Assembly: GCA_015654675.1 (NCBI GenBank)
Contig: JAATGM010000051.1
Location: 124,001-188,000, forward strand
Direction of reading: 5' to 3'
Length of the DNA: 64,000 bases
From: Planctomycetota bacterium
GTDB taxonomy: Bacteria; Planctomycetota; Phycisphaerae; UBA1845; UTPLA1
Shown here: piece after piece, positions 1 through 64,000 of the stretch
Position numbering within the stretch: the first letter of the stretch is position 1
How the letters are laid out: every line of letters begins with the position of its first letter
Notes under the pieces: generated by a model
Told to the model about the DNA's origin: nothing
The model's input: the letters and a program-made list of their open reading frames with translations, nothing else
Databases searched by the model: none
Translations under genes and position numbers: made by a program

Positions 1-1593
1 GTACGCGGAGGCGATGATTGCTTTCTGGCTCTCGCTGACGCACGTGATTGCATGTGCCCGCGACAGAACGTAGGCGACGAATGACCTGCGGGCCGCCTGG
101 CTTCCCGCAGCCAGACTGTCGCTGCGGCGGAGGTCGATGTCACAAGCATCGAGGGGGGGGCGCGTCGTCCAGCAAAACTTCCCGGCTGCGTCGAGCAGGT
201 TGAATCGCGGGCAGACGACGAAATAGTCGTGCAGCGTGACGACGGTCGCGGCACCGTGGCGCCGGGCGACATCGAGCAGCGACATGGGGTGATGCATAAA
301 GTGCATGAAATGCACGACGTCGATGCGATGGCGTTCGAGGATTCGGGCGAATTGGTGTTCGCGCTCGATGTCAAAGTAAGCGTACGGGCTGAGCGGGTTG
401 GAAAGTGGAAAAGACCAGCGATTATCTCGCGATCGAAGGACCATGCGGGTTCGATCGGCGGAGCGGCTGTCCGGATAGTAGAGATATCCGTGGAACGAAG
501 GCGAGAGACGCTCGATGGTGTCGAGCGTATGGAGCTCGGTTCCGCCGAAAGGAGGCGTTTCGCTGGCGTTATGGACGACGTATAGCACTGATCGGGGTTT
601 CGTGGATTCGATACGCAGCTGCTGACGCGGCTCGACGTCTTCGAGCCGTTTCAACAGCGCCTGCACGCGATGCCGATAGAGATGGCTGGCCCGCGCCCGA
701 TTCTGGGAGGCGCGGGCAATCCGTACGCGGCGCTCGGGGTGATCGAGAAAGTGTCGAATCAGCGAGACACAGTCGTCAGCCGTTCGGAAATAGCTCAGTT
801 CGCTATCGCGTTCGAAGTAGTCGTTGGTTTCGGGAAGCGTATCTTCAACGAGCTGGAAAGCGCCGGCGAGCGCGGTCTCGAAGAGCCGCGGCCCGGGCGT
901 CGTGCTCGGCTGATCGACGCCACTGGCGGAAAACACGCGATGCAGATAGAGAACGATTTTGGATCGGTTCTGGACGGTGGCGAGTTCGGAATTGCCCAGT
1001 CGGTAGTTCAACTCAAAGTCGGGTACGCCCAGATCGGGCTTGGGGACGAACTCATTGTGCGGCAGGATGAATTTGCAGCGCAGGCCGTGGAGCTGCCCGA
1101 CAATCTTGCGCAATAGCGCGACGCGATTCGGCCAGGCCACACCCGCGAAGAAGACGTCGTAAAGGAAGTCACGCTCAGCCTCGACGACTTCGCGATAGTG
1201 GTACGGTTCGGACGCCGCCAGCGGGAGATGATGGACTTTGGGGGATGCGTAGGAGCGCACGCTTCCGCGATCGTTCGAGAAAATGAGATCGAACAGGTCA
1301 AAGTTTCGCTGGTTGGTGGCCTGCTCGTACGGGTCTTCGGTAAGCCAGAGGACCATGCGCGGACATCGTTCGCGCAGCCGCGAAATCATTCGCCGGTGCA
1401 ATTCCTGGCCGTCCAGACACACCACTACATTGCAGCGATGTCTCGCCAGGTCCTCGAGGCAACTGTGATAGTCGGAGACGAAGACAGAGTTTTCCCCCAG
1501 CAACTCTTCGAAGGCGTCGCGCACGAAGGTTGTGAGGTATCCGTTTAGATTACTTAGCTTGGTATTCAGTAACAGGACACGCCACGCGGTCAT
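1..1593 (-). CDS. Two-domain glycosyltransferase (CgeB-like plus GT4-like), partial at window edge
   Basis: The minus strand is open for 531 codons from an ATG at 1593 and runs off the window without a stop, so the C-terminus is missing. The start has GAGGG six bases upstream. Residues 1 to about 330 resemble the CgeB/DUF3880-type glycosyltransferase fold, ending in the typical segment TPGPRLFETALAGAFQLVED. From about residue 355 a second domain begins with VVYVVHNASETPPFGGTELH, followed by a VVHFMHFMHHP and VVTLHDYFVVCP stretch typical of GT4-family N-terminal halves. It probably transfers sugars onto a surface polysaccharide or glycoprotein in the cytoplasm. It shares strand with the FkbM gene upstream, across a 234-base gap in which I see nothing. 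Acceptor and donor cannot be told from sequence. The reading frame and GT assignment are firm; the exact subfamily is not. Confidence 0.8.
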   Translation of the reverse strand, partial: MTAWRVLLLNTKLSNLNGYLTTFVRDAFEELLGENSVFVSDYHSCLEDLARHRCNVVVCLDGQELHRRMISRLRERCPRMVLWLTEDPYEQATNQRNFDLFDLIFSNDRGSVRSYASPKVHHLPLAASEPYHYREVVEAERDFLYDVFFAGVAWPNRVALLRKIVGQLHGLRCKFILPHNEFVPKPDLGVPDFELNYRLGNSELATVQNRSKIVLYLHRVFSASGVDQPSTTPGPRLFETALAGAFQLVEDTLPETNDYFERDSELSYFRTADDCVSLIRHFLDHPERRVRIARASQNRARASHLYRHRVQALLKRLEDVEPRQQLRIESTKPRSVLYVVHNASETPPFGGTELHTLDTIERLSPSFHGYLYYPDSRSADRTRMVLRSRDNRWSFPLSNPLSPYAYFDIEREHQFARILERHRIDVVHFMHFMHHPMSLLDVARRHGAATVVTLHDYFVVCPRFNLLDAAGKFCWTTRPPLDACDIDLRRSDSLAAGSQAARRSFVAYVLSRAHAITCVSESQKAIIASAY

Positions 1594-1827
1594 CTTCGAC
1601 CCTCGGTCACACCGGCAGCCGGTCCACCGGCGGCACTGGCGTCGGTCGTGCGGGTTTTGATGGGCAACCGCCTGCGTCGATCCGTCCTGGATCGGGCTTG
1701 TGGCGGCGACAGTCGCGGCGAGGCGGCGCTTATCCGCCCGCGTCAGATTATCCCGGATTGCGAGCGATGTTCAAGGGCGCGCGAGCGATGGGGCAATTTC
1801 GCGGAGGTTTCCCGGAAACGGGGTGCG

Positions 1828-2802
1828 TCAGGCGGGCTGTGCGGCCTTGCGCGCGGCGCTGCCGGCGCGCATTTCCTCGATGACGCCGGCCTGGTGCTCC
1901 ATGATTTGCTGGGCAGCGGCACGATCCTCAGTCAGATGGGCGAATGCCTCGCGTTGGATGTTAATCGCCGAAGCAAACTCGTCGTTTGAACGTTTCATCC
2001 AAGCCGCATAGCGACCCACGATCTCTCGTACCTGCGGCGCAAGACACTCCGCACGGATGGCATAGATCATGCTTCCGACGGGCGCGACGGACTGCTCGAC
2101 GATGAACCCCTGTCCCGCCAGAAAGACGCACATCGCCTCGGGATTCGAACCAACGTCGGTATGGATGGTGTGATATTCGAGCAGGATCAGCTTGGTTCGC
2201 TGAAGCGCAGCCGGATCGCATTGGTAAAGGATTTCATACTCGGCGCCTTCGCAATCGAGCTTGAGGACGAAGATTCCGCCGATGGATCGCTTGCTGAGAT
2301 ATTCGTTCAAGCGGATGGTCGGCACGGTCAATCGAGTTGCCCCGTCGCCCGCCAGCGGAAAGAAGGAGTTCATTCCCGAGTTGGCGGCGCTGGCGAAAAT
2401 CGTGCGATCTCCTCCGCCGGAAGCGACCGCGACGTTTGACGCCGAGACGCGCTCGGTCAGCCCGTTCAAGCGGAGGTTTTCACTCAGGAGGGCGTAGTTC
2501 GCGGGAACTGGCTCGAACGAATGAACCTTGAGCGTTGGATAGCGCGTGGCCGCGTGGATCGCGAACGATCCGATGTGTCCGCCGATGTCGATGATCGCGT
2601 CGCCGGGATCGGGCGTAACGAGCGAGAGAAAGGGGTGGCCGAGGTAATCATCGCGGACGCACACTTCGTGAATGATTCCGTCGATGGTGCGCTCGTCGCA
2701 GAGTTCCCGACCGGGTGTGAGCAGGGACACGCCATTACTGAGGTGGAAGAGCCGCTTGTCACCGCGGCGATCGACTTGCTCGACCCGAAGAGGGGAATTC
2801 AT
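1828..2802 (-). CDS. FkbM-family SAM-dependent methyltransferase
   Basis: The product is 324 aa. A class I SAM-binding core is visible: IIDIGGHIGSF (residues 70-80, motif I), then HSFEPVPANYALLSENLRLNG (acidic end of strand 2, quoted in part) and FVLKLDCEGAEYEIL near residue 180, the usual FkbM signature. The family O-methylates sugars or polyketides; here the glycosyltransferase and exporter neighbours suggest a methyl group on a surface glycan (inference). I chose the ATG at 2802 because GGAG lies six bases upstream; an in-frame TTG at 2856 would add 18 residues that look unlike the family. The last 60 residues are Ala/Glu-rich and probably helical. Confidence 0.85.
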   Translation of the reverse strand: MNSPLRVEQVDRRGDKRLFHLSNGVSLLTPGRELCDERTIDGIIHEVCVRDDYLGHPFLSLVTPDPGDAIIDIGGHIGSFAIHAATRYPTLKVHSFEPVPANYALLSENLRLNGLTERVSASNVAVASGGGDRTIFASAANSGMNSFFPLAGDGATRLTVPTIRLNEYLSKRSIGGIFVLKLDCEGAEYEILYQCDPAALQRTKLILLEYHTIHTDVGSNPEAMCVFLAGQGFIVEQSVAPVGSMIYAIRAECLAPQVREIVGRYAAWMKRSNDEFASAINIQREAFAHLTEDRAAAQQIMEHQAGVIEEMRAGSAARKAAQPA

Positions 2803-2900
2803 GCATCGCTCCGCCGAATCGCAAACAGGATCGGCGCTTAATTTCGTCGTTTCCAATTATCGGGGTGGCTCAGATTCAGGTCAATTCGCCGCGTGCAGCT

Positions 2901-2929
2901 TGCCGCCTGCGCGCATCGAAAATAGAGTA
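2901..2929 (+). promoter_or_regulatory. Candidate promoter for the DUF362 gene, leaderless geometry
   Basis: TTGCCG (2901-2906), 17 bases, TAGAGT (2924-2929). The predicted start point, seven bases after the -10, coincides with the ATG at 2936, and no Shine-Dalgarno precedes that ATG. The match to the sigma-70 consensus is only moderate. Confidence 0.35.
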
Positions 2930-2935
2930 CCTTGA

Positions 2936-4069
2936 ATGCACGCAAATGTGCCCCATCTCGAAGGACGCAGCATTGTCGCCCTGGAGCCCGTGAAGGGCGA
3001 CGTGCGAGCGGCGGTGCAGCGCGCTCTTGATGCGGCCGAGTGGAAGCGATTTATTCCGGCCGGGGCCGACGTTTCGCTCAAGGTAAATCTGGGCTGGGAC
3101 TTGTTCATTCCCGGCTCGATCACGTCGCCGCTTTTTGCTGAGTCGCTGATCGCGTGCATCCGACCGCACGTCGGGCGCATTTTCATGGTCGAGTCCGACC
3201 AGGTGCTGGAAGATATCGAGAAGGCCTTTCATGGCTGCGGAATGGCCGATGTTTGCCGTCGGACCGGCGTGACCTGGGTGAATATGAGCCGCGGCAAAAC
3301 GGTCCCGGTCGACGCGCCCGGAAACACCGTGCTGAAACGGATCGACGTTCCCAAGATTTTACGCGACACGCTGATGATCACCGTACCGGTGATGAAGACG
3401 CACGCGAAGACGGTCATCACGGGCGCGATCAAGAATCAGTGGGGCTGCCTGAGTAAGTTGCGGCACGAGTACCATCTGGTGCTCGATCAGGCGCTGGCCG
3501 ACCTGAACTCGGTGGTCCGTCCGGCGCTGGCCGTCATGGATGGGACCATCGGTCTGGAGGGTAACGGTCCGAAGTCGGGCCATCCCCGAATTGCGGATCG
3601 AGTGCTGTGTTCGGGCGATGCGGTGGCACTCGATACGATCCAGGCGATCAACATGGGCATTGACCCGGCCCGCGTCGTCCATCTTGCGACCTGCGCGGCG
3701 CGCGGCATTGGAACGAACGATCGAAATCGCATCGATGTGCGCGGGATGGACCCGCTGGCGAGCCAGATTGCATTCGCGTCGGCCAGGCATAACGCCGTTT
3801 CAATGGTCGAGACGATCCTGCGTAAGTCAGTACTCAAGAAACTCTTTTTCAACACTCCCATTTTCAGTGGCTGCTTGTTCGGGGCAAAGGTGTACTACCG
3901 GAATTGGACTCGCAACCATGCCCGCGCTTGCTGGGAGATTGCGCGCGCCCATCCGGTGTATGGTCCGCAGTGGCGGCGTGTCGGACCTGATGCCGTCGCC
4001 GACTCGGGACGCATTGCTCCCAACGCTTCGTCGTCTCCAGAACTGGCAAAAGTCCAGGCCACGGATTGA
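2936..4069 (+). CDS. DUF362 domain-containing protein
   Basis: The product is 377 aa. The DUF362 pattern is seen in VSLKVNLGWD near residue 48 (the family's K-x-N segment), FMVESDQ near residue 83, the TVPVMKTHAKTVITGAIKN segment near residues 150-168, and VMDGTIGLEGNGP near residue 200. The family's function is unknown; many members carry added ferredoxin clusters, but no CxxCxxC motif is present here. It lies six bases before the FAD oxidoreductase gene on the same strand, so the two are probably co-transcribed and may act in one redox or surface-glycan step (inference). The upstream region carries a candidate leaderless promoter. Confidence 0.85.
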   Translation: MHANVPHLEGRSIVALEPVKGDVRAAVQRALDAAEWKRFIPAGADVSLKVNLGWDLFIPGSITSPLFAESLIACIRPHVGRIFMVESDQVLEDIEKAFHGCGMADVCRRTGVTWVNMSRGKTVPVDAPGNTVLKRIDVPKILRDTLMITVPVMKTHAKTVITGAIKNQWGCLSKLRHEYHLVLDQALADLNSVVRPALAVMDGTIGLEGNGPKSGHPRIADRVLCSGDAVALDTIQAINMGIDPARVVHLATCAARGIGTNDRNRIDVRGMDPLASQIAFASARHNAVSMVETILRKSVLKKLFFNTPIFSGCLFGAKVYYRNWTRNHARACWEIARAHPVYGPQWRRVGPDAVADSGRIAPNASSSPELAKVQATD

Positions 4070-4075
4070 AACGCT

Positions 4076-5431
4076 GTGCCCGCCGACTCTCATCCGTCGG
4101 TCGTGGTGTTGGGGGGCGGGCTCTCGGGGATTGCAACGGCCTGGTGCCTGGCCCGAGCCGGCTGGCGGAACATCACGCTGATCGAGCGCGGGCCCGAGCT
4201 GGGCGGGCTGGCGGGGAGCTTCGAGAAGGACGGACACTTCTATCCACTCGGATACCACCACATCCTTCATCGCGACCGGGCGCTGCTGTTTTTCCTGAAC
4301 GAGATCGGGGCGCTGCCGGATGTCCGTTGGCGCAAGATCCGCATGTTGTTTCGAGTGGCCGAGGGGTTGTTCGACCTGGGGACGCCGGGCGGGTTTCTCC
4401 GGTTTCCGATGGCATTGTCGGACAAGTTTCGCTTTGTGCGCCTGATGATGAAAGCGTTCAACAAGCGCGACTGGACTGATTGGAACAATCGTAGCGCCGC
4501 GGAGCTGATTGATGCATGGGCCGGGCCGGGCGTGCGCAAGGCGATTTTCGAGAAGCTATCGCGGTTGAAGTTTGATCTGCCGTGCAGCGAGGTCAGCGGG
4601 GCGTGGCTTGGGGCGCGGCTGCATTTCCGCGAGGGCTCGGCGCCGCTGGGTTACATCCCGCACGCCAACTGGACGAAGGTTTTGTGCGAAGGTGTCGCGC
4701 GACTCATTCGCGACGCGGGAGTCTCCGTCCGCGTACGATCGACGGTCGCGCGGCTGCATGCGGAGGATGGCCGCATTCGGACCGCCGAGTTGCAGGACGG
4801 AACGCGGGTCGAGGGCGACCTGTTCGTCAGCACCATCCCCACCGAAGTCTTCTGCAAGTTGATTTCAGACGAGACGCCGCATCTGAGGTCGATTCAGTAT
4901 ACGGGACTGATTTCCGTGGTTTGCGCGACGCGGCAGAAGATCGAGCCGGAATTCTACTGGATGAATCTTGCTTCGCTCGATCGTGCTGCCTGCGGAATAT
5001 TCCTGCTGAGCTCACTGAACCCGACAATCGGGCGAGCTGGCGACGCCTGCGTCAACTTTGTGACGCACCTGCAAAGCCGCGATCGGCCGCTGTTCCACCT
5101 GAGCGACGACGAACTGCTGGCGGTCTATAAGGCCGACTTTCGAGCGGTTTTCGGATTTGAGTTGGAGCCGTTCTGGACCAACATTGCCCGCGTACCGATG
5201 TACTCCCCGGTCTTTAATCGCGGCTTCCAAAACCCGGCGATCCGCAGTGCGACCTGGCGGAATTGCTACTTCGCGGGCAATTACCGCACCTTTCCTTCAA
5301 TTGTTTCGACTGGCACGGCGCTCGCGTCGGGAGTTGAGACGGGGCGGGCAATACTCGTGGACCATCGGCAGGACAGCGATCTGCAGGAACGGATCAATTC
5401 GTTTCGTCTCAAGTCGATGCCAAAGGCGTGA
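4076..5431 (+). CDS. NAD(P)/FAD-dependent oxidoreductase (amine-oxidase/protoporphyrinogen-oxidase-like)
   Basis: The product is 451 aa. The dinucleotide-binding motif VVVLGGGLSGIATAWCLA starts at residue 9, followed by an acidic strand end (LIERGPELGGLAGSF), the usual flavoprotein arrangement of protoporphyrinogen oxidases, phytoene desaturases and UDP-galactopyranose mutase-like enzymes. FAGNYRTFPSIVSTGTALASG near the C-terminus (quoted in part) resembles the second FAD-contact segment. The start is GTG at 4076, six bases after the DUF362 stop. Members in polysaccharide loci often have unassigned substrates; I cannot say whether it acts on a sugar, lipid or porphyrin. It ends three bases from the convergent membrane-protein gene, and no terminator hairpin is visible between them. 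Confidence 0.85.
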   Translation: MPADSHPSVVVLGGGLSGIATAWCLARAGWRNITLIERGPELGGLAGSFEKDGHFYPLGYHHILHRDRALLFFLNEIGALPDVRWRKIRMLFRVAEGLFDLGTPGGFLRFPMALSDKFRFVRLMMKAFNKRDWTDWNNRSAAELIDAWAGPGVRKAIFEKLSRLKFDLPCSEVSGAWLGARLHFREGSAPLGYIPHANWTKVLCEGVARLIRDAGVSVRVRSTVARLHAEDGRIRTAELQDGTRVEGDLFVSTIPTEVFCKLISDETPHLRSIQYTGLISVVCATRQKIEPEFYWMNLASLDRAACGIFLLSSLNPTIGRAGDACVNFVTHLQSRDRPLFHLSDDELLAVYKADFRAVFGFELEPFWTNIARVPMYSPVFNRGFQNPAIRSATWRNCYFAGNYRTFPSIVSTGTALASGVETGRAILVDHRQDSDLQERINSFRLKSMPKA

Positions 5432-5434
5432 GTA

Positions 5435-7333
5435 CTATCGAAACGAGCGTGAGACGATCGCGCCGTAAACGGCGAGGATGCTGATCACGGCTATCAGGGC
5501 AGCCGCCAGCTTCCAGAGGAGTGGCGGTAGGCCCACGATGGTGCGCATGTCGCGCTCGAACCCAAGACAGCCGGCCCCGCCGGTATCCATCACGGTTTCG
5601 CCGCGGCTAATGCGTATTGCCGCGCCGGTCAGTGCGGCGATCGCGATGAGCAATCCCGCGTAAGTCGCCACTGCCCCGGGCGCGAACGACCAGAGCGCAT
5701 CCCAGGCCAAACCGCGCGTCATGGGGTGAAACCGTTCCCACGCAAACAACGAGACAAAAAGATTGTCCGCAACCGCGATGAAGCAGAGCGTGAGGCAGCC
5801 GGAGGCCGAGAGACGTCGCAGCGCGAGGCACACGGACAACACCGCGATGGCGTGATAGGGCGAAATGACCGGAGTCATGATCATCCGATCCTTGCGATAG
5901 AGAAGGGCGATGAAGACCGTCGGAACGGCATAGGCGAAGAGCAGCAGGACATCCCAGCGCCTGAGCTGGAGCATCCGGACGAGTCCGAGATAGACGATTG
6001 GTATCGCCCAGACTCCGACGGCCGCGGGAAGGCAATTCGTCTCCGAGTGCATCATGGCGGTGCTGATGTTTTGCAGGGAAGCGTGCGACGGGTCTCGGTA
6101 GGAGAAACCGCCGATGTGTTCGATGATTCGATAGGGGGTCAGGTTGCGGAGTACGTTGTAAATGGGAAGTGCGACGAGACCGGCCCGTGATGTTCGGTCG
6201 CGGAAGGCCCGCTGTATTTCATCGCGCGACGTGTGCTGCGCTTCGGTCAGGCCGGCGTCATAGAGGTAATACATCAGCAAGGGCTGGCGCGAGCCCACGA
6301 CTTTCGGGACGATGAACCACGGGCCGATGAGCATCATGCCGCAGACGGCGAAGGCGGCGACGGCTCGAAATGCGGCCGGGCGTTCGGCGCGGTCGCGCGT
6401 GATCCATCGGCAGAATAGAAATGCACCGGCGCCGAGGAGGAAGGGCAGCATGGAGCCGTGCAGGTGGAACGACGCGGCCGCAAGGATACCGGCCAGGAGC
6501 GGTCCTCGGTTCTCGATCAGAAGGGCCGCCATGAGTAGCAACAGGTAGAGCGGCGCGAACTTGACCCAGATGCCGCCGGCGGAGAGCACAAAATGCGCGC
6601 TGAGGGCACACAGGCCGACGGCGAGGACAGCCATTCGTTCGCCGAGTAGCCGCCGCGCGAGCACCGCGATTCCCAGCAGGTAGAGCGTATTCAGCGAACG
6701 CCAGAGTGATTGATAGGCCCGCAGCGCGGAGCGAGGATATTCGTAGATTTCAGAGCCCCCCTCGGGCAAGCGGGTATTGGGGAATCGAAATCCGGCGCAC
6801 TCGGCAAAGAAGAGCGTCACCGCGCCGGCGAGGTGCGGCCGGTCGAAAAGGTCCATGTCTTCATAGAATTCATCGCGGCCGAAGCGCAGCTTGTGTTGAT
6901 ACCAGGTCGCCTGGCGCCAGGCGAACATCTGATCGGGCGGCGAGACACCGGACATGTTGAATGCAGTCCAAACTCGGTCCGGGCCGGGAGCCGTATTTTG
7001 AAAAACCTTCGCGAGGGCGAATTGCGAGCCGAGTGACAGCGCGAACGCGATGAAGGCGAATCGAGTGAGCGAATCGGCAGCCCGAACACGTTGCCAAATG
7101 ACGCGCCAGCGAACCAGGACGAGCAGAGCAATTAGCAGCCCGATCCAACGCAGTGCCGCGGTCAGGCCGACGATGCCCGCCGTGAGGCCGATGACGCCGA
7201 CGACGATCAGGCCGACGGCCGGTGCGAATAGAAGTCGGTCCTCGTCGCGCACGGCCCGGGCAATCGGTGTCTCGAGCACGAGCAGCCCGAAGGCGAGCAG
7301 CAGCAGAACACAAAGCGGACCGGCCAGATGCAT
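5435..7333 (-). CDS. Large polytopic membrane protein, possible GT-C-type glycosyltransferase
   Basis: The product is 632 aa with many hydrophobic segments, starting with an N-terminal helix (residues 3-22), a pair near 35-90, further helices across 200-500 and a last one near 607-627. A soluble, aromatic-rich loop lies between about residues 130 and 215 (GRDEFYEDMDLFDRPH). The overall shape, a long extracytoplasmic loop after the first helices, recalls GT-C glycosyltransferases and O-antigen-ligase-like proteins, but I recognise no diagnostic motif. It lies 16 bases downstream of a second protein of similar size and architecture and belongs to the same minus-strand unit as the Wzm/Wzt exporter, so a role in building or finishing the exported glycan is plausible (inference). 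Confidence 0.75.
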   Translation of the reverse strand: MHLAGPLCVLLLLAFGLLVLETPIARAVRDEDRLLFAPAVGLIVVGVIGLTAGIVGLTAALRWIGLLIALLVLVRWRVIWQRVRAADSLTRFAFIAFALSLGSQFALAKVFQNTAPGPDRVWTAFNMSGVSPPDQMFAWRQATWYQHKLRFGRDEFYEDMDLFDRPHLAGAVTLFFAECAGFRFPNTRLPEGGSEIYEYPRSALRAYQSLWRSLNTLYLLGIAVLARRLLGERMAVLAVGLCALSAHFVLSAGGIWVKFAPLYLLLLMAALLIENRGPLLAGILAAASFHLHGSMLPFLLGAGAFLFCRWITRDRAERPAAFRAVAAFAVCGMMLIGPWFIVPKVVGSRQPLLMYYLYDAGLTEAQHTSRDEIQRAFRDRTSRAGLVALPIYNVLRNLTPYRIIEHIGGFSYRDPSHASLQNISTAMMHSETNCLPAAVGVWAIPIVYLGLVRMLQLRRWDVLLLFAYAVPTVFIALLYRKDRMIMTPVISPYHAIAVLSVCLALRRLSASGCLTLCFIAVADNLFVSLFAWERFHPMTRGLAWDALWSFAPGAVATYAGLLIAIAALTGAAIRISRGETVMDTGGAGCLGFERDMRTIVGLPPLLWKLAAALIAVISILAVYGAIVSRSFR

Positions 7334-7349
7334 TGGGCCTCTGCGTCTC

Positions 7350-9086
7350 TTAGCCGCCTGGAGTTGGGACGGGCGGCGTCAGAACTGGGGCGGATTCATC
7401 GCGCCAGCTCTCGCGAATCATCACGGCGAACATCATCACCTGCACCAATACCAAAGCGCTGAACCGACGGACATCTCCCGGTGTGTGCGCGGAAGTCGCG
7501 CTCCATTGCGGCCAGACGATTGCATACCACGTCACGAGCAGCTGTTCGGCAAAAGCGAATGCAAGCACCGCAACGATCGCCGGGCGAGCGAGTCGCACCA
7601 GCATGGCGGCCGCGAAGGCGACTGCAAGCGGCACGAAGATGAACGGGCCAAACGGCGCTAGCCCGGCCTGATTCTGCCCAAAAGTCACTGCGGTGATCAG
7701 AATCGATCCAAGGCCGGCGAGGGCCGCCAGCAGTGCCCGATCTCGCCGGTACAACGCTGCTCCGAAGAATGGCACGAGGATGATGCCCATGATTCCCGGA
7801 AGCGTGAAAAACGCGCTGAGGAAGAGTGCCTTCGGCGTCAGTCCGTCAGACTGCGAAAACGACGTTGGGAAAATCGTCCGCAGCGTGTTGTCGATTCGAA
7901 TCGACATGATTCGCCACCAGCCCTCGCTGGAATTCTGGAAGATATTCTGCGTAATGAGGTTTCCGCTGTCGTGAATATAACGGGTTGTCCAGAGGTGCCA
8001 CGGTACGAGGAGCGCGACGCCGAGGATGGACGCGAGCACGAGCCGCACGAATGCCCGGCGGCGGGGCCTCTCGGCGATGAGGTGGTACAGACAACATCCG
8101 ATGACGACGGCCGCCGCGCACTGATGCGAATAATACGCAAGCGCCGCCAGCGCTCCGAGCGATATCCAGCGGGCTCGCCTTGCGATGACGAGCCATGCCA
8201 GCAGCAGCGCGAAATAACCGCCCAGCGCCTTGGGCCAGATGAAACTCGACTGGATCACGACGCCGGCCGAGAGGGCAAGCAAGAGAACAGCGAGGCGGGC
8301 GGCGCGGGTTCCGCTTACTGCACGGGCGATCAGGTAGCCCGGCAGGATCATCAATGCGTTCATCGCGGCCGCGGCGACGAAGAACGCGAGATAAGCCGGC
8401 TCGGTGAGCAAGTCGCCCAGCACGCCGAATCGACCATCCACAGAGGTCTGCGGGCTGAAGAGATTGATGTAGTGCGCGCCAACTAGAGCCATCAAGGGCG
8501 TGCGGGCCGTGACGGATTGTCCCGGGGCGATGGCGGGGCGATCCGGGTTGTCCCACTCGCGCGGCTTGCGGAAGTCGACGCCGTGCAGCATGAACTCGGC
8601 GAATCGGTAGGAGACGAGATTGTCGTTGGGCGCGTTGTAGAGCAGCGACTGGATGCGGACCGGCAGGACATCCTTCTTGACGTAGTACATGTACTGCAGG
8701 ATGCCGGGGAATTCGGTGGGGATCTTGATCGGAAGCAGGACGACTTGCGTCGCAACGATCGTCAGACCGATGTAGCCGATGATCGGCACGCGATCGGCGT
8801 CGCGATAGGCCCGCAAGCCACGCGATACCGCGATCAGGAGCGGTCCGAGTCCGAGCGCGAGTAGTCCCAATCCAGTCGCGGCGCAGACCGTTACGCGCGA
8901 GATCATCAGAAAATGGTGGGGATAGCGCCAGCCGGCGATGCCCGCCAGCGCGTAAATCACAATCGTGACGGCCGGGGCGAGGATGAGCTTTTCCGTTGCA
9001 TCCATGCGGCGCGCGACGAGATGGAGGATCGCAGCGCCCGGGACGAACAGCGTTACGAGCGTCGCAAGTAGGAGGATTAATGCCAT
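7350..9086 (-). CDS. Large polytopic membrane protein, possible GT-C-type glycosyltransferase
   Basis: The product is 578 aa and strongly hydrophobic, with about a dozen predicted helices from residue 3 (LILLLATLVTLFVPGAAIL) to the C-terminus. A soluble loop near residues 115-200 contains YRFAEFMLHGVDFRKPREW. I set the start at ATG 9086, two codons downstream of the end of the ABC ATPase gene; an upstream extension in this frame would be antisense-like sequence overlapping that gene. It resembles the following gene in size and layout, and the two may be distant paralogues. No catalytic motif is recognisable. Context with Wzm/Wzt suggests polysaccharide polymerisation or modification at the membrane (inference). 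Confidence 0.75.
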   Translation of the reverse strand: MALILLLATLVTLFVPGAAILHLVARRMDATEKLILAPAVTIVIYALAGIAGWRYPHHFLMISRVTVCAATGLGLLALGLGPLLIAVSRGLRAYRDADRVPIIGYIGLTIVATQVVLLPIKIPTEFPGILQYMYYVKKDVLPVRIQSLLYNAPNDNLVSYRFAEFMLHGVDFRKPREWDNPDRPAIAPGQSVTARTPLMALVGAHYINLFSPQTSVDGRFGVLGDLLTEPAYLAFFVAAAAMNALMILPGYLIARAVSGTRAARLAVLLLALSAGVVIQSSFIWPKALGGYFALLLAWLVIARRARWISLGALAALAYYSHQCAAAVVIGCCLYHLIAERPRRRAFVRLVLASILGVALLVPWHLWTTRYIHDSGNLITQNIFQNSSEGWWRIMSIRIDNTLRTIFPTSFSQSDGLTPKALFLSAFFTLPGIMGIILVPFFGAALYRRDRALLAALAGLGSILITAVTFGQNQAGLAPFGPFIFVPLAVAFAAAMLVRLARPAIVAVLAFAFAEQLLVTWYAIVWPQWSATSAHTPGDVRRFSALVLVQVMMFAVMIRESWRDESAPVLTPPVPTPGG

Positions 9087-9090
9087 TTCG

Positions 9091-9891
9091 TCAGGGGGTT
9101 GCCGCCGCGATGGCCGGGGCCGGCTCGGGAGGCGGCCGACTGGTTGCGTCAGCCGCATCGCGGTATGCGGCGACGACCTCGGCCGGCGGACCATCGGCGG
9201 CGATTCTTCCGCCCCGCAGCCAGATCGCGCGGTTGCAGTATTGTGTGACGAGTTCCATTTGATGCGAGACGAATACCATGATGCGCGAGCGATTGATCAG
9301 GGCCTGCATTCGATTTCGCGCTTTCTCGACCCAGTGGATGTCGCCGACGCTGAAGATTTCGTCGAGCAGGAGGATTTCGGGGTCGATCTCCGTGGCGACG
9401 CTGAAGGCGAGTCGTTGGGCCATTCCAGACGAGTAGTATTTGATCGGCGTGTCGGCGAACTCGTTCAGTTCGGCGAAGTCGAAGATTGGGCCGACTTTCT
9501 GCGCCATGGCCTTTCGCGGAAAGCCCATGATCGCACCGGTCAGGAAGATATTTTCGCGGCCGCTCAATTCGCCGTTGAAGCCGATGCCGACTTCGAGGAG
9601 CGGGACGAGGAACCCACGGTGGCTGACTCTGCCGGCGGTGGGTGGGTAGATGCGCGAGATGACCTTCAGCATGGAGGACTTGCCGGCGCCGTTGTCGCCG
9701 ACGATGCCCACGCGCTGGCCCCCGCCAATGTGAAGACTGACATTCTGCAGGGCGGTCACGTCGGCGTGCGGTTTGCCATAATTGCGTCGCGCCAGCAGGT
9801 TAACGACTGCTTCCTTGATCGATCGTCCACGCGTCGTATAGATGCGGAACCGCAGGGTCACGTCCTCAAGCGTGATGTAATTGTCTGACAT
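9091..9891 (-). CDS. Polysaccharide ABC exporter, ATP-binding protein (Wzt/KpsT/TagH-like)
   Basis: The product is 266 aa. Walker A is GIVGDNGAGKSSMLKVISRI (residues about 60-79), the signature is YYSSGMAQRLAFSVATEI near residue 150, and Walker B is EILLLDEIFSVGD, followed by VFVSHQMELVTQYCNRAIWL with the H-loop. The YSSGM form of the signature and the NGELSGRENIF segment are typical of O-antigen and teichoic acid exporters. The protein lacks the C-terminal carbohydrate-binding domain of long Wzt proteins, so it resembles the KpsT/TagH type. It lies nine bases downstream of the permease gene and powers export of a lipid-linked glycan across the inner membrane. Confidence 0.92.
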   Translation of the reverse strand: MSDNYITLEDVTLRFRIYTTRGRSIKEAVVNLLARRNYGKPHADVTALQNVSLHIGGGQRVGIVGDNGAGKSSMLKVISRIYPPTAGRVSHRGFLVPLLEVGIGFNGELSGRENIFLTGAIMGFPRKAMAQKVGPIFDFAELNEFADTPIKYYSSGMAQRLAFSVATEIDPEILLLDEIFSVGDIHWVEKARNRMQALINRSRIMVFVSHQMELVTQYCNRAIWLRGGRIAADGPPAEVVAAYRDAADATSRPPPEPAPAIAAATP

Positions 9892-9900
9892 GCGGCTCCG

Positions 9901-10719
9901 TCAGAGTGCGAAGATCAGCGAATCTTCGTAGCGCCAGAACACGTAAAGGCCGACCGTGAGTGAGACGGCTGCGACAAGAATCGCCGAAGTCATCTCCAGC
10001 ATTGTCGGGAGAGTCGCGTAGTAGATCGGGCGATGAAACATCTCGATGATGCCGAACATCGGATTAAGCTTGAAGAAATACTGATACCTGTGCGGCATTT
10101 TCTCAAGCGGATAGATGACCGGCGTGAGATAAAACCAGGCGCTGAGAAATACTGTGATGAGATGCTGCACGTCGCGGAAGAAAACGGTGATGACGGCCAC
10201 GATTGCGCCGAGACCGATCGCCACGCTGACTATGCAGACGAACGACAGCGGCAGAATGAGCAGGGCCGCCGAGAATTTCAGGCCGACGAACGGCAAAGGC
10301 CCGAGTGTGATCATCAGCACGGTCAGCGACAAAACAAATGTAATGAGATTCTGAAGGACGAACGACAGCGGGAATACCAACTTAGGAAAGTATTGCCGGC
10401 GGATCATCGACTCGGCCGAGACGATGCTCATAGCGCAACCGTCCATTGACGTTGCGAAGAAACTCCACGGAAGAATTCCGGAGAGGACGTAGAGCGCGTA
10501 GCCGGTCTCCATCCGGAACAAGAGCGAGAAGACGATGCTGATGACCGTCATTTGGAGGAGCGGATTGAGAAGGGACCAGACGAACCCGAGCGTGGATCGC
10601 CGGTACTTGACCTTCAGGTCCTGCGAAACGAAGTTCTTAATGACTTCACGGAAGCTCCAGACTTCCGCAATGCGGCTGGCGGCACCGCGATTCGCATTCC
10701 ACTCGACGACCTGGCTCAT
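9901..10719 (-). CDS. Polysaccharide ABC exporter permease (ABC-2 type, Wzm-like)
   Basis: The product is 272 aa. It begins with a short cytoplasmic stretch ending in VKYRRSTLGFVWSLLNPLLQ, the usual N-terminal amphipathic segment of Wzm/TagG permeases, followed by about six transmembrane helices and the family segment YLTPVIYPLEKMPHRYQ (quoted in part) before helix 5. I set the start at ATG 10719, with AGG about ten bases upstream; the frame stays open further upstream but runs through the RluA-like gene antisense or out of frame, so the extension is rejected. It pairs with the ATPase that follows. Confidence 0.92.
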   Translation of the reverse strand: MSQVVEWNANRGAASRIAEVWSFREVIKNFVSQDLKVKYRRSTLGFVWSLLNPLLQMTVISIVFSLLFRMETGYALYVLSGILPWSFFATSMDGCAMSIVSAESMIRRQYFPKLVFPLSFVLQNLITFVLSLTVLMITLGPLPFVGLKFSAALLILPLSFVCIVSVAIGLGAIVAVITVFFRDVQHLITVFLSAWFYLTPVIYPLEKMPHRYQYFFKLNPMFGIIEMFHRPIYYATLPTMLEMTSAILVAAVSLTVGLYVFWRYEDSLIFAL

Positions 10720-10778
10720 TCCCGATACCTGAACCTTGAAGACTGAAGTGCCAGTATCCCGGAATGACCGGCAAGTCG

Positions 10779-11627
10779 CTAGAACCGGCCGGGTGACAGC
10801 CGGCCGTACTTCGCCAATTGATTGGCGGCGGCGCGGAAATCGCGTGGGGGTGCGATCGACCATTCCATCGGATCGCCGTTCAGCGGATGGCGGAGCGAGA
10901 TTCGTGCGGAATGCAGACTGAGGCGGGCGATCAGGGGCCGTTCGGGACCACGACGGCTTTCGCGGTAGCCCGGTTTGAACGATGACAGCATTAATTCTTG
11001 CGCACCGCCATAGGTTGGATCGACAGCGAGCGGCATTCCGACGGTCATGAGATGTACGCGGATCTGATGCCGGCAAGCCGAGCGCGGGACGCATTCGATG
11101 ATGGCAGTCCCCGCGAACGCCTCGACCAGCCGCCATTCGGTTCGCGCGGCGATGCCGCGTTCCGGGTCGATGCGGACTTTCGTCCACGGCTGACGCGGCA
11201 CATAGAGTGGAGCATCGATCGTCCCCGATGGCTCGGGGAGGGTCGCGCGAACGATTGCGAGGCAGGCCATGGTCATGCGGCCATCGGCGATCTGTTCGGA
11301 GAGGTTCGCGCGGCTGCGTTCGTTCCTCGCCAGCGCGACGAGGCCGCTTGCTTCGTCCTCGGCGGCGCCGATCGCAACGGCTTCCTCGGGCAAATCGAGT
11401 TTATCGAGAAGACTGACTTCGATTTCGGGTCCCGGACGAATGGGCAGCCACGACGGTTTGTCGACTATCGCAATCTCTTCGTCGCTGAAGAGAACGGTGG
11501 GTTCGATCCGCTTCGGTTGATCGCGACGGCGGGGTTCTGCCGGCGGGGCAGTCGGCTTGGCCGATTCGCCCCATTCGATTTCTTCGCCCTCGTCATCCCA
11601 GTCGTCGTCGGACTGTTTCTCGCTCAC
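10779..11627 (-). CDS. RluA-family pseudouridine synthase homologue with altered catalytic motif
   Basis: The product is 282 aa. After a 45-residue acidic, disordered-looking N-terminus, the RluA fold is recognisable from VDKPSWLPIRPGP, TMACLAIVRATLPEPSGTID (YxAxVxG-like segment) and SACRHQIRVHLMTVGMPLAVD, which matches the TGRxHQIRxHL motif. The catalytic motif HRLDRxTSG is replaced by GAAEDEASG (residues about 86-94), so the catalytic Asp position holds Glu. The start is GTG 11627 with a strong GGAGGG six bases upstream. It sits 24 bases downstream of no other same-strand gene than mreC's end and may share its transcription. It may be an inactive RNA-binding relative rather than an enzyme; the family assignment is good, activity doubtful. 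Confidence 0.8.
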   Translation of the reverse strand: MSEKQSDDDWDDEGEEIEWGESAKPTAPPAEPRRRDQPKRIEPTVLFSDEEIAIVDKPSWLPIRPGPEIEVSLLDKLDLPEEAVAIGAAEDEASGLVALARNERSRANLSEQIADGRMTMACLAIVRATLPEPSGTIDAPLYVPRQPWTKVRIDPERGIAARTEWRLVEAFAGTAIIECVPRSACRHQIRVHLMTVGMPLAVDPTYGGAQELMLSSFKPGYRESRRGPERPLIARLSLHSARISLRHPLNGDPMEWSIAPPRDFRAAANQLAKYGRLSPGRF

Positions 11628-11651
11628 AAATTTCCCTCCGCCGGTTGGCCG

Positions 11652-12617
11652 CTAAGGGCCGCCCGCGCCGAGCAAATCATCCCGCCCAGGAAGCCCGGCC
11701 ACGATGTAAACGTCGGTCAGATCGTCGGGTTTCGCCGCGGGCTCGACGATGACAGCGTACACGAGGCGTTTCTTCGGATCACTGTTGATCGCGGCCACGC
11801 GGCCGATCGACATCGGGGCTGAGAGCCCCGGCGTGTCGGGGGCAGTGACGACGAGATCGCCGATGGCAATCTGATCGTCGGTGTTTGGCTGGCCGGCCGT
11901 GGACACGTAGCGCTGCGGAACATCTTCGATGACCATTTCGCCGCGGCCGCGGCCGCGAAGCGTGGCGGGGTAATCGACCGAGACAAACCTGCCGCCGCGG
12001 ATTCGGCCGACGCGCACCGCCGTTCGACAATCGGGGTCGGATAGAAGGACGACACGAGCCATGTAGGGCTGGACGAATTCGATTTTGCCTACGACTGCCT
12101 CGCGGGCCAGCACGGAAAAGCCGCGTTCCACGCCCTCGTGTCCACCGGCGTCCACGAAGAATCGAGAGATGACCCAATCCTGCCATTTCACGCCGCGGGA
12201 CGCGCCGCGCGATACGAGGGCTGAGTCGCGCGCGGCGACCAAATCGCGGGCGACCACGCTCGCGGGGATCAGACGGACGGACGAGGTGACATATTTCTCG
12301 CGCAGGCCCCGCAGGCCGGCATTTTCCCGCCGGAGTTGGTCGAGGAAGCCGCTCTGAAAGAGCAGCTCGCGCTCGAGTTCGGCAGCGCCGGGCTGGGTGG
12401 TCGGTGGGCCGCCATGCATGTCCCGGCGGACGTCGGCCAGGGACTTTGTGGTCCAGGTTCCGGCTTCGTAGACCACCGCCTGGGCGGGGACAAGGAGCTG
12501 GGTGATCCCCTTCATCCAGTCAGTCCAGCCCGGGGGCGCGAGCAGCATGGCCCCCGAAAGAAGCATCAGCAGCACAAAGGCCCCGCTCTTGGTCAGTCGC
12601 ACGGGCAACGGCGGCAT
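11652..12617 (-). CDS. mreC: Rod shape-determining protein MreC
   Basis: The product is 321 aa: one N-terminal helix (residues about 8-30), a coiled-coil region around 70-110 (ELERELLFQSGFLDQLRREN), then the two beta-barrel lobes with VVARD, VSRGASRGVKWQDWVIS, VVGKIEFVQPYMARVVLLSD and IGDLVVTAPDTPGLSAPMSI, all typical MreC positions. MreC is a periplasmic scaffold that organises cell-wall elongation. The start ATG 12617 lacks a Shine-Dalgarno; a candidate -10 (12626-12631) would make the mRNA leaderless. It is divergent from the GlmU-like gene, which also serves wall precursor synthesis. MreB and MreD are not in the window. Confidence 0.88.
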   Translation of the reverse strand: MPPLPVRLTKSGAFVLLMLLSGAMLLAPPGWTDWMKGITQLLVPAQAVVYEAGTWTTKSLADVRRDMHGGPPTTQPGAAELERELLFQSGFLDQLRRENAGLRGLREKYVTSSVRLIPASVVARDLVAARDSALVSRGASRGVKWQDWVISRFFVDAGGHEGVERGFSVLAREAVVGKIEFVQPYMARVVLLSDPDCRTAVRVGRIRGGRFVSVDYPATLRGRGRGEMVIEDVPQRYVSTAGQPNTDDQIAIGDLVVTAPDTPGLSAPMSIGRVAAINSDPKKRLVYAVIVEPAAKPDDLTDVYIVAGLPGRDDLLGAGGP

Positions 12618-12625
12618 AGACACGC

Positions 12626-12654
12626 ATGTTACGGACCGGCGTCCGGTCGTTCCA
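12626..12654 (-). promoter_or_regulatory. Candidate mreC promoter, leaderless geometry
   Basis: Read on the minus strand: TGGAAC (12654-12649), 17 bases, TAACAT (12631-12626), then eight bases to the ATG at 12617. No Shine-Dalgarno intervenes. The -35 is a weak match. Confidence 0.3.
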
Positions 12655-12710
12655 TCGTCCCCTCGGCCGGCTGTTCCGATCGGCGACGAATCCCCGTATC
12701 GTATGCCGCG

Positions 12711-13940
12711 ATGACTGAACTGGCCGTATTTGAGGATGCCGGCTGGCGCAATTTGCTTCCGCTGACCTGGTGGCGGGCGGCGTTTGACCTGCGCTGCGGC
12801 CTGGATTCGCTTCTGGACAAGATCGAGCGGGTTTGCGGCGCCCGCGCCGGACTGCTCGTTCGACCTGATCTGGCGGCTGTGATCGCGGCGCGGCAGGAGC
12901 GGGTGGTGAACTCGATCGACGCCGTTCGACCGAAATTGTTCGTCAACGGGCGGCTGCTGTTGCGGGCGCCGATTGAGTTGCCGGTGGGGGTCGCGGCCTG
13001 GCGGGGCGACACGCTGCTGGCGGCGCACGTGCAGACGGCCTTTGCGAGCAAGCTCACGCCGGATGTGCTGCTCGATGCGGAATTGACGCGGCAGGCGCTG
13101 GCGGGCGTCGGACATGAGACGCTGCCGGCTGAGTCGTTCGAGTTGATCGACTATGTGTGGCAACTCGTGCATGCCAATCCCGGGGAACTGCGCAGGCAGA
13201 TCGGCGGGGCGTCGCGGCAGCGATTGGGCAGGGTCTATGCCGGCGCACACTTGTTGAACGAGGGCGAGATTCACGTCGCGACGGGGGCGAAGGTCAAGCC
13301 CGCGGCGGTACTCGATGCTGAGGGCGGCCCGATCTATATCGCTGAAAACGCGACCGTTTCGCCGAACGTCACCATCCAAGGGCCGTGCTACATCGGGCCC
13401 AATACGCTGATCCAGCCGGCCTCATTGATTCGCGAAGGGACTTCGATCGGGGCGTGGTGCAAGGTTGGTGGCGAGGTGGAAGGGACGATCATTCACGGCT
13501 ACTCGAACAAGCAGCATTATGGATTTCTTGGGCATGCCTACGTCGGCGAATGGGTGAATCTCGGCGCCGGGACGGTTAACAGCGATCTGAAGAATACCTA
13601 CGGTTCGGTGCGTGTTGCGGTCAATGGGCAGTCGATCGACACGGGCCACATGTTCGTCGGGAGCTTCATTGGCGACCATGCCAAGACGGGCATCAATGTG
13701 GCGCTGCCGACCGGTTGTGTGATCGGGTTCGCCGCGAATGTGTTTCTCAGCCGGTATCCGGAGAAGTTTGTTCCGTCGTTTGCGTGGCAGACGGACGAGC
13801 GCTGCTCGGTCTACGATCCGCAGCGGGCGCTGGCGGTGGCGAAGAAGGCAATGTCGCGACGCAAGGTCGAGATGTCGCCCGCGGAGGAGCACGCGTTCAT
13901 TCAGATCGCGAAGGCTGCGCCGGGGATCGAGGTCGGCTAG
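12711..13940 (+). CDS. GlmU-like sugar-nucleotidyltransferase / left-handed beta-helix acetyltransferase
   Basis: The product is 409 aa. It matches the pattern of the alternative bacterial GlmU group: an N-terminal domain opening with VFEDAGWRNLLPLTWWRAAFDLRCG (quoted in part; the family's conserved L-x-P-L-T-x-x-R position reads LLPLTWWR), and a hexapeptide-repeat domain from about residue 205 (IYIAENATVSPNVTIQGPCY, IGPNTLIQPASLIREGTSIG). It probably makes a UDP-N-acetylhexosamine or a related NDP-sugar. It diverges from mreC across 93 bases and converges on the MltA gene with a single base between the two stops. No Shine-Dalgarno is evident before ATG 12711; a longer upstream open frame overlaps mreC and is rejected. 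Confidence 0.8.
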   Translation: MTELAVFEDAGWRNLLPLTWWRAAFDLRCGLDSLLDKIERVCGARAGLLVRPDLAAVIAARQERVVNSIDAVRPKLFVNGRLLLRAPIELPVGVAAWRGDTLLAAHVQTAFASKLTPDVLLDAELTRQALAGVGHETLPAESFELIDYVWQLVHANPGELRRQIGGASRQRLGRVYAGAHLLNEGEIHVATGAKVKPAAVLDAEGGPIYIAENATVSPNVTIQGPCYIGPNTLIQPASLIREGTSIGAWCKVGGEVEGTIIHGYSNKQHYGFLGHAYVGEWVNLGAGTVNSDLKNTYGSVRVAVNGQSIDTGHMFVGSFIGDHAKTGINVALPTGCVIGFAANVFLSRYPEKFVPSFAWQTDERCSVYDPQRALAVAKKAMSRRKVEMSPAEEHAFIQIAKAAPGIEVG

Positions 13941-13941
13941 T

Positions 13942-15351
13942 TTATTCTTCGCTGGCCGGTTTGGGGTCGCCGGCTGGGGGTTGGTTGTCGTAGGTGGCGG
14001 ATGGGACGCCTTCTTCTTCCTTGTGCGCCGGGGGCGGCGGGGTTCTTCGGTGGCGCGGGGCGGTGGAGGTGTCGTGGTCGGTGCTCACGGACGGATCGCG
14101 CCTTGAGCGCCGGGACGGGCTGTCTTTGCTGGCCACGGCCGGGGGCGGCGGCGGGCTGTTGGCGTCCTTCAGGAACAGGTAGTAGAGCTTGCCCTCGTTG
14201 TAGGTGAAGCCGGCGCGCTTGCCGGCGGCGTCGCCCACTCCCATGAAGATGTCGCAGCGGCCGGCGGCGCGGATGGCGGCACCGCGATCCTGATCGAGGG
14301 CGAAGCCCTTATACGGCCGGCGGGCGCCGCTCTCGTCGGAGGGGATGCTGCTCACGTCCATGAACGCGAGGCAGGCGCGCGGGAAAACTTCCTTGTCGGT
14401 GGCGATGGTGTAGTTGGTCGAGACCTTTTCGTTCAGGCAGCCGAACGGGCCGCCGGGGGCCGGCTGGAAGAAGACGTAGCGCTCGTTGCGCCAGCAGTAT
14501 TCGTTGATCTCGTTCGGGTGGGCGGCGAAGTAGTCGAGCATGGCGTTGAGCGACAGCTTGTCTTTCTCGAGCTTGCCGTCCTTCACCATTTCGCGGCCGA
14601 TCGACTTGTAGTCGTGGCCGTTGTTTCCGGCGTAGCCGATTTCGAAGATGTGGCTGTCGGGCATGCGGATCTGGCCGGAGCCCTGGACCGTTACCACGTA
14701 GGCCTTGAACGGATCGTCGACCCAGACCAGCTCGCGGCCGGCGCAGATGCCCTGCGACTCGATCTGTTCGCGGGTCTTCCAGGGGCCGCCGACCGGGTTG
14801 CCCTCGATGTCTTTCTGGAAGCCGTTGGGGATCTTGTAGATCGGGCTGGTGAACTTGGCGGTTTTGGTTTTGCTGCCGTCGAAGATGGGGGTGTAGTAGC
14901 CGGTGTAGAGCATGGTGCCGCGGTCGTCGCAGCCGACGGAGATATAGACGTCAAACTTCTCGCGGATGGTGGCGTTGAGCTCGTCGGGCGACTTGGCCTG
15001 GGCGAGGACCTCCTTGAAGAGGATGAGACTGTCGACGGCGCGCTGGTGGGAGACGTCGCCGTAGGGGAAGTAGCGCTGCGAGGACTTCTTGCTTAAGTAG
15101 TGCAAGCTGCGGTCGATGGCGGCGATGAGCTCGCCCGACTGCGAGTTGTAGAAGGCGTCGGAGAAGTCGGGAATCTGGCTCGGGTCGGTGATCTTGCGGA
15201 GGGCGAGCTGGCCGGGGGGGAGGGGTTTGTCGTAGTCCTTGTCGTTGCTGAAGTCCGGGGCGGCGAGGGGGATGGGCTCGGGCTTTCCGCAGCCGGCGAG
15301 GAGGAGGGCGGCGGCGAGGACGGCGAGACGACGAAGCGCGGCGGATGACAT
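13942..15351 (-). CDS. MltA-type membrane-bound lytic murein transglycosylase (lipoprotein)
   Basis: The product is 469 aa. A lipoprotein signal peptide ends in LLLAGC. MltA features follow: GYYTPIFDGS, AYVVTVQGSGQIRMPD and GYAGNNGHDYKSIGREMVKD in the central barrel, then CLAFMDVSSIPS and ALDQDRGAAIRAAGRCDIFM, which contains the Asp corresponding to the catalytic residue of the 3D domain, followed by GVGDAAGKRAGF. It cleaves peptidoglycan glycan strands with formation of anhydromuramic ends, at the cell envelope. The last 75 residues are Pro/Ser/Arg-rich and low in complexity, beyond the normal family end. The start ATG 15351 has AAGGG seven bases upstream and gives an ideal lipoprotein signal. 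Confidence 0.88.
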   Translation of the reverse strand: MSSAALRRLAVLAAALLLAGCGKPEPIPLAAPDFSNDKDYDKPLPPGQLALRKITDPSQIPDFSDAFYNSQSGELIAAIDRSLHYLSKKSSQRYFPYGDVSHQRAVDSLILFKEVLAQAKSPDELNATIREKFDVYISVGCDDRGTMLYTGYYTPIFDGSKTKTAKFTSPIYKIPNGFQKDIEGNPVGGPWKTREQIESQGICAGRELVWVDDPFKAYVVTVQGSGQIRMPDSHIFEIGYAGNNGHDYKSIGREMVKDGKLEKDKLSLNAMLDYFAAHPNEINEYCWRNERYVFFQPAPGGPFGCLNEKVSTNYTIATDKEVFPRACLAFMDVSSIPSDESGARRPYKGFALDQDRGAAIRAAGRCDIFMGVGDAAGKRAGFTYNEGKLYYLFLKDANSPPPPPAVASKDSPSRRSRRDPSVSTDHDTSTAPRHRRTPPPPAHKEEEGVPSATYDNQPPAGDPKPASEE

Positions 15352-15815
15352 GGAGAGGCCCTTGTTGGGTCCGTTTGGCGGGGAAATGTGGGCAAACCGC
15401 ACCCGCACCCGCCGCGGCGGACCGATGGATAAGACATCGGCAAAAATGGGCGTCCGGGAAAAGCGCGGGGCTTTCGGGCGGGAGGCGGGAAATTGCCGGG
15501 ATTGGGGGGAATTGGGGGCTTTTGCTGCCGGTCTAATCGGAGGCGGGCGTGGGATTGGAGGGATTTCTTCGGCCGTCGGGAGGGGGTGCAGGAATTGGGC
15601 GCTCTCCACCCAGCCGGGTATTTGCGCACGAAGATTGATCGCTCGCCAGCCGGATCATCGAAGTCCCGGCTGAAGAGTTCGAGTTCGGTTAGGTATTTCC
15701 ATTGGCTTGCCAAGCAGAATTTTCTGGCGAGTGAGTGGGGCTAGTTGCTGGAGTCCGTTTCGGCGAACGGTTGTGTATTCAATCCTGCGGAAGAGACATG
15801 CAAGGGCCCGGCCGG
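15352..15815. other. Intergenic region, no assigned gene
   Basis: This 464-base stretch separates the MltA and fic genes. On the minus strand a frame opens after a stop near 15744, and its first 45 or so codons (for example QWKYLTELELFSRDFDDPAG, 15707-15648) read like protein, but the frame then degenerates and overlaps the mltA gene. I recognise no family; it may be a gene remnant at the edge of the restriction-modification relic island. Confidence 0.4.
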
Positions 15816-16925
15816 TCATTTATAGGGTGCAAACTGATTGCCGTCACGCGTCAGTAGCTGCATCAACTTCGGATGAACAAACAGCTTCTCCCGGCCGGCC
15901 ACTCTTTCCTCCAACACTCCTAATGTCACGAGTTTTTTCAGGTAGACCGACGCAGTCTGCCGGCCGGCAATTTCCCGTTGCGTGAGATTCTGGATGCGGC
16001 AATAGGGAAGTTCGAAGATTACGTCGACAAGTTCGCGGCTGTAGACCTTCTGCCCGTATTTCCGCACATAATCCCTGGTGTACTCGTGCAGAGTGCAGAT
16101 CGCTGCAATTTTGGCGACTGTCCACCTTGAGGTCTCCTCGACACCTTTGATCATGAAGAGGATCCATTCCTCCCACGCGGCTTTTTTTGTGACTTCAAGC
16201 AGCAGTCGGTAATAGTCCGCCTTGTTCCGGATGATGTAGCGGCTCAGATAGAGGAGTGGCAGTGTGAGGAGATTCTCGCTGGTGAAAAAAAGACTGTTGA
16301 GCACGCGGCCTGTGCGCCCGTTGCCATCCGTGAAGGGGTGAATGGCCTCAAACTGGTAGTGGGCGACGGCCATGCGGATTAGCGGGTCGATGTCGGTCTG
16401 CTGATGCAAGAATTTTTCCCAATTGGCCAACAGCGAGCGTAGCAGCTCCTCACCGACGGGAGGGGTATAGACGATCCTACCGACTCCGTGCGCCAGGGCG
16501 GTTCCCGGGATGCGTCGCACGTGCATATCGACGCCTTTGATGTGGCTGCAGATTTGCTCTGCGGTGCGGACGGCCAGTGGGCGATGCTTGAGGGAATTGA
16601 ATGCATCCAAGAGGGCGCGGCCGTAGCGCAGGGCCTCTTTCGTGGGTGCATCGGCGTTTTCGTCGAGCTCGCGAAATTGAAAGAGCCGGTCGGTGGTAGT
16701 AATGACGTTTTCGATTTCGGAGCTGGCCTGGGCTTCGAGGAGAGGGAGGGTATTGATGAGAACGGCCTGATTAGGGATCAGTTTTGCAGCCTGCTTGAGT
16801 TCGGCGAGCGCAGCGCGGGCTTCTATACAGGTCTTAAGAACGGTTTTCGATTCCAAGTTGGTGGTTGGCGGCAAGAGGGGCAGTTGATTATGGGGCTGGC
16901 GCGGGGACCAAGTCGTTCTGGACAT
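15816..16925 (-). CDS. Fic family protein (AMPylase-like) with C-terminal winged helix
   Basis: The product is 369 aa. The Fic core motif is HPFTDGNGRTGR near residue 197, matching HPFx(D/E)GNGRxxR with the catalytic His. An N-terminal segment SSEIENV near residue 72 fits the (S/T)xxxE(G/N) inhibitory helix, so this would be a class II, self-inhibited Fic. A C-terminal winged-helix-like region (REIAGRQTASVYLKKLVTLG) suggests DNA binding. Fic enzymes transfer AMP from ATP to target proteins. Such Fic genes are often found inside type I restriction-modification operons, and a decayed hsdR-like fragment lies just upstream here. The promoter region holds four TGTCGA half-sites, two forming a perfect 10-bp inverted repeat, so autoregulation is plausible. 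Confidence 0.9.
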   Translation of the reverse strand: MSRTTWSPRQPHNQLPLLPPTTNLESKTVLKTCIEARAALAELKQAAKLIPNQAVLINTLPLLEAQASSEIENVITTTDRLFQFRELDENADAPTKEALRYGRALLDAFNSLKHRPLAVRTAEQICSHIKGVDMHVRRIPGTALAHGVGRIVYTPPVGEELLRSLLANWEKFLHQQTDIDPLIRMAVAHYQFEAIHPFTDGNGRTGRVLNSLFFTSENLLTLPLLYLSRYIIRNKADYYRLLLEVTKKAAWEEWILFMIKGVEETSRWTVAKIAAICTLHEYTRDYVRKYGQKVYSRELVDVIFELPYCRIQNLTQREIAGRQTASVYLKKLVTLGVLEERVAGREKLFVHPKLMQLLTRDGNQFAPYK

Positions 16926-16931
16926 GGCGAC

Positions 16932-16960
16932 ATGCTATGTCGATGCCGGCGACGGGTCAA
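16932..16960 (-). promoter_or_regulatory. Candidate fic promoter, leaderless geometry
   Basis: On the minus strand: TTGACC (16960-16955), 17 bases, TAGCAT (16937-16932). Initiation seven bases on would fall on the A of the ATG at 16925. No Shine-Dalgarno is present. Confidence 0.45.
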
Positions 16961-16963
16961 TTC

Positions 16964-16998
16964 AACGTGTCGAAAAAAAATGATTCTATCGACACGTT
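16964..16998. promoter_or_regulatory. Inverted repeat upstream of fic, candidate operator
   Basis: AACGTGTCGA (16964-16973) and TCGACACGTT (16989-16998) form a perfect 10-bp inverted repeat with a 15-base spacer, directly upstream of the candidate -35. Further TGTCGA copies lie at 16938-16943 (between -10 and -35) and 17008-17013. The placement fits a repressor site; the Fic protein's own winged helix is a candidate ligand (inference). Confidence 0.5.
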
Positions 16999-17026
16999 GT
17001 CGGGGCGTGTCGAAGAAGGCGACAGG

Positions 17027-17276
17027 TCAGTGTTGGGCGGTGTAGAGGAGAGATTTCTTGAGGGCGTCGAGCTTCATGAGGCAATGCGAAAAAAGCGGTT
17101 CGGATTCGGCGCGGAGCGCCTCGCCGCGCCACCCGCCGACGCCTTTGAACCGCCGGACGGTGATCGGATGTTCGCGGAGCACATTCGAACCGTCAACAGC
17201 ACACGAGCCAGCCGCCGAGGAGAGTTGGGTCGATGTGTTCGGCCTTGGTTTCGGCTTCGTTCACGTGCTGACTCAT
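17027..17276 (-). pseudogene. Decayed type I restriction enzyme fragment (hsdR N-terminus, possible hsdS end)
   Basis: Seven bases after the DUF5655 gene, an ATG at 17276 opens a frame reading NEAETKAEHIDPTLLGGW before a stop at 17195-17193. This matches the well-known N-terminus of type I restriction HsdR subunits (NEAxTRAxxIDPxLxxAGW). One frame over, from 17191, the reading continues GSNVLREHPITVRRFKGVGG, matching the next HsdR segment (GSRxxREYxIT). The same frame then runs to a stop at 17027 through MKLDALKKSLLYT, which resembles the final helix of HsdS subunits. The remaining kilobases of hsdR, hsdM and hsdS are absent. I read this as a relic of a type I system lost by deletion and frameshift. 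The HsdR match is convincing; the HsdS match is weak. Confidence 0.65.
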
Positions 17277-17282
17277 ATCGGG

Positions 17283-18197
17283 TTAAGTTCCTTCGTAGCT
17301 ACGTACAATGAGTGGCTCCGCCCGCCTCAGGTCGTCCTTGCTTGCTATGTTCAATCGCAGATCGCCCGTTCCCCAGTGACCAATCTGGCGCATATCGCGG
17401 CTGAAGCCTTCTTCGATTGTCACGGTGTCGGGATCAACTTTAAGGAACACGAGTATTTCATTCTTCAAGACGACGATACTGGCGAAATTCTTAATCCGCC
17501 GGAACGCGACATAAAGTTTCAGGTGCTTTTCAACAACATCGTCTCCCAAACCAAGGATGAATGCACGAAGTCCCTCGTAGAGATCGCGCATTTGCTCGTC
17601 CATTTCGGCGAGTGCCTGCTCGACGGGTCGATCGGAACTGGCCTTTCCCGGCTTTGTTTTGATAGCGGGTCCGTCAACCACGATTGGATCAGCGGTCGTG
17701 CTGGTCAGAAGCTCAAGCGCGAGTAGCGCTTGCCCGAAGCGACGATAGCGAACGAGGTCAATGTTCCGATCAATCTGGCGGACGGCGTGCTCGTCGTGTT
17801 TGGTGAAATCGGCTGCGACGCAGATCAGTCGTGGCGAAGTCCAGTCTATTAGATCACTCACATCTTTGCCAAAACGATCAAGGACCAGCAGTTTGAATTC
17901 CGCCTTGTGGTCCAGGAGCCAATCAAGATAGTAGAGCCCCTGACTAATCACGTTTTCGCTCACTGCTCGCTTGTACTCGAGAATCACCGGGCAATCGTTT
18001 TCGTCGAGTCCGAGCGTGTCTATTCGGCCGCCGTGGAGCTTTCCGGTGGAATGCTCCGACGCCACAAAGCGGACGGCGAGCATTGGATCAAGGTTGCTCT
18101 CGATTAGCGTCTGAAGCGACTTCTCCAGTCCGCCGGCTTCTCCGGGCACTTCGGTAGCTCTGCCGTCGCTTATTGTGAATAACTTAATCTCGCTCAT
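17283..18197 (-). CDS. DUF5655 protein with NucS/DUF91-like nuclease domain
   Basis: The product is 304 aa from ATG 18197. The family start (MSEIKLF) is followed by an N-terminal PD-(D/E)xK-like domain with GGRIDTLGLDENDCPVILEY and KR (residues about 56-77), carrying the D...ExK triad, and a C-terminal DUF5655 domain ending in RMRQ-type helices and DLRRAEPLIVRSYEGT. The likely role is DNA binding or cleavage in defence or repair; the substrate is unknown. An in-frame ATG at 18206 has GGAG only two bases upstream, so the later ATG, with GGAG eleven bases away, is preferred. It sits immediately upstream of the hsdR-like relic, so it was probably part of a type I restriction-modification operon (inference). 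Confidence 0.85.
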   Translation of the reverse strand: MSEIKLFTISDGRATEVPGEAGGLEKSLQTLIESNLDPMLAVRFVASEHSTGKLHGGRIDTLGLDENDCPVILEYKRAVSENVISQGLYYLDWLLDHKAEFKLLVLDRFGKDVSDLIDWTSPRLICVAADFTKHDEHAVRQIDRNIDLVRYRRFGQALLALELLTSTTADPIVVDGPAIKTKPGKASSDRPVEQALAEMDEQMRDLYEGLRAFILGLGDDVVEKHLKLYVAFRRIKNFASIVVLKNEILVFLKVDPDTVTIEEGFSRDMRQIGHWGTGDLRLNIASKDDLRRAEPLIVRSYEGT

Positions 18198-18387
18198 GAG
18201 TTCCATCGCTCCGATCGTACGCGCGGGTGGGCTTAGTGCTCTTGATTCGTAGCGGGGACCGTACCCGGGGTCGCCTCGCCACCGCTAGTCCCTAGACATG
18301 GGGATTCACAGACCACGTTTGGGGAAGGTTGAGCTGCGGAGCGGCTGCTTAGGTGGCGATTGGAGGGCGGCGGGGGTGGTGGAGTCG

Positions 18388-18405
18388 TTCGCCCTCCGGG
18401 CGAAT
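18388..18405. repeat. Isolated palindromic module of the local repeat family
   Basis: TTCGCCCTCCGGGCGAAT forms a six-pair hairpin (TCGCCC/GGGCGA) and recurs inside both long copies of the repeat (around 18462 and 19395). It lies 24 bases before copy 1. Confidence 0.7.
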
Positions 18406-18428
18406 AGGGGAAAACGGCGGGGCCGGCG

Positions 18429-18634
18429 TTCCGGGGGTTGAAACCCCCGGCTACGTTCGATCGCCCTCCGGGCGAAATGGGAGCGACGGAATCCGAAGAT
18501 GTGAAGTGGGAATGGGAGTGCAGAAACGTTGGGGCTCGGTGGGGGAGCGTTCGTCGTTTCGCAATCGCGCGCGTGTACGTGGAGTTCTCGATTCGCACAA
18601 CGCACCGTACCCGGGCTTACGCCTCGGGCTCGGA
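18429..18634 (+). repeat. Palindrome-rich intergenic repeat, copy 1
   Basis: This 206-base element begins with the perfect hairpin CCGGGGGTTGAAACCCCCGG (18431-18450), continues with TCGCCCTCCGGGCGAA (18461-18476) and ends with ACCGTACCCGGGCTTACGCC (18604-18623) plus TCGGGCTCGGA. It aligns along its length with copy 2 at 19361-19551. The surrounding gene-free stretch, 18207-18832, also holds an isolated module at 18388 and a worn-down GACCGTACCCGGGGTCGCCT at 18257-18276. I see no gene in it. The structure suggests a REP-like or miniature mobile element without its own transposase. Confidence 0.75.
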
Positions 18635-18832
18635 TGGTGCGCGGGTCCGCCGTGCGGGTGGGTATTGGAGGGCGGTGGGGGAGTTCGGGATCACGGCCGC
18701 GCATTATCGAGCGAAACCTAGCATCGCGACTCGACCGACTCGGACCGGGAAGCGCCCATACGTGCGCCCAACGGATCGCATACAATCGAGGCGTATCCGT
18801 TGAAACATTCACCTTTGGGAGCGAAACAAGTC

Positions 18833-19237
18833 ATGTCCACCACCACCGCAAAGGTCCTGTACACCGGCCGCACTCACACCACGGGCGGCCACGATGGCGC
18901 CACGCGCAGCAGCGATGGCTTTCTGGACATCAAGCTGGCGCAGCCGCACCCGGCCGCCGAGAATCTCTTTGCCGCCGCCTGGTCGGCCTGCTACATCGCC
19001 GCGATCCAGCACGCCGCCGCGCTGCGCAAGATCAAGCTTGCGGGCTCTCCGGCGGTTGATGCGCAGATCGAATTGAACCGCGACGGCGATTCGTTCTTCC
19101 TGCGGGCGAGTCTGAGCGTCAGCATTCCGGGCGTGGAGCGCGAGGTGGCGCAGGAGCTGGCCGAGGCGGCGCACGGGCTGTGTCCGTACTCCAAGGCGGT
19201 CCACGGCAACATCGAGGTCTCGACGACCATCATCTGA
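18833..19237 (+). CDS. ohr: Ohr/OsmC-family peroxiredoxin-like protein with Arg-to-His change
   Basis: The product is 134 aa from ATG 18833. Ohr features: YTGRTHTTGGHDG, SSDGFLDIKLAQP, then ENLFAAAWSACYIAAI with the peroxidatic Cys and the Glu that supports it, and LCPYSKAVHGNIEV with the resolving Cys. Ohr enzymes reduce organic and fatty-acid hydroperoxides in the cytoplasm with lipoyl proteins as reductant. The family's activating Arg in GGRDG is His here, and the Gly-rich loop before the peroxidatic Cys helix is shortened. GGGAG lies eleven bases upstream. The gene is isolated between two copies of a palindromic repeat. A thiol peroxidase role is likely but the active-site change lowers certainty. 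Confidence 0.85.
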   Translation: MSTTTAKVLYTGRTHTTGGHDGATRSSDGFLDIKLAQPHPAAENLFAAAWSACYIAAIQHAAALRKIKLAGSPAVDAQIELNRDGDSFFLRASLSVSIPGVEREVAQELAEAAHGLCPYSKAVHGNIEVSTTII

Positions 19238-19360
19238 CGAGACTGCTCAGGCGGCACCCTTACGCTCCACGTGCACGCACCTGCGCTCACCGACCACCAG
19301 CGTGGGAAGATGGCTCGTTGGCGGAACTGTGTGCCGCGTTGGCGGCGGGCGCGGTAGGTA

Positions 19361-19551
19361 TTCCGGGAGCTAAGACCCCGCGGCTATGTTCGATCGCCCT
19401 CCGGGCGAATTTGCGGGGCGACGGAAACCGACGAGATGAATTGGGAATGGGGGCGCGGTGGGAGCACGTGTAGTTTGGCGGTCGCGCGCGCGCATTTGAC
19501 GTTCTCGATTCGCACGGAGCACCGTACCCGGGCTTACGCCTCGGGCTCGGA
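19361..19551 (+). repeat. Palindrome-rich intergenic repeat, copy 2
   Basis: This diverged 191-base copy shares with copy 1 the modules TTCGATCGCCCTCCGGGCGA (19389-19408), GTTCTCGATTCGCAC (19501-19515) and ACCGTACCCGGGCTTACGCC (19521-19540). Its first palindrome is decayed (TTCCGGGAGCTAAGACCCCG). The same orientation as copy 1 makes the pair a direct repeat flanking ohr. The rest of the gene-free stretch 19238-19630 shows nothing recognisable. Confidence 0.75.
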
Positions 19552-19630
19552 CGCGGAGCGAGCGGGGAGCAGGAGCATGAGCAGGATTCGGATTAAGAAT
19601 ACGAGGAAGAGTATGACGGGGGGGACCGAG

Positions 19631-19840
19631 TCAGGGCATTTCGCGGATGACGCTGTATTCGGCGGGCTGGAGGTTGCCGGCGAGGATTTCGTCGCCGATC
19701 CATCCCTCTTCGGTTGAGACGAAGCCCTTGCGCACCAGCCACTCGCGGACGGCTTCTTCGGTCCAGGGGCGGCGGGCGATGCCGGAAAGATTTTGCTGGA
19801 GGCGTTTGAAGTTGACGTTGATGAGGAGCTTCATACTCAT
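19631..19840 (-). CDS. Small protein of unknown function, 69 aa
   Basis: The frame starts at ATG 19840 (or the ATG two codons later) and reads like a genuine soluble protein, with balanced composition and a C-terminal part WTEEAVREWLVRKGFVSTEE that resembles a small helical or winged-helix-like fold. I do not recognise the family. A TATAAT hexamer (19849-19854 on the minus strand) sits nine bases before the ATG with no Shine-Dalgarno, which would fit a leaderless transcript. No matching -35 is seen. It converges with ohr across copy 2 of the repeat. Confidence 0.6.
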   Translation of the reverse strand: MSMKLLINVNFKRLQQNLSGIARRPWTEEAVREWLVRKGFVSTEEGWIGDEILAGNLQPAEYSVIREMP

Positions 19841-20026
19841 GTGCGATCATTATAGCGGAGATCGCGACAAGCGGCGCGATGGATTGGGGCGGATTCGGTT
19901 CGCATTCGGTCGTGGGATTGGGCGAATATCGGCGTTTGGGCTGAAAACGCGGATGGGGATGCGGGGGAGCGGGGCATTCGTGGCGGCGGGGGCGGTTGAA
20001 AAGCTTGGGTGACGTGATACGCTCGG

Positions 20027-21004
20027 TTGGTTGGCGCGGAGCGATTGCACTTGCTGCGGACATTGAAAGCCCACATTCAGCTACTTCGGCCGGCGCAGTG
20101 GGTGAAGAACATCTTCGTCTTTGCGGCGTGGGGCTTTTCGGACAAACGGTTTGAGCCAGCGGCGTTTTTGACGGCGTCGGTCGCGTTTCTCGCGTTCTCG
20201 CTGCTGTCGGCGGCGGTGTATGCGTTTAACGACATGCGCGACTATCGCGAGGACGCGCTGCACCCCACGAAGCGGAACCGGCCGGTGGCGAGCGGGAAGA
20301 TCTCGCCGGCGGCGGCGGGGCTGGACGCGATTCTGCTGACGCTGGCGGGCGTGTTCATTTCGTACAGTCTGGGGCGCGGGTTTCTGTTTACGACGACGGT
20401 CTATCTGCTGCTCAACCTGTTCTACAGTCTGGGGGCGAAGCGGCTGGTGCTGCTGGATGTGATCATTGTGGCGATCGGGTTCGTGCTGCGGGCGCTGGGC
20501 GGGGCGCAGGCGCTGAACGTTGAGGTGTCGGCGTGGCTGCTTATCTGCACGTTCACGCTGTGTCTGTTCCTTGGCTTCGGGAAGCGGCGGTGCGAGCTGG
20601 CGATGATGGACGCGCCGGGCGAGGCGGCGGGGCATCGGGCGACGCTGGCGCGGTATACGCCGGACCTTTTGAATCAGCTTTTGTCGGTGACGGGCGGAAT
20701 CGCGGTCATCACGTTTTTGTTGTACACGCTTGATCCGTACACGGCGCACACGTTTCGGCCGCTGATTTTCACTACTCCGCTCGTTTTCTATGCGATTTTT
20801 CGGTACGCGATGGTGATTGAGCGGGGGGAGCATCCGGGGCCGACGGACATTTTGATTAACGATCGGCCGTTTCTGATCACGGCGATCGTCTGGCTGCTGC
20901 TGACGGGGCTGATCGTCTATCGGGGGAAGCAGATCGAGAAGTGGCTGCCGCCGATTCGATGGCCGGGGACGCAGGCGCCGATTGAGCCGCCGCATCGGCC
21001 GTAG
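20027..21004 (+). CDS. UbiA-family prenyltransferase (decaprenyl-phosphate phosphoribosyltransferase-like)
   Basis: The product is up to 325 aa. The UbiA fold is shown by LLRPAQWVKNIFVFAAWGFS near the N-terminus, the first Asp-rich motif NDMRDYREDALHPTKRNRP (residues about 67-85) and a second near GFGKRRCELAMMD. The RPxQWVKN start and the HPTKRNRPVASG segment are characteristic of the subgroup that includes decaprenyl-phosphate 5-phosphoribosyltransferase, which attaches phosphoribose to a polyprenyl phosphate for cell-wall glycans. About nine membrane helices follow. There is no ATG start; TTG codons at 20027, 20045 and 20051 are possible. GGAG at 20038-20041 favours the TTG at 20051, giving a protein eight residues shorter. 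Product identity beyond the subgroup is inference. Confidence 0.85.
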   Translation: MVGAERLHLLRTLKAHIQLLRPAQWVKNIFVFAAWGFSDKRFEPAAFLTASVAFLAFSLLSAAVYAFNDMRDYREDALHPTKRNRPVASGKISPAAAGLDAILLTLAGVFISYSLGRGFLFTTTVYLLLNLFYSLGAKRLVLLDVIIVAIGFVLRALGGAQALNVEVSAWLLICTFTLCLFLGFGKRRCELAMMDAPGEAAGHRATLARYTPDLLNQLLSVTGGIAVITFLLYTLDPYTAHTFRPLIFTTPLVFYAIFRYAMVIERGEHPGPTDILINDRPFLITAIVWLLLTGLIVYRGKQIEKWLPPIRWPGTQAPIEPPHRP

Positions 21005-21037
21005 GCACGCTTGTTCGCCGGTCCGGCAGGCGCACGC

Positions 21038-21066
21038 TTGATTCGGGGGCGGTAGAACGCAAAAAT
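21038..21066 (+). promoter_or_regulatory. Candidate promoter upstream of pilT
   Basis: TTGATT (21038-21043), 17 bases, AAAAAT (21061-21066), about 110 bases before the pilT ATG. Both hexamers match four of six consensus positions. Confidence 0.3.
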
Positions 21067-21179
21067 AGAGTAGCGGCGGCCACGATTGCTTGTCGCCGCG
21101 ACAGCCGGTAACAACGCCTCAAACCGAATCACCGGCGGCCTGGAGCACGGCCGTCGGCCTGCGATAAAGGTAACTCTCC

Positions 21180-22352
21180 ATGCACGATCAGATTCCGTCC
21201 GTCGACGCATTCAATCCGATTGATACGCACGAGTCGTCCGGCGTGTTGCCGGTGCGGAAGAATCCGAAGATCAATCGGTTGTTCAAGGCGTGTTGCAAGC
21301 TGGGGGCGAGCGACGTGCACGTGAAGGCGGGGGCGCCGCCGCGGTTTCGGCTGGGGGGTGACATTCGCAAGGCGCACGAGCCGCCGTTGTCGTCGGAGCA
21401 GATCGACGAGATGGTGTTCGAGATTCTGACGCCGGCGCAGCGACAGCACTTTCTGGATCATGGGGCAGTCGACTTCGCGCATGATCTGGAGGGGGCGGAT
21501 CGATTTCGCGTTAACGTGTTTCGGCAGCGCGGGCATACGTCGATCGCGGCGCGGCGCGTGGTGCGGCAGATTCGCGGATTCGAGGAGCTGGGCGTACCGG
21601 ATATTTTGAAGACGATCTCGGAGGCGGAGCAGGGGCTGGTCTTGCTGGCGGGAATCACCGGGTCGGGCAAGAGCACGACGATCGCGGCCATGCTGGATTA
21701 CATCAACCGGAATCGGCCGGTGCATATCGTGACGCTGGAGGACCCGATCGAATATTTGTTCGAGGACCACAAGGCGTTCATCAATCAGCGCGAGGTGGGG
21801 ATCGACGTGCGGGATTTTCACGCAGCGCTGAAGTACCTGATGCGGCAGGACCCGGACGTGGTGCTGATGGGCGAGATGCGCGATCGGGACACGTTTGAGG
21901 CGGCCATGCACGCGACGGAGACGGGGCACCTGGTGTTCGGGACGATCCACGCGTCCACCTGCGCCCAGACCATCACGCGAATATTGGACCTTTTCCCGGA
22001 GGGGGCGCGGGCGCTGGTGCGGCAGTCACTGGTGTTCAACTTGAAGGCGGTGGTGGCCCAAAAGCTGCTGCCATCGATCACGCCGAAGTACAAGCGGGTG
22101 CCTTGCTGCGAGATCATGATCGTCAATGCGGCGATCCGGAAGCTGATCGCGGATGGGCGAGACGTCGAGATTACTTCGGTAATGAAGGGGTCGTCGGCGG
22201 AGGGGATGCAGGACTTCACGGCGGCGTTGCATGATCTAGTGCAAAAGGAATACATCGACTTGAAAGTGGCGCTGGAGGTTGCCACCAATCCCGAGGAATT
22301 GAAGATGGTCATGAAGGGCATCCGCACGGGTGGCGGCGGGATTCTTGGATAG
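21180..22352 (+). CDS. pilT: Type IV pilus retraction ATPase PilT
   Basis: The product is 390 aa. An N-terminal PAS-like domain (LGASDVHVKAGAPPRFRLGG) precedes the RecA-like core: Walker A GITGSGKSTTIAAML near residue 158, Asp box IVTLEDPIEYLF, Walker B DPDVVLMGEMRD and His box TETGHLVFGTIHAST. PilT hydrolyses ATP to depolymerise the pilus and drive retraction from the cytoplasmic face. The N-terminal 30 residues and a C-terminal tail of about 40 residues extend beyond common PilT lengths (about 345 aa). AAGG lies about nine bases before the ATG. It is the first of a same-strand series of ATPase genes. Confidence 0.92.
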   Translation: MHDQIPSVDAFNPIDTHESSGVLPVRKNPKINRLFKACCKLGASDVHVKAGAPPRFRLGGDIRKAHEPPLSSEQIDEMVFEILTPAQRQHFLDHGAVDFAHDLEGADRFRVNVFRQRGHTSIAARRVVRQIRGFEELGVPDILKTISEAEQGLVLLAGITGSGKSTTIAAMLDYINRNRPVHIVTLEDPIEYLFEDHKAFINQREVGIDVRDFHAALKYLMRQDPDVVLMGEMRDRDTFEAAMHATETGHLVFGTIHASTCAQTITRILDLFPEGARALVRQSLVFNLKAVVAQKLLPSITPKYKRVPCCEIMIVNAAIRKLIADGRDVEITSVMKGSSAEGMQDFTAALHDLVQKEYIDLKVALEVATNPEELKMVMKGIRTGGGGILG

Positions 22353-22385
22353 CGAATCCAGGTTTGCAGGGCTCGCAGTACATAC

Positions 22386-24101
22386 ATGGCGAAGACATCT
22401 TCAAGGGATTGCGTGGAACTGCAGATCAGCGCGGGGGGAATGCGTCGGCGGGTGCAGCTGGAGCGATCGATGTATCGCATCGGGCGGCAGGACGACAACG
22501 ATATCGTCATCGACGACAAGAAGGCGTCGCGGCGTCACTGCGTGTTGGAGAAAAGCGGCGAACAGTTCGTATTGCGCGACCTGGATTCGCGGAATGGGAC
22601 CTGGGTGGGTGAGGAGCGCGTGCGGGAAGCGCGACTGTCGGCGGGGGAGGCGTTTCGGATCGGGCGAACCGTTTTTGAGCTTATCGCATCGGGAGCGATG
22701 CCCCGCTCAGATCACGCGATGAATATTGAGATCATCGATATTCCACCGCCGAAACAGCCGAAGATCGCGCGGGAGGCGAAGTCCGGGTTTTCGACCCGAC
22801 TGAGCGGGCCGGTACAGCAGCAGTTGCGTCCGTTGCGCGAGGCGGCGTCGCTGCTGGCGCGGACGACCGACCGTGCCTTGACGCTTCGCAATGCGCGTCT
22901 GCTGGATCGGCATTCAAAGCCACGGGCCATCGGCGAGAGCGGAACGACCGAAGCCGAGACGGCACTCCTGGAAATCGTGCTGACGGCGATTCAGATTCGA
23001 GTATCGGACATCTTTATCGAGCCGGGGGAGAGCGGGTTTGCGCTGCGGGCCCGGATCGACGGGCTTCTGCAGCCAATGGCCCAGATCAAAAAGCCGCTTG
23101 GTCTTGCGCTTCTGAATGCGATCAAGATACTTTGCGAGATCGACCTGTCGAAGCGAAGCATGATTCAGGAGGGGACATTCGTCGTGGCGCTGCCGGATCG
23201 GCGAGTCGATCTGCGGGTTTCGATTTTGCCGGTGTCGGACGGGCAGAAGGCAGCGATTCGCATTCTGGACAAGGCACGTATTCCGGACAACCTGGCTTCG
23301 CTGGGAATGGACGAGGATTTGTTGAGCGAAGTGCGACGAGCCCTGGCGCAGGACGCGGGGATGATTGTCGTCTCGGGGCCAACAGGAAGCGGGAAGACTA
23401 CGACCCTCTACACCATCTTACAGGGGATTGACGCCCATCAGCGAAATGTCGTGACGATTGAGGACCCGATCGAATATCGCATCGATCAAGCGACGCAGAT
23501 CGCGATCGACCCGGGGCATCAGGTGACGTTTGCGTCGGTGCTCGCTTCGGTATTACGGCAGAATCCGGACGTCATTCTGGTGGGCGAGATTCGGGACAAG
23601 GAAACCGCCTCCCTGGCGATGCACGCATCGAGCACGGGGCATCTGGTGTTGACGACGGCGCACGCGCGGGACGCGCTGGGAACAATTTTTCGGCTCCTGG
23701 ACCTGGGGATTGAGCCGGTGCAGATTGCGGGGTCGGTGTCGCTGGCGGTTGCACAACGGCTGATTCGACTGCTATGCCCGCATTGCAAGCGTCCGTTTCG
23801 CCCGGACGCACGGATGATCCGCGACCTCCGCCTGGATGAGCGACAGTCCGTTGAACTCTTCGTCCCGGTGGGCTGCGCTCGGTGCATGCAGACGGGCTAC
23901 GCGGGGCGCACCGCAATATTCGAGGTGATGAGGTTCACGCCGGCGCTTCGGGATGTGATCCTGACACGACCGACAGTGGCCCAAGTCCGGAAAGCGGCCG
24001 GAGACTGGTTGTTTCGAACGCTTTCGGACAGCGGCCGGCGGAAGGTATTGCAAGGATTGACGTCATTTGAGGAATCGGAGCGGGTGGCGTCGGGCGATTG
24101 A
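22386..24101 (+). CDS. FHA domain fused to a GspE/PilB-family ATPase
   Basis: The product is 571 aa. Residues about 10-100 form an FHA domain with YRIGRQDDNDIVIDD, KASRRHC and RDLDSRNGTWVG, containing the phosphothreonine-binding Arg, Ser and His positions. A linker follows, then from about residue 190 a GspE-type N2 domain (VSDIFIEPGESGFALRARID) and the catalytic core: GPTGSGKTTTLYTIL (Walker A), VVTIEDPIEY (Asp box), NPDVILVGEIRD (Walker B), STGHLVLTTAHARDA (His box) and the zinc module CPHC...CARC. It probably drives pilus assembly or type II secretion, with the FHA domain allowing Thr phosphorylation signals to control it (inference). It lies 33 bases after pilT. Confidence 0.9.
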   Translation: MAKTSSRDCVELQISAGGMRRRVQLERSMYRIGRQDDNDIVIDDKKASRRHCVLEKSGEQFVLRDLDSRNGTWVGEERVREARLSAGEAFRIGRTVFELIASGAMPRSDHAMNIEIIDIPPPKQPKIAREAKSGFSTRLSGPVQQQLRPLREAASLLARTTDRALTLRNARLLDRHSKPRAIGESGTTEAETALLEIVLTAIQIRVSDIFIEPGESGFALRARIDGLLQPMAQIKKPLGLALLNAIKILCEIDLSKRSMIQEGTFVVALPDRRVDLRVSILPVSDGQKAAIRILDKARIPDNLASLGMDEDLLSEVRRALAQDAGMIVVSGPTGSGKTTTLYTILQGIDAHQRNVVTIEDPIEYRIDQATQIAIDPGHQVTFASVLASVLRQNPDVILVGEIRDKETASLAMHASSTGHLVLTTAHARDALGTIFRLLDLGIEPVQIAGSVSLAVAQRLIRLLCPHCKRPFRPDARMIRDLRLDERQSVELFVPVGCARCMQTGYAGRTAIFEVMRFTPALRDVILTRPTVAQVRKAAGDWLFRTLSDSGRRKVLQGLTSFEESERVASGD

Positions 24102-24205
24102 GTTTGGCGGGTCGGGCGGATAATCTGGCCGGGCTTTAGATGGCGCGGAAACGGCGGTCGGGCGCGCGGGGGCGGCGACGCAACGGCCGGGCGGCGTGAG
24201 GAACG

Positions 24206-25921
24206 ATGGGATTTGACCCCGCGATGATATTGGCCGACCTTCCGACGACGGGCGGATATTTTTCGCCGCTGAAGGTGGGATTATTCGCTGTCCTCGGCCT
24301 GGCATGGGCCGCGACGGCGGCATGGACGGACCAGGACACGATCCGCGCAAAGGTCACCAAGCAGCCCTGGAACGCGATTGTGTTCGGCGGCGGTGCGCTT
24401 GGTATCGCATTGTGGATTTTGCTGCCGCAGTTCTATCTCGGATTACTGGCGTTCCTGCTGCTGTACGGCGGGACCTCGGTTTGGTACTGCCTGATGCGAA
24501 ACGGCAAGGTTTCGCCGGGACAGCAGGTCCTGACGCCCGCGCACCTGAAGCGGCTCTTTGGCAAGAAGTCGAAGTCGGACGACGCGGCGAACGCGGGTGA
24601 CCGGGTTCGCATCAAGGGGGCGGACGGTAAGCCGGCGAAGTGGCCGACCGATCCTGAACATCGCGAGAGCTATCGGGCGTTGCAGGAATTCCTGTTTGAC
24701 GCGATCTGGCGGCGCGCGAGTGTCGTGGACATCACGATCGCGGCGCAGCAGGCGAAGGTGATGTACCGGGTCGATGGGGTGAATCGCGAACGCGAGCCGA
24801 TCGAACGCCCGCTGGCGGATGAGATGCTCGAGCACCTCAAGCGTATCTGCGGGATGGATGCGGTTGAGCAGCGGAAGCCACAGAGCGGCAAGATGACGGG
24901 CGCGGTGGGGCCGGGCGGCAAGCAGGACAAGGTGGTGGAAATCCAGGTTCGGACGAGCGGCAGCACGGCCGGTCAGCGGGTCGTGATGAACATGTTCTCG
25001 GAGGAGAGCAAGTTCCGGATAACGGACATCGGATTGAACAAACACCAGCTTCCGGCGTTGCAGGCGGTGATCGAGAAGCCGCGCGGCGTGGTGGTGGTGG
25101 CGGGGCCGAAGGAAAGCGGCGTGACGAGCACGCTGTACGCCCTGATTCGATCGCACGACGCGTTCTTGAAGAACATCCACACGCTCGAAAACGCGAAGGT
25201 AATGGACATCGACAACGTCACCCAGCATGTGTTCGACAGCAAGGGCGGGACGATCCCGTTCTCGCGCCAGCTTCAGTCGATCATACGAATGGAGCCGGAC
25301 GTGTTGATGGTGTCCGAATGCACCGATCACGAAACGGCGGAGTTGATCGCGGCGGGCGGCAAGCAGAATCGCAAGATCTACGTCGGGCTGGCGGGATCGG
25401 ACACGCTGTCGGCGGTGCGGAAATACATGCAGTTGGTCGGTGAAACCGAGTCGGCGGCGGCCGGTCTGGAAGCGGTGATTGCGCAACGGCTGGTGCGTGT
25501 GCTCTGTCCAAGCTGCCGGAAGGCATACAAGCCCGATCCGACGCTGCTGAAGCGGATGAACCTGCCGGCGGATGACACGCGCGTTTTCTATCGGCCGCCG
25601 AATCCGGACGAGCTGGAGGTGGACAAGAAGGGGGTCCCGATCATCTGCCAGGTATGCCAGGGGTCGGGCTATCTGGGACGGACGGGCATTTTCGAGGTGC
25701 TGATCGTCGACTCTGAGATTCGGTCGATGCTGGCGCAAGGCGCGCCGCTGATGAACGTGAAGGCGCATGCGCGACGGAACAAGATGCAGTATCTGCAGGA
25801 GTGCGGGCTGCTCAAGGTATTTGACGGGATGACAAGCATTAACGAAGTGCTGCGCGTGACGCGCGACGATGCGGCGGGTCCGGCCGGGCCCGCGAAACCA
25901 GCGCCGAAGGCGCCGGCGTGA
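24206..25921 (+). CDS. Membrane-anchored GspE-family protein with degenerate Walker A
   Basis: The product is 571 aa. Unlike GspE, it begins with about three membrane helices (residues 25-42, 55-70 and 74-92). The rest follows the GspE plan: WRRASVVDITIAAQQAKVMY and RVDGVN (N2 domain), then a nucleotide-binding core, and a zinc module CPSC...CQVC followed by GSGYLGRTGIFEVL. Key catalytic motifs are altered: Walker A reads GPKESGVTST instead of GPTGSGKTTT, so the P-loop Lys is Val; the His box is absent (KIYVGLAGSDT). Walker B keeps the Glu (DVLMVSECTD). It is probably a non-hydrolysing partner or platform for the two active ATPases upstream (inference). GAGGAAC precedes the ATG. Confidence 0.88.
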   Translation: MGFDPAMILADLPTTGGYFSPLKVGLFAVLGLAWAATAAWTDQDTIRAKVTKQPWNAIVFGGGALGIALWILLPQFYLGLLAFLLLYGGTSVWYCLMRNGKVSPGQQVLTPAHLKRLFGKKSKSDDAANAGDRVRIKGADGKPAKWPTDPEHRESYRALQEFLFDAIWRRASVVDITIAAQQAKVMYRVDGVNREREPIERPLADEMLEHLKRICGMDAVEQRKPQSGKMTGAVGPGGKQDKVVEIQVRTSGSTAGQRVVMNMFSEESKFRITDIGLNKHQLPALQAVIEKPRGVVVVAGPKESGVTSTLYALIRSHDAFLKNIHTLENAKVMDIDNVTQHVFDSKGGTIPFSRQLQSIIRMEPDVLMVSECTDHETAELIAAGGKQNRKIYVGLAGSDTLSAVRKYMQLVGETESAAAGLEAVIAQRLVRVLCPSCRKAYKPDPTLLKRMNLPADDTRVFYRPPNPDELEVDKKGVPIICQVCQGSGYLGRTGIFEVLIVDSEIRSMLAQGAPLMNVKAHARRNKMQYLQECGLLKVFDGMTSINEVLRVTRDDAAGPAGPAKPAPKAPA

Positions 25922-25946
25922 GCATTCGGGACGGGAGCGATTTGAG

Positions 25947-28091
25947 ATGATTCTGTCGCTGATCGCCGCGTTATTCGTGCTGCTGGTGGCTGCATTCTGG
26001 GCGATGCAGGGGGTATTCAGCAGCGCGATCATGCTGATCGAAACAATTGTCGCGCTGATGGTGGCGTTCGGGTATTACGAGCCGGTCGCGGGGCTGGCGA
26101 CGGAGTACATCCCCGAATACGCGCACGGCGCGGCGCTGGTGCTGTTATTCGCCGTGACGCTGACCGTGCTGCGGCTTCTGACGGATAAGTTCATTCCGGG
26201 GAATGTTCAGTTTCCGATGCCGGTCGATCGGGCCGGCGGCGGGTTGCTGGGCCTGTTGACGGGGCTTCTGCTGATCGGCACGACGCTGACGGGCGTACAG
26301 ATGCTGCCGATCGGTCCGGCGCCACTTGGATTCCAGCGGGTGTCGTTCGATCCACCGGGACGGCGGAGCATCTGGCTGAACCCGGACGGATTCGCGGTCA
26401 GCATGGCGGGCTTGCTCTCGACCGGGCGATTTGGTGGCGAACCGCTGGAGCGGGCCCATCCGGATTTTCTGGGCGAGTTGGCGACGACCAATACCGGTTT
26501 CCAGGTCGAAAGCCGGCGAATCGTGCCACCGAATTCGATGGCAGTGAAGAATTACTGGCAGGTCGACGCGATCGACGCGGTGACCCAGACGCAGCAGGGC
26601 GAAACCTGGAAGCGGGATTTCACGAAATCGGCGCCGGACGATTCGTCGCGGAAATTCATGATCGTGCGAGTGGCGATTGACGGCATCGCGGCGGACAAGA
26701 CGGATGGCACCAACGAGCCATCTTTCGTGCGGTTTACGCCGGCGCAGTTCCGATTGGTGGGTAAGGCGGGCGACGGAGCGGGGGCGATGTCGCCGGTCGT
26801 CATCGCGTCGGGGTTGAGCGACATTTTCTCCGAGAAGGTCGGTTCGAAGCTCGATCCGTTCCGGGCGCAGCGGGTGGTGAAGTGGAAGGCGGATCAGCGG
26901 TTCGGACTTGGGAATGACAACGCCGCCGCAATCGCCAAAGACGGCAAATATCAGATTGATGTGGCGTTCGAAGTCGCGCCTGAGTTTTCGCCGTGGTTTG
27001 TGCAATTCAAGGCGAATGGGCGGGCCGAAATGAACCCGAGCCAGATGCTGAAGAAGCCGCCGCCGATGCTTGAGCCGCCCAAGCCGCCGCCGCCCAAGAA
27101 GGGCAAGAAGTCCGATAGCGAGGACGACGAAGACGACGCGGACGATGCTCCGGCCAAGGGAATTTCCACCGGCTCGAAGAAAGAGACGGCTGAACCCGCG
27201 GCAGACAGCGACGACGAAGACGAAGGCGATTCAGGAACAAAGAACGCCAAGACGCCGGCCAAGAAGGACGACTCCGGCGACGAAGACGAGGACTCCGCCG
27301 CCGCCAAGAAGCCGGCTGGCGCGAAGAAGCCGGCGAAGAAGGATGATTCGTCGGCCGCGGACGAAGATGAGGACTCGAGCGGCGACGAAAAGCCGGCCAA
27401 GTCGAAGAAACCGAGCAAGAAAGACGAGGAGGAAGGGGACGACAAATCAGATGGCGAGGACGCTGCCGCCGCGGCTCCGAAGAAACCAAAGGTCGGCGAG
27501 AAGGCGGCCGGGCGGACAAACGTCGCGTCGGCCGTGGAGGAGGCGACGGGGGTCTCGGCAAAGCTGCCGGTCACGTTGAAGAAATCGGACGTTCCGGCGA
27601 GTTCGCTGGCTGGCGGGAAGTTCAAGGAAGGGCACGTCGTCATTGAGGACGTGGGCGGCAAGGTCGCGAAGGCGGACGCGGTCACGAAGTTCGATGTTCC
27701 GGAAGACCTGGTGATGGTGCAGGTCGGGGCGGAGAAAAACTTCGCGGGCAGCACTCTGGGGCAGGCGCTGGAATTCGCGAAGCAGGCACTGGCGCAGATT
27801 TTTGTTACGTCGGAGGCGGGAGACCAATACTTTGCGCTGGGGGTGTATACGGCGGCGACGGTGAGCGGGAAGCGCGTGCTGGAATTGCAATACTGGCCGG
27901 GAAAGCGCGAGGAAGTCCCCGAGCGGGCGCTTGAGCCGGCGAAACGTCTGACGACGAATCTGCTGCGGATGGCCGCAAACTCGAGCGATCTCAAGATGGG
28001 GTTTTTGTTTCTGGTCCCGAAGGGCACGCATCTCGTGAAGTTCAACACGACGTCGCGCAACGGGCAGGCCATCGACATCGACGTCAAGTAA
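25947..28091 (+). CDS. CvpA-family membrane protein with long acidic/lysine-rich extension
   Basis: The product is 714 aa, several times the usual CvpA length of 160-200. Residues 1-125 form the CvpA-like membrane domain (LIAALFVLLVAAFWAMQGVF, then helices near 30-45, 60-75 and 95-112). A globular region follows to about residue 375, then a low-complexity tract (27090-27480) of Asp, Glu, Lys, Ser and Ala with Pro, such as SDSEDDEDDADDAPAKG, and finally a second globular region (about 530-714) with FDVPEDLVMVQVGAEKNFAG. GGGAG lies nine bases before ATG 25947. The role is unknown; CvpA proteins affect envelope homeostasis. The gene begins 25 bases after the pseudo-ATPase and five bases before the HtrA gene, so the three are likely co-transcribed. 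Confidence 0.8.
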   Translation: MILSLIAALFVLLVAAFWAMQGVFSSAIMLIETIVALMVAFGYYEPVAGLATEYIPEYAHGAALVLLFAVTLTVLRLLTDKFIPGNVQFPMPVDRAGGGLLGLLTGLLLIGTTLTGVQMLPIGPAPLGFQRVSFDPPGRRSIWLNPDGFAVSMAGLLSTGRFGGEPLERAHPDFLGELATTNTGFQVESRRIVPPNSMAVKNYWQVDAIDAVTQTQQGETWKRDFTKSAPDDSSRKFMIVRVAIDGIAADKTDGTNEPSFVRFTPAQFRLVGKAGDGAGAMSPVVIASGLSDIFSEKVGSKLDPFRAQRVVKWKADQRFGLGNDNAAAIAKDGKYQIDVAFEVAPEFSPWFVQFKANGRAEMNPSQMLKKPPPMLEPPKPPPPKKGKKSDSEDDEDDADDAPAKGISTGSKKETAEPAADSDDEDEGDSGTKNAKTPAKKDDSGDEDEDSAAAKKPAGAKKPAKKDDSSAADEDEDSSGDEKPAKSKKPSKKDEEEGDDKSDGEDAAAAAPKKPKVGEKAAGRTNVASAVEEATGVSAKLPVTLKKSDVPASSLAGGKFKEGHVVIEDVGGKVAKADAVTKFDVPEDLVMVQVGAEKNFAGSTLGQALEFAKQALAQIFVTSEAGDQYFALGVYTAATVSGKRVLELQYWPGKREEVPERALEPAKRLTTNLLRMAANSSDLKMGFLFLVPKGTHLVKFNTTSRNGQAIDIDVK

Positions 28092-28096
28092 ACCAC

Positions 28097-29449
28097 ATGT
28101 CCTTTCTTCACGACGCCGGGCGATCTGGCCTGGCGCGTTTTTTCGTGCTTGTCTGTATCACAATCAGTGTTCGGCCGCGATCTGCCGGGGCGGAGGGCGG
28201 CGCATCGGCACGTGGCGGCGACGCGGCGGTTGTCGCGGCGATCGAGGCAATCAGCCCGTCGGTAGTGCGGATCGAGGCGATTCGCGGCGGGGGGGTAAGC
28301 AACGGCTGCGGGACGATTATTGACGGGGCCGGCCTTGCACTGACCTGTCAGCACGTCGTGGCGGGCGCGCGGCAAATTGACATCATTCTGTCGGACGGGC
28401 GTAGGGCGCGGGCCGAGTTGGTGGGGGGCGACGCGCGGAGCGACCTTGCCGTGATTCGAGTGGCGGTGAGCGGGTTGAAGCCGGCAGCGTGGGGCGACGC
28501 CGATGGGCTGCTGCGCGGGCGGATGGTGATCGCGCTGGGAAGCCCGGCCGGCGTCGTGGCATCGAGTCAGCCGTCGGCGGCGGTGGGTTTCGTGGCTGCA
28601 ATCGGGAGGCCGGAGCCGTCGGCGTTTGGAGCTGACGGGTCTGAGCAGCGCGGCGTGCTGGTTCAAACGAGCGCGCTGGTGCGGCGAGGAGACTCGGGCG
28701 GTCCGTTGATCGATCTGGAGGCGCGACTGGTCGGAGTGGTGTCGGCGGTGGCTTCAGACTCGGAGCGCGGGCTGGCCCCGGCGATGGCGACACCAATGAC
28801 GGCCGCGATGCGGCGGATTGTCGAGCGATTGGGGCGGGGTGAAAAGATCGAGCGTGGCGACATCGGTATTCGGATCGGACCTGCTCGGGCCGCCGGGCCG
28901 CGGCCGCCGAGTCAGATCGATGAGGCGGGAGCGATCGTGGTGTGGGTCGATCCGGGCGGACCGGCGGACCAAGCGGGATTGCACGTCGGCGATGTGATTG
29001 TTCGGGTGGACGGGCATTCGGTCGGGTCGGCCGATGGGCTTGAGGAGCAGGTGTCGGAGGCCGAGGCGGGATCGCGACTGGCCGTGGTGGTGCGACGCGA
29101 TGGTGGCGAGTTGCCGCCGCTATCCGTGGTAACGCGGCGCGAGTCCCTGTCGTCCCGGCCGCGCACGACGCTCGGCGAGGGTCGCGAGTGGCGCGGGGCG
29201 CGGCTGAGTCCGATGCCCGATTCGCTGCGGCGGCAGATGGCGGCGCCGGCGGGATCGCTGATGGTGGTGCGGGTTGCGAGCGATTCGGCGGCGGCGCGGG
29301 CCGGGCTGGAGCCGGGGAGTGTCATCGTGCGCGTGGCCGGGCGGACGCTCGATACGATCGAGTCGGGCGGGCCGTTGCTCGATGACGCGAGCGGCGACGT
29401 GATGCTTGGGCTGGCGAGCGGTGGGACGAAGCTGGTTCGCGCGAAGTAG
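28097..29449 (+). CDS. HtrA/DegP-like S1C serine protease with two PDZ-like domains
   Basis: The product is 450 aa with an N-terminal signal peptide (residues about 14-31). The trypsin-like domain has the catalytic triad in LTCQHVVAG (His, near 78), RSDLAVIRV (Asp, near 118) and RRGDSGGPLID (Ser, near 200). The first PDZ-like domain includes VVWVDPGGPADQAGLHVGDV near residues 275-295, the second RVASDSAAARAGLEPGSVIV near 390-410. The protein would act outside the inner membrane, degrading or refolding damaged envelope proteins. It follows the CvpA gene by five bases, and no separate Shine-Dalgarno is obvious, suggesting translational coupling. Confidence 0.9.
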   Translation: MSFLHDAGRSGLARFFVLVCITISVRPRSAGAEGGASARGGDAAVVAAIEAISPSVVRIEAIRGGGVSNGCGTIIDGAGLALTCQHVVAGARQIDIILSDGRRARAELVGGDARSDLAVIRVAVSGLKPAAWGDADGLLRGRMVIALGSPAGVVASSQPSAAVGFVAAIGRPEPSAFGADGSEQRGVLVQTSALVRRGDSGGPLIDLEARLVGVVSAVASDSERGLAPAMATPMTAAMRRIVERLGRGEKIERGDIGIRIGPARAAGPRPPSQIDEAGAIVVWVDPGGPADQAGLHVGDVIVRVDGHSVGSADGLEEQVSEAEAGSRLAVVVRRDGGELPPLSVVTRRESLSSRPRTTLGEGREWRGARLSPMPDSLRRQMAAPAGSLMVVRVASDSAAARAGLEPGSVIVRVAGRTLDTIESGGPLLDDASGDVMLGLASGGTKLVRAK

Positions 29450-29566
29450 GGGGCGATTATTTCTTCAAATCGGGGCGGCTTTTCGCTTTCGGGCGAACGG
29501 CGGGCAGTTACAATCGCCGGATTCGACTGATTTGAAACCGCGAGTTCCCAATCCGGAGGCGGCGTC

Positions 29567-30949
29567 ATGCTTGGCGAACTGCTGCTGCCCGAAATTGAAG
29601 AGCTGATTGAACTACGCGACTTCGCGGCGCTGCGCGAAGCCGTGGCCGATCTCACGCCGGCCGACATGGGCGATTTGTTCGCCGACCTGCCGGCCGAGCG
29701 CGTGGCGGTGATCTTCCGCATATTGCCGCGCGACCAGGCGGCGCGCGTGTTTGAGTATCTGCCGGTCGAGACGCAGGAGGCGCTGCTCAAGGCGCTGGGG
29801 CAGGAGCAGGTTGCGGGTGTGCTCAACGCGATGGCGCCGGACGATCGCACGGCGCTGCTGGAAGAGCTGCCGAGCGAGGCATCGCAAAAGCTGATTGGGC
29901 TGCTGACGCCGGAGGAGCGCAAGGTCGCCAACACGCTGCTGGGGTATCCGGAGGAGTCAATCGGCCGGCTCATGACGCCGGACTACGTGGCGGTCCGCCG
30001 GGAGTGGACGATTTCGGATGTGATGAATTACATCCGGCAGGTGGGGCGCGACAAGGAGACGCTGAACGTCGTCTATGTGACGGACGAGAAAGGCAAGCTG
30101 ATCGACGACATCCGGCTGCGCGAGATCGTGCTGGCCGATCCGAACGCGCATGTTTCGGATTTGATGAACGAGCAGTTCGTCGCGCTGAAGGTGGATGACG
30201 ATCAGGAGGCGGCGGTCCAGGCGTTCAAGAAATATGATCGGGTGGCGCTGCCGGTGGTGGATTCGCACGGCGTGCTGGTCGGCATGATCACGGTCGATGA
30301 CGTGCTGGACGTCGCCGAGCAGGAAGATACGGAAGACATCCAGAAGATGGCCGGTATGGAGGCGTTGGACGCTCCGTACCTCGAGATCGGCCTGCTGCAC
30401 ATGGTGAAGAAGCGCGGGGTGTGGCTGTCGGTGCTGTTTTTGGGCGAGACGCTGACGGCGTCGGCGATGGGGCACTTTGAGAAGGACATTGAGAAGGCGG
30501 CGGTGCTGGCGTTGTTCATTCCGCTGATCATCTCAAGCGGGGGAAACAGCGGGTCGCAGGCGTCGACGCTGATTACGCGTGCCATGGCTCTGGGTGAGGT
30601 GAAGCTGCGCGACTGGTGGCATGTCATGCGGCGCGAGCTTGTGAGCGGGCTGCTGCTGGGCTTGTTGCTGGCCGTGATCGGCATTGTGCGAATTCACGTC
30701 TGGCAGTGGGTGGGCTGGAGCGACTATACGAATTACTACCACTATGTCGGCCTGGCCGTCGCGTTGGCGCTGGTTGGCGTGGTGCTCTGGGGGAGTCTCA
30801 TGGGCAGCATGCTGCCGTTCATTCTGCGGCGGCTTGGACTCGATCCGGCGACTAGTTCCGCGCCGTTTGTGGCGACGCTGGTCGATGTGAGCGGGCTGAT
30901 CATTTATTTCTACACGGCGCTGGCGATATTGAACGGCAAGCTGCTCTGA
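29567..30949 (+). CDS. mgtE: Magnesium transporter MgtE
   Basis: The product is 460 aa. The MgtE plan is complete: an N-domain of helical repeats (residues 1-130, including PADMGDLFADLP), tandem CBS domains (about 135-255, with LMTPDYVAVRREWTISDVMN and GMITVDDVLDV), then five membrane helices with the signature IPLIISSGGNSGSQASTLI (about 325-343) that lines the pore. It is a Mg2+-gated channel in the inner membrane; the CBS and N domains sense cytoplasmic Mg2+. GGAGG lies seven bases before the ATG. It is followed by a strong hairpin shared with the convergent lipoprotein gene. Confidence 0.95.
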   Translation: MLGELLLPEIEELIELRDFAALREAVADLTPADMGDLFADLPAERVAVIFRILPRDQAARVFEYLPVETQEALLKALGQEQVAGVLNAMAPDDRTALLEELPSEASQKLIGLLTPEERKVANTLLGYPEESIGRLMTPDYVAVRREWTISDVMNYIRQVGRDKETLNVVYVTDEKGKLIDDIRLREIVLADPNAHVSDLMNEQFVALKVDDDQEAAVQAFKKYDRVALPVVDSHGVLVGMITVDDVLDVAEQEDTEDIQKMAGMEALDAPYLEIGLLHMVKKRGVWLSVLFLGETLTASAMGHFEKDIEKAAVLALFIPLIISSGGNSGSQASTLITRAMALGEVKLRDWWHVMRRELVSGLLLGLLLAVIGIVRIHVWQWVGWSDYTNYYHYVGLAVALALVGVVLWGSLMGSMLPFILRRLGLDPATSSAPFVATLVDVSGLIIYFYTALAILNGKLL

Positions 30950-30973
30950 CGAAGCGGCATTCTTAAAAATGAG

Positions 30974-31007
30974 AAGAGGCCCGCCGGTTCCGACCGACGG
31001 GCCTCTT
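30974..31007. terminator. Bidirectional intrinsic terminator between mgtE and DUF4097 gene
   Basis: AAGAGGCCCG (30974-30983) pairs perfectly with CGGGCCTCTT (30998-31007), with an inner CGGT/ACCG extension. A T-rich stretch follows on the plus side (GGTTTTC) and a TTTTT on the minus side (from AAAAATGAG), so it can stop both converging genes. Confidence 0.85.
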
Positions 31008-31037
31008 GGTTTTCAAGGTACTAAGTCTGTTCGAGGA

Positions 31038-32006
31038 TTAGAGGCCCTCGAACTCGACTCCACCGTTGGTGGTCTTGCCGTGGATCGTTCCGCCGCCGCC
31101 GTTGAGCGTGGCGGTGACATCCTTCGCGGCGCTGTTTTCATCGGTGACGGTGAAGCCCGTGAAATCGGTATCGACGTGGCCGTTGGTGGTGTGAAGATCC
31201 AACGCGGCCTTGGTGCTGGTCGGTACGGAGATCGACATTCCGCCGTTGACGGTTTCGACATCGATCGAGCCGTTATCCGCCGGGGTGGCGCGGACGACGA
31301 TGTTGCCGTTGACGGCGCGGATGAGGACGTTGCCGGTGATCTTGCGAACCTCGGCGCCGCCGTTATCGGTGGCGAGGTCTACATTGCCCGCGTTTCCGTC
31401 GATCGAGATCGGGCCGTTGGTGGTGCGGGCCTTCACGTTGCCGGCGTTGTCTTCGATGCTGACTGCGCCGTTCGAGGAATCGAGGTCGAGGATGAGACCG
31501 GCGGGGAGGGTGATCTTGAAGGATGCGCCGACGGCGTCGCGGCCGAACTGACCGCTACCGTGGCCGTCGCCGTTGCCATGGGCGCTGTCATCGGTGTCGG
31601 GGAATGTGACCGAGACATCGAGGATTTCGTTATTGTCGCCGGCCTTCGCGACCGTGACGGTGATCTGGGAGAGCAGGTCTTCGGCGTCGTTGTCGCTGCC
31701 TGCGTTGGCGAAAGTGAAGCTGCGGATGAGGGCGTCGTCACGCGAGGCGTCGACGAGCACGCGGACGAAGCCGTTCTTGGTCTTCACGCGGAGCGTCGTG
31801 ATGCCGGTGACGTCCTGCGTCTGGGTGCTGCTGTCGGTGGCGATCTGGGGGAAGTTAAAGCTGAAGTCGAAGTTGTCGCCGTCGAAGTTCAGAGTGCCGG
31901 TGAAGGTGCCGCCGTCGCAACCGGCGAACGTGCCCGCGGCCGCGATGGCGGTCAGGGCGAAAAGTGAGCGGGCGAACCGACTCCACAAGAGTGTTCGGGG
32001 TTTCAT
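31038..32006 (-). CDS. DUF4097-like secreted lipoprotein
   Basis: The product is 322 aa from ATG 32006, which has a strong GGAGG six bases upstream. The signal peptide ends in a lipobox-like AGTFAGC near residue 30. The mature part is a repetitive beta-helix-like domain with recurring Asn-Gly turns (SSNGAVSIEDNAGNVKARTT, NGPISIDGNAGNVDLATDNG, AVNGNIVVRATPADNGSIDV, TTNGHVDTD), the pattern of DUF4097/DUF4098 adhesin-like proteins. A His/Gly-rich insert (SAHGNGDGHGSGQ) lies near residue 145. It is probably anchored in the envelope; its function is unknown. Confidence 0.85.
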   Translation of the reverse strand: MKPRTLLWSRFARSLFALTAIAAAGTFAGCDGGTFTGTLNFDGDNFDFSFNFPQIATDSSTQTQDVTGITTLRVKTKNGFVRVLVDASRDDALIRSFTFANAGSDNDAEDLLSQITVTVAKAGDNNEILDVSVTFPDTDDSAHGNGDGHGSGQFGRDAVGASFKITLPAGLILDLDSSNGAVSIEDNAGNVKARTTNGPISIDGNAGNVDLATDNGGAEVRKITGNVLIRAVNGNIVVRATPADNGSIDVETVNGGMSISVPTSTKAALDLHTTNGHVDTDFTGFTVTDENSAAKDVTATLNGGGGTIHGKTTNGGVEFEGL

Positions 32007-32164
32007 GAGATTTCCTCCATGTATTGAACTACCGCGCGGGGGATGTCCTTGCGAGGATTCCTTTCCGGGAGCATCGGGATCGTACCTGTGGGAGGCGAGG
32101 AAATACAACGGGGGCTGGGCGAGCGGCGCAGATTCGGCCGCCGCTGACGCGATTCGGCGTCGGT

Positions 32165-32193
32165 TTGATTCGCGCAAGTTCCGTTGCTACATT
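32165..32193 (+). promoter_or_regulatory. alaS: Candidate alaS promoter, leaderless geometry
   Basis: TTGATT (32165-32170), 17 bases, TACATT (32188-32193), then seven bases to the ATG at 32201. No Shine-Dalgarno lies before that ATG. This is the clearest of the leaderless candidates in the window. Confidence 0.5.
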
Positions 32194-32200
32194 GATCTGC

Positions 32201-35038
32201 ATGAATCGGACCGCATCGGAAATTCGCAGGCAATTCATCGATTTTTTCGTCCAACGGTGCGGGCACACGTTTGTGCCGAGCTCGCCGGTCGTGCCGCATG
32301 ACGACCCGACGCTCATGTTCACCAACGCGGGGATGAACCAGTTTAAGCCGCTTTTTCTCGGGACGGCTGATCCGTCGAGCGAGTTTGGGCGGATGAAACG
32401 GGCGGCGAATTCGCAGAAATGCATTCGCGCCGGCGGCAAGCACAACGACCTCGATGACGTGGGGAAGGATACCTATCACCACACGTTTTTTGAGATGCTG
32501 GGGAACTGGTCGTTTGGCGACTATTTCAAGAAAGAGGCGATTGGCTGGGCCTGGGAGCTGCTGACCAAGGTGTGGGGGATCGACGCTTCGCGGCTGCATG
32601 CGACTTATTTTCAGGGCGACGCGGCCGAGGGGTTGGAGCCGGATACGGAGGCCCGCGATTTGTGGATCGCCGTGCCGGGGATGGACAAGTCGCGCGTGCA
32701 TCCCGGGAACAAGAAGGACAACTTCTGGGAGATGGGCGACACGGGGCCGTGCGGGCCTTGCAGCGAGATTCATATCGATCTGACGCCGGACAAGAGCGGC
32801 GGGAAGCTGGTCAACGCCGGCGACGCGCGGGTGATGGAGATCTGGAACCTGGTCTTCATTCAGTTCAAGCGCGGCGGGTCCGGGAAGCTGACGCCGCTGC
32901 CGGCCAAGCACGTCGATACAGGGATGGGGTTTGAGCGCGTTACGTCGGTGTTGCAGGGGAAGAAAAGTAACTACGACACGGATGTGTTCACGCCGATTTT
33001 TGCGGCGATCCAGAAGGTGACCGGGGCGGGCGATTATCGCGGGACGCTGCCGGGGAAGGCGGCGCCGGATAAGCAGCAGCTATTGGATATTTCGTATCGC
33101 GTGATCGCCGATCATGTGCGCTGTCTGACTTTTGCGCTGACCGATGGGGCGACGCCGAGCAATGAGGGGCGCGGGTATGTGCTGCGCCGGATCTTGCGGC
33201 GGGCGTTTCGGTATGGGTGGCAGTATCTCGGGATGCACAAGCCATTCATTTGCGAAATCGTACCGGCGGTGGTCGAGACGATGGGGGAGGCGTTTCCGGA
33301 GCTGCGCGGAAATCCGAACCACGTGGCGGAAGTGATTCGGGATGAAGAGGAGAGCTTCGGGCGGACGCTGGAGCGCGGCATTGCGCTGTTTGAGGAGGCG
33401 GCGACGTTCGCGAAGACGCACCATCATGGGCGGATCAAGGGTGAGGATGCGTTCAAGCTGCACGATACGTATGGCTTCCCGATCGACCTGACGCAGATCA
33501 TGGCGGAAGAGAAGGCCATGACTGTGGACGTCGCGGAATATGAGCGGCTGATGGAGCAGGCGCGCGAGAAAGCACGCGGGTCGGCCGGCGGCGCTGTGGA
33601 TATTCTTCCGGGTGGTCCGCTGCCGGATTGGGCAGCGACGGATGACGCGCCGAAGCATGCCGGGCAGGCGATCGACGCGGTGTTGGCAGGTTGGGTTCAC
33701 GATGGTCGCTTTGCCAACAGCGGGCGCGTGCCGGAAGGGGCGCACGTGGGGTTGTTTTTCGGGCAGACGGCCTTCTACGCGGAGCAGGGCGGCCAAGTCG
33801 GCGACGCGGGCGAGATCGAGGGGCCGGGCGGTGTTTTCGTCGTTGAAGACACGAAGCGGCGCGGCGACTCCGTCGTGCATGTCGGTCGCGTTTTGCACGG
33901 GCATCTGAATGCGGGCGAGAAGGTGCGGCTGAAGGTCGGCGAACAGCGCGTGCCGACCATGCAGAATCACACGCTGACGCATGTCTTGAACTGGGCGCTG
34001 CGCGAGGTGCTGGGGGATCATGTTCAGCAGAAGGGCTCGCTGGTTGATCCGGACAAGACGCGGTTTGACTATTCTCACCAGGCGCCGCTTTCGGAAGATG
34101 AAGTGAAGCGGATTGAGGCGCTGGTGAATGAGCAGATTCATGCTGACCTGGCGGTGAATGCGAAGGAAGTGCCGCAGAAGGATGCGCTGAAGATCAACGG
34201 ATTGCGGGCGGTGTTTGGTGAGAAGTATCCGGATGTGGTGCGCGTGGTTTCGATCGGCCCGACGATCGATGAACTGCTGGGCGACCCCGGGAATCCGATG
34301 TGGCGGAAATACTCGATCGAGTTCTGCGGCGGGACGCATTTGAAGCGAACCGGCGAGGGGCGGCGATTCCGGGTGATTGAGGAGTCGGCGGTTGCGAAGG
34401 GCATTCGGCGCGTGGTCGGCGTAACCGACGAGCGGGCGGAGCGGGCCGAGGAACTGGCGACGCAACTGACGAGCAAGATCGACGCGATGCAGAAGCTGGA
34501 GGGGGCGGTACTGGTCGAGCAATTCGGCGCGGTGTCGACGGCGATCGACTCGGAGCCGCTGCCGGTACTCGAGAAGTCGCGGCTGCGACAAGCGCTGGCT
34601 TCGCTGCAGGAGCGCGTTCGGAGCGAGCAGAAGCAGCAAGCCAAGGCGGGTACGGCCGATGTGGTGGCGCGGGCCGATCAACTTTTGGCGAAGGCCGAGC
34701 GACTTGGGTTGCATGCGGTGATCGTGGGCGGGCTGGGCTCGGCGACGGTGGATCAGATGCGCTCGGCGCTCGATTCGCTGCGGACGCGGGCTGGTTCGGC
34801 GGCGGTATTCCTGGCGGCCGAGAACGACGGCAAAGTCGTGCTGCTGGCCGGCATGACCCCGGATTTGGTGCAAAAAGGCCTAAAAGCCGGGGATTTGATC
34901 AAGGAAGTGGCCCCGGTGGTGGGCGGTCGCGGCGGCGGGAAGCCGGACATCGCACAGGGTGGAGGCACGGATGCGGCTAAGATACCTGAGGCACTGGAAC
35001 AAGCCGCCCGGCTGCTGCGTGGCAAGTTGGGCGCGTGA
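32201..35038 (+). CDS. alaS: Alanine--tRNA ligase
   Basis: The product is 945 aa, somewhat longer than the common 875-880. It starts with the family N-terminus (SEIRRQFIDFFVQRCGHTFV) and class II motif 2 region (FTNAGMNQFKPLFLG). The editing domain shows HTLTHVLNWALREVLG (HxxxH) and CGGTHLKRTGEG (CxxxH), the zinc ligands of the proofreading site, and the C-Ala domain ends in GGRGGGKPDIAQGGGTD. It charges tRNA-Ala and clears Ser/Gly mischarging. ATG 32201 begins exactly at the conserved N-terminus; longer upstream frames are rejected. Transcription is probably leaderless. Confidence 0.96.
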   Translation: MNRTASEIRRQFIDFFVQRCGHTFVPSSPVVPHDDPTLMFTNAGMNQFKPLFLGTADPSSEFGRMKRAANSQKCIRAGGKHNDLDDVGKDTYHHTFFEMLGNWSFGDYFKKEAIGWAWELLTKVWGIDASRLHATYFQGDAAEGLEPDTEARDLWIAVPGMDKSRVHPGNKKDNFWEMGDTGPCGPCSEIHIDLTPDKSGGKLVNAGDARVMEIWNLVFIQFKRGGSGKLTPLPAKHVDTGMGFERVTSVLQGKKSNYDTDVFTPIFAAIQKVTGAGDYRGTLPGKAAPDKQQLLDISYRVIADHVRCLTFALTDGATPSNEGRGYVLRRILRRAFRYGWQYLGMHKPFICEIVPAVVETMGEAFPELRGNPNHVAEVIRDEEESFGRTLERGIALFEEAATFAKTHHHGRIKGEDAFKLHDTYGFPIDLTQIMAEEKAMTVDVAEYERLMEQAREKARGSAGGAVDILPGGPLPDWAATDDAPKHAGQAIDAVLAGWVHDGRFANSGRVPEGAHVGLFFGQTAFYAEQGGQVGDAGEIEGPGGVFVVEDTKRRGDSVVHVGRVLHGHLNAGEKVRLKVGEQRVPTMQNHTLTHVLNWALREVLGDHVQQKGSLVDPDKTRFDYSHQAPLSEDEVKRIEALVNEQIHADLAVNAKEVPQKDALKINGLRAVFGEKYPDVVRVVSIGPTIDELLGDPGNPMWRKYSIEFCGGTHLKRTGEGRRFRVIEESAVAKGIRRVVGVTDERAERAEELATQLTSKIDAMQKLEGAVLVEQFGAVSTAIDSEPLPVLEKSRLRQALASLQERVRSEQKQQAKAGTADVVARADQLLAKAERLGLHAVIVGGLGSATVDQMRSALDSLRTRAGSAAVFLAAENDGKVVLLAGMTPDLVQKGLKAGDLIKEVAPVVGGRGGGKPDIAQGGGTDAAKIPEALEQAARLLRGKLGA

Positions 35039-35086
35039 GTGCGGCGGGCTGGCGGCCGGGCCGCGCTGGGTACGAGGAGATTCGTT

Positions 35087-35752
35087 ATGAGTAATCGTTT
35101 TCGAATGGCGCTGGCGGGTTGTTGTCTGACACTCGGTCTGGGACTCGCGGCGTTTGCGGGCGATGAAAAACCGATGACGCCCGGTCCGGATCCGATCGCG
35201 GCGGCAATGACGCCGAAGTGCCCGGTGTCGGGCGAGCCGATCGACAAGAAGGTGTTTGTCGAGGCGGGCGGGATGAAGGTTTATTTCTGCTGCCCGAAGT
35301 GCGAGGGGAAGTACAAGGCCGATCCGATGAAGTATTCGGACAAGGTGCACGATCAGATGATCTGCATGTCCGACAAGCGCGTGCAGGTGGCCTGCCCGGT
35401 GGATGGCGCCCCGACGAAGAAGGACGCTTCGATCGACCAGAGCGGGATGAAGATATATTTCTGCTGCATGGAGTGCGCGGGAAAGTTCCAGAAGGATCCG
35501 GCCAAGTACGCCGACAAGATGGTTTCCTGCTACACGCTGCAGCGGAAGTGCCCGGTGGGCGGCGAGGACATCAACCCGGCATCGTTCGTGACGCTGAAGG
35601 ACGGACAGAAGGTTTACTTCTGCTGCGACAAGTGCAAGGGGAAGTTTGACGCCGAACCGGCGAAGTATCTCGAAATCATGCACATGGGGATGGATGACAT
35701 GAAGGGCGCTGCCGGCGACGCGATGAAGAAGATGCCGGGGATGCCCAAGTAA
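35087..35752 (+). CDS. Secreted protein with three YHS-like metal-binding repeats
   Basis: The product is 221 aa with a signal peptide (residues 1-24, cleavage near FAG). Three repeats of about 55 residues follow, each with CPVxG near its start and a YFCCxxCxxK(Y/F) motif: VYFCCPKCEGKYKADPMKY, IYFCCMECAGKFQKDPAKY and VYFCCDKCKGKFDAEPAKY. This is the YHS/TRASH-type metal-binding pattern, found in proteins that bind copper or other soft metals. Its location outside the cytoplasm suggests metal buffering or delivery (inference). The C-terminus is Met-rich (IMHMGMDDMKG), which would also suit copper. GGAG lies nine bases upstream of the ATG, and a terminator follows 32 bases after the stop. Confidence 0.85.
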   Translation: MSNRFRMALAGCCLTLGLGLAAFAGDEKPMTPGPDPIAAAMTPKCPVSGEPIDKKVFVEAGGMKVYFCCPKCEGKYKADPMKYSDKVHDQMICMSDKRVQVACPVDGAPTKKDASIDQSGMKIYFCCMECAGKFQKDPAKYADKMVSCYTLQRKCPVGGEDINPASFVTLKDGQKVYFCCDKCKGKFDAEPAKYLEIMHMGMDDMKGAAGDAMKKMPGMPK

Positions 35753-35783
35753 GCCAACGGGAATTGGCGAGCGATTTGAGGGG

Positions 35784-35817
35784 CGGCGTGCCATCGGGCG
35801 CGCCGTCGCTTTTTTTT
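35784..35817 (+). terminator. Intrinsic terminator after the YHS-repeat gene
   Basis: CGGCGTGCC (35784-35792), loop ATCG, GGCGCGCCG (35797-35805; one G-T pair), followed by TCGC and eight T (35810-35817). Confidence 0.8.
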
Positions 35818-35841
35818 GTGGGCGATCGCATAATCGGCCGA

Positions 35842-36657
35842 ATGGCAAAACGACCAGTGAGTATGAGGCATGGGGCGGGGCTTTCGGGCCGGCGATTGTT
35901 GATCGGGATGGTGCATCTGCCGGCGTTGCCGGGGGCGGCGGGGTCGCGAATGACGATGGCGGCGATCGTTGCGCAGGCGTGCGACGATGCGCGGATGCTG
36001 GCGTCGGCGGGATTTGATGCGCTGGTGGTCGAGAACTATGGGGATGCGCCTTTTTTTGCCGAGCGCGTGCCGGGCGAGACGATTGCGGCGATGGCAGTGG
36101 TGGCATCGCGGGTCGCGGATGCGGTGAAGGTCCCGATCGGCGTGAACGTCCTGCGGAATGATGCCGAGGCGGGGTTGGCCGTTGCCGCGGCGAGTGGCGC
36201 GGCGTTCATTCGAGTGAATGTGTTGAGCGGGGTTTATGCCACCGACCAGGGCGTGATCACTGGTCGGGCGGCGGAGGTGGCGCGGGCGCGGGCGCGGCTG
36301 TGTGCGGGCGTGCGGATCGCGGCGGACGTGCACGTGAAGCATGCGGTGCCGATCAGCCAGCCGGACATCGGACGCGCGGCGGCGGACACGGCCTATCGCG
36401 GCAAGGCGAACATGCTGATCGTGAGCGGGCAGGCGACGGGGATGAGCGTCGATATGGGGGATTTGCGGCGGGTACGCGAAGAGGTTCCCGATCGGCCGAT
36501 CTGGGTGGGCAGTGGCGTGACGCACGCGACGGCGAACGAGCTGCTCGAGCTGGCCGATGGGTTGATCGTCGGGACGTGCCTGAAGCGGGGCGGACGGACG
36601 ACGGCGCCGCTCGATATGGGCAGCGTTAAGAAATTCATCAATTCCGTGAAGCGATAG
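35842..36657 (+). CDS. BtpA/SgcQ-family protein
   Basis: The product is 271 aa with a TIM-barrel character: LLIGMVHLPALPGAAGSR, ASAGFDALVVENYGDAPFF, VPIGVNVLRNDAEAGLAVAA, AFIRVNVLSGVYATDQGVI, ADVHVKHA and PIWVGSGVTHATANELLELA, the full BtpA pattern. In cyanobacteria BtpA affects photosystem I; elsewhere the family is thought to act on small phosphorylated or nucleoside-like substrates, unproven. Nothing else photosynthetic is in the window. ATG 35842 is chosen because the upstream part of the frame runs through the terminator hairpin; ATG 35863 is also possible. It converges on mntR with nine bases between the stops. Confidence 0.85.
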   Translation: MAKRPVSMRHGAGLSGRRLLIGMVHLPALPGAAGSRMTMAAIVAQACDDARMLASAGFDALVVENYGDAPFFAERVPGETIAAMAVVASRVADAVKVPIGVNVLRNDAEAGLAVAAASGAAFIRVNVLSGVYATDQGVITGRAAEVARARARLCAGVRIAADVHVKHAVPISQPDIGRAAADTAYRGKANMLIVSGQATGMSVDMGDLRRVREEVPDRPIWVGSGVTHATANELLELADGLIVGTCLKRGGRTTAPLDMGSVKKFINSVKR

Positions 36658-36666
36658 AGAGACTGT

Positions 36667-37131
36667 TCAGGGGCGGCGGGCGAGGCGTTCGAAGGCGGCC
36701 AGTGTCTCGGCGGAGACGTGGTGCTCGATGCCTTCGGCGTCGGTTTGGGCGATGTGTTCGCTGACGCCGATGGCGCGAAGGAAGCGGATCACGATGTCGT
36801 GCCGGCGGCGGGCGGATTCGGCCAACTGGCGGCCGGCGGGGGTGAGAAAGATCGAGCGATAGGGTTTGCTGTCGACCAGACCCTGGGTGCGGAGGCGGGC
36901 GACGGTTTTGGTGACGGTGACGTGGGTGACGCCGAGGCGGCGGGCGATGTCGACGGCGCGGGCCTCGCCGCCGGCGTCGATCAAATCGGCGATGACCTCG
37001 ACATAATCTTCGGCGATTTCGCTGCCGTGGGCCTTGCGGGTCTGGCGGTGGCCGCGGGCCTGAAGCTCGGGGACGGGCAGGGCGAGTTCGCGCTTGCGGC
37101 GCGGTTTGGCGGTGATTCCGGTTCGATTCAT
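36667..37131 (-). CDS. mntR: Manganese-responsive regulator MntR (DtxR family)
   Basis: The product is 154 aa. The winged-helix part reads AEDYVEVIADLIDAGGEARA and VDIARRLGVTHVTVTKTVARLRTQG (quoted in part), followed by the wing (SIFLTPAGRQLAE) and the dimerisation/metal-binding part with RRRHDIVIRFLRAIGV and DAEGIEHHVSAETLAAFERL. The Glu-His-His cluster (EGIEHHVS) is the usual metal site. It is expected to repress manganese uptake when Mn2+ is plentiful. It is divergent from the Nramp gene, and a palindrome in the shared intergenic region is its likely operator. The 30-residue Arg/Lys-rich N-terminal extension is like that of Gram-negative MntR. Confidence 0.9.
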   Translation of the reverse strand: MNRTGITAKPRRKRELALPVPELQARGHRQTRKAHGSEIAEDYVEVIADLIDAGGEARAVDIARRLGVTHVTVTKTVARLRTQGLVDSKPYRSIFLTPAGRQLAESARRRHDIVIRFLRAIGVSEHIAQTDAEGIEHHVSAETLAAFERLARRP

Positions 37132-37182
37132 CGGGGTGAATTCTGTCGCGGTTGGAAAGATTTTGCAACCCCTAGTCTAAGA

Positions 37183-37198
37183 TGTAACATTGGCTACA
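37183..37198. promoter_or_regulatory. Candidate MntR operator
   Basis: TGTAACATTGGCTACA is a 16-base interrupted palindrome (TGTA...TACA, C/G symmetric at the sixth position from each end) between mntR and mntH. It overlaps the -10-like TACAAT (37195-37200) of the mntH direction. Confidence 0.5.
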
Positions 37199-37259
37199 AT
37201 AGTGGGCATTGGCGAATCCGGGACCCGCGGTTCGGGCCCGATTCGCAGGAGCCAATGCA

Positions 37260-39197
37260 ATGCCAGCGGTCAATGCCGCGACCGTCCGGTCGCGTTCACT
37301 TGAAGAGGTTCATCGCAGCGTCAACGTATCGCACGGCCACTGGTGGCGGCGGATGTTTGCGTTTGCCGGGCCGGCCTACATGGTTTCGGTCGGCTACATG
37401 GACCCGGGTAACTGGGCGACTGACCTGGCGGGCGGGGCGCAGTTTGGATACCGGCTGATCTGGGTGCTCCTGATGAGCAACCTGATGGCCGTGCTGTTGC
37501 AGACGCTGTCGGCGCGGCTGGGGTTGGTGACGGGGCGCGATCTGGCGCAGGCCTGCCGGGATGATTATCCACCCGTCGTGCGATGGATTTTGTTTGTTCT
37601 GTGTGAGATCGCGATCGCGGCTTGCGATCTGGCCGAGGTGCTGGGGACGGCGATCGGGCTGAATCTGCTGCTGGGGGTGCCGCTGATTTGGGCGGTGGCG
37701 GTGACGGCGTTTGACGTGTTCATCCTGCTGGCGATTCAGCGGCTGGGCATTCGCAAGATGGAGGCGTTCATCCTGATGCTGGTAACCATCATCGGGGTGT
37801 GCTTCATCATCGAAATCTTCCTGTGCAAGCCGAGCTGGACGGGGATTGCGAGCGGGTTCGTGCCGACGCCGCTGTCGGGCGAGGCGTTGATCATTGCGAT
37901 CGGCATCCTGGGGGCGACGGTGATGCCGCACAATCTTTATCTGCACTCGGCGCTGGTGCAGAGTCGCAATGTGCAGCGGAGCGTCGAAGGCGTGCGCGAG
38001 GCGTGCAAGTTCAACCTGATTGACTCGGCCGTTGCGCTGAACTGTGCGTTTTTCGTGAACGCGGCGATTTTGATTGTGGCGGCCGCGACATTCTGGACGC
38101 GCGGGACGGTCGTCAGCGAAATTCAGCAGGCGCATGCCTTGTTGCAGGGGCTGCTCGGGACAAAGGTCGCGCCGATCGCATTTGCGGTGGCGCTGATCTG
38201 CGCCGGACAGAGCTCGACCGTGACGGGTACGCTGGCCGGTCAGATCACGATGGAGGGGTTCCTGCGGTTTCGGATGCGGCCGTGGCTGCGGCGGCTGATC
38301 ACGCGGTCGATTGCGATCATCCCGGCGGTGATTGTCATTGCGATTACGGGTGACAAGGGCAGCTATCGGTTGCTGATCATGAGCCAGGTAATCCTGAGCA
38401 TGCAGCTTCCGTTCGCGGTCGTGCCGCTGATCAAGTTCACGAGCAGCAAGCTCAAGATGGGGCCGTTTGTTTCGCCGATTGTCATCCGCGTCGTGGCGTG
38501 GCTGGTTGCGGCGATCATCATTGCTTTGAACGCAAAGCTGGTGGCCGAGCAGATCATCAGTTGGGGCGACGCGGCCGGGAAGATGCGTCCGCTGGTTTAT
38601 GCGATCACGCTTCCGCTGGCGGCCGGGCTGGCGGCGTTGCTGCTCTGGATGACATTGCGGGTTGAGCGCGCGGCGCGGCCTCAAGCGATTGTGTCGGCCG
38701 ATGAAGTGGCCGATGCGGCCGGGCGGATGGCGCAGCAGTTCCGGCGTATCGGCGTTGCGCTCGAGGCGGCGCCGGCCGATGCGGCCATGCTGGCGGAGGC
38801 GGTGGCACTGACGAAGGTGCACGGGGCCGAGCTGGTGCTCATGCACGTGGTCGAGGGCGTCGGCGGGCAGTGGTATGGCGAGCAGACGGCCGACCAGGAG
38901 AGCCGCGACGACGAAGTGTATCTGAAGACGCTGGCTGAGCGGCTCGGGCCGGATATTGCGCGGGCCGGAGGGCGCGGCGTGCGGCCGGTGCTGGGTTATG
39001 GCGACGTGGCGCGGGAGCTGGTGCGGCTCGCGAATGTCGAGAAGGTGGACATGATGGTGGTGGGGGGGCACGGGCATCGCGGGCTGGCCGATCTGCTGCG
39101 GGGCGAGACGATCGGCGGCGTGCGGCACGGGTTGACGGTGCCGATTCTCGCGGTGCGCGGCACGCCGGGGCGCGGGCTGGCGGCTACGCCGGCTTAG
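37260..39197 (+). CDS. mntH: Nramp-family Mn2+/divalent metal transporter fused to a universal stress protein domain
   Basis: The product is 645 aa from ATG 37260, which has AGGAG eight bases upstream; an in-frame TTG at 37209 is less likely. Residues about 30-480 are an Nramp transporter with YMDPGNWATDLAGGAQFGY (the DPGN metal-binding motif in helix 1) and TVMPHNLYLHSALVQSRNVQ (MPH motif in helix 6). A cytoplasmic domain follows (about 495-640) with the UspA pattern: ALTKVHGAELVLMHVVEGVG and VDMMVVGGHGHRGLADLLRG. The transporter takes up Mn2+ with protons; the Usp domain may bind nucleotide and regulate it (inference). It overlaps the convergent DUF420 gene by 14 bases. Confidence 0.92.
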   Translation: MPAVNAATVRSRSLEEVHRSVNVSHGHWWRRMFAFAGPAYMVSVGYMDPGNWATDLAGGAQFGYRLIWVLLMSNLMAVLLQTLSARLGLVTGRDLAQACRDDYPPVVRWILFVLCEIAIAACDLAEVLGTAIGLNLLLGVPLIWAVAVTAFDVFILLAIQRLGIRKMEAFILMLVTIIGVCFIIEIFLCKPSWTGIASGFVPTPLSGEALIIAIGILGATVMPHNLYLHSALVQSRNVQRSVEGVREACKFNLIDSAVALNCAFFVNAAILIVAAATFWTRGTVVSEIQQAHALLQGLLGTKVAPIAFAVALICAGQSSTVTGTLAGQITMEGFLRFRMRPWLRRLITRSIAIIPAVIVIAITGDKGSYRLLIMSQVILSMQLPFAVVPLIKFTSSKLKMGPFVSPIVIRVVAWLVAAIIIALNAKLVAEQIISWGDAAGKMRPLVYAITLPLAAGLAALLLWMTLRVERAARPQAIVSADEVADAAGRMAQQFRRIGVALEAAPADAAMLAEAVALTKVHGAELVLMHVVEGVGGQWYGEQTADQESRDDEVYLKTLAERLGPDIARAGGRGVRPVLGYGDVARELVRLANVEKVDMMVVGGHGHRGLADLLRGETIGGVRHGLTVPILAVRGTPGRGLAATPA

Positions 39198-39624
39198 CGA
39201 ACCAGTGATAAAGCATGAAGTAGACGATCACGCCGGTGACCGAGACGTAGAGCCAGATGGGGAGCGTCCAGCGGGCGATGCGCTTGTGCTTTTCGAAGTT
39301 GCTTCGGAGGCCGCGGATGACGGTGATGATGACCAGCGGCACGGTGACGACGGCGAGGATGGTGTGGGTGGTGAGGATTGTGAAGTAGATCGGGCGGGAG
39401 AGGCCTTGGCCGGCGAACTTTGTCGGGCCGAGGCCGGTGATGCGGGTGCGGTAGTAGTGGTAGGTGAGGTAGCACGCGAGGAAGATCGTGCTGCTGGCGA
39501 CGGCTGCGAGCATCAGGGTTTTGTGCAGGGCGATCTTTCGATTGCGGATGGCGGCGTAGCCGGCGACGACGAGGACGCCGCTGAGGGCGTTGAGCGAGGC
39601 GTTGACGCTGGGGAGGTGGTTCAT
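39184..39624 (-). CDS. DUF420 membrane protein (cytochrome oxidase-associated)
   Basis: The product is 146 aa with four hydrophobic helices. The DUF420 pattern is clear: LPSVNASLNALSGVLVVAGY, ALHKTLMLAAVASSTIFLAC, YLTYHYYR, RPIYFTILTTHTILAVVTVP and KHKRIARWTLPIWLYVSVTG. DUF420/CtaM-like proteins are needed for maturation of haem-copper oxidases in some bacteria. It is the last gene of the respiratory operon, seven or so bases after the SCO gene; a GTG two codons upstream (39630) could also be used. Its end overlaps the convergent mntH gene. Confidence 0.88.
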   Translation of the reverse strand: MNHLPSVNASLNALSGVLVVAGYAAIRNRKIALHKTLMLAAVASSTIFLACYLTYHYYRTRITGLGPTKFAGQGLSRPIYFTILTTHTILAVVTVPLVIITVIRGLRSNFEKHKRIARWTLPIWLYVSVTGVIVYFMLYHWFAKPA

Positions 39625-39637
39625 CGTCACGCGGGGG

Positions 39638-40213
39638 TCAATCCTTTCCGGACATGAGCCGTTGCAGGTCGGACTTCAGGCGGGCGTAGGCCTCGGCGTC
39701 GTCGCCGTCGTAGTAGCCGCGGATTTTTCCGTCGCGGTCCACCAGGGCGAACATGGTTGAGTGGGTGATGGGGGCGGCGGGTTGTTCCGGCTCGACGGCG
39801 AGCTTGAAGCCCTTGCGGGCGAGTTCGTGGACGGATTTTTCGTCGCCGGTGACGAAGCGCCATGATTCGTGTCGCGCGCCGAACTGTTTTCCATATTCGG
39901 TGAGGACTTTGGGCGTGTCGCGCTCGGGGTCGACTGAGAATGAGACGAGCGTCACGGTTTTGGCGCCGGCGATGAAGGTCTGGAGGTCGCTCATGCGGCT
40001 GGACATGCGCGGGCAGGGGCCGGCGCAGTGGGTGAAGATGAAGTCGGCGACCCAGGTTTTGCCGTGGAGATCGGCGAGGGTGATGGGTTTGCCCTGATCG
40101 TCGATGAGTTTGAAGTCGGGGACTGTGCCGAGGTCGGGCAGGGGCTTTTCGCTTCGGCCGCGGCAGCCGGCGAGTAAGAGGGCCGGGAGCAGTAGAACGA
40201 TCAGGCGATTCAT
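39638..40213 (-). CDS. SCO1/SenC-family copper chaperone (lipoprotein)
   Basis: The product is 191 aa. The lipobox is LLAGC (Cys 17). The thioredoxin-like domain carries FTHCAGPCPRM with the copper ligands Cys 63 and Cys 67 and the distal His in APITHSTMFALVDRDG near 149. SCO proteins deliver copper to, or reduce, the CuA centre of oxidase subunit II on the outer face of the membrane. The ATG overlaps the permease stop by four bases (ATGA). Confidence 0.92.
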   Translation of the reverse strand: MNRLIVLLLPALLLAGCRGRSEKPLPDLGTVPDFKLIDDQGKPITLADLHGKTWVADFIFTHCAGPCPRMSSRMSDLQTFIAGAKTVTLVSFSVDPERDTPKVLTEYGKQFGARHESWRFVTGDEKSVHELARKGFKLAVEPEQPAAPITHSTMFALVDRDGKIRGYYDGDDAEAYARLKSDLQRLMSGKD

Positions 40214-40989
40214 GCGGCGGCCTCGTAGTTGGATGCGCCGCGGACGCATAGCACGAAGAGAACGGCCGCGAAGCCGGCGACGACGGCGATGCAAACCGGA
40301 AGCGCGGGCAGACCCATGCCGTTGGTAGCGGCGGCCGGATAGAGGCAGCGGCGGATGGCGGCCACGCCGTAGGCAACCGGATTTAGCTGGATCACGATTT
40401 TCAGCCAGCGCGGTGCGCCGGTGGGGGGGAAGACCGCGCCGGAGAGCATCCACATGGGAATGAGCAGCAGATTCATGATGGCGTGAAAGCCCTGGGTGGA
40501 GTTCAGCTTCCAGGCGATGAGGAAGCCGAGGCACGTGAGCGAGAAGGCGAGCAGGGCCATGACGGCGATGGTGGCGGCGACGGTGGCCGCGGTGAGATGC
40601 AGACCGATGAGCGGGGCGGCGAAGAGCAGCACGGTGGCCTGCAGCAGGGCGAGCGTGGTTCCGCCGAGGACGTTGCCGAGGACCAGGGCGGAACGCGGGA
40701 TCGGCGCGACGAGGACGCCCTGGAGGAAGCCGGCGGCGCGGTCTTCGATGACACTGATGGTGGAGAAGATGGCGGAGAAGAGGAGGATCATCGTGAGCGT
40801 GCCGGGGAAGAAATATTCGAGGTAGCCGTGGTCGTCGGGCGTGCCGGCGGCGCGGAACGATTTGCCGAGGCCCGAGCCGAGCAGGAACCAGAAGACGATT
40901 GGCGTGGCGAACGCGCCGATGACGCGGCTGCGCTGGCGGAGGAAGCGGACGACTTCGCGATGCCAGAGGGTGGCGACGGCGGGGAACAT
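40210..40989 (-). CDS. ABC-2 type transporter permease in the oxidase operon
   Basis: The product is 259 aa with six hydrophobic helices and the ABC-2 signature region: YLEYFFPGTLTMILLFSAIF, SVIEDRAAGFLQGVLVAPIP (the typical IxxDRExGxLexLxxxPxs segment) and LIPMWMLSGAVFPPTGAPRW. Together with the preceding ATPase it forms an exporter of unknown substrate. The position between haem O synthase and SCO suggests it moves something needed for oxidase assembly, such as haem, copper or a lipid (inference). The start overlaps the ATPase stop by one base. Confidence 0.88.
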   Translation of the reverse strand: MFPAVATLWHREVVRFLRQRSRVIGAFATPIVFWFLLGSGLGKSFRAAGTPDDHGYLEYFFPGTLTMILLFSAIFSTISVIEDRAAGFLQGVLVAPIPRSALVLGNVLGGTTLALLQATVLLFAAPLIGLHLTAATVAATIAVMALLAFSLTCLGFLIAWKLNSTQGFHAIMNLLLIPMWMLSGAVFPPTGAPRWLKIVIQLNPVAYGVAAIRRCLYPAAATNGMGLPALPVCIAVVAGFAAVLFVLCVRGASNYEAAA

Positions 40990-41915
40990 CAGGCGGCCTC
41001 CGCGTCTAGCCGGCGGCCGGTGCGGTCGATGAAGACGTCTTCGAGGGTGGGCTTAGCGAGGGTGATGGAGCGGATTTCGTCGCCGAAGGCGTCGATGAGT
41101 TTGGCGATGAGTTCGTGGCCGCGGGGCGTTTCGATGCGGAGTTCGTCGTTGATGCGCTGCGGCTTGAGGCCCAAGCGCTGCTCGATGCGGGCGGCGAGGG
41201 CTTCGAGGTTGACGGCGCTGACGAGGACGCAGTCGCCAGAGATGCGGCTCTTCAGCTCTGAGGGCGTACCGTTTTCGATGACGCGACCCTTGTCGAGGAT
41301 GACGAGGCGGTCGCAATGATCGGCTTCGTCGAGGATGTGGGTGGTGAGCAGGGTGGTGATGTTGTCGTCGTCGCGGAGGCGCTGGAGTTGCTGGCGGAGC
41401 GTGATGCGGGCGGCCGGGTCGAGGCCGGTGGAGGGCTCGTCAAGCAGGAGGACCTGCGGTTTGTGGAGCAGGCCTTTGGCGAGTTCGACGCGGCGCTGCT
41501 GGCCGCCGGAGAGTTTTCCGGCCATCTCTGCGGCGCGATCGCGCAGTTCGAAGCGATTTAGCAGTTCGTCGATTCGGCGATTCAGCTCCGCGCCGGAGAG
41601 GCCGTAAATGCGGCCCTGGCAGCGGAGGTTTTCGGCGACGGTGAGGCGCTTGTCGAGACTGGGCGACTGGAAGACGACGCCGATCTTGCGGCGGACCGCG
41701 TCGGGCTGCGTGCGGACGTCGGCGCCGGCGATGCGGGCTTCGCCGGTCTGCGGGCGGACGAGCGTCGAGAGAATTCGGAAGAGCGTGGACTTGCCGCTGC
41801 CGTTGGGGCCGAGCAGGCCGCAGCTCTGGCCGAATTCCACGGCGAATGAGACTGCGTCGAGGGCGACGCGGTCGGCGTAGCGGTAGGTCATGTTCTGGAT
41901 TTCGATGCAGGGCAC
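40989..41915 (-). CDS. ABC transporter ATP-binding protein in the oxidase operon
   Basis: The product is 308 aa from GTG 41915, which gives the standard N-terminus (IEIQNMTYRYADRVALDAVS). Walker A is GLLGPNGSGKSTLFRIL near residue 39, the signature is KLSGGQQRRVELAKGL near 140, Walker B is VLLLDEPSTGLD, and the H-loop is LLTTHILDEADHCDRLV. The C-terminal 80 residues are the extension common in DrrA/CcmA/NatA-like exporters. An ATG at 41891 is an alternative start. It lies 26 bases after ctaB and pairs with the ABC-2 permease. Confidence 0.92.
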   Translation of the reverse strand: MPCIEIQNMTYRYADRVALDAVSFAVEFGQSCGLLGPNGSGKSTLFRILSTLVRPQTGEARIAGADVRTQPDAVRRKIGVVFQSPSLDKRLTVAENLRCQGRIYGLSGAELNRRIDELLNRFELRDRAAEMAGKLSGGQQRRVELAKGLLHKPQVLLLDEPSTGLDPAARITLRQQLQRLRDDDNITTLLTTHILDEADHCDRLVILDKGRVIENGTPSELKSRISGDCVLVSAVNLEALAARIEQRLGLKPQRINDELRIETPRGHELIAKLIDAFGDEIRSITLAKPTLEDVFIDRTGRRLDAEAA

Positions 41916-41941
41916 GGTGAGCGTCGCCGAATGGGTTTGCG

Positions 41942-42868
41942 TCAGCGGTCCAGGATCATCAGGCCGAGCAGGAGCGGCAGATAGGCGATCGAGATGAGCA
42001 TGAGCCGGCGGGCGGTGGCGTTGGAGATGTCGGTCGCGAACTTCAGACCGCTGGCGAGGAAGAGGAAGCCGAGGATGATCGCGCCGCCGAGATACCACAC
42101 GCCGGCCACGCCGAGCCACCACGGCAGCGTGCTGACTGCGAGCAGCAGGCCGCACAGCCAGATGACCTGGCGGCCGGTGCGGCGGCCGTCGGCGTCAATC
42201 ACGGCCAGCATGGGGAAATTGGCGCGGCGATAGTCGTCGCGATAGAGCCAGGCGATGGCCCAGAAATGCGGGATCTGCCAGACGAAAACGATGGCGAAGA
42301 GCAGCACCGCGCCGATGCCGATTGAGCCGCGGGCGGCGGCCCAGCCGATGACCGGGGGCAGTGCGCCGGGGATCGCGCCGACGGCCGTGCACCAGGGGGT
42401 GCGGCGCTTGAGCGGCGTGTAGAGCAGCAGATAGCTGGCGAGCGTGGCGGCGGCGACGGCGGCGGCCAGCGGCGTTGCGAGCAGGGCGAGGTAGAGAATG
42501 CTGGCGGCGGAAGTGAGCAGGCCGAAACAGAGGGCCTCGATCGGGGCGATGCGGCCGCTGGGGATGGGGCGATTGGCGGTGCGGTGCATCAGGGCGTCGT
42601 AGTCGCGCTCCATGAGCTGGTTGAGGGCGTTGGCGCCGGCCGCGGCGAGGGCGGTGCCGACGATGGTGTGGAGGAGCAGGGCGACGTTGATCGGGCCGGT
42701 CGAGGCGGCGATGAAGCCGACGGCGGTGGTGGCGAGCACGAGGACGGCGATGCGCGGTTTGGTGAGCTCGACAAAGTCGGCGAATCGCGAGCGGGTCGGC
42801 GCCAGCGCGACGGCCGCTGTCGGGGCGGAGGAAACTGATGCACGCTGAAGTTCGACGACGGGTTCCAT
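41942..42868 (-). CDS. ctaB: Protohaem IX farnesyltransferase (haem O synthase)
   Basis: The product is 308 aa. The UbiA-type Asp-rich motif is NQLMERDYDALMHRTANRPI (residues about 83-102), the haem O synthase form, with ELTKPRIAVLVLATTAVGF before it and WQIPHFWAIAWLYRDDYRRA later. About nine membrane helices are seen. It farnesylates haem b to haem O, the precursor of haem A for the oxidase encoded upstream. One base separates it from ctaA. Confidence 0.95.
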   Translation of the reverse strand: MEPVVELQRASVSSAPTAAVALAPTRSRFADFVELTKPRIAVLVLATTAVGFIAASTGPINVALLLHTIVGTALAAAGANALNQLMERDYDALMHRTANRPIPSGRIAPIEALCFGLLTSAASILYLALLATPLAAAVAAATLASYLLLYTPLKRRTPWCTAVGAIPGALPPVIGWAAARGSIGIGAVLLFAIVFVWQIPHFWAIAWLYRDDYRRANFPMLAVIDADGRRTGRQVIWLCGLLLAVSTLPWWLGVAGVWYLGGAIILGFLFLASGLKFATDISNATARRLMLISIAYLPLLLGLMILDR

Positions 42869-42869
42869 G

Positions 42870-43907
42870 TCAGGCCACCGCCGCTGCTGGTTCTAGAAAT
42901 GTATTTGATTCGGTGTTGCCGGCCGGGAGGAGGCGCCAGGCGCGGAGCGTGAGCAGGACGGCGAAACCGAGGACCATCGCGCCGACGGCGACGTGCAGCG
43001 TGGCGATGATGGGCGTCCGGCGGCTGAGGACGGTGGCCGCGCCGAGCATGATTTGCAGGGCGGTCAGGGTGAGCATCCAGATGGCGGGGTTGGCCAGGCG
43101 CGGGTCGCGGCCGAAACGCGAAAGCGTGGTGATGCCGGTGATGGCGATGATGGCGGTGACGAAGACGGCGCCGGCGCGATGGAACAGGTGATAGACGATC
43201 TGGTCGCGCGAGACGGGCGGCAGATTGGCGACGGTGCGGTCGGAGTTGTAGAGAATGAGGGCGGCGGGGTCGAGCGAAGGCGACCACTGCCCGTAGGCGC
43301 GGGGAAAGTCGGGGACGGCCAGACCGGATTCGGTGTGGCGCATGACTGCGCCGAGAATGAGTTGCACGAAGATGATGGCGATCGTGGCGATGCCGAGGCG
43401 GCGAAGGCCGGCGCCGTTTTGCGATGCGATGGGGGCCGGATTGAGCCAGAGCTTGGAGGTGAAGACAGCGATGGCGATAGTGGTACAGAAGAAGAGCTGC
43501 GCGAGGCAGCCGTGGGCGACTGAAATCGGCGCAGGAAGTTTGTAGATGACTGTGAGGCCGCCGAGGACGCCCTGCAGAATGACAGCGGCCAGGGCGACGA
43601 TGCCGAGCCAACGGACCCAGTTGCGGCGCTCGTAAATCCAGAGAACCGAAGCTAACGCGATGGTCAGCAGTCCGACGGTGGAGGCGATGAGGCGATGGCT
43701 GTGTTCCCAGAGGATTCCGCCGGTCCACTTGGAGGGCGGAAAGGTGAACATGTTCTGGCCGTAGGTGGTGGGCCAGTCGGGGACGGAGAGGCCGGCTTCG
43801 TTGCTCTTCACATGGCCGCCGGCGCAGATGAGGAGCAAGGTCGCGCCGACCATGACGCAAGCGAAGGCGTGCAGGCGGGGATTGTAGGGAGTGGTTAAGT
43901 CGCGCAT
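42870..43907 (-). CDS. ctaA: Haem A synthase (CtaA/COX15)
   Basis: The product is 345 aa with eight helices in two homologous halves. Each half has the haem-ligand-type segments: AGLSVPDWPTTYG and LWEHSHRLIAS in the first, SGLAVPDFPRAYGQW and VYHLFHRAGAVFV in the second. The enzyme oxidises haem O to haem A. It continues the operon 17 bases after the small membrane gene. No Cys pair like that of Gram-positive CtaA is evident in the first loop. Confidence 0.93.
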   Translation of the reverse strand: MRDLTTPYNPRLHAFACVMVGATLLLICAGGHVKSNEAGLSVPDWPTTYGQNMFTFPPSKWTGGILWEHSHRLIASTVGLLTIALASVLWIYERRNWVRWLGIVALAAVILQGVLGGLTVIYKLPAPISVAHGCLAQLFFCTTIAIAVFTSKLWLNPAPIASQNGAGLRRLGIATIAIIFVQLILGAVMRHTESGLAVPDFPRAYGQWSPSLDPAALILYNSDRTVANLPPVSRDQIVYHLFHRAGAVFVTAIIAITGITTLSRFGRDPRLANPAIWMLTLTALQIMLGAATVLSRRTPIIATLHVAVGAMVLGFAVLLTLRAWRLLPAGNTESNTFLEPAAAVA

Positions 43908-43924
43908 AGAAGCCCGCCTCGTCG

Positions 43925-44155
43925 TCAGTCGGCCCCGGGACCGATGCGGCGCGACCGGACGTACCAGAAGCCGGCGACCGAGGCGATTCCGGTCAGGACC
44001 GCCGCGACGAAGCCGATCATGACGAGGACGCTGAGGTTGGCCGACTCGGCGAGCTTGGAGTCTTCGCCGCCGACGGAGCAGACTGCGCAGGCCGACGCGC
44101 TGGCGGCGGCGGCTGCGACGATGAGCGGCGACAGGATGCGGACGAGCCGGGTCAC
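43925..44155 (-). CDS. Small membrane protein of the oxidase operon, 76 aa
   Basis: It has an N-terminal signal-like helix (RILSPLIVAAAAASASACAV), a CAVC motif, and one further helix (LSVLVMIGFVAAVLTGIASV), ending in a basic tail. I do not recognise a family. The four-base overlap with the gene before it and 17-base gap to ctaA make it a genuine operon member. Two closely placed Cys on the outer face could bind copper or form a disulphide (inference). Confidence 0.7.
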   Translation of the reverse strand: MTRLVRILSPLIVAAAAASASACAVCSVGGEDSKLAESANLSVLVMIGFVAAVLTGIASVAGFWYVRSRRIGPGAD

Positions 44156-44358
44156 AGGTAGCTCACGTGTTTCAGTTTGCGGAGGAACCAGCGGGCATAC
44201 ACGAACATGGCGGCGGCGGCTGCCAGTGAGCCAGCGGCCGTTGCGAGCATGAGCAGGCCGCCGGACTGACGGTATTGCTGGGTCGCCCAGGCGCCGAAGA
44301 CGAGCGCGATCAGGATCGACGCCGTCATGAACACAATGTGAAAGGCCTTAAGGGACAT
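44152..44358 (-). CDS. Small membrane protein of the oxidase operon, 68 aa
   Basis: It has two hydrophobic helices (IVFMTASILIALVFGAWA and LLMLATAAGSLAAAAAMFVY) and a basic C-terminus (RWFLRKLKHVSYL). The start overlaps the end of ctaF by 11 bases and its end overlaps the next gene by four, so the frame is certainly part of the operon. Family unknown. It may be a structural or assembly subunit of the oxidase (inference). Confidence 0.7.
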   Translation of the reverse strand: MSLKAFHIVFMTASILIALVFGAWATQQYRQSGGLLMLATAAGSLAAAAAMFVYARWFLRKLKHVSYL

Positions 44359-44728
44359 ATTTCATCAGCAGCGCTCTGAGCCACGACCGCACTTCAGTCT
44401 CGGTCACCACCGGTAGGGCCATCAAGACAACGAAGAACATGCCGGCGATCCCGAGCATGACGTAGATGACTTTTTTCTCGGAGATCAGATGCATGAAGTA
44501 TAGCGCGACGAGCGACGCCTTGATGCTCGCCACGAAGACGGCCACAAGGATGGCTTTCACAGGCGGGAGATCAAGATAGGAGACGCCCACTGTGATCGCA
44601 GTGAGAGCGCCGAGGGCCACGAAGACGACCAGGTAGGTCCGGACGTGCTTCTGGATTTCCTCGGGGCTGTGGGCGTCATGGTGCCCGGCGTGGGTGTCCT
44701 TCGCGGCGGTGGATGAATGATTGCTCAC
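44348..44728 (-). CDS. ctaF: Cytochrome c oxidase subunit IV (prokaryotic COX4 type)
   Basis: The product is 126 aa from GTG 44728, which has AGGAG about six bases upstream. After a His-rich, soluble N-terminus (DTHAGHHDAHSPEEIQKH), three helices follow: TYLVVFVALGALTAITVGVS, ILVAVFVASIKASLVALYFM and VIYVMLGIAGMFFVVLMALP. The KASLVALYFMHL segment is typical of the CtaF/CyoD family. It stabilises the catalytic core of the oxidase. Confidence 0.88.
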   Translation of the reverse strand: MSNHSSTAAKDTHAGHHDAHSPEEIQKHVRTYLVVFVALGALTAITVGVSYLDLPPVKAILVAVFVASIKASLVALYFMHLISEKKVIYVMLGIAGMFFVVLMALPVVTETEVRSWLRALLMKYVP

Positions 44729-44739
44729 GAATGCTCCTG

Positions 44740-45522
44740 CTAGATGAGATAGAGACAGGGGAACAGGAAAATCCAGACGAGATCGACAAAGTGCCAGTAG
44801 AGGCCCGTGTTCTCGATGCGGTTGATATAGAACTGGCGGTCGCGATGCCAGAGCTTGGCGCCCGGGCCGAGCAGATAGCCGATAACGATGATCCCGCCGA
44901 TGACGTGCAGACCGTGGAGCCCGGTCATCGTGAAATAGACGGCGAAGAAGTTGCTGTGCCACGGGCCGTAGTTCGACAGCCGCTTGATCTGGCTGGTTTC
45001 AATCTTGATCGGCTCGTGGTGGCCGGCTTCGGCTTTGTGACCTTTGGGCGGGTCGGGGAGGAACTTGATGAAGTCGTCGGTTTTCTCTTCGATGTGACCG
45101 GTGATGGTCGTGACTTCGTGGCCGGCCACCATGGTCGGGGTGTTGAACCAGACCTGATAGTGGTGGAACTTGTCCTTGTATTCGAAGAACTTGACGACGA
45201 GGAAGACGCAGGCCAGCGACAGGGTGACGGCGAGATACTTCCGACCCTTGCTGAAATTGCCCATCATGAGCTGGGCCCAGGCCATGACCATCGTCACGCT
45301 GGAGGTGATGAGCACGGCCGTGTTCAGGGTCGCGAGCGGCACGCTGAGAATGTCGTGTCCGCGCGGCCATGTTTCGGCGTTGGTGCGGAGAAGGATGTAG
45401 CTTGAGAAGAGCGCGCCGAAGAGCATGACTTCGGACGCGAGGAAGAGCCAGATGGCGAGCTTGCCATTGGCGATGCCCGTCACCGGGTGGGGTTTGACCT
45501 GACAGGGGATGGCGACGTCCAT
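44740..45522 (-). CDS. ctaE: Cytochrome c oxidase subunit III
   Basis: The product is 260 aa. The subunit III pattern is present: [20 protein letters not shown] near residue 21 with the conserved W-x-F-x-x-S-E, [19 protein letters not shown], and [20 protein letters not shown] near 190. A soluble insert of about 75 residues (about 105-180, containing [20 protein letters not shown]) is longer than usual. It sits in the inner membrane with subunits I and II. Six bases separate it from ctaD. Confidence 0.93.
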
Positions 45523-45528
45523 TTGCGC

Positions 45529-47316
45529 TTAGACCTCCAGCACAACGTGTTGCGGGAGGAAGTCGTCCTTCCGGCCCGGCGGACTGTAAACATAGGGATC
45601 GCGGTGAGCTTTCGGCTCGGTCAGGAAGTTGCCGTGCGGGGGCGGCGAAGGGGCGGCCCACTCAAGCGTCGTCGAATCCCACGGATTCTCGGTGACCTTC
45701 TTGCCGGCAAACATGCTGACGAAGAAGTTGAAGATGAACGGCAGCTGGGCGATGGCCATGATCCACGCCGACCATGAAATCATCTTGTGGAGCTTGAGCG
45801 ACGCCAAACCGGCCTGATAGATGTTCGGGTCGTATGTGCGGCGCGACAGGCCCATCATGCCCTGAATCAGCATGGGGAAGAAGATGCAGTTCATGCAGAT
45901 GAAGGTCGGCCAGAAGTGAAGCTTGCCGAGCGTTTCGTTCATCATGCGGCCGGTCGCTTTGGGGTACCAGTAATAGATACCCGCGAACATCCCGAAGATG
46001 GTTCCGGGGGCGACCACGTAGTGGAAGTGCCCGATTACGTAGTAGGTGTCGTGCAGGTGGATATCCGAACTGGTGAGGCCCAGCGGCAGACCGGTCAGCC
46101 CGCCGATGGCGAACATCGGCAGGAAGGCGATCGCGAAGAGCATGGGCGTGTTAAAGCGGATAGACCCGCCCCAGAGACTGATGACCAGGGCCGTCAGAAT
46201 GATGACGGATGGAATTGAAATGATCATCGTGGTCGTCTGGAAGAAGGTGCTGATCTTGGTGGACATGCCCGTCATGAACATGTGGTGGGCCCAGACGATA
46301 AACGACATGAAGCCCAGGAATGCGGCCGCATAGACCATCGAGCGATAGCCCCACAGCGGCTTGCGGGTGTTGTTTGCAATGACCTCGGCCACGATACCCA
46401 TGGCCGGAAGGATGAGCACGTACACCTCGGGGTGGGCGAGGAACCAGAAAAGGTGCTGCCAGAGCAGCGGGCTTCCGCCGCCGACCCACTCGGCCGCCTT
46501 GCCGCTGACCCACAGGCCGGACGGCATGAAGAAGCTGGTGCCGGCCAGGCGATCCATGAGCTGCATGACGCCGGCCGCTTCGAGCGGCGGGAAGGCGAGC
46601 AGCAGCAGGAAGGCCGTCACGAACTGCGCCCAGACGAAGAACGGCAGGCGGAACATGGTGAGGCCGGGGGCGCGCATGTGGATGATGGTGACGATGAAGT
46701 TGATCGAGCCGAGCAGCGACGACGTGATCAGGAAGATCATGCCGACGAGCCAGGCCGTCTGGCCGGGGTTGATGACCGAGAGCGGGGCGTAAGAGGTCCA
46801 TCCGGACTGCGCCGCTCCGCCGGGCATGAAGAAGCTGGCGAGCATGATGAGTCCGCCTGGCAGGAAGACCCAGTAGCTCATCATGTTGAGCTTGGGGAAG
46901 GCCATGTCGGGCGCGCCGATCTGGAGCGGCATGACGAAGTTGCCGAAGCCGCCGACGGCCAGCGGCACGATGCCGAGGAAGACCATGATGGTGCCGTGCA
47001 TGGCACCGAGCGCGTTATAGCCCTCGGGGAGCAGCACACCCTCGGTCGCGAGGTTCATGTAGCCGGCATAAAGCTGTTTGCTGAGCATGCTGCCGACAAA
47101 CGGGATGACATGGCCCGGGTTGGCGAGCTGCCAACGCATGATCATCATCAGAGTGAAACCGAAGAACAGAAATACGAGCGCGGTCACCGTGTATTGCATC
47201 CCGATGACCTTGTGGTCGGTCGAGAAGATCCACTTACGGATGAAGCCGAGTTCGTGGTGGCCGTGGGCATGATCGTCATGCGCGTGGCCGTGATCGTGGG
47301 AGTGACCGGCGCTCAT
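45529..47316 (-). CDS. ctaD: Cytochrome c oxidase subunit I with His-rich N-terminus
   Basis: The product is 595 aa. It carries the A-type haem-copper oxidase motifs: FWFLAHPEVYVLILPAMGIV (CuB His cross-linked to Tyr, with the Glu of the D channel), IVWAHHMFMTGMSTKIST (two CuB His and the K-channel Lys) and LHDTYYVIGHFHYVVAPG (haem a3 and a ligands). Twelve or so helices are seen. The N-terminus is unusually rich in His (HSHDHGHAHDDHAHGHHELG, residues 5-24), facing the cytoplasm and suited to metal binding. The start ATG 47316 overlaps the ctaC stop (ATGA); GGAGG lies about ten bases upstream. It reduces O2 and pumps protons. Confidence 0.96.
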   Translation of the reverse strand: MSAGHSHDHGHAHDDHAHGHHELGFIRKWIFSTDHKVIGMQYTVTALVFLFFGFTLMMIMRWQLANPGHVIPFVGSMLSKQLYAGYMNLATEGVLLPEGYNALGAMHGTIMVFLGIVPLAVGGFGNFVMPLQIGAPDMAFPKLNMMSYWVFLPGGLIMLASFFMPGGAAQSGWTSYAPLSVINPGQTAWLVGMIFLITSSLLGSINFIVTIIHMRAPGLTMFRLPFFVWAQFVTAFLLLLAFPPLEAAGVMQLMDRLAGTSFFMPSGLWVSGKAAEWVGGGSPLLWQHLFWFLAHPEVYVLILPAMGIVAEVIANNTRKPLWGYRSMVYAAAFLGFMSFIVWAHHMFMTGMSTKISTFFQTTTMIISIPSVIILTALVISLWGGSIRFNTPMLFAIAFLPMFAIGGLTGLPLGLTSSDIHLHDTYYVIGHFHYVVAPGTIFGMFAGIYYWYPKATGRMMNETLGKLHFWPTFICMNCIFFPMLIQGMMGLSRRTYDPNIYQAGLASLKLHKMISWSAWIMAIAQLPFIFNFFVSMFAGKKVTENPWDSTTLEWAAPSPPPHGNFLTEPKAHRDPYVYSPPGRKDDFLPQHVVLEV

Positions 47317-48104
47317 TCCTTGAATTCCTCCTCGGCGTTGACGGGTTGGGTGCTGACCTTCTTCGAGTCGAGCCATTTCTGGAAGGACTCGGGCGTGTCA
47401 ATGTGAACCGCGCCGCGCATCTTGAAGTGGTTGTTTCCGCATAGCTGGGCACAGGTGATGTCGAACTCGCCCAGCGTGGCGTTTTCGGCCGGCTCGAACC
47501 AGATAGGGAAGACCGTGCCGGGGATGACGTCCTGCTTCACGCGCATCACGGGAATCCAGAAGCTGTGGATCACGTCTTTCGACGAGAGCCGCAGCATGAC
47601 GGGCTTGCCGCGAATCACGTGCAGGTTGTTGACGTCGACAATGTCGTCGAGGGCGTGGGGGTCGTTCGGATCGAGGCCGACCGGATTGGCGGCCTCGTCA
47701 ATATATTTCTGATCGGTCTTGCCGAAGATTCCGTCCGGGCCCGGGTAATGGAAGTTCCAGGCGAATTGCTGGGCAACGACGCGGACGTGCTGGGCCTTGT
47801 CCTTGTCGGGCGGGGCGTGTTTGTAGGCCGCCCAGACCGGCATTGAGAATCCGAGCAGGATCACGGCCTCGAAGATCGCGACGCCGATCTCGGCGTACTT
47901 CGAGCCCTTGGCGTGAATCAGCTCGGGATTGGCCCGGTGTCCGGGCTTGGCCCGGAACCTCACGAGGCAATAGACGAAGAAGATGCCCCAGCCGACGAAG
48001 AGGATCAGCATGAATACGTGGATGATGTTGATCAGATCATCAATCTTGTATCCATACTTGGACAGGTCGACGGGGAGCCAGTACCCGGGGTTTTGAACGC
48101 CCAT
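47313..48104 (-). CDS. ctaC: Cytochrome c oxidase subunit II (CuA)
   Basis: The product is 263 aa. Two N-terminal helices (near 24-48 and 75-95) anchor a cupredoxin domain with the CuA site CAQLCGNNHFKM (residues about 218-229) and its first His in KDVIHSFWIPVM. The protein ends about 34 residues after the CuA Met, so it has no fused cytochrome c domain, in contrast to caa3-type subunit II. It receives electrons from a carrier on the outer face; the octahaem protein and the cupredoxin encoded just upstream are the candidates (inference). No lipobox is evident. Confidence 0.95.
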   Translation of the reverse strand: MGVQNPGYWLPVDLSKYGYKIDDLINIIHVFMLILFVGWGIFFVYCLVRFRAKPGHRANPELIHAKGSKYAEIGVAIFEAVILLGFSMPVWAAYKHAPPDKDKAQHVRVVAQQFAWNFHYPGPDGIFGKTDQKYIDEAANPVGLDPNDPHALDDIVDVNNLHVIRGKPVMLRLSSKDVIHSFWIPVMRVKQDVIPGTVFPIWFEPAENATLGEFDITCAQLCGNNHFKMRGAVHIDTPESFQKWLDSKKVSTQPVNAEEEFKE

Positions 48105-48158
48105 TCGGAATCCTTGAATTGAATAGACCGATCGGCCGAGCGATAACGCGCGGCGACG

Positions 48159-48914
48159 TTACTTCTTGGCCAGCTTGACGTCCTTCTCGACCGTCTCGCC
48201 GTCCTTGACTTCGATGTCGATCTCCTGCGGAGCCCACTCCTCGTGCCAGACGGCGAGCTTGTACTTGCCGGCCGGGAGGTTCTTGATGGTGAACTCGCCG
48301 CCCTTTTTCGTGGTGTCGAAGAACGGGTGGGGCAGGACGCCGATGTACGCGCTCATCCAGGGGTGGACGTCGCACTTGATATGGACCATGACTTCGGGGT
48401 TGTTGAAAGTCTCGGCCGAGACCAGGTCCTTGGTCATGCCCTTCTTCGGCTGGCTGAAGTTGAACGATTTGTTCTTGGTCGGGAGCGAGTGGATGTTGTG
48501 GTTGGTGTCGTCGGTGTTGACGATTTTCATGGTTTGGCCGGCGACCATGCCCGCGACATGCGGCTTGTACATGCAGCCGGATTGATCGATTTCGAGGGCC
48601 TCAGCGGGCGGCGTGTACTTGGAGCCGAGGTCGAGTTTGCCGTCGGCGCTCTTGATGTAAACGAAGGCATAAGGCAGCGTGCCGTCGGCGAAAATCAGCT
48701 TGCCCTGCGGCGAAACGGGCTTGGGGTTAGCCGCGAGGCAGAACTTGTCGGCGCCCATTGCGATGGGCGCGCCGGGGGTCGGCTTGCCATCGGCAGAGAT
48801 CTTGCCCTTGACCGTCGCCGTGCCCATTTTTCCGTCGGCGAGGGCCGAACCGGCGAGCAGGGCGAGCGTCAGTGACGCGACCAGCGATGTGGTGTTCCAA
48901 CAACGATTATTCAT
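48159..48914 (-). CDS. Secreted cupredoxin-like protein with type 1 copper motif
   Basis: The product is 251 aa from ATG 48914, with AAGGAG six bases upstream. A signal peptide (residues 1-26, ending SALADG) is followed by a beta-rich domain with the ligand set of a type 1 copper site: TDDTNHNIHSLP (first His) and HIKCDVHPWMSAYIG (Cys-x2-His-x2-Met). The C-terminal part (GGEFTIKNLPAGKYKLAVWH) is the carboxypeptidase-regulatory-like fold common in this group. It would be periplasmic and could carry electrons or copper. It sits between the octahaem cytochrome and CtaC, with 93- and 54-base gaps, the widest in the operon. Confidence 0.8.
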   Translation of the reverse strand: MNNRCWNTTSLVASLTLALLAGSALADGKMGTATVKGKISADGKPTPGAPIAMGADKFCLAANPKPVSPQGKLIFADGTLPYAFVYIKSADGKLDLGSKYTPPAEALEIDQSGCMYKPHVAGMVAGQTMKIVNTDDTNHNIHSLPTKNKSFNFSQPKKGMTKDLVSAETFNNPEVMVHIKCDVHPWMSAYIGVLPHPFFDTTKKGGEFTIKNLPAGKYKLAVWHEEWAPQEIDIEVKDGETVEKDVKLAKK

Positions 48915-49007
48915 CTGAGACTCCTTAGCTTGAAACATGCGGCCCGAGCCGCGCCCGAATCCGCGACAATGTCCCTTATCCGTGTAGACAATGCAACCCT
49001 GCACGCG

Positions 49008-52000
49008 CTAGGGCTGGAAATCGTCTCCGCCTGATTTTGGTTCGTCCTTTTTGCCTTCCGTGGCGGGCTTTTTATCGTCCTTTGGCTCGGCCGCCGGCTT
49101 GGCTCCGCCGCCCTGGTCCTCGAATTCGTCCTCCGCAGAGCGCGGCTTTTCGGCCGGCTTGGCGCCCTCCGGAGCGGCGGGTGCAGGCGGCTGGACGACT
49201 GTTGCGTTGCGCGAACCGAGGTCGAAGAGGAAATCGATCAGCAGTTGAATCTGGTCGCCAGAAGTTTGGCCGAATTCGGCTTGCGCCTTGTCGCGATCGG
49301 CCTCGGGGAAGTCTTTGAAGGCCGAGTTTCCGTCGGCAAAGAGCTGGGGCATGTTGGTGCCGGGCTGAATCCACTGCGGATTGAGCAGCCACTGCTTCAC
49401 CCAGTCGGGCCTGAGGCGTCTGTGGGCGAGAGCGAAATTCGGGGCCTTGATGTCGGCGGTCGTGCCCTCGGCAAACGGATCGCCGGCGACATGGCAGGCG
49501 AGACACTTCAACTCAAGCAAGAGCTTTTTGCCGTGGTCATAGCGGGCGTCGTCGGCCTGGACGTGCGGCATGCCGGCGAACGGATATTCGACGTTGTAGA
49601 GCCGCTGCAGGAACTCGGAGCCGGTGACGACCTTCTGGAAGCCGGTTGCGATTGCCTTCGAGGCCTCTTCGCCGTTAGAGGCGCTCTTCGTGTCGAGGTC
49701 GAAGGGCATGACCAGCTTCTGCCGCAGGGCGTAGCGGGCCAGCCAATCGGCCACGTAGTTGACCGAGAGATCGACGAACCAGCTCTTACGCCAGGTCGGC
49801 GTTGAGTTCACCTTTGATTCCCAGCCGTGAACCGTGGCGAGCCGCTCGGCGAGCGACTGCGACTGCGACTGGGCCGCGCCGACGAAGTATTCGACAAGGG
49901 TGGTGGTCTGCTCGTGGGTGAGGTGGAAACTGGGCATGCGAATCTTGAGCCACGGGCGGAGCATTTCGACGTTGTTGAGGAAGCCATAGAGCCAGGAGAA
50001 CTGAATCTTGGCGCCTTCGCCGTAGAGGTTGGGCGGCGCGTTGGTCACGTCGAAGAGGATCTGGCCGGAGGCGGGGTCGGGTTTGAAATAATACTGCTGC
50101 ACATTGGCCGAATTGTTTTCGATGGAGTGGCAACCAATGCAGTTCAGCTCGGCGACGAGGTGCCGGCCGCGGGCCAGCTTGCCGGTGGGCGTGGCTTCGT
50201 AGGCGATCTGCACCTGCGGGCGGACGAGCGGGGCCTGGCGCGAGAGCAGATAGGTGACGAGCGAGTGGACTTCGTCCTCGTTGAGGAAGAAGTTGGGCAT
50301 CTTGAGTTTTTCGTAGGGCTTCTTGAGTTTGTCGCGGTCCCAGATGCGCGGGTTGGCGAGCTTGTAGTGGGCGAACGACGCGTGCGTGTGGGAGACGTCG
50401 ACGTGCTCGTTCTTCCCGCCTGATGCGCGGATGAGCTGCTCGAACTCGGCCGAACCCTCGGGGTAGAGATGGTCCCAGAGCTTTTTGTCCTTCTCGCGAT
50501 CTTCGGCGAAGCCCTCGTCGAAGAAGGCGAAATCGAGCTGGGCGAGCAGCTTGCGGCCCCAGGTGGACAGCTCGGTGCCGGGACGCGACGCGCCTTCGAA
50601 GCCGGGGATGGAATGGCAGGCGTAACAGCCATAGTGCAGGATCATCTTGCTGCCGAGGAAGAGCTTCTGCTTTCCGGCCAGATCCTGCTTGGCGATGATT
50701 TCGCCAACGGCCTTCACGCCCGCGTCGCCCGTGCCGTATGACGGCGCGACGGTTTTCACAACGCGATCGGTGAGCAGGCCGAACTCGTCGGCCGGGTCCA
50801 TTTTCTTGTCGGAGATGATCGCCGCGACCACGCTGTCGGTGTTCTGTCCGGCCAGGAGAATTCGGACGAGGCGAACGACCTCGGCTTCATGGGCGGGGTC
50901 GTTCGGGAAGGGCTCGGGTTTGAAGCTGTCGTGCCGCAACGAGAGCAGGTACTCGGCGACGTCGAGCATGTCCTGGTCGTTTTTCTTGAGCTTGCCGGCC
51001 GGGTCGCGCTCCTGCCAGTAGTAGTTGTCGCGGAACATGCGCGGCATCTTGGTGTAGGACGAATAGTGGCGGGGCTCGCGGAGCCAGTCGTAGAGCCAGC
51101 GCCGCGCGGCTGTCGCCTGTTCGGCGTTGCCGGCGTCGGGATTGAGCTTGGTGCCGAGGCCGCCCAACTCGGGCGCGAAACGCGTGAGCGCGCCGGGGAC
51201 GTATTGCTTCTTCGGGTCGGGATCGCGGCCAGCGGCTTCGGCCGCGGCCTTTTCGGCGTCGGCCACGCGCTGCAGGCGATCGCGGCGCTCGGTGGTGAGG
51301 TGCACGACTGCGTATTCGACGCGCTGGTTGTGCGTCATGTCTTTGTAACGCTTGGCCGCGTCATCGGCGGAGGCGCCGTCGTGGACGAGGTCGGCGATGA
51401 TCCAGCATTCGCCGAACGAGCGGCCGGCTGAGTCGTTGGGGTTTTTCGCTTCGAGATTGGCGTGGCAGGCGAGGCAGCCGATCGAGGTGAAGAGCTCTTC
51501 GCCGTGCTTCGGGTCGCCCTGGATGCCGGTTGGCAGTTCGACGGGGGTGTAGGGCTTCGAGAAGGTCAGCAGGTAGTGGCTGATGGCTTCGATCTCGGTG
51601 TTGGTGCGGAGGATCGGGTCGGGGTCTTCGAAGCTCTTGCTCCAGGGAAGGTTGTTTTCCTGGCGGAAGGGGTGCGGCATACGCGTCGACGGGCGATAGT
51701 CCTTTGGGAAATTGACCCACTTCTGAATGAAGCCTTCGGTGAGTTTGGAGGCGACGTGCGTGAGGTCGGGGCCGACCTGGCGCGAGTCGTTGAGGCCTTC
51801 GGAGGCGTGGCAGTTGATGCAGCCGAGCGTGATGTAGAGGTCTTCGCCGCGCACGATCGCGTCGGCGTCGGGCAGGCGCTCGCCTTCGCGCTGCTCGAGG
51901 TCGGTCGTCTGCGTGTGGCACTTTGCGCAGGAGGCCGATGTGTTCTGTTTGAGGAGCATCGGCCGCTCCCAGTATTCCTGAGCGGTGTGGAAGTTGATTT

Positions 52001-53291
52001 CGGGGACGCCGCCGTGCTTGACGTAGTATTTCTTGCCCCATTCGTGGGCCTGCTCTTCGCTGTGCGGCGTGTGGGCGGCGAGAACGAAGTCGGTCTCCTG
52101 GCCGTTGCCCTCGTGACAGACGGTGCAGCCCATTTTGTTGATGGGGTGCGGCGAGTCGGGTGAGACGTAGAGGTCGAGATTGGGGTGGGCGAGCAGCGGA
52201 TGGCCGTATTCGATCGGGGCGCGGCCGGTGGACTTGAGATAGGTGTTTAGCGTGTTGGTGAGGCCGGTGAGGAACTTGTCCTTCTGGTCGTCGTTCATGT
52301 CGGCGAAGGCCGGCGTGGGGACGGCGGCATCGCCGGGTTTTGCGTCGGCGGCCGGCGTGGCGTTGGCTTCGAGCGGCTTCTCGCCGCGGGCGACGCGCTC
52401 TTCGTTGACGACGCGCAGGGCGGTCTGAAGTTTCTCGGCGAACATTTCGCGGGTGAGGTTTGGATTATCGATGCCGACGTGGCAGGTGGTGCAGCGGTCG
52501 GTGATGTAGGACTGGGCGAAGTTGAAATCGGCGCGGATGTCGGGCAGGACGACCTGCTTGATTTCCTCGCGGCCGGGCGTGCCGCGCGGGGCGAGGAAGT
52601 CGGCCAGGGGCGCGTTGAAGATGTCTCGTACGGGGACGAGTCCGAAGAGTTCACCACCCTTTGCGCCGTAGAGTTTGTCGCGGCGAGCGGCTTCGTCCAT
52701 TCCCTTTTCGAAGGCGGCGAGATTCTTGCGGGCGTCGTCGCGTTTGGCGTAGAAGGCGCGCATCTTGCGAGAGAGGGCGCGCTGTTCGTCTTCTAGAGTG
52801 TCTTTGGTGGTGCGAAACTTTGTAAGCTGGGCGCGTTGCTCGTCGAGGAGTTTGCGGGCGGCGACGGTTTTTTCGTTTTCGGCGCCGTGCAGCGTCTTGT
52901 ATTCGTTGTAATTGAACTCAGTCACCTGAATCTGGGCATTCAGATCGCCGAAGCTCATGTTGGCGGCGGCCAGCTTGCCGCCGAGCAGGTTGCGCGCTTT
53001 CAGCAGCTCCTTTTCTTCGTCGGTTTTCTTAGAAAGGTCGGCGTCGGCGGCACTGACTGCGTCCTGCAATTGCTTGTGGCGCTCTTTAGACTCGGGCGTT
53101 TTGAAGCCGAGGAAATCGAAGTGCGAGAGGGCGGCCATGATGTCGAAGTAGCGGAGCTGGGTGTGACGCCAGGGGCGATCGTAATCGGCCCACAGCATCC
53201 AGGCCGTGGAGAGGGCGGCCACCAGCGCCGTGATGGCGAAGATGGCGTTGAGCCGTTTGGTGTTCCAGAGGGTGTCAGTTGTTACGGGCAT
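49008..53291 (-). CDS. Giant membrane-anchored octahaem cytochrome c
   Basis: The product is 1427 aa. One helix (residues about 14-34) anchors it. A long coiled coil follows (about 65-205, with KERHKQLQDAVSAADADLSK). Eight CxxCH sites are present: CTTCH (267-271), CTVCH (389-393), CAKCH (455-459), CINCH (491-495), CLACH (606-610), CYACH, CIGCH and CLACH in the C-terminal half. The last 60 residues are acidic/Lys/Pro-rich. I know of no standard family of this length; parts look like repeated mono- or dihaem cytochrome c domains. It follows the cytochrome b genes and precedes the copper proteins and CtaC, and there is no other cytochrome c gene in the operon, so it probably takes the role of cytochrome c1 and c together (inference). 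Confidence 0.9.
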   Translation of the reverse strand: MPVTTDTLWNTKRLNAIFAITALVAALSTAWMLWADYDRPWRHTQLRYFDIMAALSHFDFLGFKTPESKERHKQLQDAVSAADADLSKKTDEEKELLKARNLLGGKLAAANMSFGDLNAQIQVTEFNYNEYKTLHGAENEKTVAARKLLDEQRAQLTKFRTTKDTLEDEQRALSRKMRAFYAKRDDARKNLAAFEKGMDEAARRDKLYGAKGGELFGLVPVRDIFNAPLADFLAPRGTPGREEIKQVVLPDIRADFNFAQSYITDRCTTCHVGIDNPNLTREMFAEKLQTALRVVNEERVARGEKPLEANATPAADAKPGDAAVPTPAFADMNDDQKDKFLTGLTNTLNTYLKSTGRAPIEYGHPLLAHPNLDLYVSPDSPHPINKMGCTVCHEGNGQETDFVLAAHTPHSEEQAHEWGKKYYVKHGGVPEINFHTAQEYWERPMLLKQNTSASCAKCHTQTTDLEQREGERLPDADAIVRGEDLYITLGCINCHASEGLNDSRQVGPDLTHVASKLTEGFIQKWVNFPKDYRPSTRMPHPFRQENNLPWSKSFEDPDPILRTNTEIEAISHYLLTFSKPYTPVELPTGIQGDPKHGEELFTSIGCLACHANLEAKNPNDSAGRSFGECWIIADLVHDGASADDAAKRYKDMTHNQRVEYAVVHLTTERRDRLQRVADAEKAAAEAAGRDPDPKKQYVPGALTRFAPELGGLGTKLNPDAGNAEQATAARRWLYDWLREPRHYSSYTKMPRMFRDNYYWQERDPAGKLKKNDQDMLDVAEYLLSLRHDSFKPEPFPNDPAHEAEVVRLVRILLAGQNTDSVVAAIISDKKMDPADEFGLLTDRVVKTVAPSYGTGDAGVKAVGEIIAKQDLAGKQKLFLGSKMILHYGCYACHSIPGFEGASRPGTELSTWGRKLLAQLDFAFFDEGFAEDREKDKKLWDHLYPEGSAEFEQLIRASGGKNEHVDVSHTHASFAHYKLANPRIWDRDKLKKPYEKLKMPNFFLNEDEVHSLVTYLLSRQAPLVRPQVQIAYEATPTGKLARGRHLVAELNCIGCHSIENNSANVQQYYFKPDPASGQILFDVTNAPPNLYGEGAKIQFSWLYGFLNNVEMLRPWLKIRMPSFHLTHEQTTTLVEYFVGAAQSQSQSLAERLATVHGWESKVNSTPTWRKSWFVDLSVNYVADWLARYALRQKLVMPFDLDTKSASNGEEASKAIATGFQKVVTGSEFLQRLYNVEYPFAGMPHVQADDARYDHGKKLLLELKCLACHVAGDPFAEGTTADIKAPNFALAHRRLRPDWVKQWLLNPQWIQPGTNMPQLFADGNSAFKDFPEADRDKAQAEFGQTSGDQIQLLIDFLFDLGSRNATVVQPPAPAAPEGAKPAEKPRSAEDEFEDQGGGAKPAAEPKDDKKPATEGKKDEPKSGGDDFQP

Positions 53292-53320
53292 AGCGTCTTA
53301 AATCCCAGGCGCGTCGCCTC

Positions 53321-54481
53321 TCAGACGTTAAAGAACCATTCCGTGATCGCCAGGAAGTACTTCAGGTTGAACAGCCAGCGGAGGACCATCTTGATCGGGA
53401 CGAGGAGCATCCAGCTCATGAGGATCCAGAAAACTACGTAGCGGATCATGCCGAGTTGACTGAAGATTTTTTTGAAGGCCGTCTTGGCGAGCAGGACGGG
53501 CATGACGAAGAAGTAGAAGCCGAGCAGCACGAGGCCCGGTGCTTCGCGAATGATGTAGGCCGGGACGAGACCGCCGAGGGCCGCCTGATTGGGGAGGCCG
53601 GGCTTCCACGGCAGGTTCCATTTGCTCGGCATGACGATCCAGAACACGTCGGACACGTTGATGTTGAGCAGGGCGACGGGGCGGTGCGAATCCCAGTATT
53701 CGTAGGGGCCGAAGAAGTTCCAGTTGGGACCGCGGAGGAAGGTGCCGACGATGATCAGCACGATCCACATGATGACCCAGCCGAACATATAGACCGAGAT
53801 GACGAAGGGGCGCTCCTTGAGCGTGTAGTAGCCGTTGCCGCGCGGGTTCTTGTCGATGAACGGCAGCGCCACCAGTCCGAAGATGATCAACCCGGGCAGC
53901 AGCACGCCGGCGATCCATGGATCGAAATAGACGAGCAGCTCCTGCAGGCCGAGGAAGTACCACGGGGCCTTTGACGGATTGGGGATGACCGACGGATTGG
54001 CCGGTGGCTCGAGCGGGGCCTTGAGGATGATGGCCCAGACGATGAGGAACACTGTGCAGAGGACCAGGCAGATTAGTTCGGTGTAAACGAGATCGGGCCA
54101 GACGAGGACTTTGTCGTCGGAGCCGGCTTCGAGCAGCGGCTCGCCGCGCTCGGTGCGTTCGTCGTTGATGGCGGCCTGGCGAAAGGCCAGCCAGGTCACG
54201 AAGCCCGTGAAAAAGATGAGCATCGTGATGGGGACGTTGTCGGGCTTGGTGATGATCTTGAAGAAGTTGTGATCGGTCATGCTGCCGAAGTAGAAGATTG
54301 AAAACAGGATGGTGACGGTGAGGATAACCTTCGGCTTGGTCCACTTGCGGTAAGCGACCAGGGCGAGAATGAACCCGACGGTGGCCAGGGAGACGAACTT
54401 CTCGGGAGCGCAGAGCCAGTTGACCAGGCCCCGGAATCGCTCGCCGAGCGACGCTCCTGAGTTAGCGAGTATCTCGAACAT
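53321..54481 (-). CDS. Cytochrome b C-terminal (subunit IV-like) protein, enlarged
   Basis: The product is 386 aa from ATG 54481, which has GAGG five bases upstream; ATG 54502 is an alternative seven codons earlier. The Qo-site region reads KAPWYFLGLQELLVYFDPWI (residues about 172-191), the APWY variant of the PEWY motif, and the subunit IV plan continues with IAGVLLPGLIIFGLVALPFI. It is much longer than b6f subunit IV (about 160 aa): three extra helices precede the Qo motif (near 28-44, 51-68 and 86-103) and several follow. With the b6-like protein upstream it forms the quinol-oxidising cytochrome b of the bc complex. Confidence 0.88.
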   Translation of the reverse strand: MFEILANSGASLGERFRGLVNWLCAPEKFVSLATVGFILALVAYRKWTKPKVILTVTILFSIFYFGSMTDHNFFKIITKPDNVPITMLIFFTGFVTWLAFRQAAINDERTERGEPLLEAGSDDKVLVWPDLVYTELICLVLCTVFLIVWAIILKAPLEPPANPSVIPNPSKAPWYFLGLQELLVYFDPWIAGVLLPGLIIFGLVALPFIDKNPRGNGYYTLKERPFVISVYMFGWVIMWIVLIIVGTFLRGPNWNFFGPYEYWDSHRPVALLNINVSDVFWIVMPSKWNLPWKPGLPNQAALGGLVPAYIIREAPGLVLLGFYFFVMPVLLAKTAFKKIFSQLGMIRYVVFWILMSWMLLVPIKMVLRWLFNLKYFLAITEWFFNV

Positions 54482-54514
54482 CGATGCCTCGTCCTGCCCC
54501 ATCGCCGACTTCGA

Positions 54515-55300
54515 TTACAGAGGACCCGAAATCCCGCCGTCCTTACGGATACGCCAGAAGTGCACGGCGATCAGCACCGTCACCACGACCGGGATGAACA
54601 CGCAGTGCAACACGTAGAACCGCAGCAGGGCGTTCGGCCCGACGAATGTTCCGGCGAGCAAACCAAAGCGAGCGTCGGAGCCGGCCGTGACCAGCGGTAC
54701 ACCTGCGACTTGTAACAGACTCGCTCCGGGACCTTCGTGGCCGAGGAAGGGCGTAGCGCGGGCCATGTTCGATCCGACGGTGATAGCCCAGATCGCGAGC
54801 TGGTCCCACGGGAGCAGATAGCCGGTGAATGAGAGCAGCAGCGTCAGCACGAGCAGGATGACGCCGACACCCCAGTTAAACTCGCGCGGAGGTTTGTAGC
54901 TGCCGGTGAGGAAGACACGCAGCATGTGAAGCCAGATGGCAATCACCATCGCGTGCGCGCCCCAGCGGTGGATTTCACGGAGGAGGCCGAGGGTGACGTG
55001 TGCCCGCAGGCCCTGAATATCGACATAGGCGTATTCGACGGTGGGGCGGTAGTAGAACATCAGGAGCACGCCCGTGACCGTCTCGGCGAGGAAGAGGAAG
55101 AACGTCAGGCCGCCCATGCACCAGGTGAAACTGAGGCGGATGCCGCTCTTGCGGACCGCGACGGGGTGCAGGTGCAGGAAGACGTTGGACAGGACAGCCA
55201 TGGCGCGGGTTCGTCGATCGCGCGGCACGCCGTGGCGAAAGACCGAGCCCCAGACCTGGCTGTTGCGGAAGTAATCGCCGACTCGACCGATGACGCTCAT
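54515..55300 (-). CDS. Cytochrome b6-like N-terminal cytochrome b
   Basis: The product is 261 aa. Four helices carry the two pairs of haem-b His: [20 protein letters not shown] (14 residues apart) and [20 protein letters not shown] (15 apart). The 15-residue spacing and the C-terminal [11 protein letters not shown] match b6 rather than mitochondrial-type cytochrome b. Cys 61 in [11 protein letters not shown] aligns with Cys 35 of b6 (YCLGG), which holds haem c-i. [11 protein letters not shown] and [11 protein letters not shown] are further b6-like segments. It oxidises quinol with the subunit IV-like partner encoded 33 bases downstream. Confidence 0.92.
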
Positions 55301-55345
55301 GTTTGTCTCACGCCTGCCCTGATTGGTTCCACTCTCGCCTGCGGG

Positions 55346-56434
55346 TTAGACCGGGATGGACGCGTCCGGATCGTTCCAGACGGCCGTGTCGTTGGGGCCC
55401 ATCGCCAAAAACTTCTTGGAGCGATCGACGACGACCTGACCCGCGTCGATGTTGATCTTGAATCGCTCGAGCGGTCGCGGGGCGGGGCCTTCGAAGTTGG
55501 TGCCATTGGGTTTGAAGCCCGAGCCGTGGCACGGGCACTTGAACTTGCGATCGTTGCCGAGCCAGTTCGGGATGCAGCCGAGATGGGTGCAGACGATGGA
55601 GACGGCTGCCAGTCGCTCTTCTTCGCGGATGATCCAGAACTTACCGGAGTTTTTGAATGTTTCGTCGACTTCGCCCGGTTGCAGGTTGGCGAAGCGCGAC
55701 AAGGGGCCGCAGCGGAACTTCGGTTCCGGTTCCTCGAGGACGTTGGGCATCATGAAGCGCTGGAAGCCCATCAGACTTGGCACGCCGACGCCGAGGCCCA
55801 TGATGCCCCAGGCCACGCCGGCGGAGAGGATTTCGCGCCGCGACGGCTCGCCGTCCTTCTTTTCGGGTTTGCTTTGCTCGATGACCTTCGCGTAGCGCGC
55901 GTCGGGCGGAAGTTTGTCGGGCGACTGCTTCTGGATTTCCTTGAGGGCTGAAGGGGCGTCTGCGCCTTTGATGATGCCGGCCGCGCCGCCACGGATCGTG
56001 GCCGCCGCGATAAGAGCCGCGATGGCCGGGTCAGTCGATTTCGGTTTTTCGGTGGGCTTCTTGGGGGCTGGTTTTTCGGGCGAGGCCTTGGCGCCGGGGG
56101 CCGGGCCTTCGGCGTGGGCCGCGGCGGGTGCGTGCGGTTCGGCCTTGTCAGCCGCGGGGGCGGCAGCGGCCGTCGCGAACTTGGGCGCCTGGTCGGCGGG
56201 GACTTCGATCAGGTCGAACTTGATGACGTCGACCGGGCACTCTTCGGCGGCCTGGATGATGTCCGGCGTGAGCGGCTTGGTGAACTCGGCGTCGAGCGCG
56301 GCGGGGCGGATGAGGCATGTGCCATCGTCGTGCTTAACTTCGAAGACCGACGGCGCGGTTGTCTCGCACGCGTCGCACACGATGCAACCGGGCGCGATCC
56401 AGACTTTGGTCACCAGTTTGACGGCTGTCGACAT
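55346..56434 (-). CDS. Rieske iron-sulphur protein with N-terminal 4Fe-4S ferredoxin-like domain
   Basis: The product is 362 aa. Residues 13-75 are ferredoxin-like: Cys 17, 20 and 23 in GCIVCDACETTAPSVFEV and Cys 66 in AAEECPVDVIKFD, the ligand set of one 4Fe-4S (or 3Fe-4S) cluster. A Pro/Ala/Lys-rich linker (80-135) and a helical part follow, then a twin-arginine-like signal and membrane helix (SRREILSAGVAWGIMGLGVG, 198-217) and the Rieske domain with CTHLGC (282-287) and CPCHGSGF (300-307), carrying the 2Fe-2S ligands. The topology would put the ferredoxin domain in the cytoplasm and the Rieske cluster outside. Two extra helical stretches near 135-155 are Ala/Ile-rich. Confidence 0.92.
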   Translation of the reverse strand: MSTAVKLVTKVWIAPGCIVCDACETTAPSVFEVKHDDGTCLIRPAALDAEFTKPLTPDIIQAAEECPVDVIKFDLIEVPADQAPKFATAAAAPAADKAEPHAPAAAHAEGPAPGAKASPEKPAPKKPTEKPKSTDPAIAALIAAATIRGGAAGIIKGADAPSALKEIQKQSPDKLPPDARYAKVIEQSKPEKKDGEPSRREILSAGVAWGIMGLGVGVPSLMGFQRFMMPNVLEEPEPKFRCGPLSRFANLQPGEVDETFKNSGKFWIIREEERLAAVSIVCTHLGCIPNWLGNDRKFKCPCHGSGFKPNGTNFEGPAPRPLERFKINIDAGQVVVDRSKKFLAMGPNDTAVWNDPDASIPV

Positions 56435-56451
56435 GATCGTCGCTCCTGCGT

Positions 56452-57507
56452 CTAACTCTGCGGCTTGCCGGCCGTCATAGCGGTCGGCGCGCCTTCCGTC
56501 AGTGCCCGTCGCGCGGCTTCGCGCACGGACGGCGACGGATCGTTTTTCAATCGCTCAATGCCGGCTCGCAGGTCGGCATCGTCGAGGCGGCGGGCGGCAT
56601 CGGCCGCGACACCGAGATAGCCGTCGATTTCGTTCGACGTGAAGGGTCGATCGATCGTCTCGGCGGCGTCTTGATATTGCACGCGGCTCTTTTCCCAGAA
56701 TCCGCGATCGAGCATGTTGAGCAGCACGGCTTTGCCGGACTTGCTACCCAGCTTGGCCAGCGCGACGGCCGCATTCCACTGCACTTCGCGATCGCCCGCC
56801 AGCTTTTGCCGAAGGGCTTTGATGGCGGCCGTGTCGTCCGGCTTTGCGAGGACGCCGACGGCGGCCGTCGCGACGATTTGCACGGCGGGCGATTCGTCGT
56901 CGAGTCGCTGAACCACGGCTGGCACACGCTCGTGGACGGCCGGCTGATCGCGCATTTCCATCAGTCCCGAGAGGGCCGCCTGCCGGGCCTGAGGATCGGT
57001 GTTATCGAGGTATTTGGCCACCGTGTCGACGGCCCTGGGCGTGTTAAGTCGGGCCAGCGCCATAATGAGAAATTGTTGCTTGGTCTGGAAGGCCCGCACG
57101 ACCTCGTCGTCCGCGCCGGCCGGCTTCTTGAGGGTTCCGAGCACGCGATCAATTCGCTCGGCGGTCTGGTCGATTTGCTCGGGCGTCAGCTCCTGATTTT
57201 TGCGGGTCAGGCGCGTGGCCAGCTCCTGAGCGGCCTGCCAGACTTCGCGGTCGGCCGGGAAGAGCATCATGCCGGCGGTGTGTTTTCCCGCGTCGGATTC
57301 GATGGTGCGGAGCAGATCGTCGATCGACGGCCGCTGGCCGACGGTTGTGCCGCCAAACAGGACGACCACGATGGCGAGGCAGATCATGACGGTGACGATG
57401 ATGGCCGGGACGACGAAGAGACGGCCGATCAGTGTGGCGGAAGGCGGTTCGGGCGCAGCGGCGGCGTGGCTGGCGGCGGATGCGGCATGCTCACCCGAGG
57501 GGTGCAT
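56452..57507 (-). CDS. Membrane-anchored HEAT-repeat protein of the respiratory operon
   Basis: The product is 351 aa from ATG 57507 (AAGG about ten bases upstream); an in-frame ATG at 57624 would add 39 residues. One helix (LFVVPAIIVTVMICLAIVVV) near residues 30-50 is followed by a helical-repeat domain: ARLNTPRAVDTVAKYLDNTD, PQARQAALSGLMEMRDQPAV, SPAVQIVATAAVGVLAKPDD, NAAVALAKLGSKSGKAVLLN and PSPSVREAARRALTEG. HEAT repeats bind proteins, so it may be an assembly or scaffold subunit for the supercomplex (inference). It is the first gene of the 18-gene operon, 17 bases before the Rieske gene, and a promoter candidate lies upstream. Confidence 0.8.
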   Translation of the reverse strand: MHPSGEHAASAASHAAAAPEPPSATLIGRLFVVPAIIVTVMICLAIVVVLFGGTTVGQRPSIDDLLRTIESDAGKHTAGMMLFPADREVWQAAQELATRLTRKNQELTPEQIDQTAERIDRVLGTLKKPAGADDEVVRAFQTKQQFLIMALARLNTPRAVDTVAKYLDNTDPQARQAALSGLMEMRDQPAVHERVPAVVQRLDDESPAVQIVATAAVGVLAKPDDTAAIKALRQKLAGDREVQWNAAVALAKLGSKSGKAVLLNMLDRGFWEKSRVQYQDAAETIDRPFTSNEIDGYLGVAADAARRLDDADLRAGIERLKNDPSPSVREAARRALTEGAPTAMTAGKPQS

Positions 57508-57667
57508 GGGCTGCGAACCTTCGTCTTCGGCGGCGCGGGTGCGGCCGTCGAGCGGACGCGCGACTTTGTGAAAACATTCACGAAGTCTGTGACAAAATTC
57601 GGCGGGCACAAGCACCGCCGTCATCAGTGGGGTCGCCGGGCGACCTCTTCCTCAGCTATCTGGTTGT

Positions 57668-57696
57668 ATTGTTTGGGCGATGCAATCGGCTGTCAA
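57668..57696 (-). promoter_or_regulatory. Candidate promoter of the bc-oxidase operon
   Basis: On the minus strand: perfect TTGACA (57696-57691), 17 bases, AACAAT (57673-57668, four of six). It would give a leader of about 37 bases to the ATG at 57624 or about 154 bases to the one at 57507. Confidence 0.5.
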
Positions 57697-57856
57697 GCTT
57701 CTTGCCTTCGCGGCGAACTGGAGCTGTAGCCGGACGTAAAGAGGATCGAAGCCCTTCGACGCGGGGCGGAATTCCTTGTAGATTGAATGGCCCGGCAATC
57801 GGGACGATAAGAGGATGCGGCCGGCCTCGACCAAATGAGGGACGGTCCAGTACAGA

Positions 57857-57879
57857 ATTGTAATATTATATTTTAGAGG
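57857..57879 (+). promoter_or_regulatory. AT-rich promoter pocket and ribosome-binding site of the aminotransferase gene
   Basis: ATTGTAATATTATATTTTA (57857-57875) stands out in this GC-rich region and contains TAATAT and TATATT. GAGG (57876-57879) lies seven bases before ATG 57887. No convincing -35 is seen. Confidence 0.35.
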
Positions 57880-57886
57880 CACTTAC

Positions 57887-58993
57887 ATGCGGATTGAGCT
57901 TTCGGGTCCGGATATCAGCGAAGCGGAAAAGCAGGCCGTCGTCGCGGTTCTTTCGTCTGGCCGGCTGTCGCTCGGGCCCAAGGTCGAGGAGTTTGAGCGG
58001 GCGGTCGCGTCGTATGTCGGCGCGAAGCACGCCATCGCTTGCAGCAGCGGCACGTGTGGACTGCATTTGCTGATTCGCGCGATCGGCGTTCAGCCCGGCG
58101 ACGAAGTCGTCACGACGCCGTTTTCGTTTGTCGCGTCGTCGAACTGCGTGCTCTTCGAAAAGGGCAAGCCGGTTTTTGTCGACATCGAGCCCGACACCTG
58201 GAACATCGACCCCAAGGCGATGGGCGCAGCGATCACGTCGAAGACCAAAGCGCTGCTGCCGGTCGATGCGTTCGGCCAGGTGGCGAAGATGAATGAAGTG
58301 CTCGACCTGGCGCGGAAGCACAAGCTGCGCGTGATTGAAGATTCGTGCGAGGCGCTCGGCAGCACCTACAACGGCAAGCGGGCCGGATCACTGGCCGACG
58401 CGGGCGTGTTCGGGTTCTACCCCAACAAGCAGATCACCACCGGTGAAGGCGGCATGATCACGACCAACGACGATCAGATCGCCGCCATGTGCCGCTCGAT
58501 GCGCAACCAGGGCCGCGACACCATGTCGTGGTTGGCGCACGATCGGCTAGGATACAACTATCGCCTGTCGGATATCAATTGCGCGATCGGCGTCGTGCAG
58601 ATGCAGCGGATCGAGGAGATTCTCGGCAAGCGCAACCGCGTGGCTGACTGGTACAAGCAGCGGCTGGGCGGCGAGTCGCGCGTGTCATTCCAGAGGGTGA
58701 TCCCCGAGTGCAAGCTGAGCTGGTTTGTCTTCGTGGTGAAACTGGCCGACAGCTATAGCGAAGAGAACCGCAACACGGTCATTCAGCGGCTGCGCGACGC
58801 GGGCATCGGCTGCAGCAACTACTTCGCGCCGATTCACCTGCAGAAATTCTATCGGGAAGACCTCGGTTACAAGCAGGGCCAGTTCCCGGTTTGCGAGCGC
58901 GTGGCGGCGCGGACGATTGCGCTGCCGTTTCACTGCCATCTGACCGAGTCGCAGGTGGATGAAGTTTGCGCGACGCTGAAGAAGCTGCTGTAA
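57887..58993 (+). CDS. DegT/DnrJ/EryC1/StrS-family PLP-dependent sugar aminotransferase
   Basis: The product is 368 aa. The family pattern is clear: SGRLSLGPKVEEFERAVASY, HAIACSSGTCGLHLLIRAIG (substrate and PLP phosphate contacts), VIEDSCEALGSTYNGKRAGS with the Asp that binds the PLP ring nitrogen, and GFYPNKQITTGEGGMITTND, where Lys is the Schiff-base residue. Substrates are NDP-keto-sugars, which are aminated for surface glycans. It is separated from the polysaccharide region at the start of the window, and no sugar-nucleotide partner genes are adjacent, so the sugar is unknown. Confidence 0.92.
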   Translation: MRIELSGPDISEAEKQAVVAVLSSGRLSLGPKVEEFERAVASYVGAKHAIACSSGTCGLHLLIRAIGVQPGDEVVTTPFSFVASSNCVLFEKGKPVFVDIEPDTWNIDPKAMGAAITSKTKALLPVDAFGQVAKMNEVLDLARKHKLRVIEDSCEALGSTYNGKRAGSLADAGVFGFYPNKQITTGEGGMITTNDDQIAAMCRSMRNQGRDTMSWLAHDRLGYNYRLSDINCAIGVVQMQRIEEILGKRNRVADWYKQRLGGESRVSFQRVIPECKLSWFVFVVKLADSYSEENRNTVIQRLRDAGIGCSNYFAPIHLQKFYREDLGYKQGQFPVCERVAARTIALPFHCHLTESQVDEVCATLKKLL

Positions 58994-59066
58994 CGTCAGG
59001 CAGTTCCGCTCCATACGTCCTGGTTTGACACCCGGTCGCCGCGAATAATCTGCCGATGGCGTGCGG

Positions 59067-61553
59067 ATGCAACTGTTCGCGCGCGGCACACCAAAGCGGG
59101 TCCTCACCTTGCACGCACCTCCGCGCCTGAGCGTATTTGTCACCGCGGCTGCATTTCTGACTTGCGTGATCGCGGATCGAGCATTTTCACAGTGCACTGT
59201 TGGCTGGAGTTCGGGGGACGGGGATTCGCCGGTGGAGTGTACGATCTTCTGCGCCACGGCGTGGAGCCCGGCAGGCGGCAGCCCGTCACGCCCCGTGCTT
59301 GCAGTTGCGGGCGTTTTCAGGGCCGGGCCGGCCGCATTCGCAAATCGAGTCGCTGTATGGAACGGAACAGCTTGGCAGGCGTTGGGTGAAGACTTCGACG
59401 CGGCAGTTCGGCTGCTGTGCGTCTTTCGTGGCGAAATCATCGCGGCTGGCGAATTCCTGCATTCGGGTGCGACGCCACTACAAGGGATCGCCCGTTGGGA
59501 TGGCCTGCGGTGGCAAGCACTGGGGTCGGGCGTCAGCGGCACGATCTACGATTGGACCGTCTATAGAGGAGATCTGGTCGTGGGCGGGTTGTTCTCGGTG
59601 GCGGGCGGGGGCGGGGGCGAGGCGCTTTCGCGCTGGGACGGCGAAGCATGGCACCGGATGATTTCAGCCAGCGCTGGTCGACATGTTGGGCGCGTGCTTG
59701 GAGCAACAGTCGTAAATGACGACCTCTATATCGGTGGCTCATTTTCATTCTTCGCTGATGACGGACATGTACAGAACCTCGCTCGATTTAACGGCGATAA
59801 ATGGCTTCATGTCGGCGCGGGAAATGTCGCTCAAGTGGAGAAGCTCGCCAGTTTCCGCGGGAATCTGATCGGAATCAGCAGCTCGTTCAGCGGAGTCGGC
59901 GTGCCGGACCGGATGGCCCAATGGGACGGCCGAAGCTGGACGCCGCTTGGCGCTGGATTTCGTGGCACGCCCAGATCGATGTTTGTGCTCAACGACGAAC
60001 TTATCGTTAGCGCCCAATACCCTTCTTCTTACTATCGCGGGCTTGCCGGCTGGAATGGCTCGACGTGGCGGGAGTATTGTCCCGGACTCAGCAGTTTCGT
60101 CTCCTGGATGGCGCCGTTTGGAAATGAGCTGGTTGCGGGCGGAAGTTTCTATTGGTCGGGTACCGCGTTCCAGGGAGGACCCGTCCGTTGGAACGGGAGC
60201 GGGTGGGAACCCTTTACTCCCGGAATCAATGGCGACATTGAGGCGCTAGCTCCCGTCGACGGTTTCCTTGCGTTTGGGGGCGGCTTCACTCAGGCCGGCG
60301 CTGCGCTGGCAAGCGCTGTGACGCTTTGGGATGGAAGTACCTGGAAGACATATTGTCCTCCGCCGAACGCAGCCGCGAATCAGAACCGCTGGCTGTCCGG
60401 TCATGCGTCGGCATTTACGACGCTCGAAGGACGGCTCGTTGCGGGTGGGAATTTTTACATGCCCGGCGGCCAATCCTGCAATGTGGCGACGTTGGATGGC
60501 GATCGTTGGTCGCCGATCGGCGGGCGATTCGACAGGTCCATCATGGCGCTGGCCGCACACGACGGCGAGATTATCGTCGGCGGGAATTTCGAATCGGTCG
60601 ACGGAGAGCCCGTCAATACGATCGCGCGCTGGGATGGAAATCGGTGGAACACGGTTGGTGGATTGATGCCGGGCCAGTACGCGCAGGCCACGGCTCTCGC
60701 CTCGTTCAGAGGCGACTTGTATGCCGGTGGAGACTTTGTGCTGCCCGATGGCAAGCCGATAGACGGACTCGCGCGATGGAACGGCGAGCGATGGGATACT
60801 CCCGGCGGTGGAATCCCCGGTTATGTCACCGCGATTCTAGTTGATGGTGACGATTTGATCGTCGGTGGAAATTTCTCCACGGCGGGGGACATCCGCGCGA
60901 ATTGTATTGCGCGCTGGGATGGCAAGCAGTGGGTGGCCTATGGAAATGGAACCAACGGGACTGTTCAGGCCATGACGAAGTACGAGGGACGCCTGTACAT
61001 CGGCGGTTATTTCACGTTCGCCGGCTCGCAAACCGCGCGATACATCGCGATGTGGGATGGATCGGACTGGCAGCCACTTGGCGAAGGTATCGGAGATTAC
61101 GACCAGTATGGTGGCGGCGTCTACGCGCTAGCGGCGTTCCGTGGTGACCTGATCGTGGGGGGATGGTTCGGGACCGCCGGCGGAATAGTCTCACGCCATT
61201 GGGCGCGGTGGGGCGTGACTGGACCGCTGCCGCTTATTTCGCGTCAGCCCGCGGGCCAATTGGCGCGCGTCGGTGAGCGGGTTCAGCTTGGGGTTGAAGC
61301 CGATGCGACCGCCGCTCTCGGCTTTCAATGGCGGAAGAACGGCACGCCGGTGGGGGACGATGTGCATCTCGGCGGATCAACCGGCAACACGCTGACGATT
61401 GATCCGGTCGGCATTGGCGATCAAGGGGCCTACGACGTCGTCGTGTCCGGGGCCTGTGGTTCGACGACCAGCGAGCGCGCACCATTGCGGGTTCTGGCGA
61501 GCGTGCCCGGTCAGCCGGTGCTCATTCCGGCTCAGCCCGCCAGCTCGGATTGA
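59067..61553 (+). CDS. Large secreted repeat protein with C-terminal Ig-like domain
   Basis: The product is 828 aa. A signal peptide (to about residue 44, FSQC) leads into at least twelve repeats of roughly 45 residues with the pattern (L/I)xVGGxFxxxGxxxxxxxARWDGxxWxxLG, for example LVVGGLFSVAGGGGGEALSR, IVGGNFESVDGEPVNTIARW and LYIGGYFTFAGSQTARYIAM. This looks like a beta-propeller or beta-strand repeat surface protein. Residues about 735-820 form an Ig-like domain (PLISRQPAGQLARVGERVQL, VGIGDQGAYDVVVSGACGST). The role could be adhesion or binding of an extracellular substrate. ATG 59067 is preferred over GTG 59061; no Shine-Dalgarno is obvious. Confidence 0.85.
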   Translation: MQLFARGTPKRVLTLHAPPRLSVFVTAAAFLTCVIADRAFSQCTVGWSSGDGDSPVECTIFCATAWSPAGGSPSRPVLAVAGVFRAGPAAFANRVAVWNGTAWQALGEDFDAAVRLLCVFRGEIIAAGEFLHSGATPLQGIARWDGLRWQALGSGVSGTIYDWTVYRGDLVVGGLFSVAGGGGGEALSRWDGEAWHRMISASAGRHVGRVLGATVVNDDLYIGGSFSFFADDGHVQNLARFNGDKWLHVGAGNVAQVEKLASFRGNLIGISSSFSGVGVPDRMAQWDGRSWTPLGAGFRGTPRSMFVLNDELIVSAQYPSSYYRGLAGWNGSTWREYCPGLSSFVSWMAPFGNELVAGGSFYWSGTAFQGGPVRWNGSGWEPFTPGINGDIEALAPVDGFLAFGGGFTQAGAALASAVTLWDGSTWKTYCPPPNAAANQNRWLSGHASAFTTLEGRLVAGGNFYMPGGQSCNVATLDGDRWSPIGGRFDRSIMALAAHDGEIIVGGNFESVDGEPVNTIARWDGNRWNTVGGLMPGQYAQATALASFRGDLYAGGDFVLPDGKPIDGLARWNGERWDTPGGGIPGYVTAILVDGDDLIVGGNFSTAGDIRANCIARWDGKQWVAYGNGTNGTVQAMTKYEGRLYIGGYFTFAGSQTARYIAMWDGSDWQPLGEGIGDYDQYGGGVYALAAFRGDLIVGGWFGTAGGIVSRHWARWGVTGPLPLISRQPAGQLARVGERVQLGVEADATAALGFQWRKNGTPVGDDVHLGGSTGNTLTIDPVGIGDQGAYDVVVSGACGSTTSERAPLRVLASVPGQPVLIPAQPASSD

Positions 61554-61584
61554 TCGCGGTTATGATCGCAGCCGCGATATCAAC

Positions 61585-62163
61585 ATGGACCCACGCTTCA
61601 CTCCAGACGAACGCACGAATCGCGAACGGATGTTGGCCGGCGATCAGTACATTGCCGACGACGCGGAATTGCTTCGCGCGTGCGATCGGGCGGCGCTGCT
61701 GACGGCTGAGTTCAACGCCTGCCGGGCGGATGATCACGCAAGTCGCCAGGGCATTCTTCGTGAGCTGCTCGGCAGCGTTGGTCCGAACACGACGATTCGC
61801 CCGCCGTTTCGTTGCGACTACGGTTCTCAAACTCACATCGGTGCGCGATCGTTTGCGAATTTTGGATTGATCATTCTGGACGTGGCGCGTGTCACGATCG
61901 GCGATGATGTGCAGATCGGGCCCAATGCGCAGCTTCTGACGGCGACGCACCCGATCGAGCCGGGACCGCGCCGCGCGAAGTGGGAGGGATCGAAGCCGAT
62001 CAATCTCGCGAACAATGTGTGGCTGGGCGGCGGGGTGATCGTTTGCCCGGGCGTTTCGATTGGCGAGAATACGGTGGTCGGGGCCGGGGCGGTGGTCGTC
62101 CGCGATCTGCCGTCGAATGTGGTGGCCGTGGGCAATCCGGCCAGGGTGGTGCGGACGCTGTGA
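61585..62163 (+). CDS. maa: Maltose/galactoside O-acetyltransferase family protein
   Basis: The product is 192 aa. It follows the Maa/LacA plan: an N-terminal helical part with ERMLAGDQYIADDAELLRAC, then hexapeptide repeats with IRPPFRCDYGSQTHIGARSF (quoted in full at 20 residues), NFGLIILDVARVTIGDDVQI, and the catalytic His segment LLTATHPIEPGPR. The end (VVVRDLPSNVVAVGNPARVV) is characteristic. The enzyme transfers acetyl from acetyl-CoA to a sugar hydroxyl. ATG 61585 begins at the conserved N-terminus. It follows the repeat-protein gene by 31 bases, probably as an independent gene. Confidence 0.93.
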   Translation: MDPRFTPDERTNRERMLAGDQYIADDAELLRACDRAALLTAEFNACRADDHASRQGILRELLGSVGPNTTIRPPFRCDYGSQTHIGARSFANFGLIILDVARVTIGDDVQIGPNAQLLTATHPIEPGPRRAKWEGSKPINLANNVWLGGGVIVCPGVSIGENTVVGAGAVVVRDLPSNVVAVGNPARVVRTL

Positions 62164-62210
62164 ACGATCGGATCGGCGGGCCAATTTGAGTTTGCTGCAA
62201 GGAGAATGCG

Positions 62211-62513
62211 ATGTACGACATGAAGAACCTGACCAAACTGAAGAATCTGGGGACCTTGGCGCCCGAGGCGTGGAAGGCGTTTGTCGCTTTCGACGAAGCG
62301 GCGTTCAAGGGCGGCGCGATTCCGCTCAAGTACAAGGAGTTGATGGCGGTGGCTGTCGCGCTGACGACGCAGTGCCCGTACTGCATCGAGATTCATGCCA
62401 AGAAGGCGAAGAAGGCCGGCGCGACCGAGCAGGAGCTGGCCGAGACGACGCTGATCACGGCGGCGCTGCGGGCGGGCGGGGCGGTGACGCATGGGACGCA
62501 CACGCTGGAATGA
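62211..62513 (+). CDS. Carboxymuconolactone decarboxylase/AhpD-family protein
   Basis: The product is 100 aa. The AhpD active-site pattern is ELMAVAVALTTQCPYCIEIH: the Glu lies 12 residues before the first Cys, then CxxCxxxH, a thiol-disulphide and proton-relay set. The fold is a single-domain helical CMD protein. It is likely an alkylhydroperoxidase-type or general peroxide-reducing enzyme. GGAG lies about seven bases before the ATG (AAGGAGAATGCG reads through the region). It is monocistronic or co-transcribed with maa across 47 bases. Confidence 0.9.
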   Translation: MYDMKNLTKLKNLGTLAPEAWKAFVAFDEAAFKGGAIPLKYKELMAVAVALTTQCPYCIEIHAKKAKKAGATEQELAETTLITAALRAGGAVTHGTHTLE

Positions 62514-62655
62514 ATGCGGCGGCGGCCGCGGCGAATGGGATTTCTTGATTCGGCGAGGCCGCGCAGGCAAATGGGCGCAAGTTCGGGCCGCGACGGGGCA
62601 TACGGCATTCCACTTGCGTGGACGCTCTGCGCGGTTATGATCGTTTCAACGCCAG

Positions 62656-62729
62656 CGGGGCGTAGCTCAGCCCGGTAGAGCGCTTGGTTCGGGACCAAGA
62701 GGTCGCAGGTTCAAATCCTGTCGCCCCGA
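62656..62729 (+). tRNA. tRNA-Pro (anticodon CGG)
   Basis: The cloverleaf is complete: acceptor CGGGGCG / CGCCCCG, D-arm GCTC...GAGC, anticodon stem CTTGG/CCAAG with loop TTCGGGA (anticodon CGG), T-arm GCAGG TTCAAAT CCTGT, discriminator A. CCA is not encoded. A hairpin terminator follows ten bases later. Confidence 0.95.
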
Positions 62730-62738
62730 TTCACGCAT

Positions 62739-62779
62739 AAAGCCCCGCAGGTCAAAAACCTGCGGGGCTTTCGTTTTTT
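62739..62779 (+). terminator. Intrinsic terminator after tRNA-Pro
   Basis: AAAGCCCCGCAGGT (62739-62752), loop CAAAA, ACCTGCGGGGCTTT (62758-62771): a perfect 14-pair stem, followed by CG and six T. Confidence 0.9.
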
Positions 62780-62878
62780 GAGAGTTTGAACTCTCAGCCT
62801 TTGCACGTGCTCTCGGCGTAGCGGTCGTCCCGCTCGGCGATGACGATTCCGGCGCCTCCATTGCTCAGCATTCATCCC

Positions 62879-63388
62879 ATGAGCCGCCACGACTCCTACG
62901 ACACGATCGGCGCGATCCTGAATATCCATGCGATGGTTTACGGGTTTCTCATCGAGGCGATCGAAGACGTTCCGGAGTCCCGCATGACCGAGCAGCCGGG
63001 CACCGTCGTCAACCACCCGGCGTGGACACTGTCGCATCTCAACGCATACGCAGGAACGTTGCTGTCAATGCTCGACGACCCGAGCGTGCCGACTGCCGAC
63101 GCCGAGATGGAGCGGTATGGGTATGGCACCACGCCCGTGGCCGACCGCGCCGCCTATGCGACGAAGCGCGAACTCCTTGACGGGTTCATCGAGCGGAATG
63201 CGCGACTAGCCGCGGTCGTTGGCGAGAAGCACGCCGATTACTTCCCGAGACCTGCGCCGGAGAAATTCCACCCTCATTCGCCGACCATCGGGCACATCGC
63301 TATCACGCTGCTTGTGACGCACCCGCCGCATCACCTGGGCCAGCTTAAGCAATGGCGCCGCGCTGCGGGAATCGCGGAAAAGGCGTGA
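62879..63388 (+). CDS. DinB-like four-helix-bundle protein
   Basis: The product is 169 aa. The DinB/YfiT fold is indicated by an N-terminal helix with YGFLIEAIEDVPESRMTEQP, NHPAWTLSHLNAYAGTLLSM near residue 44 (first metal His), and THPPHHLGQLKQWRRAAG near the C-terminus with the HxxxH-like metal cluster. Such proteins are metal-dependent thiol transferases or of unknown function. ATG 62879 is chosen because it begins just before the conserved helix; an ATG at 62840 would add 13 residues. It follows the tRNA terminator. Confidence 0.85.
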   Translation: MSRHDSYDTIGAILNIHAMVYGFLIEAIEDVPESRMTEQPGTVVNHPAWTLSHLNAYAGTLLSMLDDPSVPTADAEMERYGYGTTPVADRAAYATKRELLDGFIERNARLAAVVGEKHADYFPRPAPEKFHPHSPTIGHIAITLLVTHPPHHLGQLKQWRRAAGIAEKA

Positions 63389-63661
63389 CGACGGATGGAA
63401 TGACCGAAGGAAAGCTCTCCAACGAAGGCGACGTGAATGTGCTGATTTCAGCGGACGGACAGTGGTAGAAGTGGATTGCAAAGGCGCCGGAGTTCGATCG
63501 TCCACACCCTAACCCCCTCGAAGAAAAGTTCTATTGGTGTGCAGTCACTCCGATTTAGTACGACGCGCCGAACGCGAGACTTTGCGTACCCGCCGTCACA
63601 GTCTCCGCGAATCGCCTTTGCATCTGAATCAAAGTTTTCAATTCGCGAGGATTGATCATCC

Positions 63662-64000
63662 ATGATCCCAATCTCGCTTCCCGTTCGATCAACCACGGAT
63701 GTCTCGTGTGAAGGGTGCGGGGCGTGCTGCCGAACGATGGGATACCCGGTGGGGTACTACGCGATCATTAATCAGGGATACTCGCTTGCGTGGCCGGACG
63801 ACGACGGCACGCTAACGATCATGCGGCGCATGCCGAAGCAGCTCTTCACCGAACTTCGACGACAAATGCGAATCAACGATGCCGCAGGCATTGACCGCGG
63901 TTCGCGGGATCTGCCGTGCGTCTGGCTGGATCCGCAGACGATGCGATGCAAGCACTACGAATATCGCCCGGGTATTTGTCGGGACTTCGAGGTTGGGACG
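63662..64000 (+). CDS. YkgJ-family cysteine-cluster protein, partial at window edge
   Basis: 113 codons are open from ATG 63662 to the window end. The family signature is present: CEGCGACCRTMGYPVG near residue 16, then LPCVWLDPQTMRCKHYEYRP and GICRDF, giving the Cys-x2-Cys-x2-CC...C...C...C set of the putative metal (zinc or iron-sulphur) site. The family is widespread and of unknown function. GAGG lies eleven bases upstream. The 273-base gap before it shows no convincing gene. Confidence 0.85.
   Translation, partial: MIPISLPVRSTTDVSCEGCGACCRTMGYPVGYYAIINQGYSLAWPDDDGTLTIMRRMPKQLFTELRRQMRINDAAGIDRGSRDLPCVWLDPQTMRCKHYEYRPGICRDFEVGT

Follow-up and report, generated by a model that had tools for sequence, protein, structure and literature searches.

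The ferredoxin-Rieske gene and its operon

The DNA analysed here (the window) is a stretch of 64,000 nucleotides from a contig of a Planctomycetota bacterium. On its minus strand, from position 56434 to 55346, an ORF with an ATG start codes for a protein of 362 aa in which a Rieske domain is preceded by a ferredoxin domain. From the N-terminus, the protein comprises the ferredoxin domain, which is of the [4Fe-4S] type (residues 1–85; 56180..56434); a variable linker rich in Ala, Pro and Lys (approximately residues 85–134; 56033..56182), delimited by alignment, fast-evolving and mostly below pLDDT 50 in the AF2 model; a patch ahead of the anchor that is conserved in the alignment of homologues (residues 135–195; 55850..56032; DPAIxALLxAATxRGG ... 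LPPDAR) and is hydrophobic in the window's copy, a property that most homologues lack; a twin-arginine motif (S198-R199-R200) with a membrane anchor (approximately residues 199–230; 55745..55840); and the Rieske [2Fe-2S] domain (residues 238–345; 55400..55721), all of them on the minus strand.

The Rieske domain was recognised by Pfam over residues 250–325 (E 1.2e-9), and its closest relative in the PDB is Kustd1480 (9rk3, E 6.6e-34), with which it shares 50% identity and which is also the best structural match of the full-length model (Foldseek 1.1e-8); Kuste4569 from Kuenenia is likewise among the nearest. With its CTHLGC...CPCHGSG motif, a Tat-type anchor and an adjoining cytochrome b gene, the protein satisfies all the criteria set for a Rieske subunit, and its architecture is the one described in an earlier reading made from the sequence alone (the sequence-only reading), in which an anchor with a twin arginine is followed by a normal Rieske domain. 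The full-length AF2 model (mean pLDDT 65, residues 90–134 disordered) was usable for its domains only, and a model restricted to residues 1–85 was used in its place for the ferredoxin. Another kind of N-terminal extension occurs before the RR anchor of a planctomycete Rieske protein without ferredoxin (locus L045 of genome G190, 1093-2166, plus strand), where it consists of two copies of a repeat of ~45 residues, FPxQVxxAIxxGxYxxxDLIITSKISGQKMSWLxYxxE[IL]K.

The gene order on the minus strand is HEAT protein, ferredoxin-Rieske protein, cytochrome b6-like protein, subunit-IV-like protein, octahaem cytochrome c, cupredoxin-like protein and the Cox II, Cox I and Cox III proteins, and the part from the HEAT gene through the Rieske, cytochrome b6 and subunit IV genes to a multihaem cytochrome c recurs in nearly all of the ~30 homologous loci that are long enough. 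The first gene (56452..57624, minus strand) codes for a HEAT-repeat protein (Pfam) with an N-terminal membrane anchor, and holds the same position in the ferredoxin-bearing loci and in some planctomycete loci without ferredoxin.

The cytochrome b6-type subunit (54515..55300, minus strand) has four helices and was assigned by Pfam, by alignment to the b6 of solved b6f complexes and by conservation; its haem ligands are His111, 125, 232 and 247. In b6, Cys35 is the attachment site of haem cN; Cys61 of the window protein aligns to it in the PDB alignment, and this cysteine was found in 63 of the 67 cytochrome b sequences. The histidines of a FLHLHP motif (His43/45; 55166-55174, minus strand) are kept in 66/67; an extra n-side haem b has been proposed for Kuenenia, and these residues may be equivalent to its ligand, a correspondence that is untested. 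The subunit-IV-like protein (53321..54502, minus strand; Pfam, PDB alignment and motif table) has extra helices and a PSKAPWYF Qo motif. Its Glu142 occupies the position of Phe40 of the b6f subunit IV, a residue that lies over haem cN. Glutamate ligation of haem cN has been discussed for the Kuenenia models (PMC12954380), and the Cys/Glu signature of the haem-cN site is as intact here as in relatives without ferredoxin.

The next gene (49008..53291, minus strand) codes for a membrane-anchored cytochrome c of 1427 aa with eight CXXCH motifs, assigned by Pfam, motif count and conserved operon position, which is the presumed electron acceptor of the Rieske protein. It is followed by the cupredoxin-like gene and those for Cox subunits II, I and III-like (44740..49004, minus strand; from ORF order and sequence), a neighbourhood that is kept in several loci. 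With a split four-helix cytochrome b and subunit IV, and with the haem-cN cysteine, the complex meets the criteria for the b6f type except that for cytochrome f, whose place in the operon is taken by the octahaem cytochrome. No gene for an n-side NAD(P)/FAD oxidoreductase was found among the operon ORFs (44.7–57.6 kb), while the positive control, locus L110, has one. The quinol-oxidising complex, the octahaem cytochrome and the haem-copper oxidase are coded in one unbroken run of genes (44740-57624, minus strand), which suggests that they form a supercomplex.

The N-terminal ferredoxin domain

Several lines of evidence show that the ferredoxin domain is real. Residues 17–72 match Fer4_13 (E 1.6e-7; 32.4 bits, the curated Pfam cut-off being 24.5), and Fer4_15 matches too. 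A PDB search with the first 81 residues gave the [4Fe-4S] ferredoxin of Bacillus thermoproteolyticus as nearest (E 0.0018). The AF2 model of residues 1–85, built with 29 sequences, has a pLDDT of 79 and the order of elements expected for a ferredoxin; Foldseek ranked 1IQZ first, VIA-align superposed the model on the P. furiosus ferredoxin 1SIZ (Z 9.1, 1.9 Å over 65 residues), and the top structural matches are the single-cluster ferredoxins of P. furiosus, R. palustris and Bacillus.

The four Cys of the CIVCDAC...CP motif were kept in 44 of 44 homologues with an intact N-terminus; 45 distinct fused proteins were aligned, and the only one left out of this count (L091) has its N-terminus cut by a contig end. 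Cys40, a fifth cysteine, does not vary among the fused homologues either, nor do the Rieske ligands, except in one row that a contig end truncates. Pairwise comparisons of the window gene with four relatives, plus one pair of close relatives, gave dN/dS values of ~0.04–0.2 for the ferredoxin segment, similar to those of the Rieske domain, and the segment is under strong purifying selection. A chance CxxCxxC motif, or a wrong start codon, can be discarded, as the N-terminus aligns over 44 homologues and is under purifying selection, and so can a species-specific accident, as homologues in further genomes and contigs carry the fusion.

The sequence-only reading had numbered the four Cys exactly (17, 20, 23 and 66). 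The domain search that it asked for gave the Fer4_13 and Fer4_15 matches, and neither of the two results that it had named as refuting a ferredoxin, a structure prediction without the fold or homologues lacking the four Cys, was obtained. That the bound cluster is a [4Fe-4S] cluster of low potential is an inference, without spectroscopic or redox data.

Membrane anchor and topology

A twin arginine just ahead of the anchor helix is a general feature of Rieske proteins. Here R199 and R200 are invariant in 45/45 fused homologues, the segment ~199–232 is the most hydrophobic stretch in 95% of homologues, and TatC is encoded in this genome. From the invariant Tat motif and the single anchor helix we infer that the Rieske cluster would face the p-side and that the ferredoxin would be cytoplasmic, in agreement with the earlier proposal that the two clusters lie on opposite sides of the membrane; the topology has not been measured. 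In the window's own copy residues 137–155 are the most hydrophobic stretch, which is a caveat; a second helix there that would flip the topology was ruled out, as 199–232 is the clear anchor in 95% of homologues.

Distribution of the fused and the separate ferredoxin

Homologues were collected from whole genomes and from GTDB contigs. The fusion is present in four families of the same order (f1, f8, f2 and f4) and in a further one of the same class (f12). The contig-scan records that carry names are from Phycisphaerae, Phycisphaerales or Planctomycetota bacteria, bar one distant archaeal match to the ferredoxin part. The archaeal match (L093, 262-2187, plus strand) comes from a Thermoplasmata MAG, in which the ferredoxin domain is joined to a flavodoxin/diflavin-like protein. 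In the genomes sampled outside the class the Rieske protein is unfused, and no ferredoxin was found in the operons inspected.

The neighbouring family f5 has both arrangements. In three of its genomes (G033, G045 and G030) a Rieske gene without ferredoxin is followed by cytochrome b6, subunit IV and, directly behind, a gene for a Fer4_13 ferredoxin; in a fourth (G051) the Rieske gene is followed by one for a fused cytochrome b-subunit IV, and this by the ferredoxin gene; and two more, G048 and G057 (the latter at a contig end), have the ferredoxin-Rieske fusion with a short linker. No multihaem cytochrome was found in the examined stretch of the f5 operons. The fused protein of G051 (L106, 7289-9241, plus strand) has 650 aa and lacks the haem-cN cysteine, and its contig has no multihaem cytochrome. 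Because the separate ferredoxin gene adjoins subunit IV in three genera of f5, the ferredoxin, judged from gene order, is part of the complex and not a chance fusion, and it accompanies the quinol-oxidising core in both its fused and its separate form.

In the Rieske tree, a branch with 100/100 support splits the ferredoxin-bearing proteins from those without, the exceptions being L033 (a long branch on the ferredoxin-less side) and two outgroup rows. In trees of the ferredoxin domain, the fused and the separate ferredoxins fall in different groups with modest support. Two recruitments of the ferredoxin are possible, and the tree does not decide between one and two. A different bc complex, without ferredoxin and without the haem-cN cysteine, was seen in two genomes of genus g19 of family f8 (L104 and L105, genomes G023 and G043); its Rieske proteins branch with the anammox-type proteins of f55, possibly as a long-branch effect.

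The separate gene bears on two explanations in which the cluster delivers no electrons to the complex. In the first, it takes no part in catalytic electron transfer and would be a sensor of redox state or of iron/oxygen, or an assembly checkpoint on the export or use of the Rieske protein. Tat substrates leave after folding and the ferredoxin precedes the Tat signal, the linker is long and disordered, and long N-terminal tails that contain no ferredoxin occur in other planctomycete Rieske proteins; however, the domain has a plain electron-transfer ferredoxin fold with the complete set of four Cys and no other domain, and a ferredoxin coded by its own gene, as in G033, G045, G030 and G051, cannot serve as a tethered export checkpoint. 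We consider such a role unlikely. In the second, the domain would carry electrons for another enzyme of the cytoplasm, such as a reductase or a 2-oxoacid:ferredoxin oxidoreductase, and would merely be tethered to the membrane. It is the sole Fer4_13 domain found in this genome, and so may be the main ferredoxin of its type, and the long linker would allow the reach; but the genome has at least one further small frame, of 107 aa with two Fer4 motifs, and the operon linkage to cytochrome b persists when the ferredoxin is unfused, so that we give this explanation very little credit.

A basic patch on cytochrome b

When the cytochrome b proteins that accompany a fused ferredoxin were compared with those that do not, 8 of the 18 distinguishing positions fell in residues 1–48 (hypergeometric p 0.0075), the N-terminal n-side segment before the first helix. 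No such clustering in residues 1–48 was seen in the control comparison, between two ferredoxin-bearing families. Within this segment, the PRDRRTR motif has a constant charge of +3 (counted over residues 25–33) in the fused set versus a mean of +0.65 without ferredoxin, and the f5 complexes share part of the patch. The fused ferredoxin itself is acidic, with a mean charge of -8.5. This is a lead for docking; the charge patch could also stem from shared ancestry.

Discussion

Our results describe a b6f-type complex with a built-in ferredoxin. In the literature searched we came across no account of a bc complex whose Rieske protein is fused to a ferredoxin, although the search did not cover subscription papers on Rieske/cytb diversity, reportedly the subject of ten Brink et al. 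2013 and Dibrova et al. 2013. The fusion suggests that electrons can pass between the respiratory chain and the cell interior through a part of the complex itself. We think it probable that the domain is an n-side electron port, leaving the direction of flow open. The narrower proposal is that an n-side [4Fe-4S] carrier integral to these complexes gives them direct electron exchange with the ferredoxin pool of the cytosol, so that they act as a ferredoxin:menaquinone reductase or, driven by quinol, as a ferredoxin reductase; this seems to us evenly balanced. The exchange of electrons between the ferredoxin and the bc complex had been put forward in the sequence-only reading; it is supported by the fusion, by the separate but adjacent genes and by the basic patch on cytochrome b, and it has not been shown. 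No redox, spectroscopic or interaction data stand behind the port, which remains inferred.

Regarding direction, our current hypothesis, which is tentative and to which we give somewhat less than an even chance, is that the protein is the Rieske subunit of a b6f-type menaquinol:cytochrome c oxidoreductase with a tethered cytoplasmic ferredoxin through which electrons pass from cytosolic ferredoxin to menaquinone, the direction being inferred. The flexible linker would keep the [4Fe-4S] ferredoxin in the cytoplasm while the Rieske cluster works across the membrane, and the acidic domain could dock electrostatically on the n-side of cytochrome b, at the basic PRDRRTR segment, and pass electrons at the n-side quinone site via haem cN/bN. 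In this scheme 2-oxoacid:ferredoxin oxidoreductases would reduce ferredoxin, whose electron would move on to the tethered domain, which with haem bN would reduce menaquinone at Qn, a ferredoxin:menaquinone reductase activity within the complex. This ferredoxin-dependent quinone reduction is inferred, without kinetic data.

Input is favoured because the haem-cN Cys/Glu signature is as intact as in the relatives without ferredoxin, because quinone would be reduced spontaneously by a low-potential donor near an n-side quinone site that looks intact, and because 2-oxoacid:ferredoxin oxidoreductase genes occur in this genome and in nearly all genomes of the order. Genes of this family (PF01558) were found in this genome and in 113/114 genomes of the order, and a presence so general is uninformative as a discriminating correlate. 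Haem cN was rejected as the obligatory partner of the ferredoxin, as its cysteine occurs without ferredoxin, and in G048 and G051 the ferredoxin is kept although cytochrome b lacks the cysteine; haem cN is thus not essential for input or output. A point against input is that a pumping route would conserve energy that is lost when ferredoxin reduces menaquinone; for anammox, Hauser et al. reasoned in this way against input from NAD(P)H (PMC12954380).

The flow could also be the reverse. With quinol bifurcation at Qo, the low-potential electron would travel over haems bP and bN, possibly also over an extra n-side haem, to the tethered ferredoxin, providing reduced ferredoxin for biosynthesis. 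The model is the anammox proposal that Rieske/cytb complexes make NAD(P)H, with an n-side FeS/NAD(P) oxidoreductase in that sister lineage (PMC12954380), and L110 has a gene for such a protein between cytochrome b and subunit IV. Closeness of our Rieske domain to Kustd1480, for which +335 mV was measured and whose Ser and Phe tuning residues are shared by sequence (S305 and F307; PMC12954380), would suit output rather than input. A high-potential acceptor chain (octahaem cytochrome c and oxidase) is encoded next door, and the ligand of the proposed extra haem b may be among the conserved FLHLHP histidines. On the other side, menaquinone reduction at Qn, where the cN Cys and Glu are intact as in relatives without ferredoxin, would compete, and organisms with 2-oxoacid:ferredoxin oxidoreductases already make reduced ferredoxin. 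Both the analogy with Kuenenia and the Rieske potential, which is likely to be high, speak for output, and it may be regarded as a serious rival to ferredoxin input, even if we hold it to be unlikely.

Electron input from ferredoxin on the n-side of b6f-type complexes, and the purpose of haem cN, are debated for photosynthetic cyclic electron flow. A transfer from ferredoxin or FNR through haem ci to quinone has already been proposed for b6f (PMC5683061). If such an exchange with the ferredoxin pool takes place, in either direction, the planctomycete complex would be a natural, permanently wired version of this disputed ferredoxin:quinone route of cytochrome b6f. With the ferredoxin covalently attached to a haem-cN-type complex, and coded by a separate operon gene in neighbouring genera, it offers a direct system in which to measure electron transfer from ferredoxin to haem.

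Three groups of known systems come closest to the complex. The single-cluster ferredoxins of B. thermoproteolyticus (1IQZ), P. furiosus (1SIZ/2Z8Q) and Thermotoga maritima (1VJW) have the same fold and a CxxCxxC...CP-type motif; they are soluble and free-standing, whereas the planctomycete domain is fused to a membrane Rieske protein and, unlike them, has the extra invariant Cys40. The cyanobacterial and chloroplast b6f complexes share with ours the split cytochrome b6 and subunit IV, the haem-cN cysteine, a Rieske protein with one anchor and a debated ferredoxin:plastoquinone activity on the same side. They have no ferredoxin domain and have Phe at the cN ligand position where the window complex has Glu; in the latter the octahaem cytochrome replaces cytochrome f, and the Qo motif is KAPWY instead of PEWY.

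The Kuenenia stuttgartiensis complexes (Kuste4569-4574 and Kustd1480-1485), from anammox bacteria of the same phylum, have a b6-like cytochrome b with haem cN, a subunit-IV-like protein with extra helices, Glu at the cN-ligand position, a multihaem cytochrome c and an attached n-side redox module with FeS clusters (PMC12954380). For them quinol bifurcation to NAD(P) has been proposed and Rieske potentials above +300 mV were measured, and the paper does not mention ferredoxin (PMC12954380). Their module is a FAD/NAD(P) oxidoreductase that is a protein of its own and has several clusters (PMC12954380); the operon in the window lacks an NAD(P) oxidoreductase, and the counterpart here is one single-cluster ferredoxin domain that forms the N-terminus of the Rieske protein. 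The 568-aa protein of L110, with Pyr_redox_2 and Fer4 domains, matches the oxidoreductase described for Kuenenia (PMC12954380) and is coded between cytochrome b and subunit IV in an f55 genome that we infer from gene order to be Brocadiae-like. By analogy, the tethered ferredoxin may be said to resemble the anammox NAD(P) oxidoreductases in function, as an unrelated module, and it would represent a second way in which planctomycete Rieske/cytochrome b complexes have been given a redox module on the cytoplasmic side. Set side by side, the oxidoreductase of L110 and Kuenenia and the ferredoxin described here imply that planctomycete b6f-type complexes acquired n-side redox modules of two unrelated kinds.
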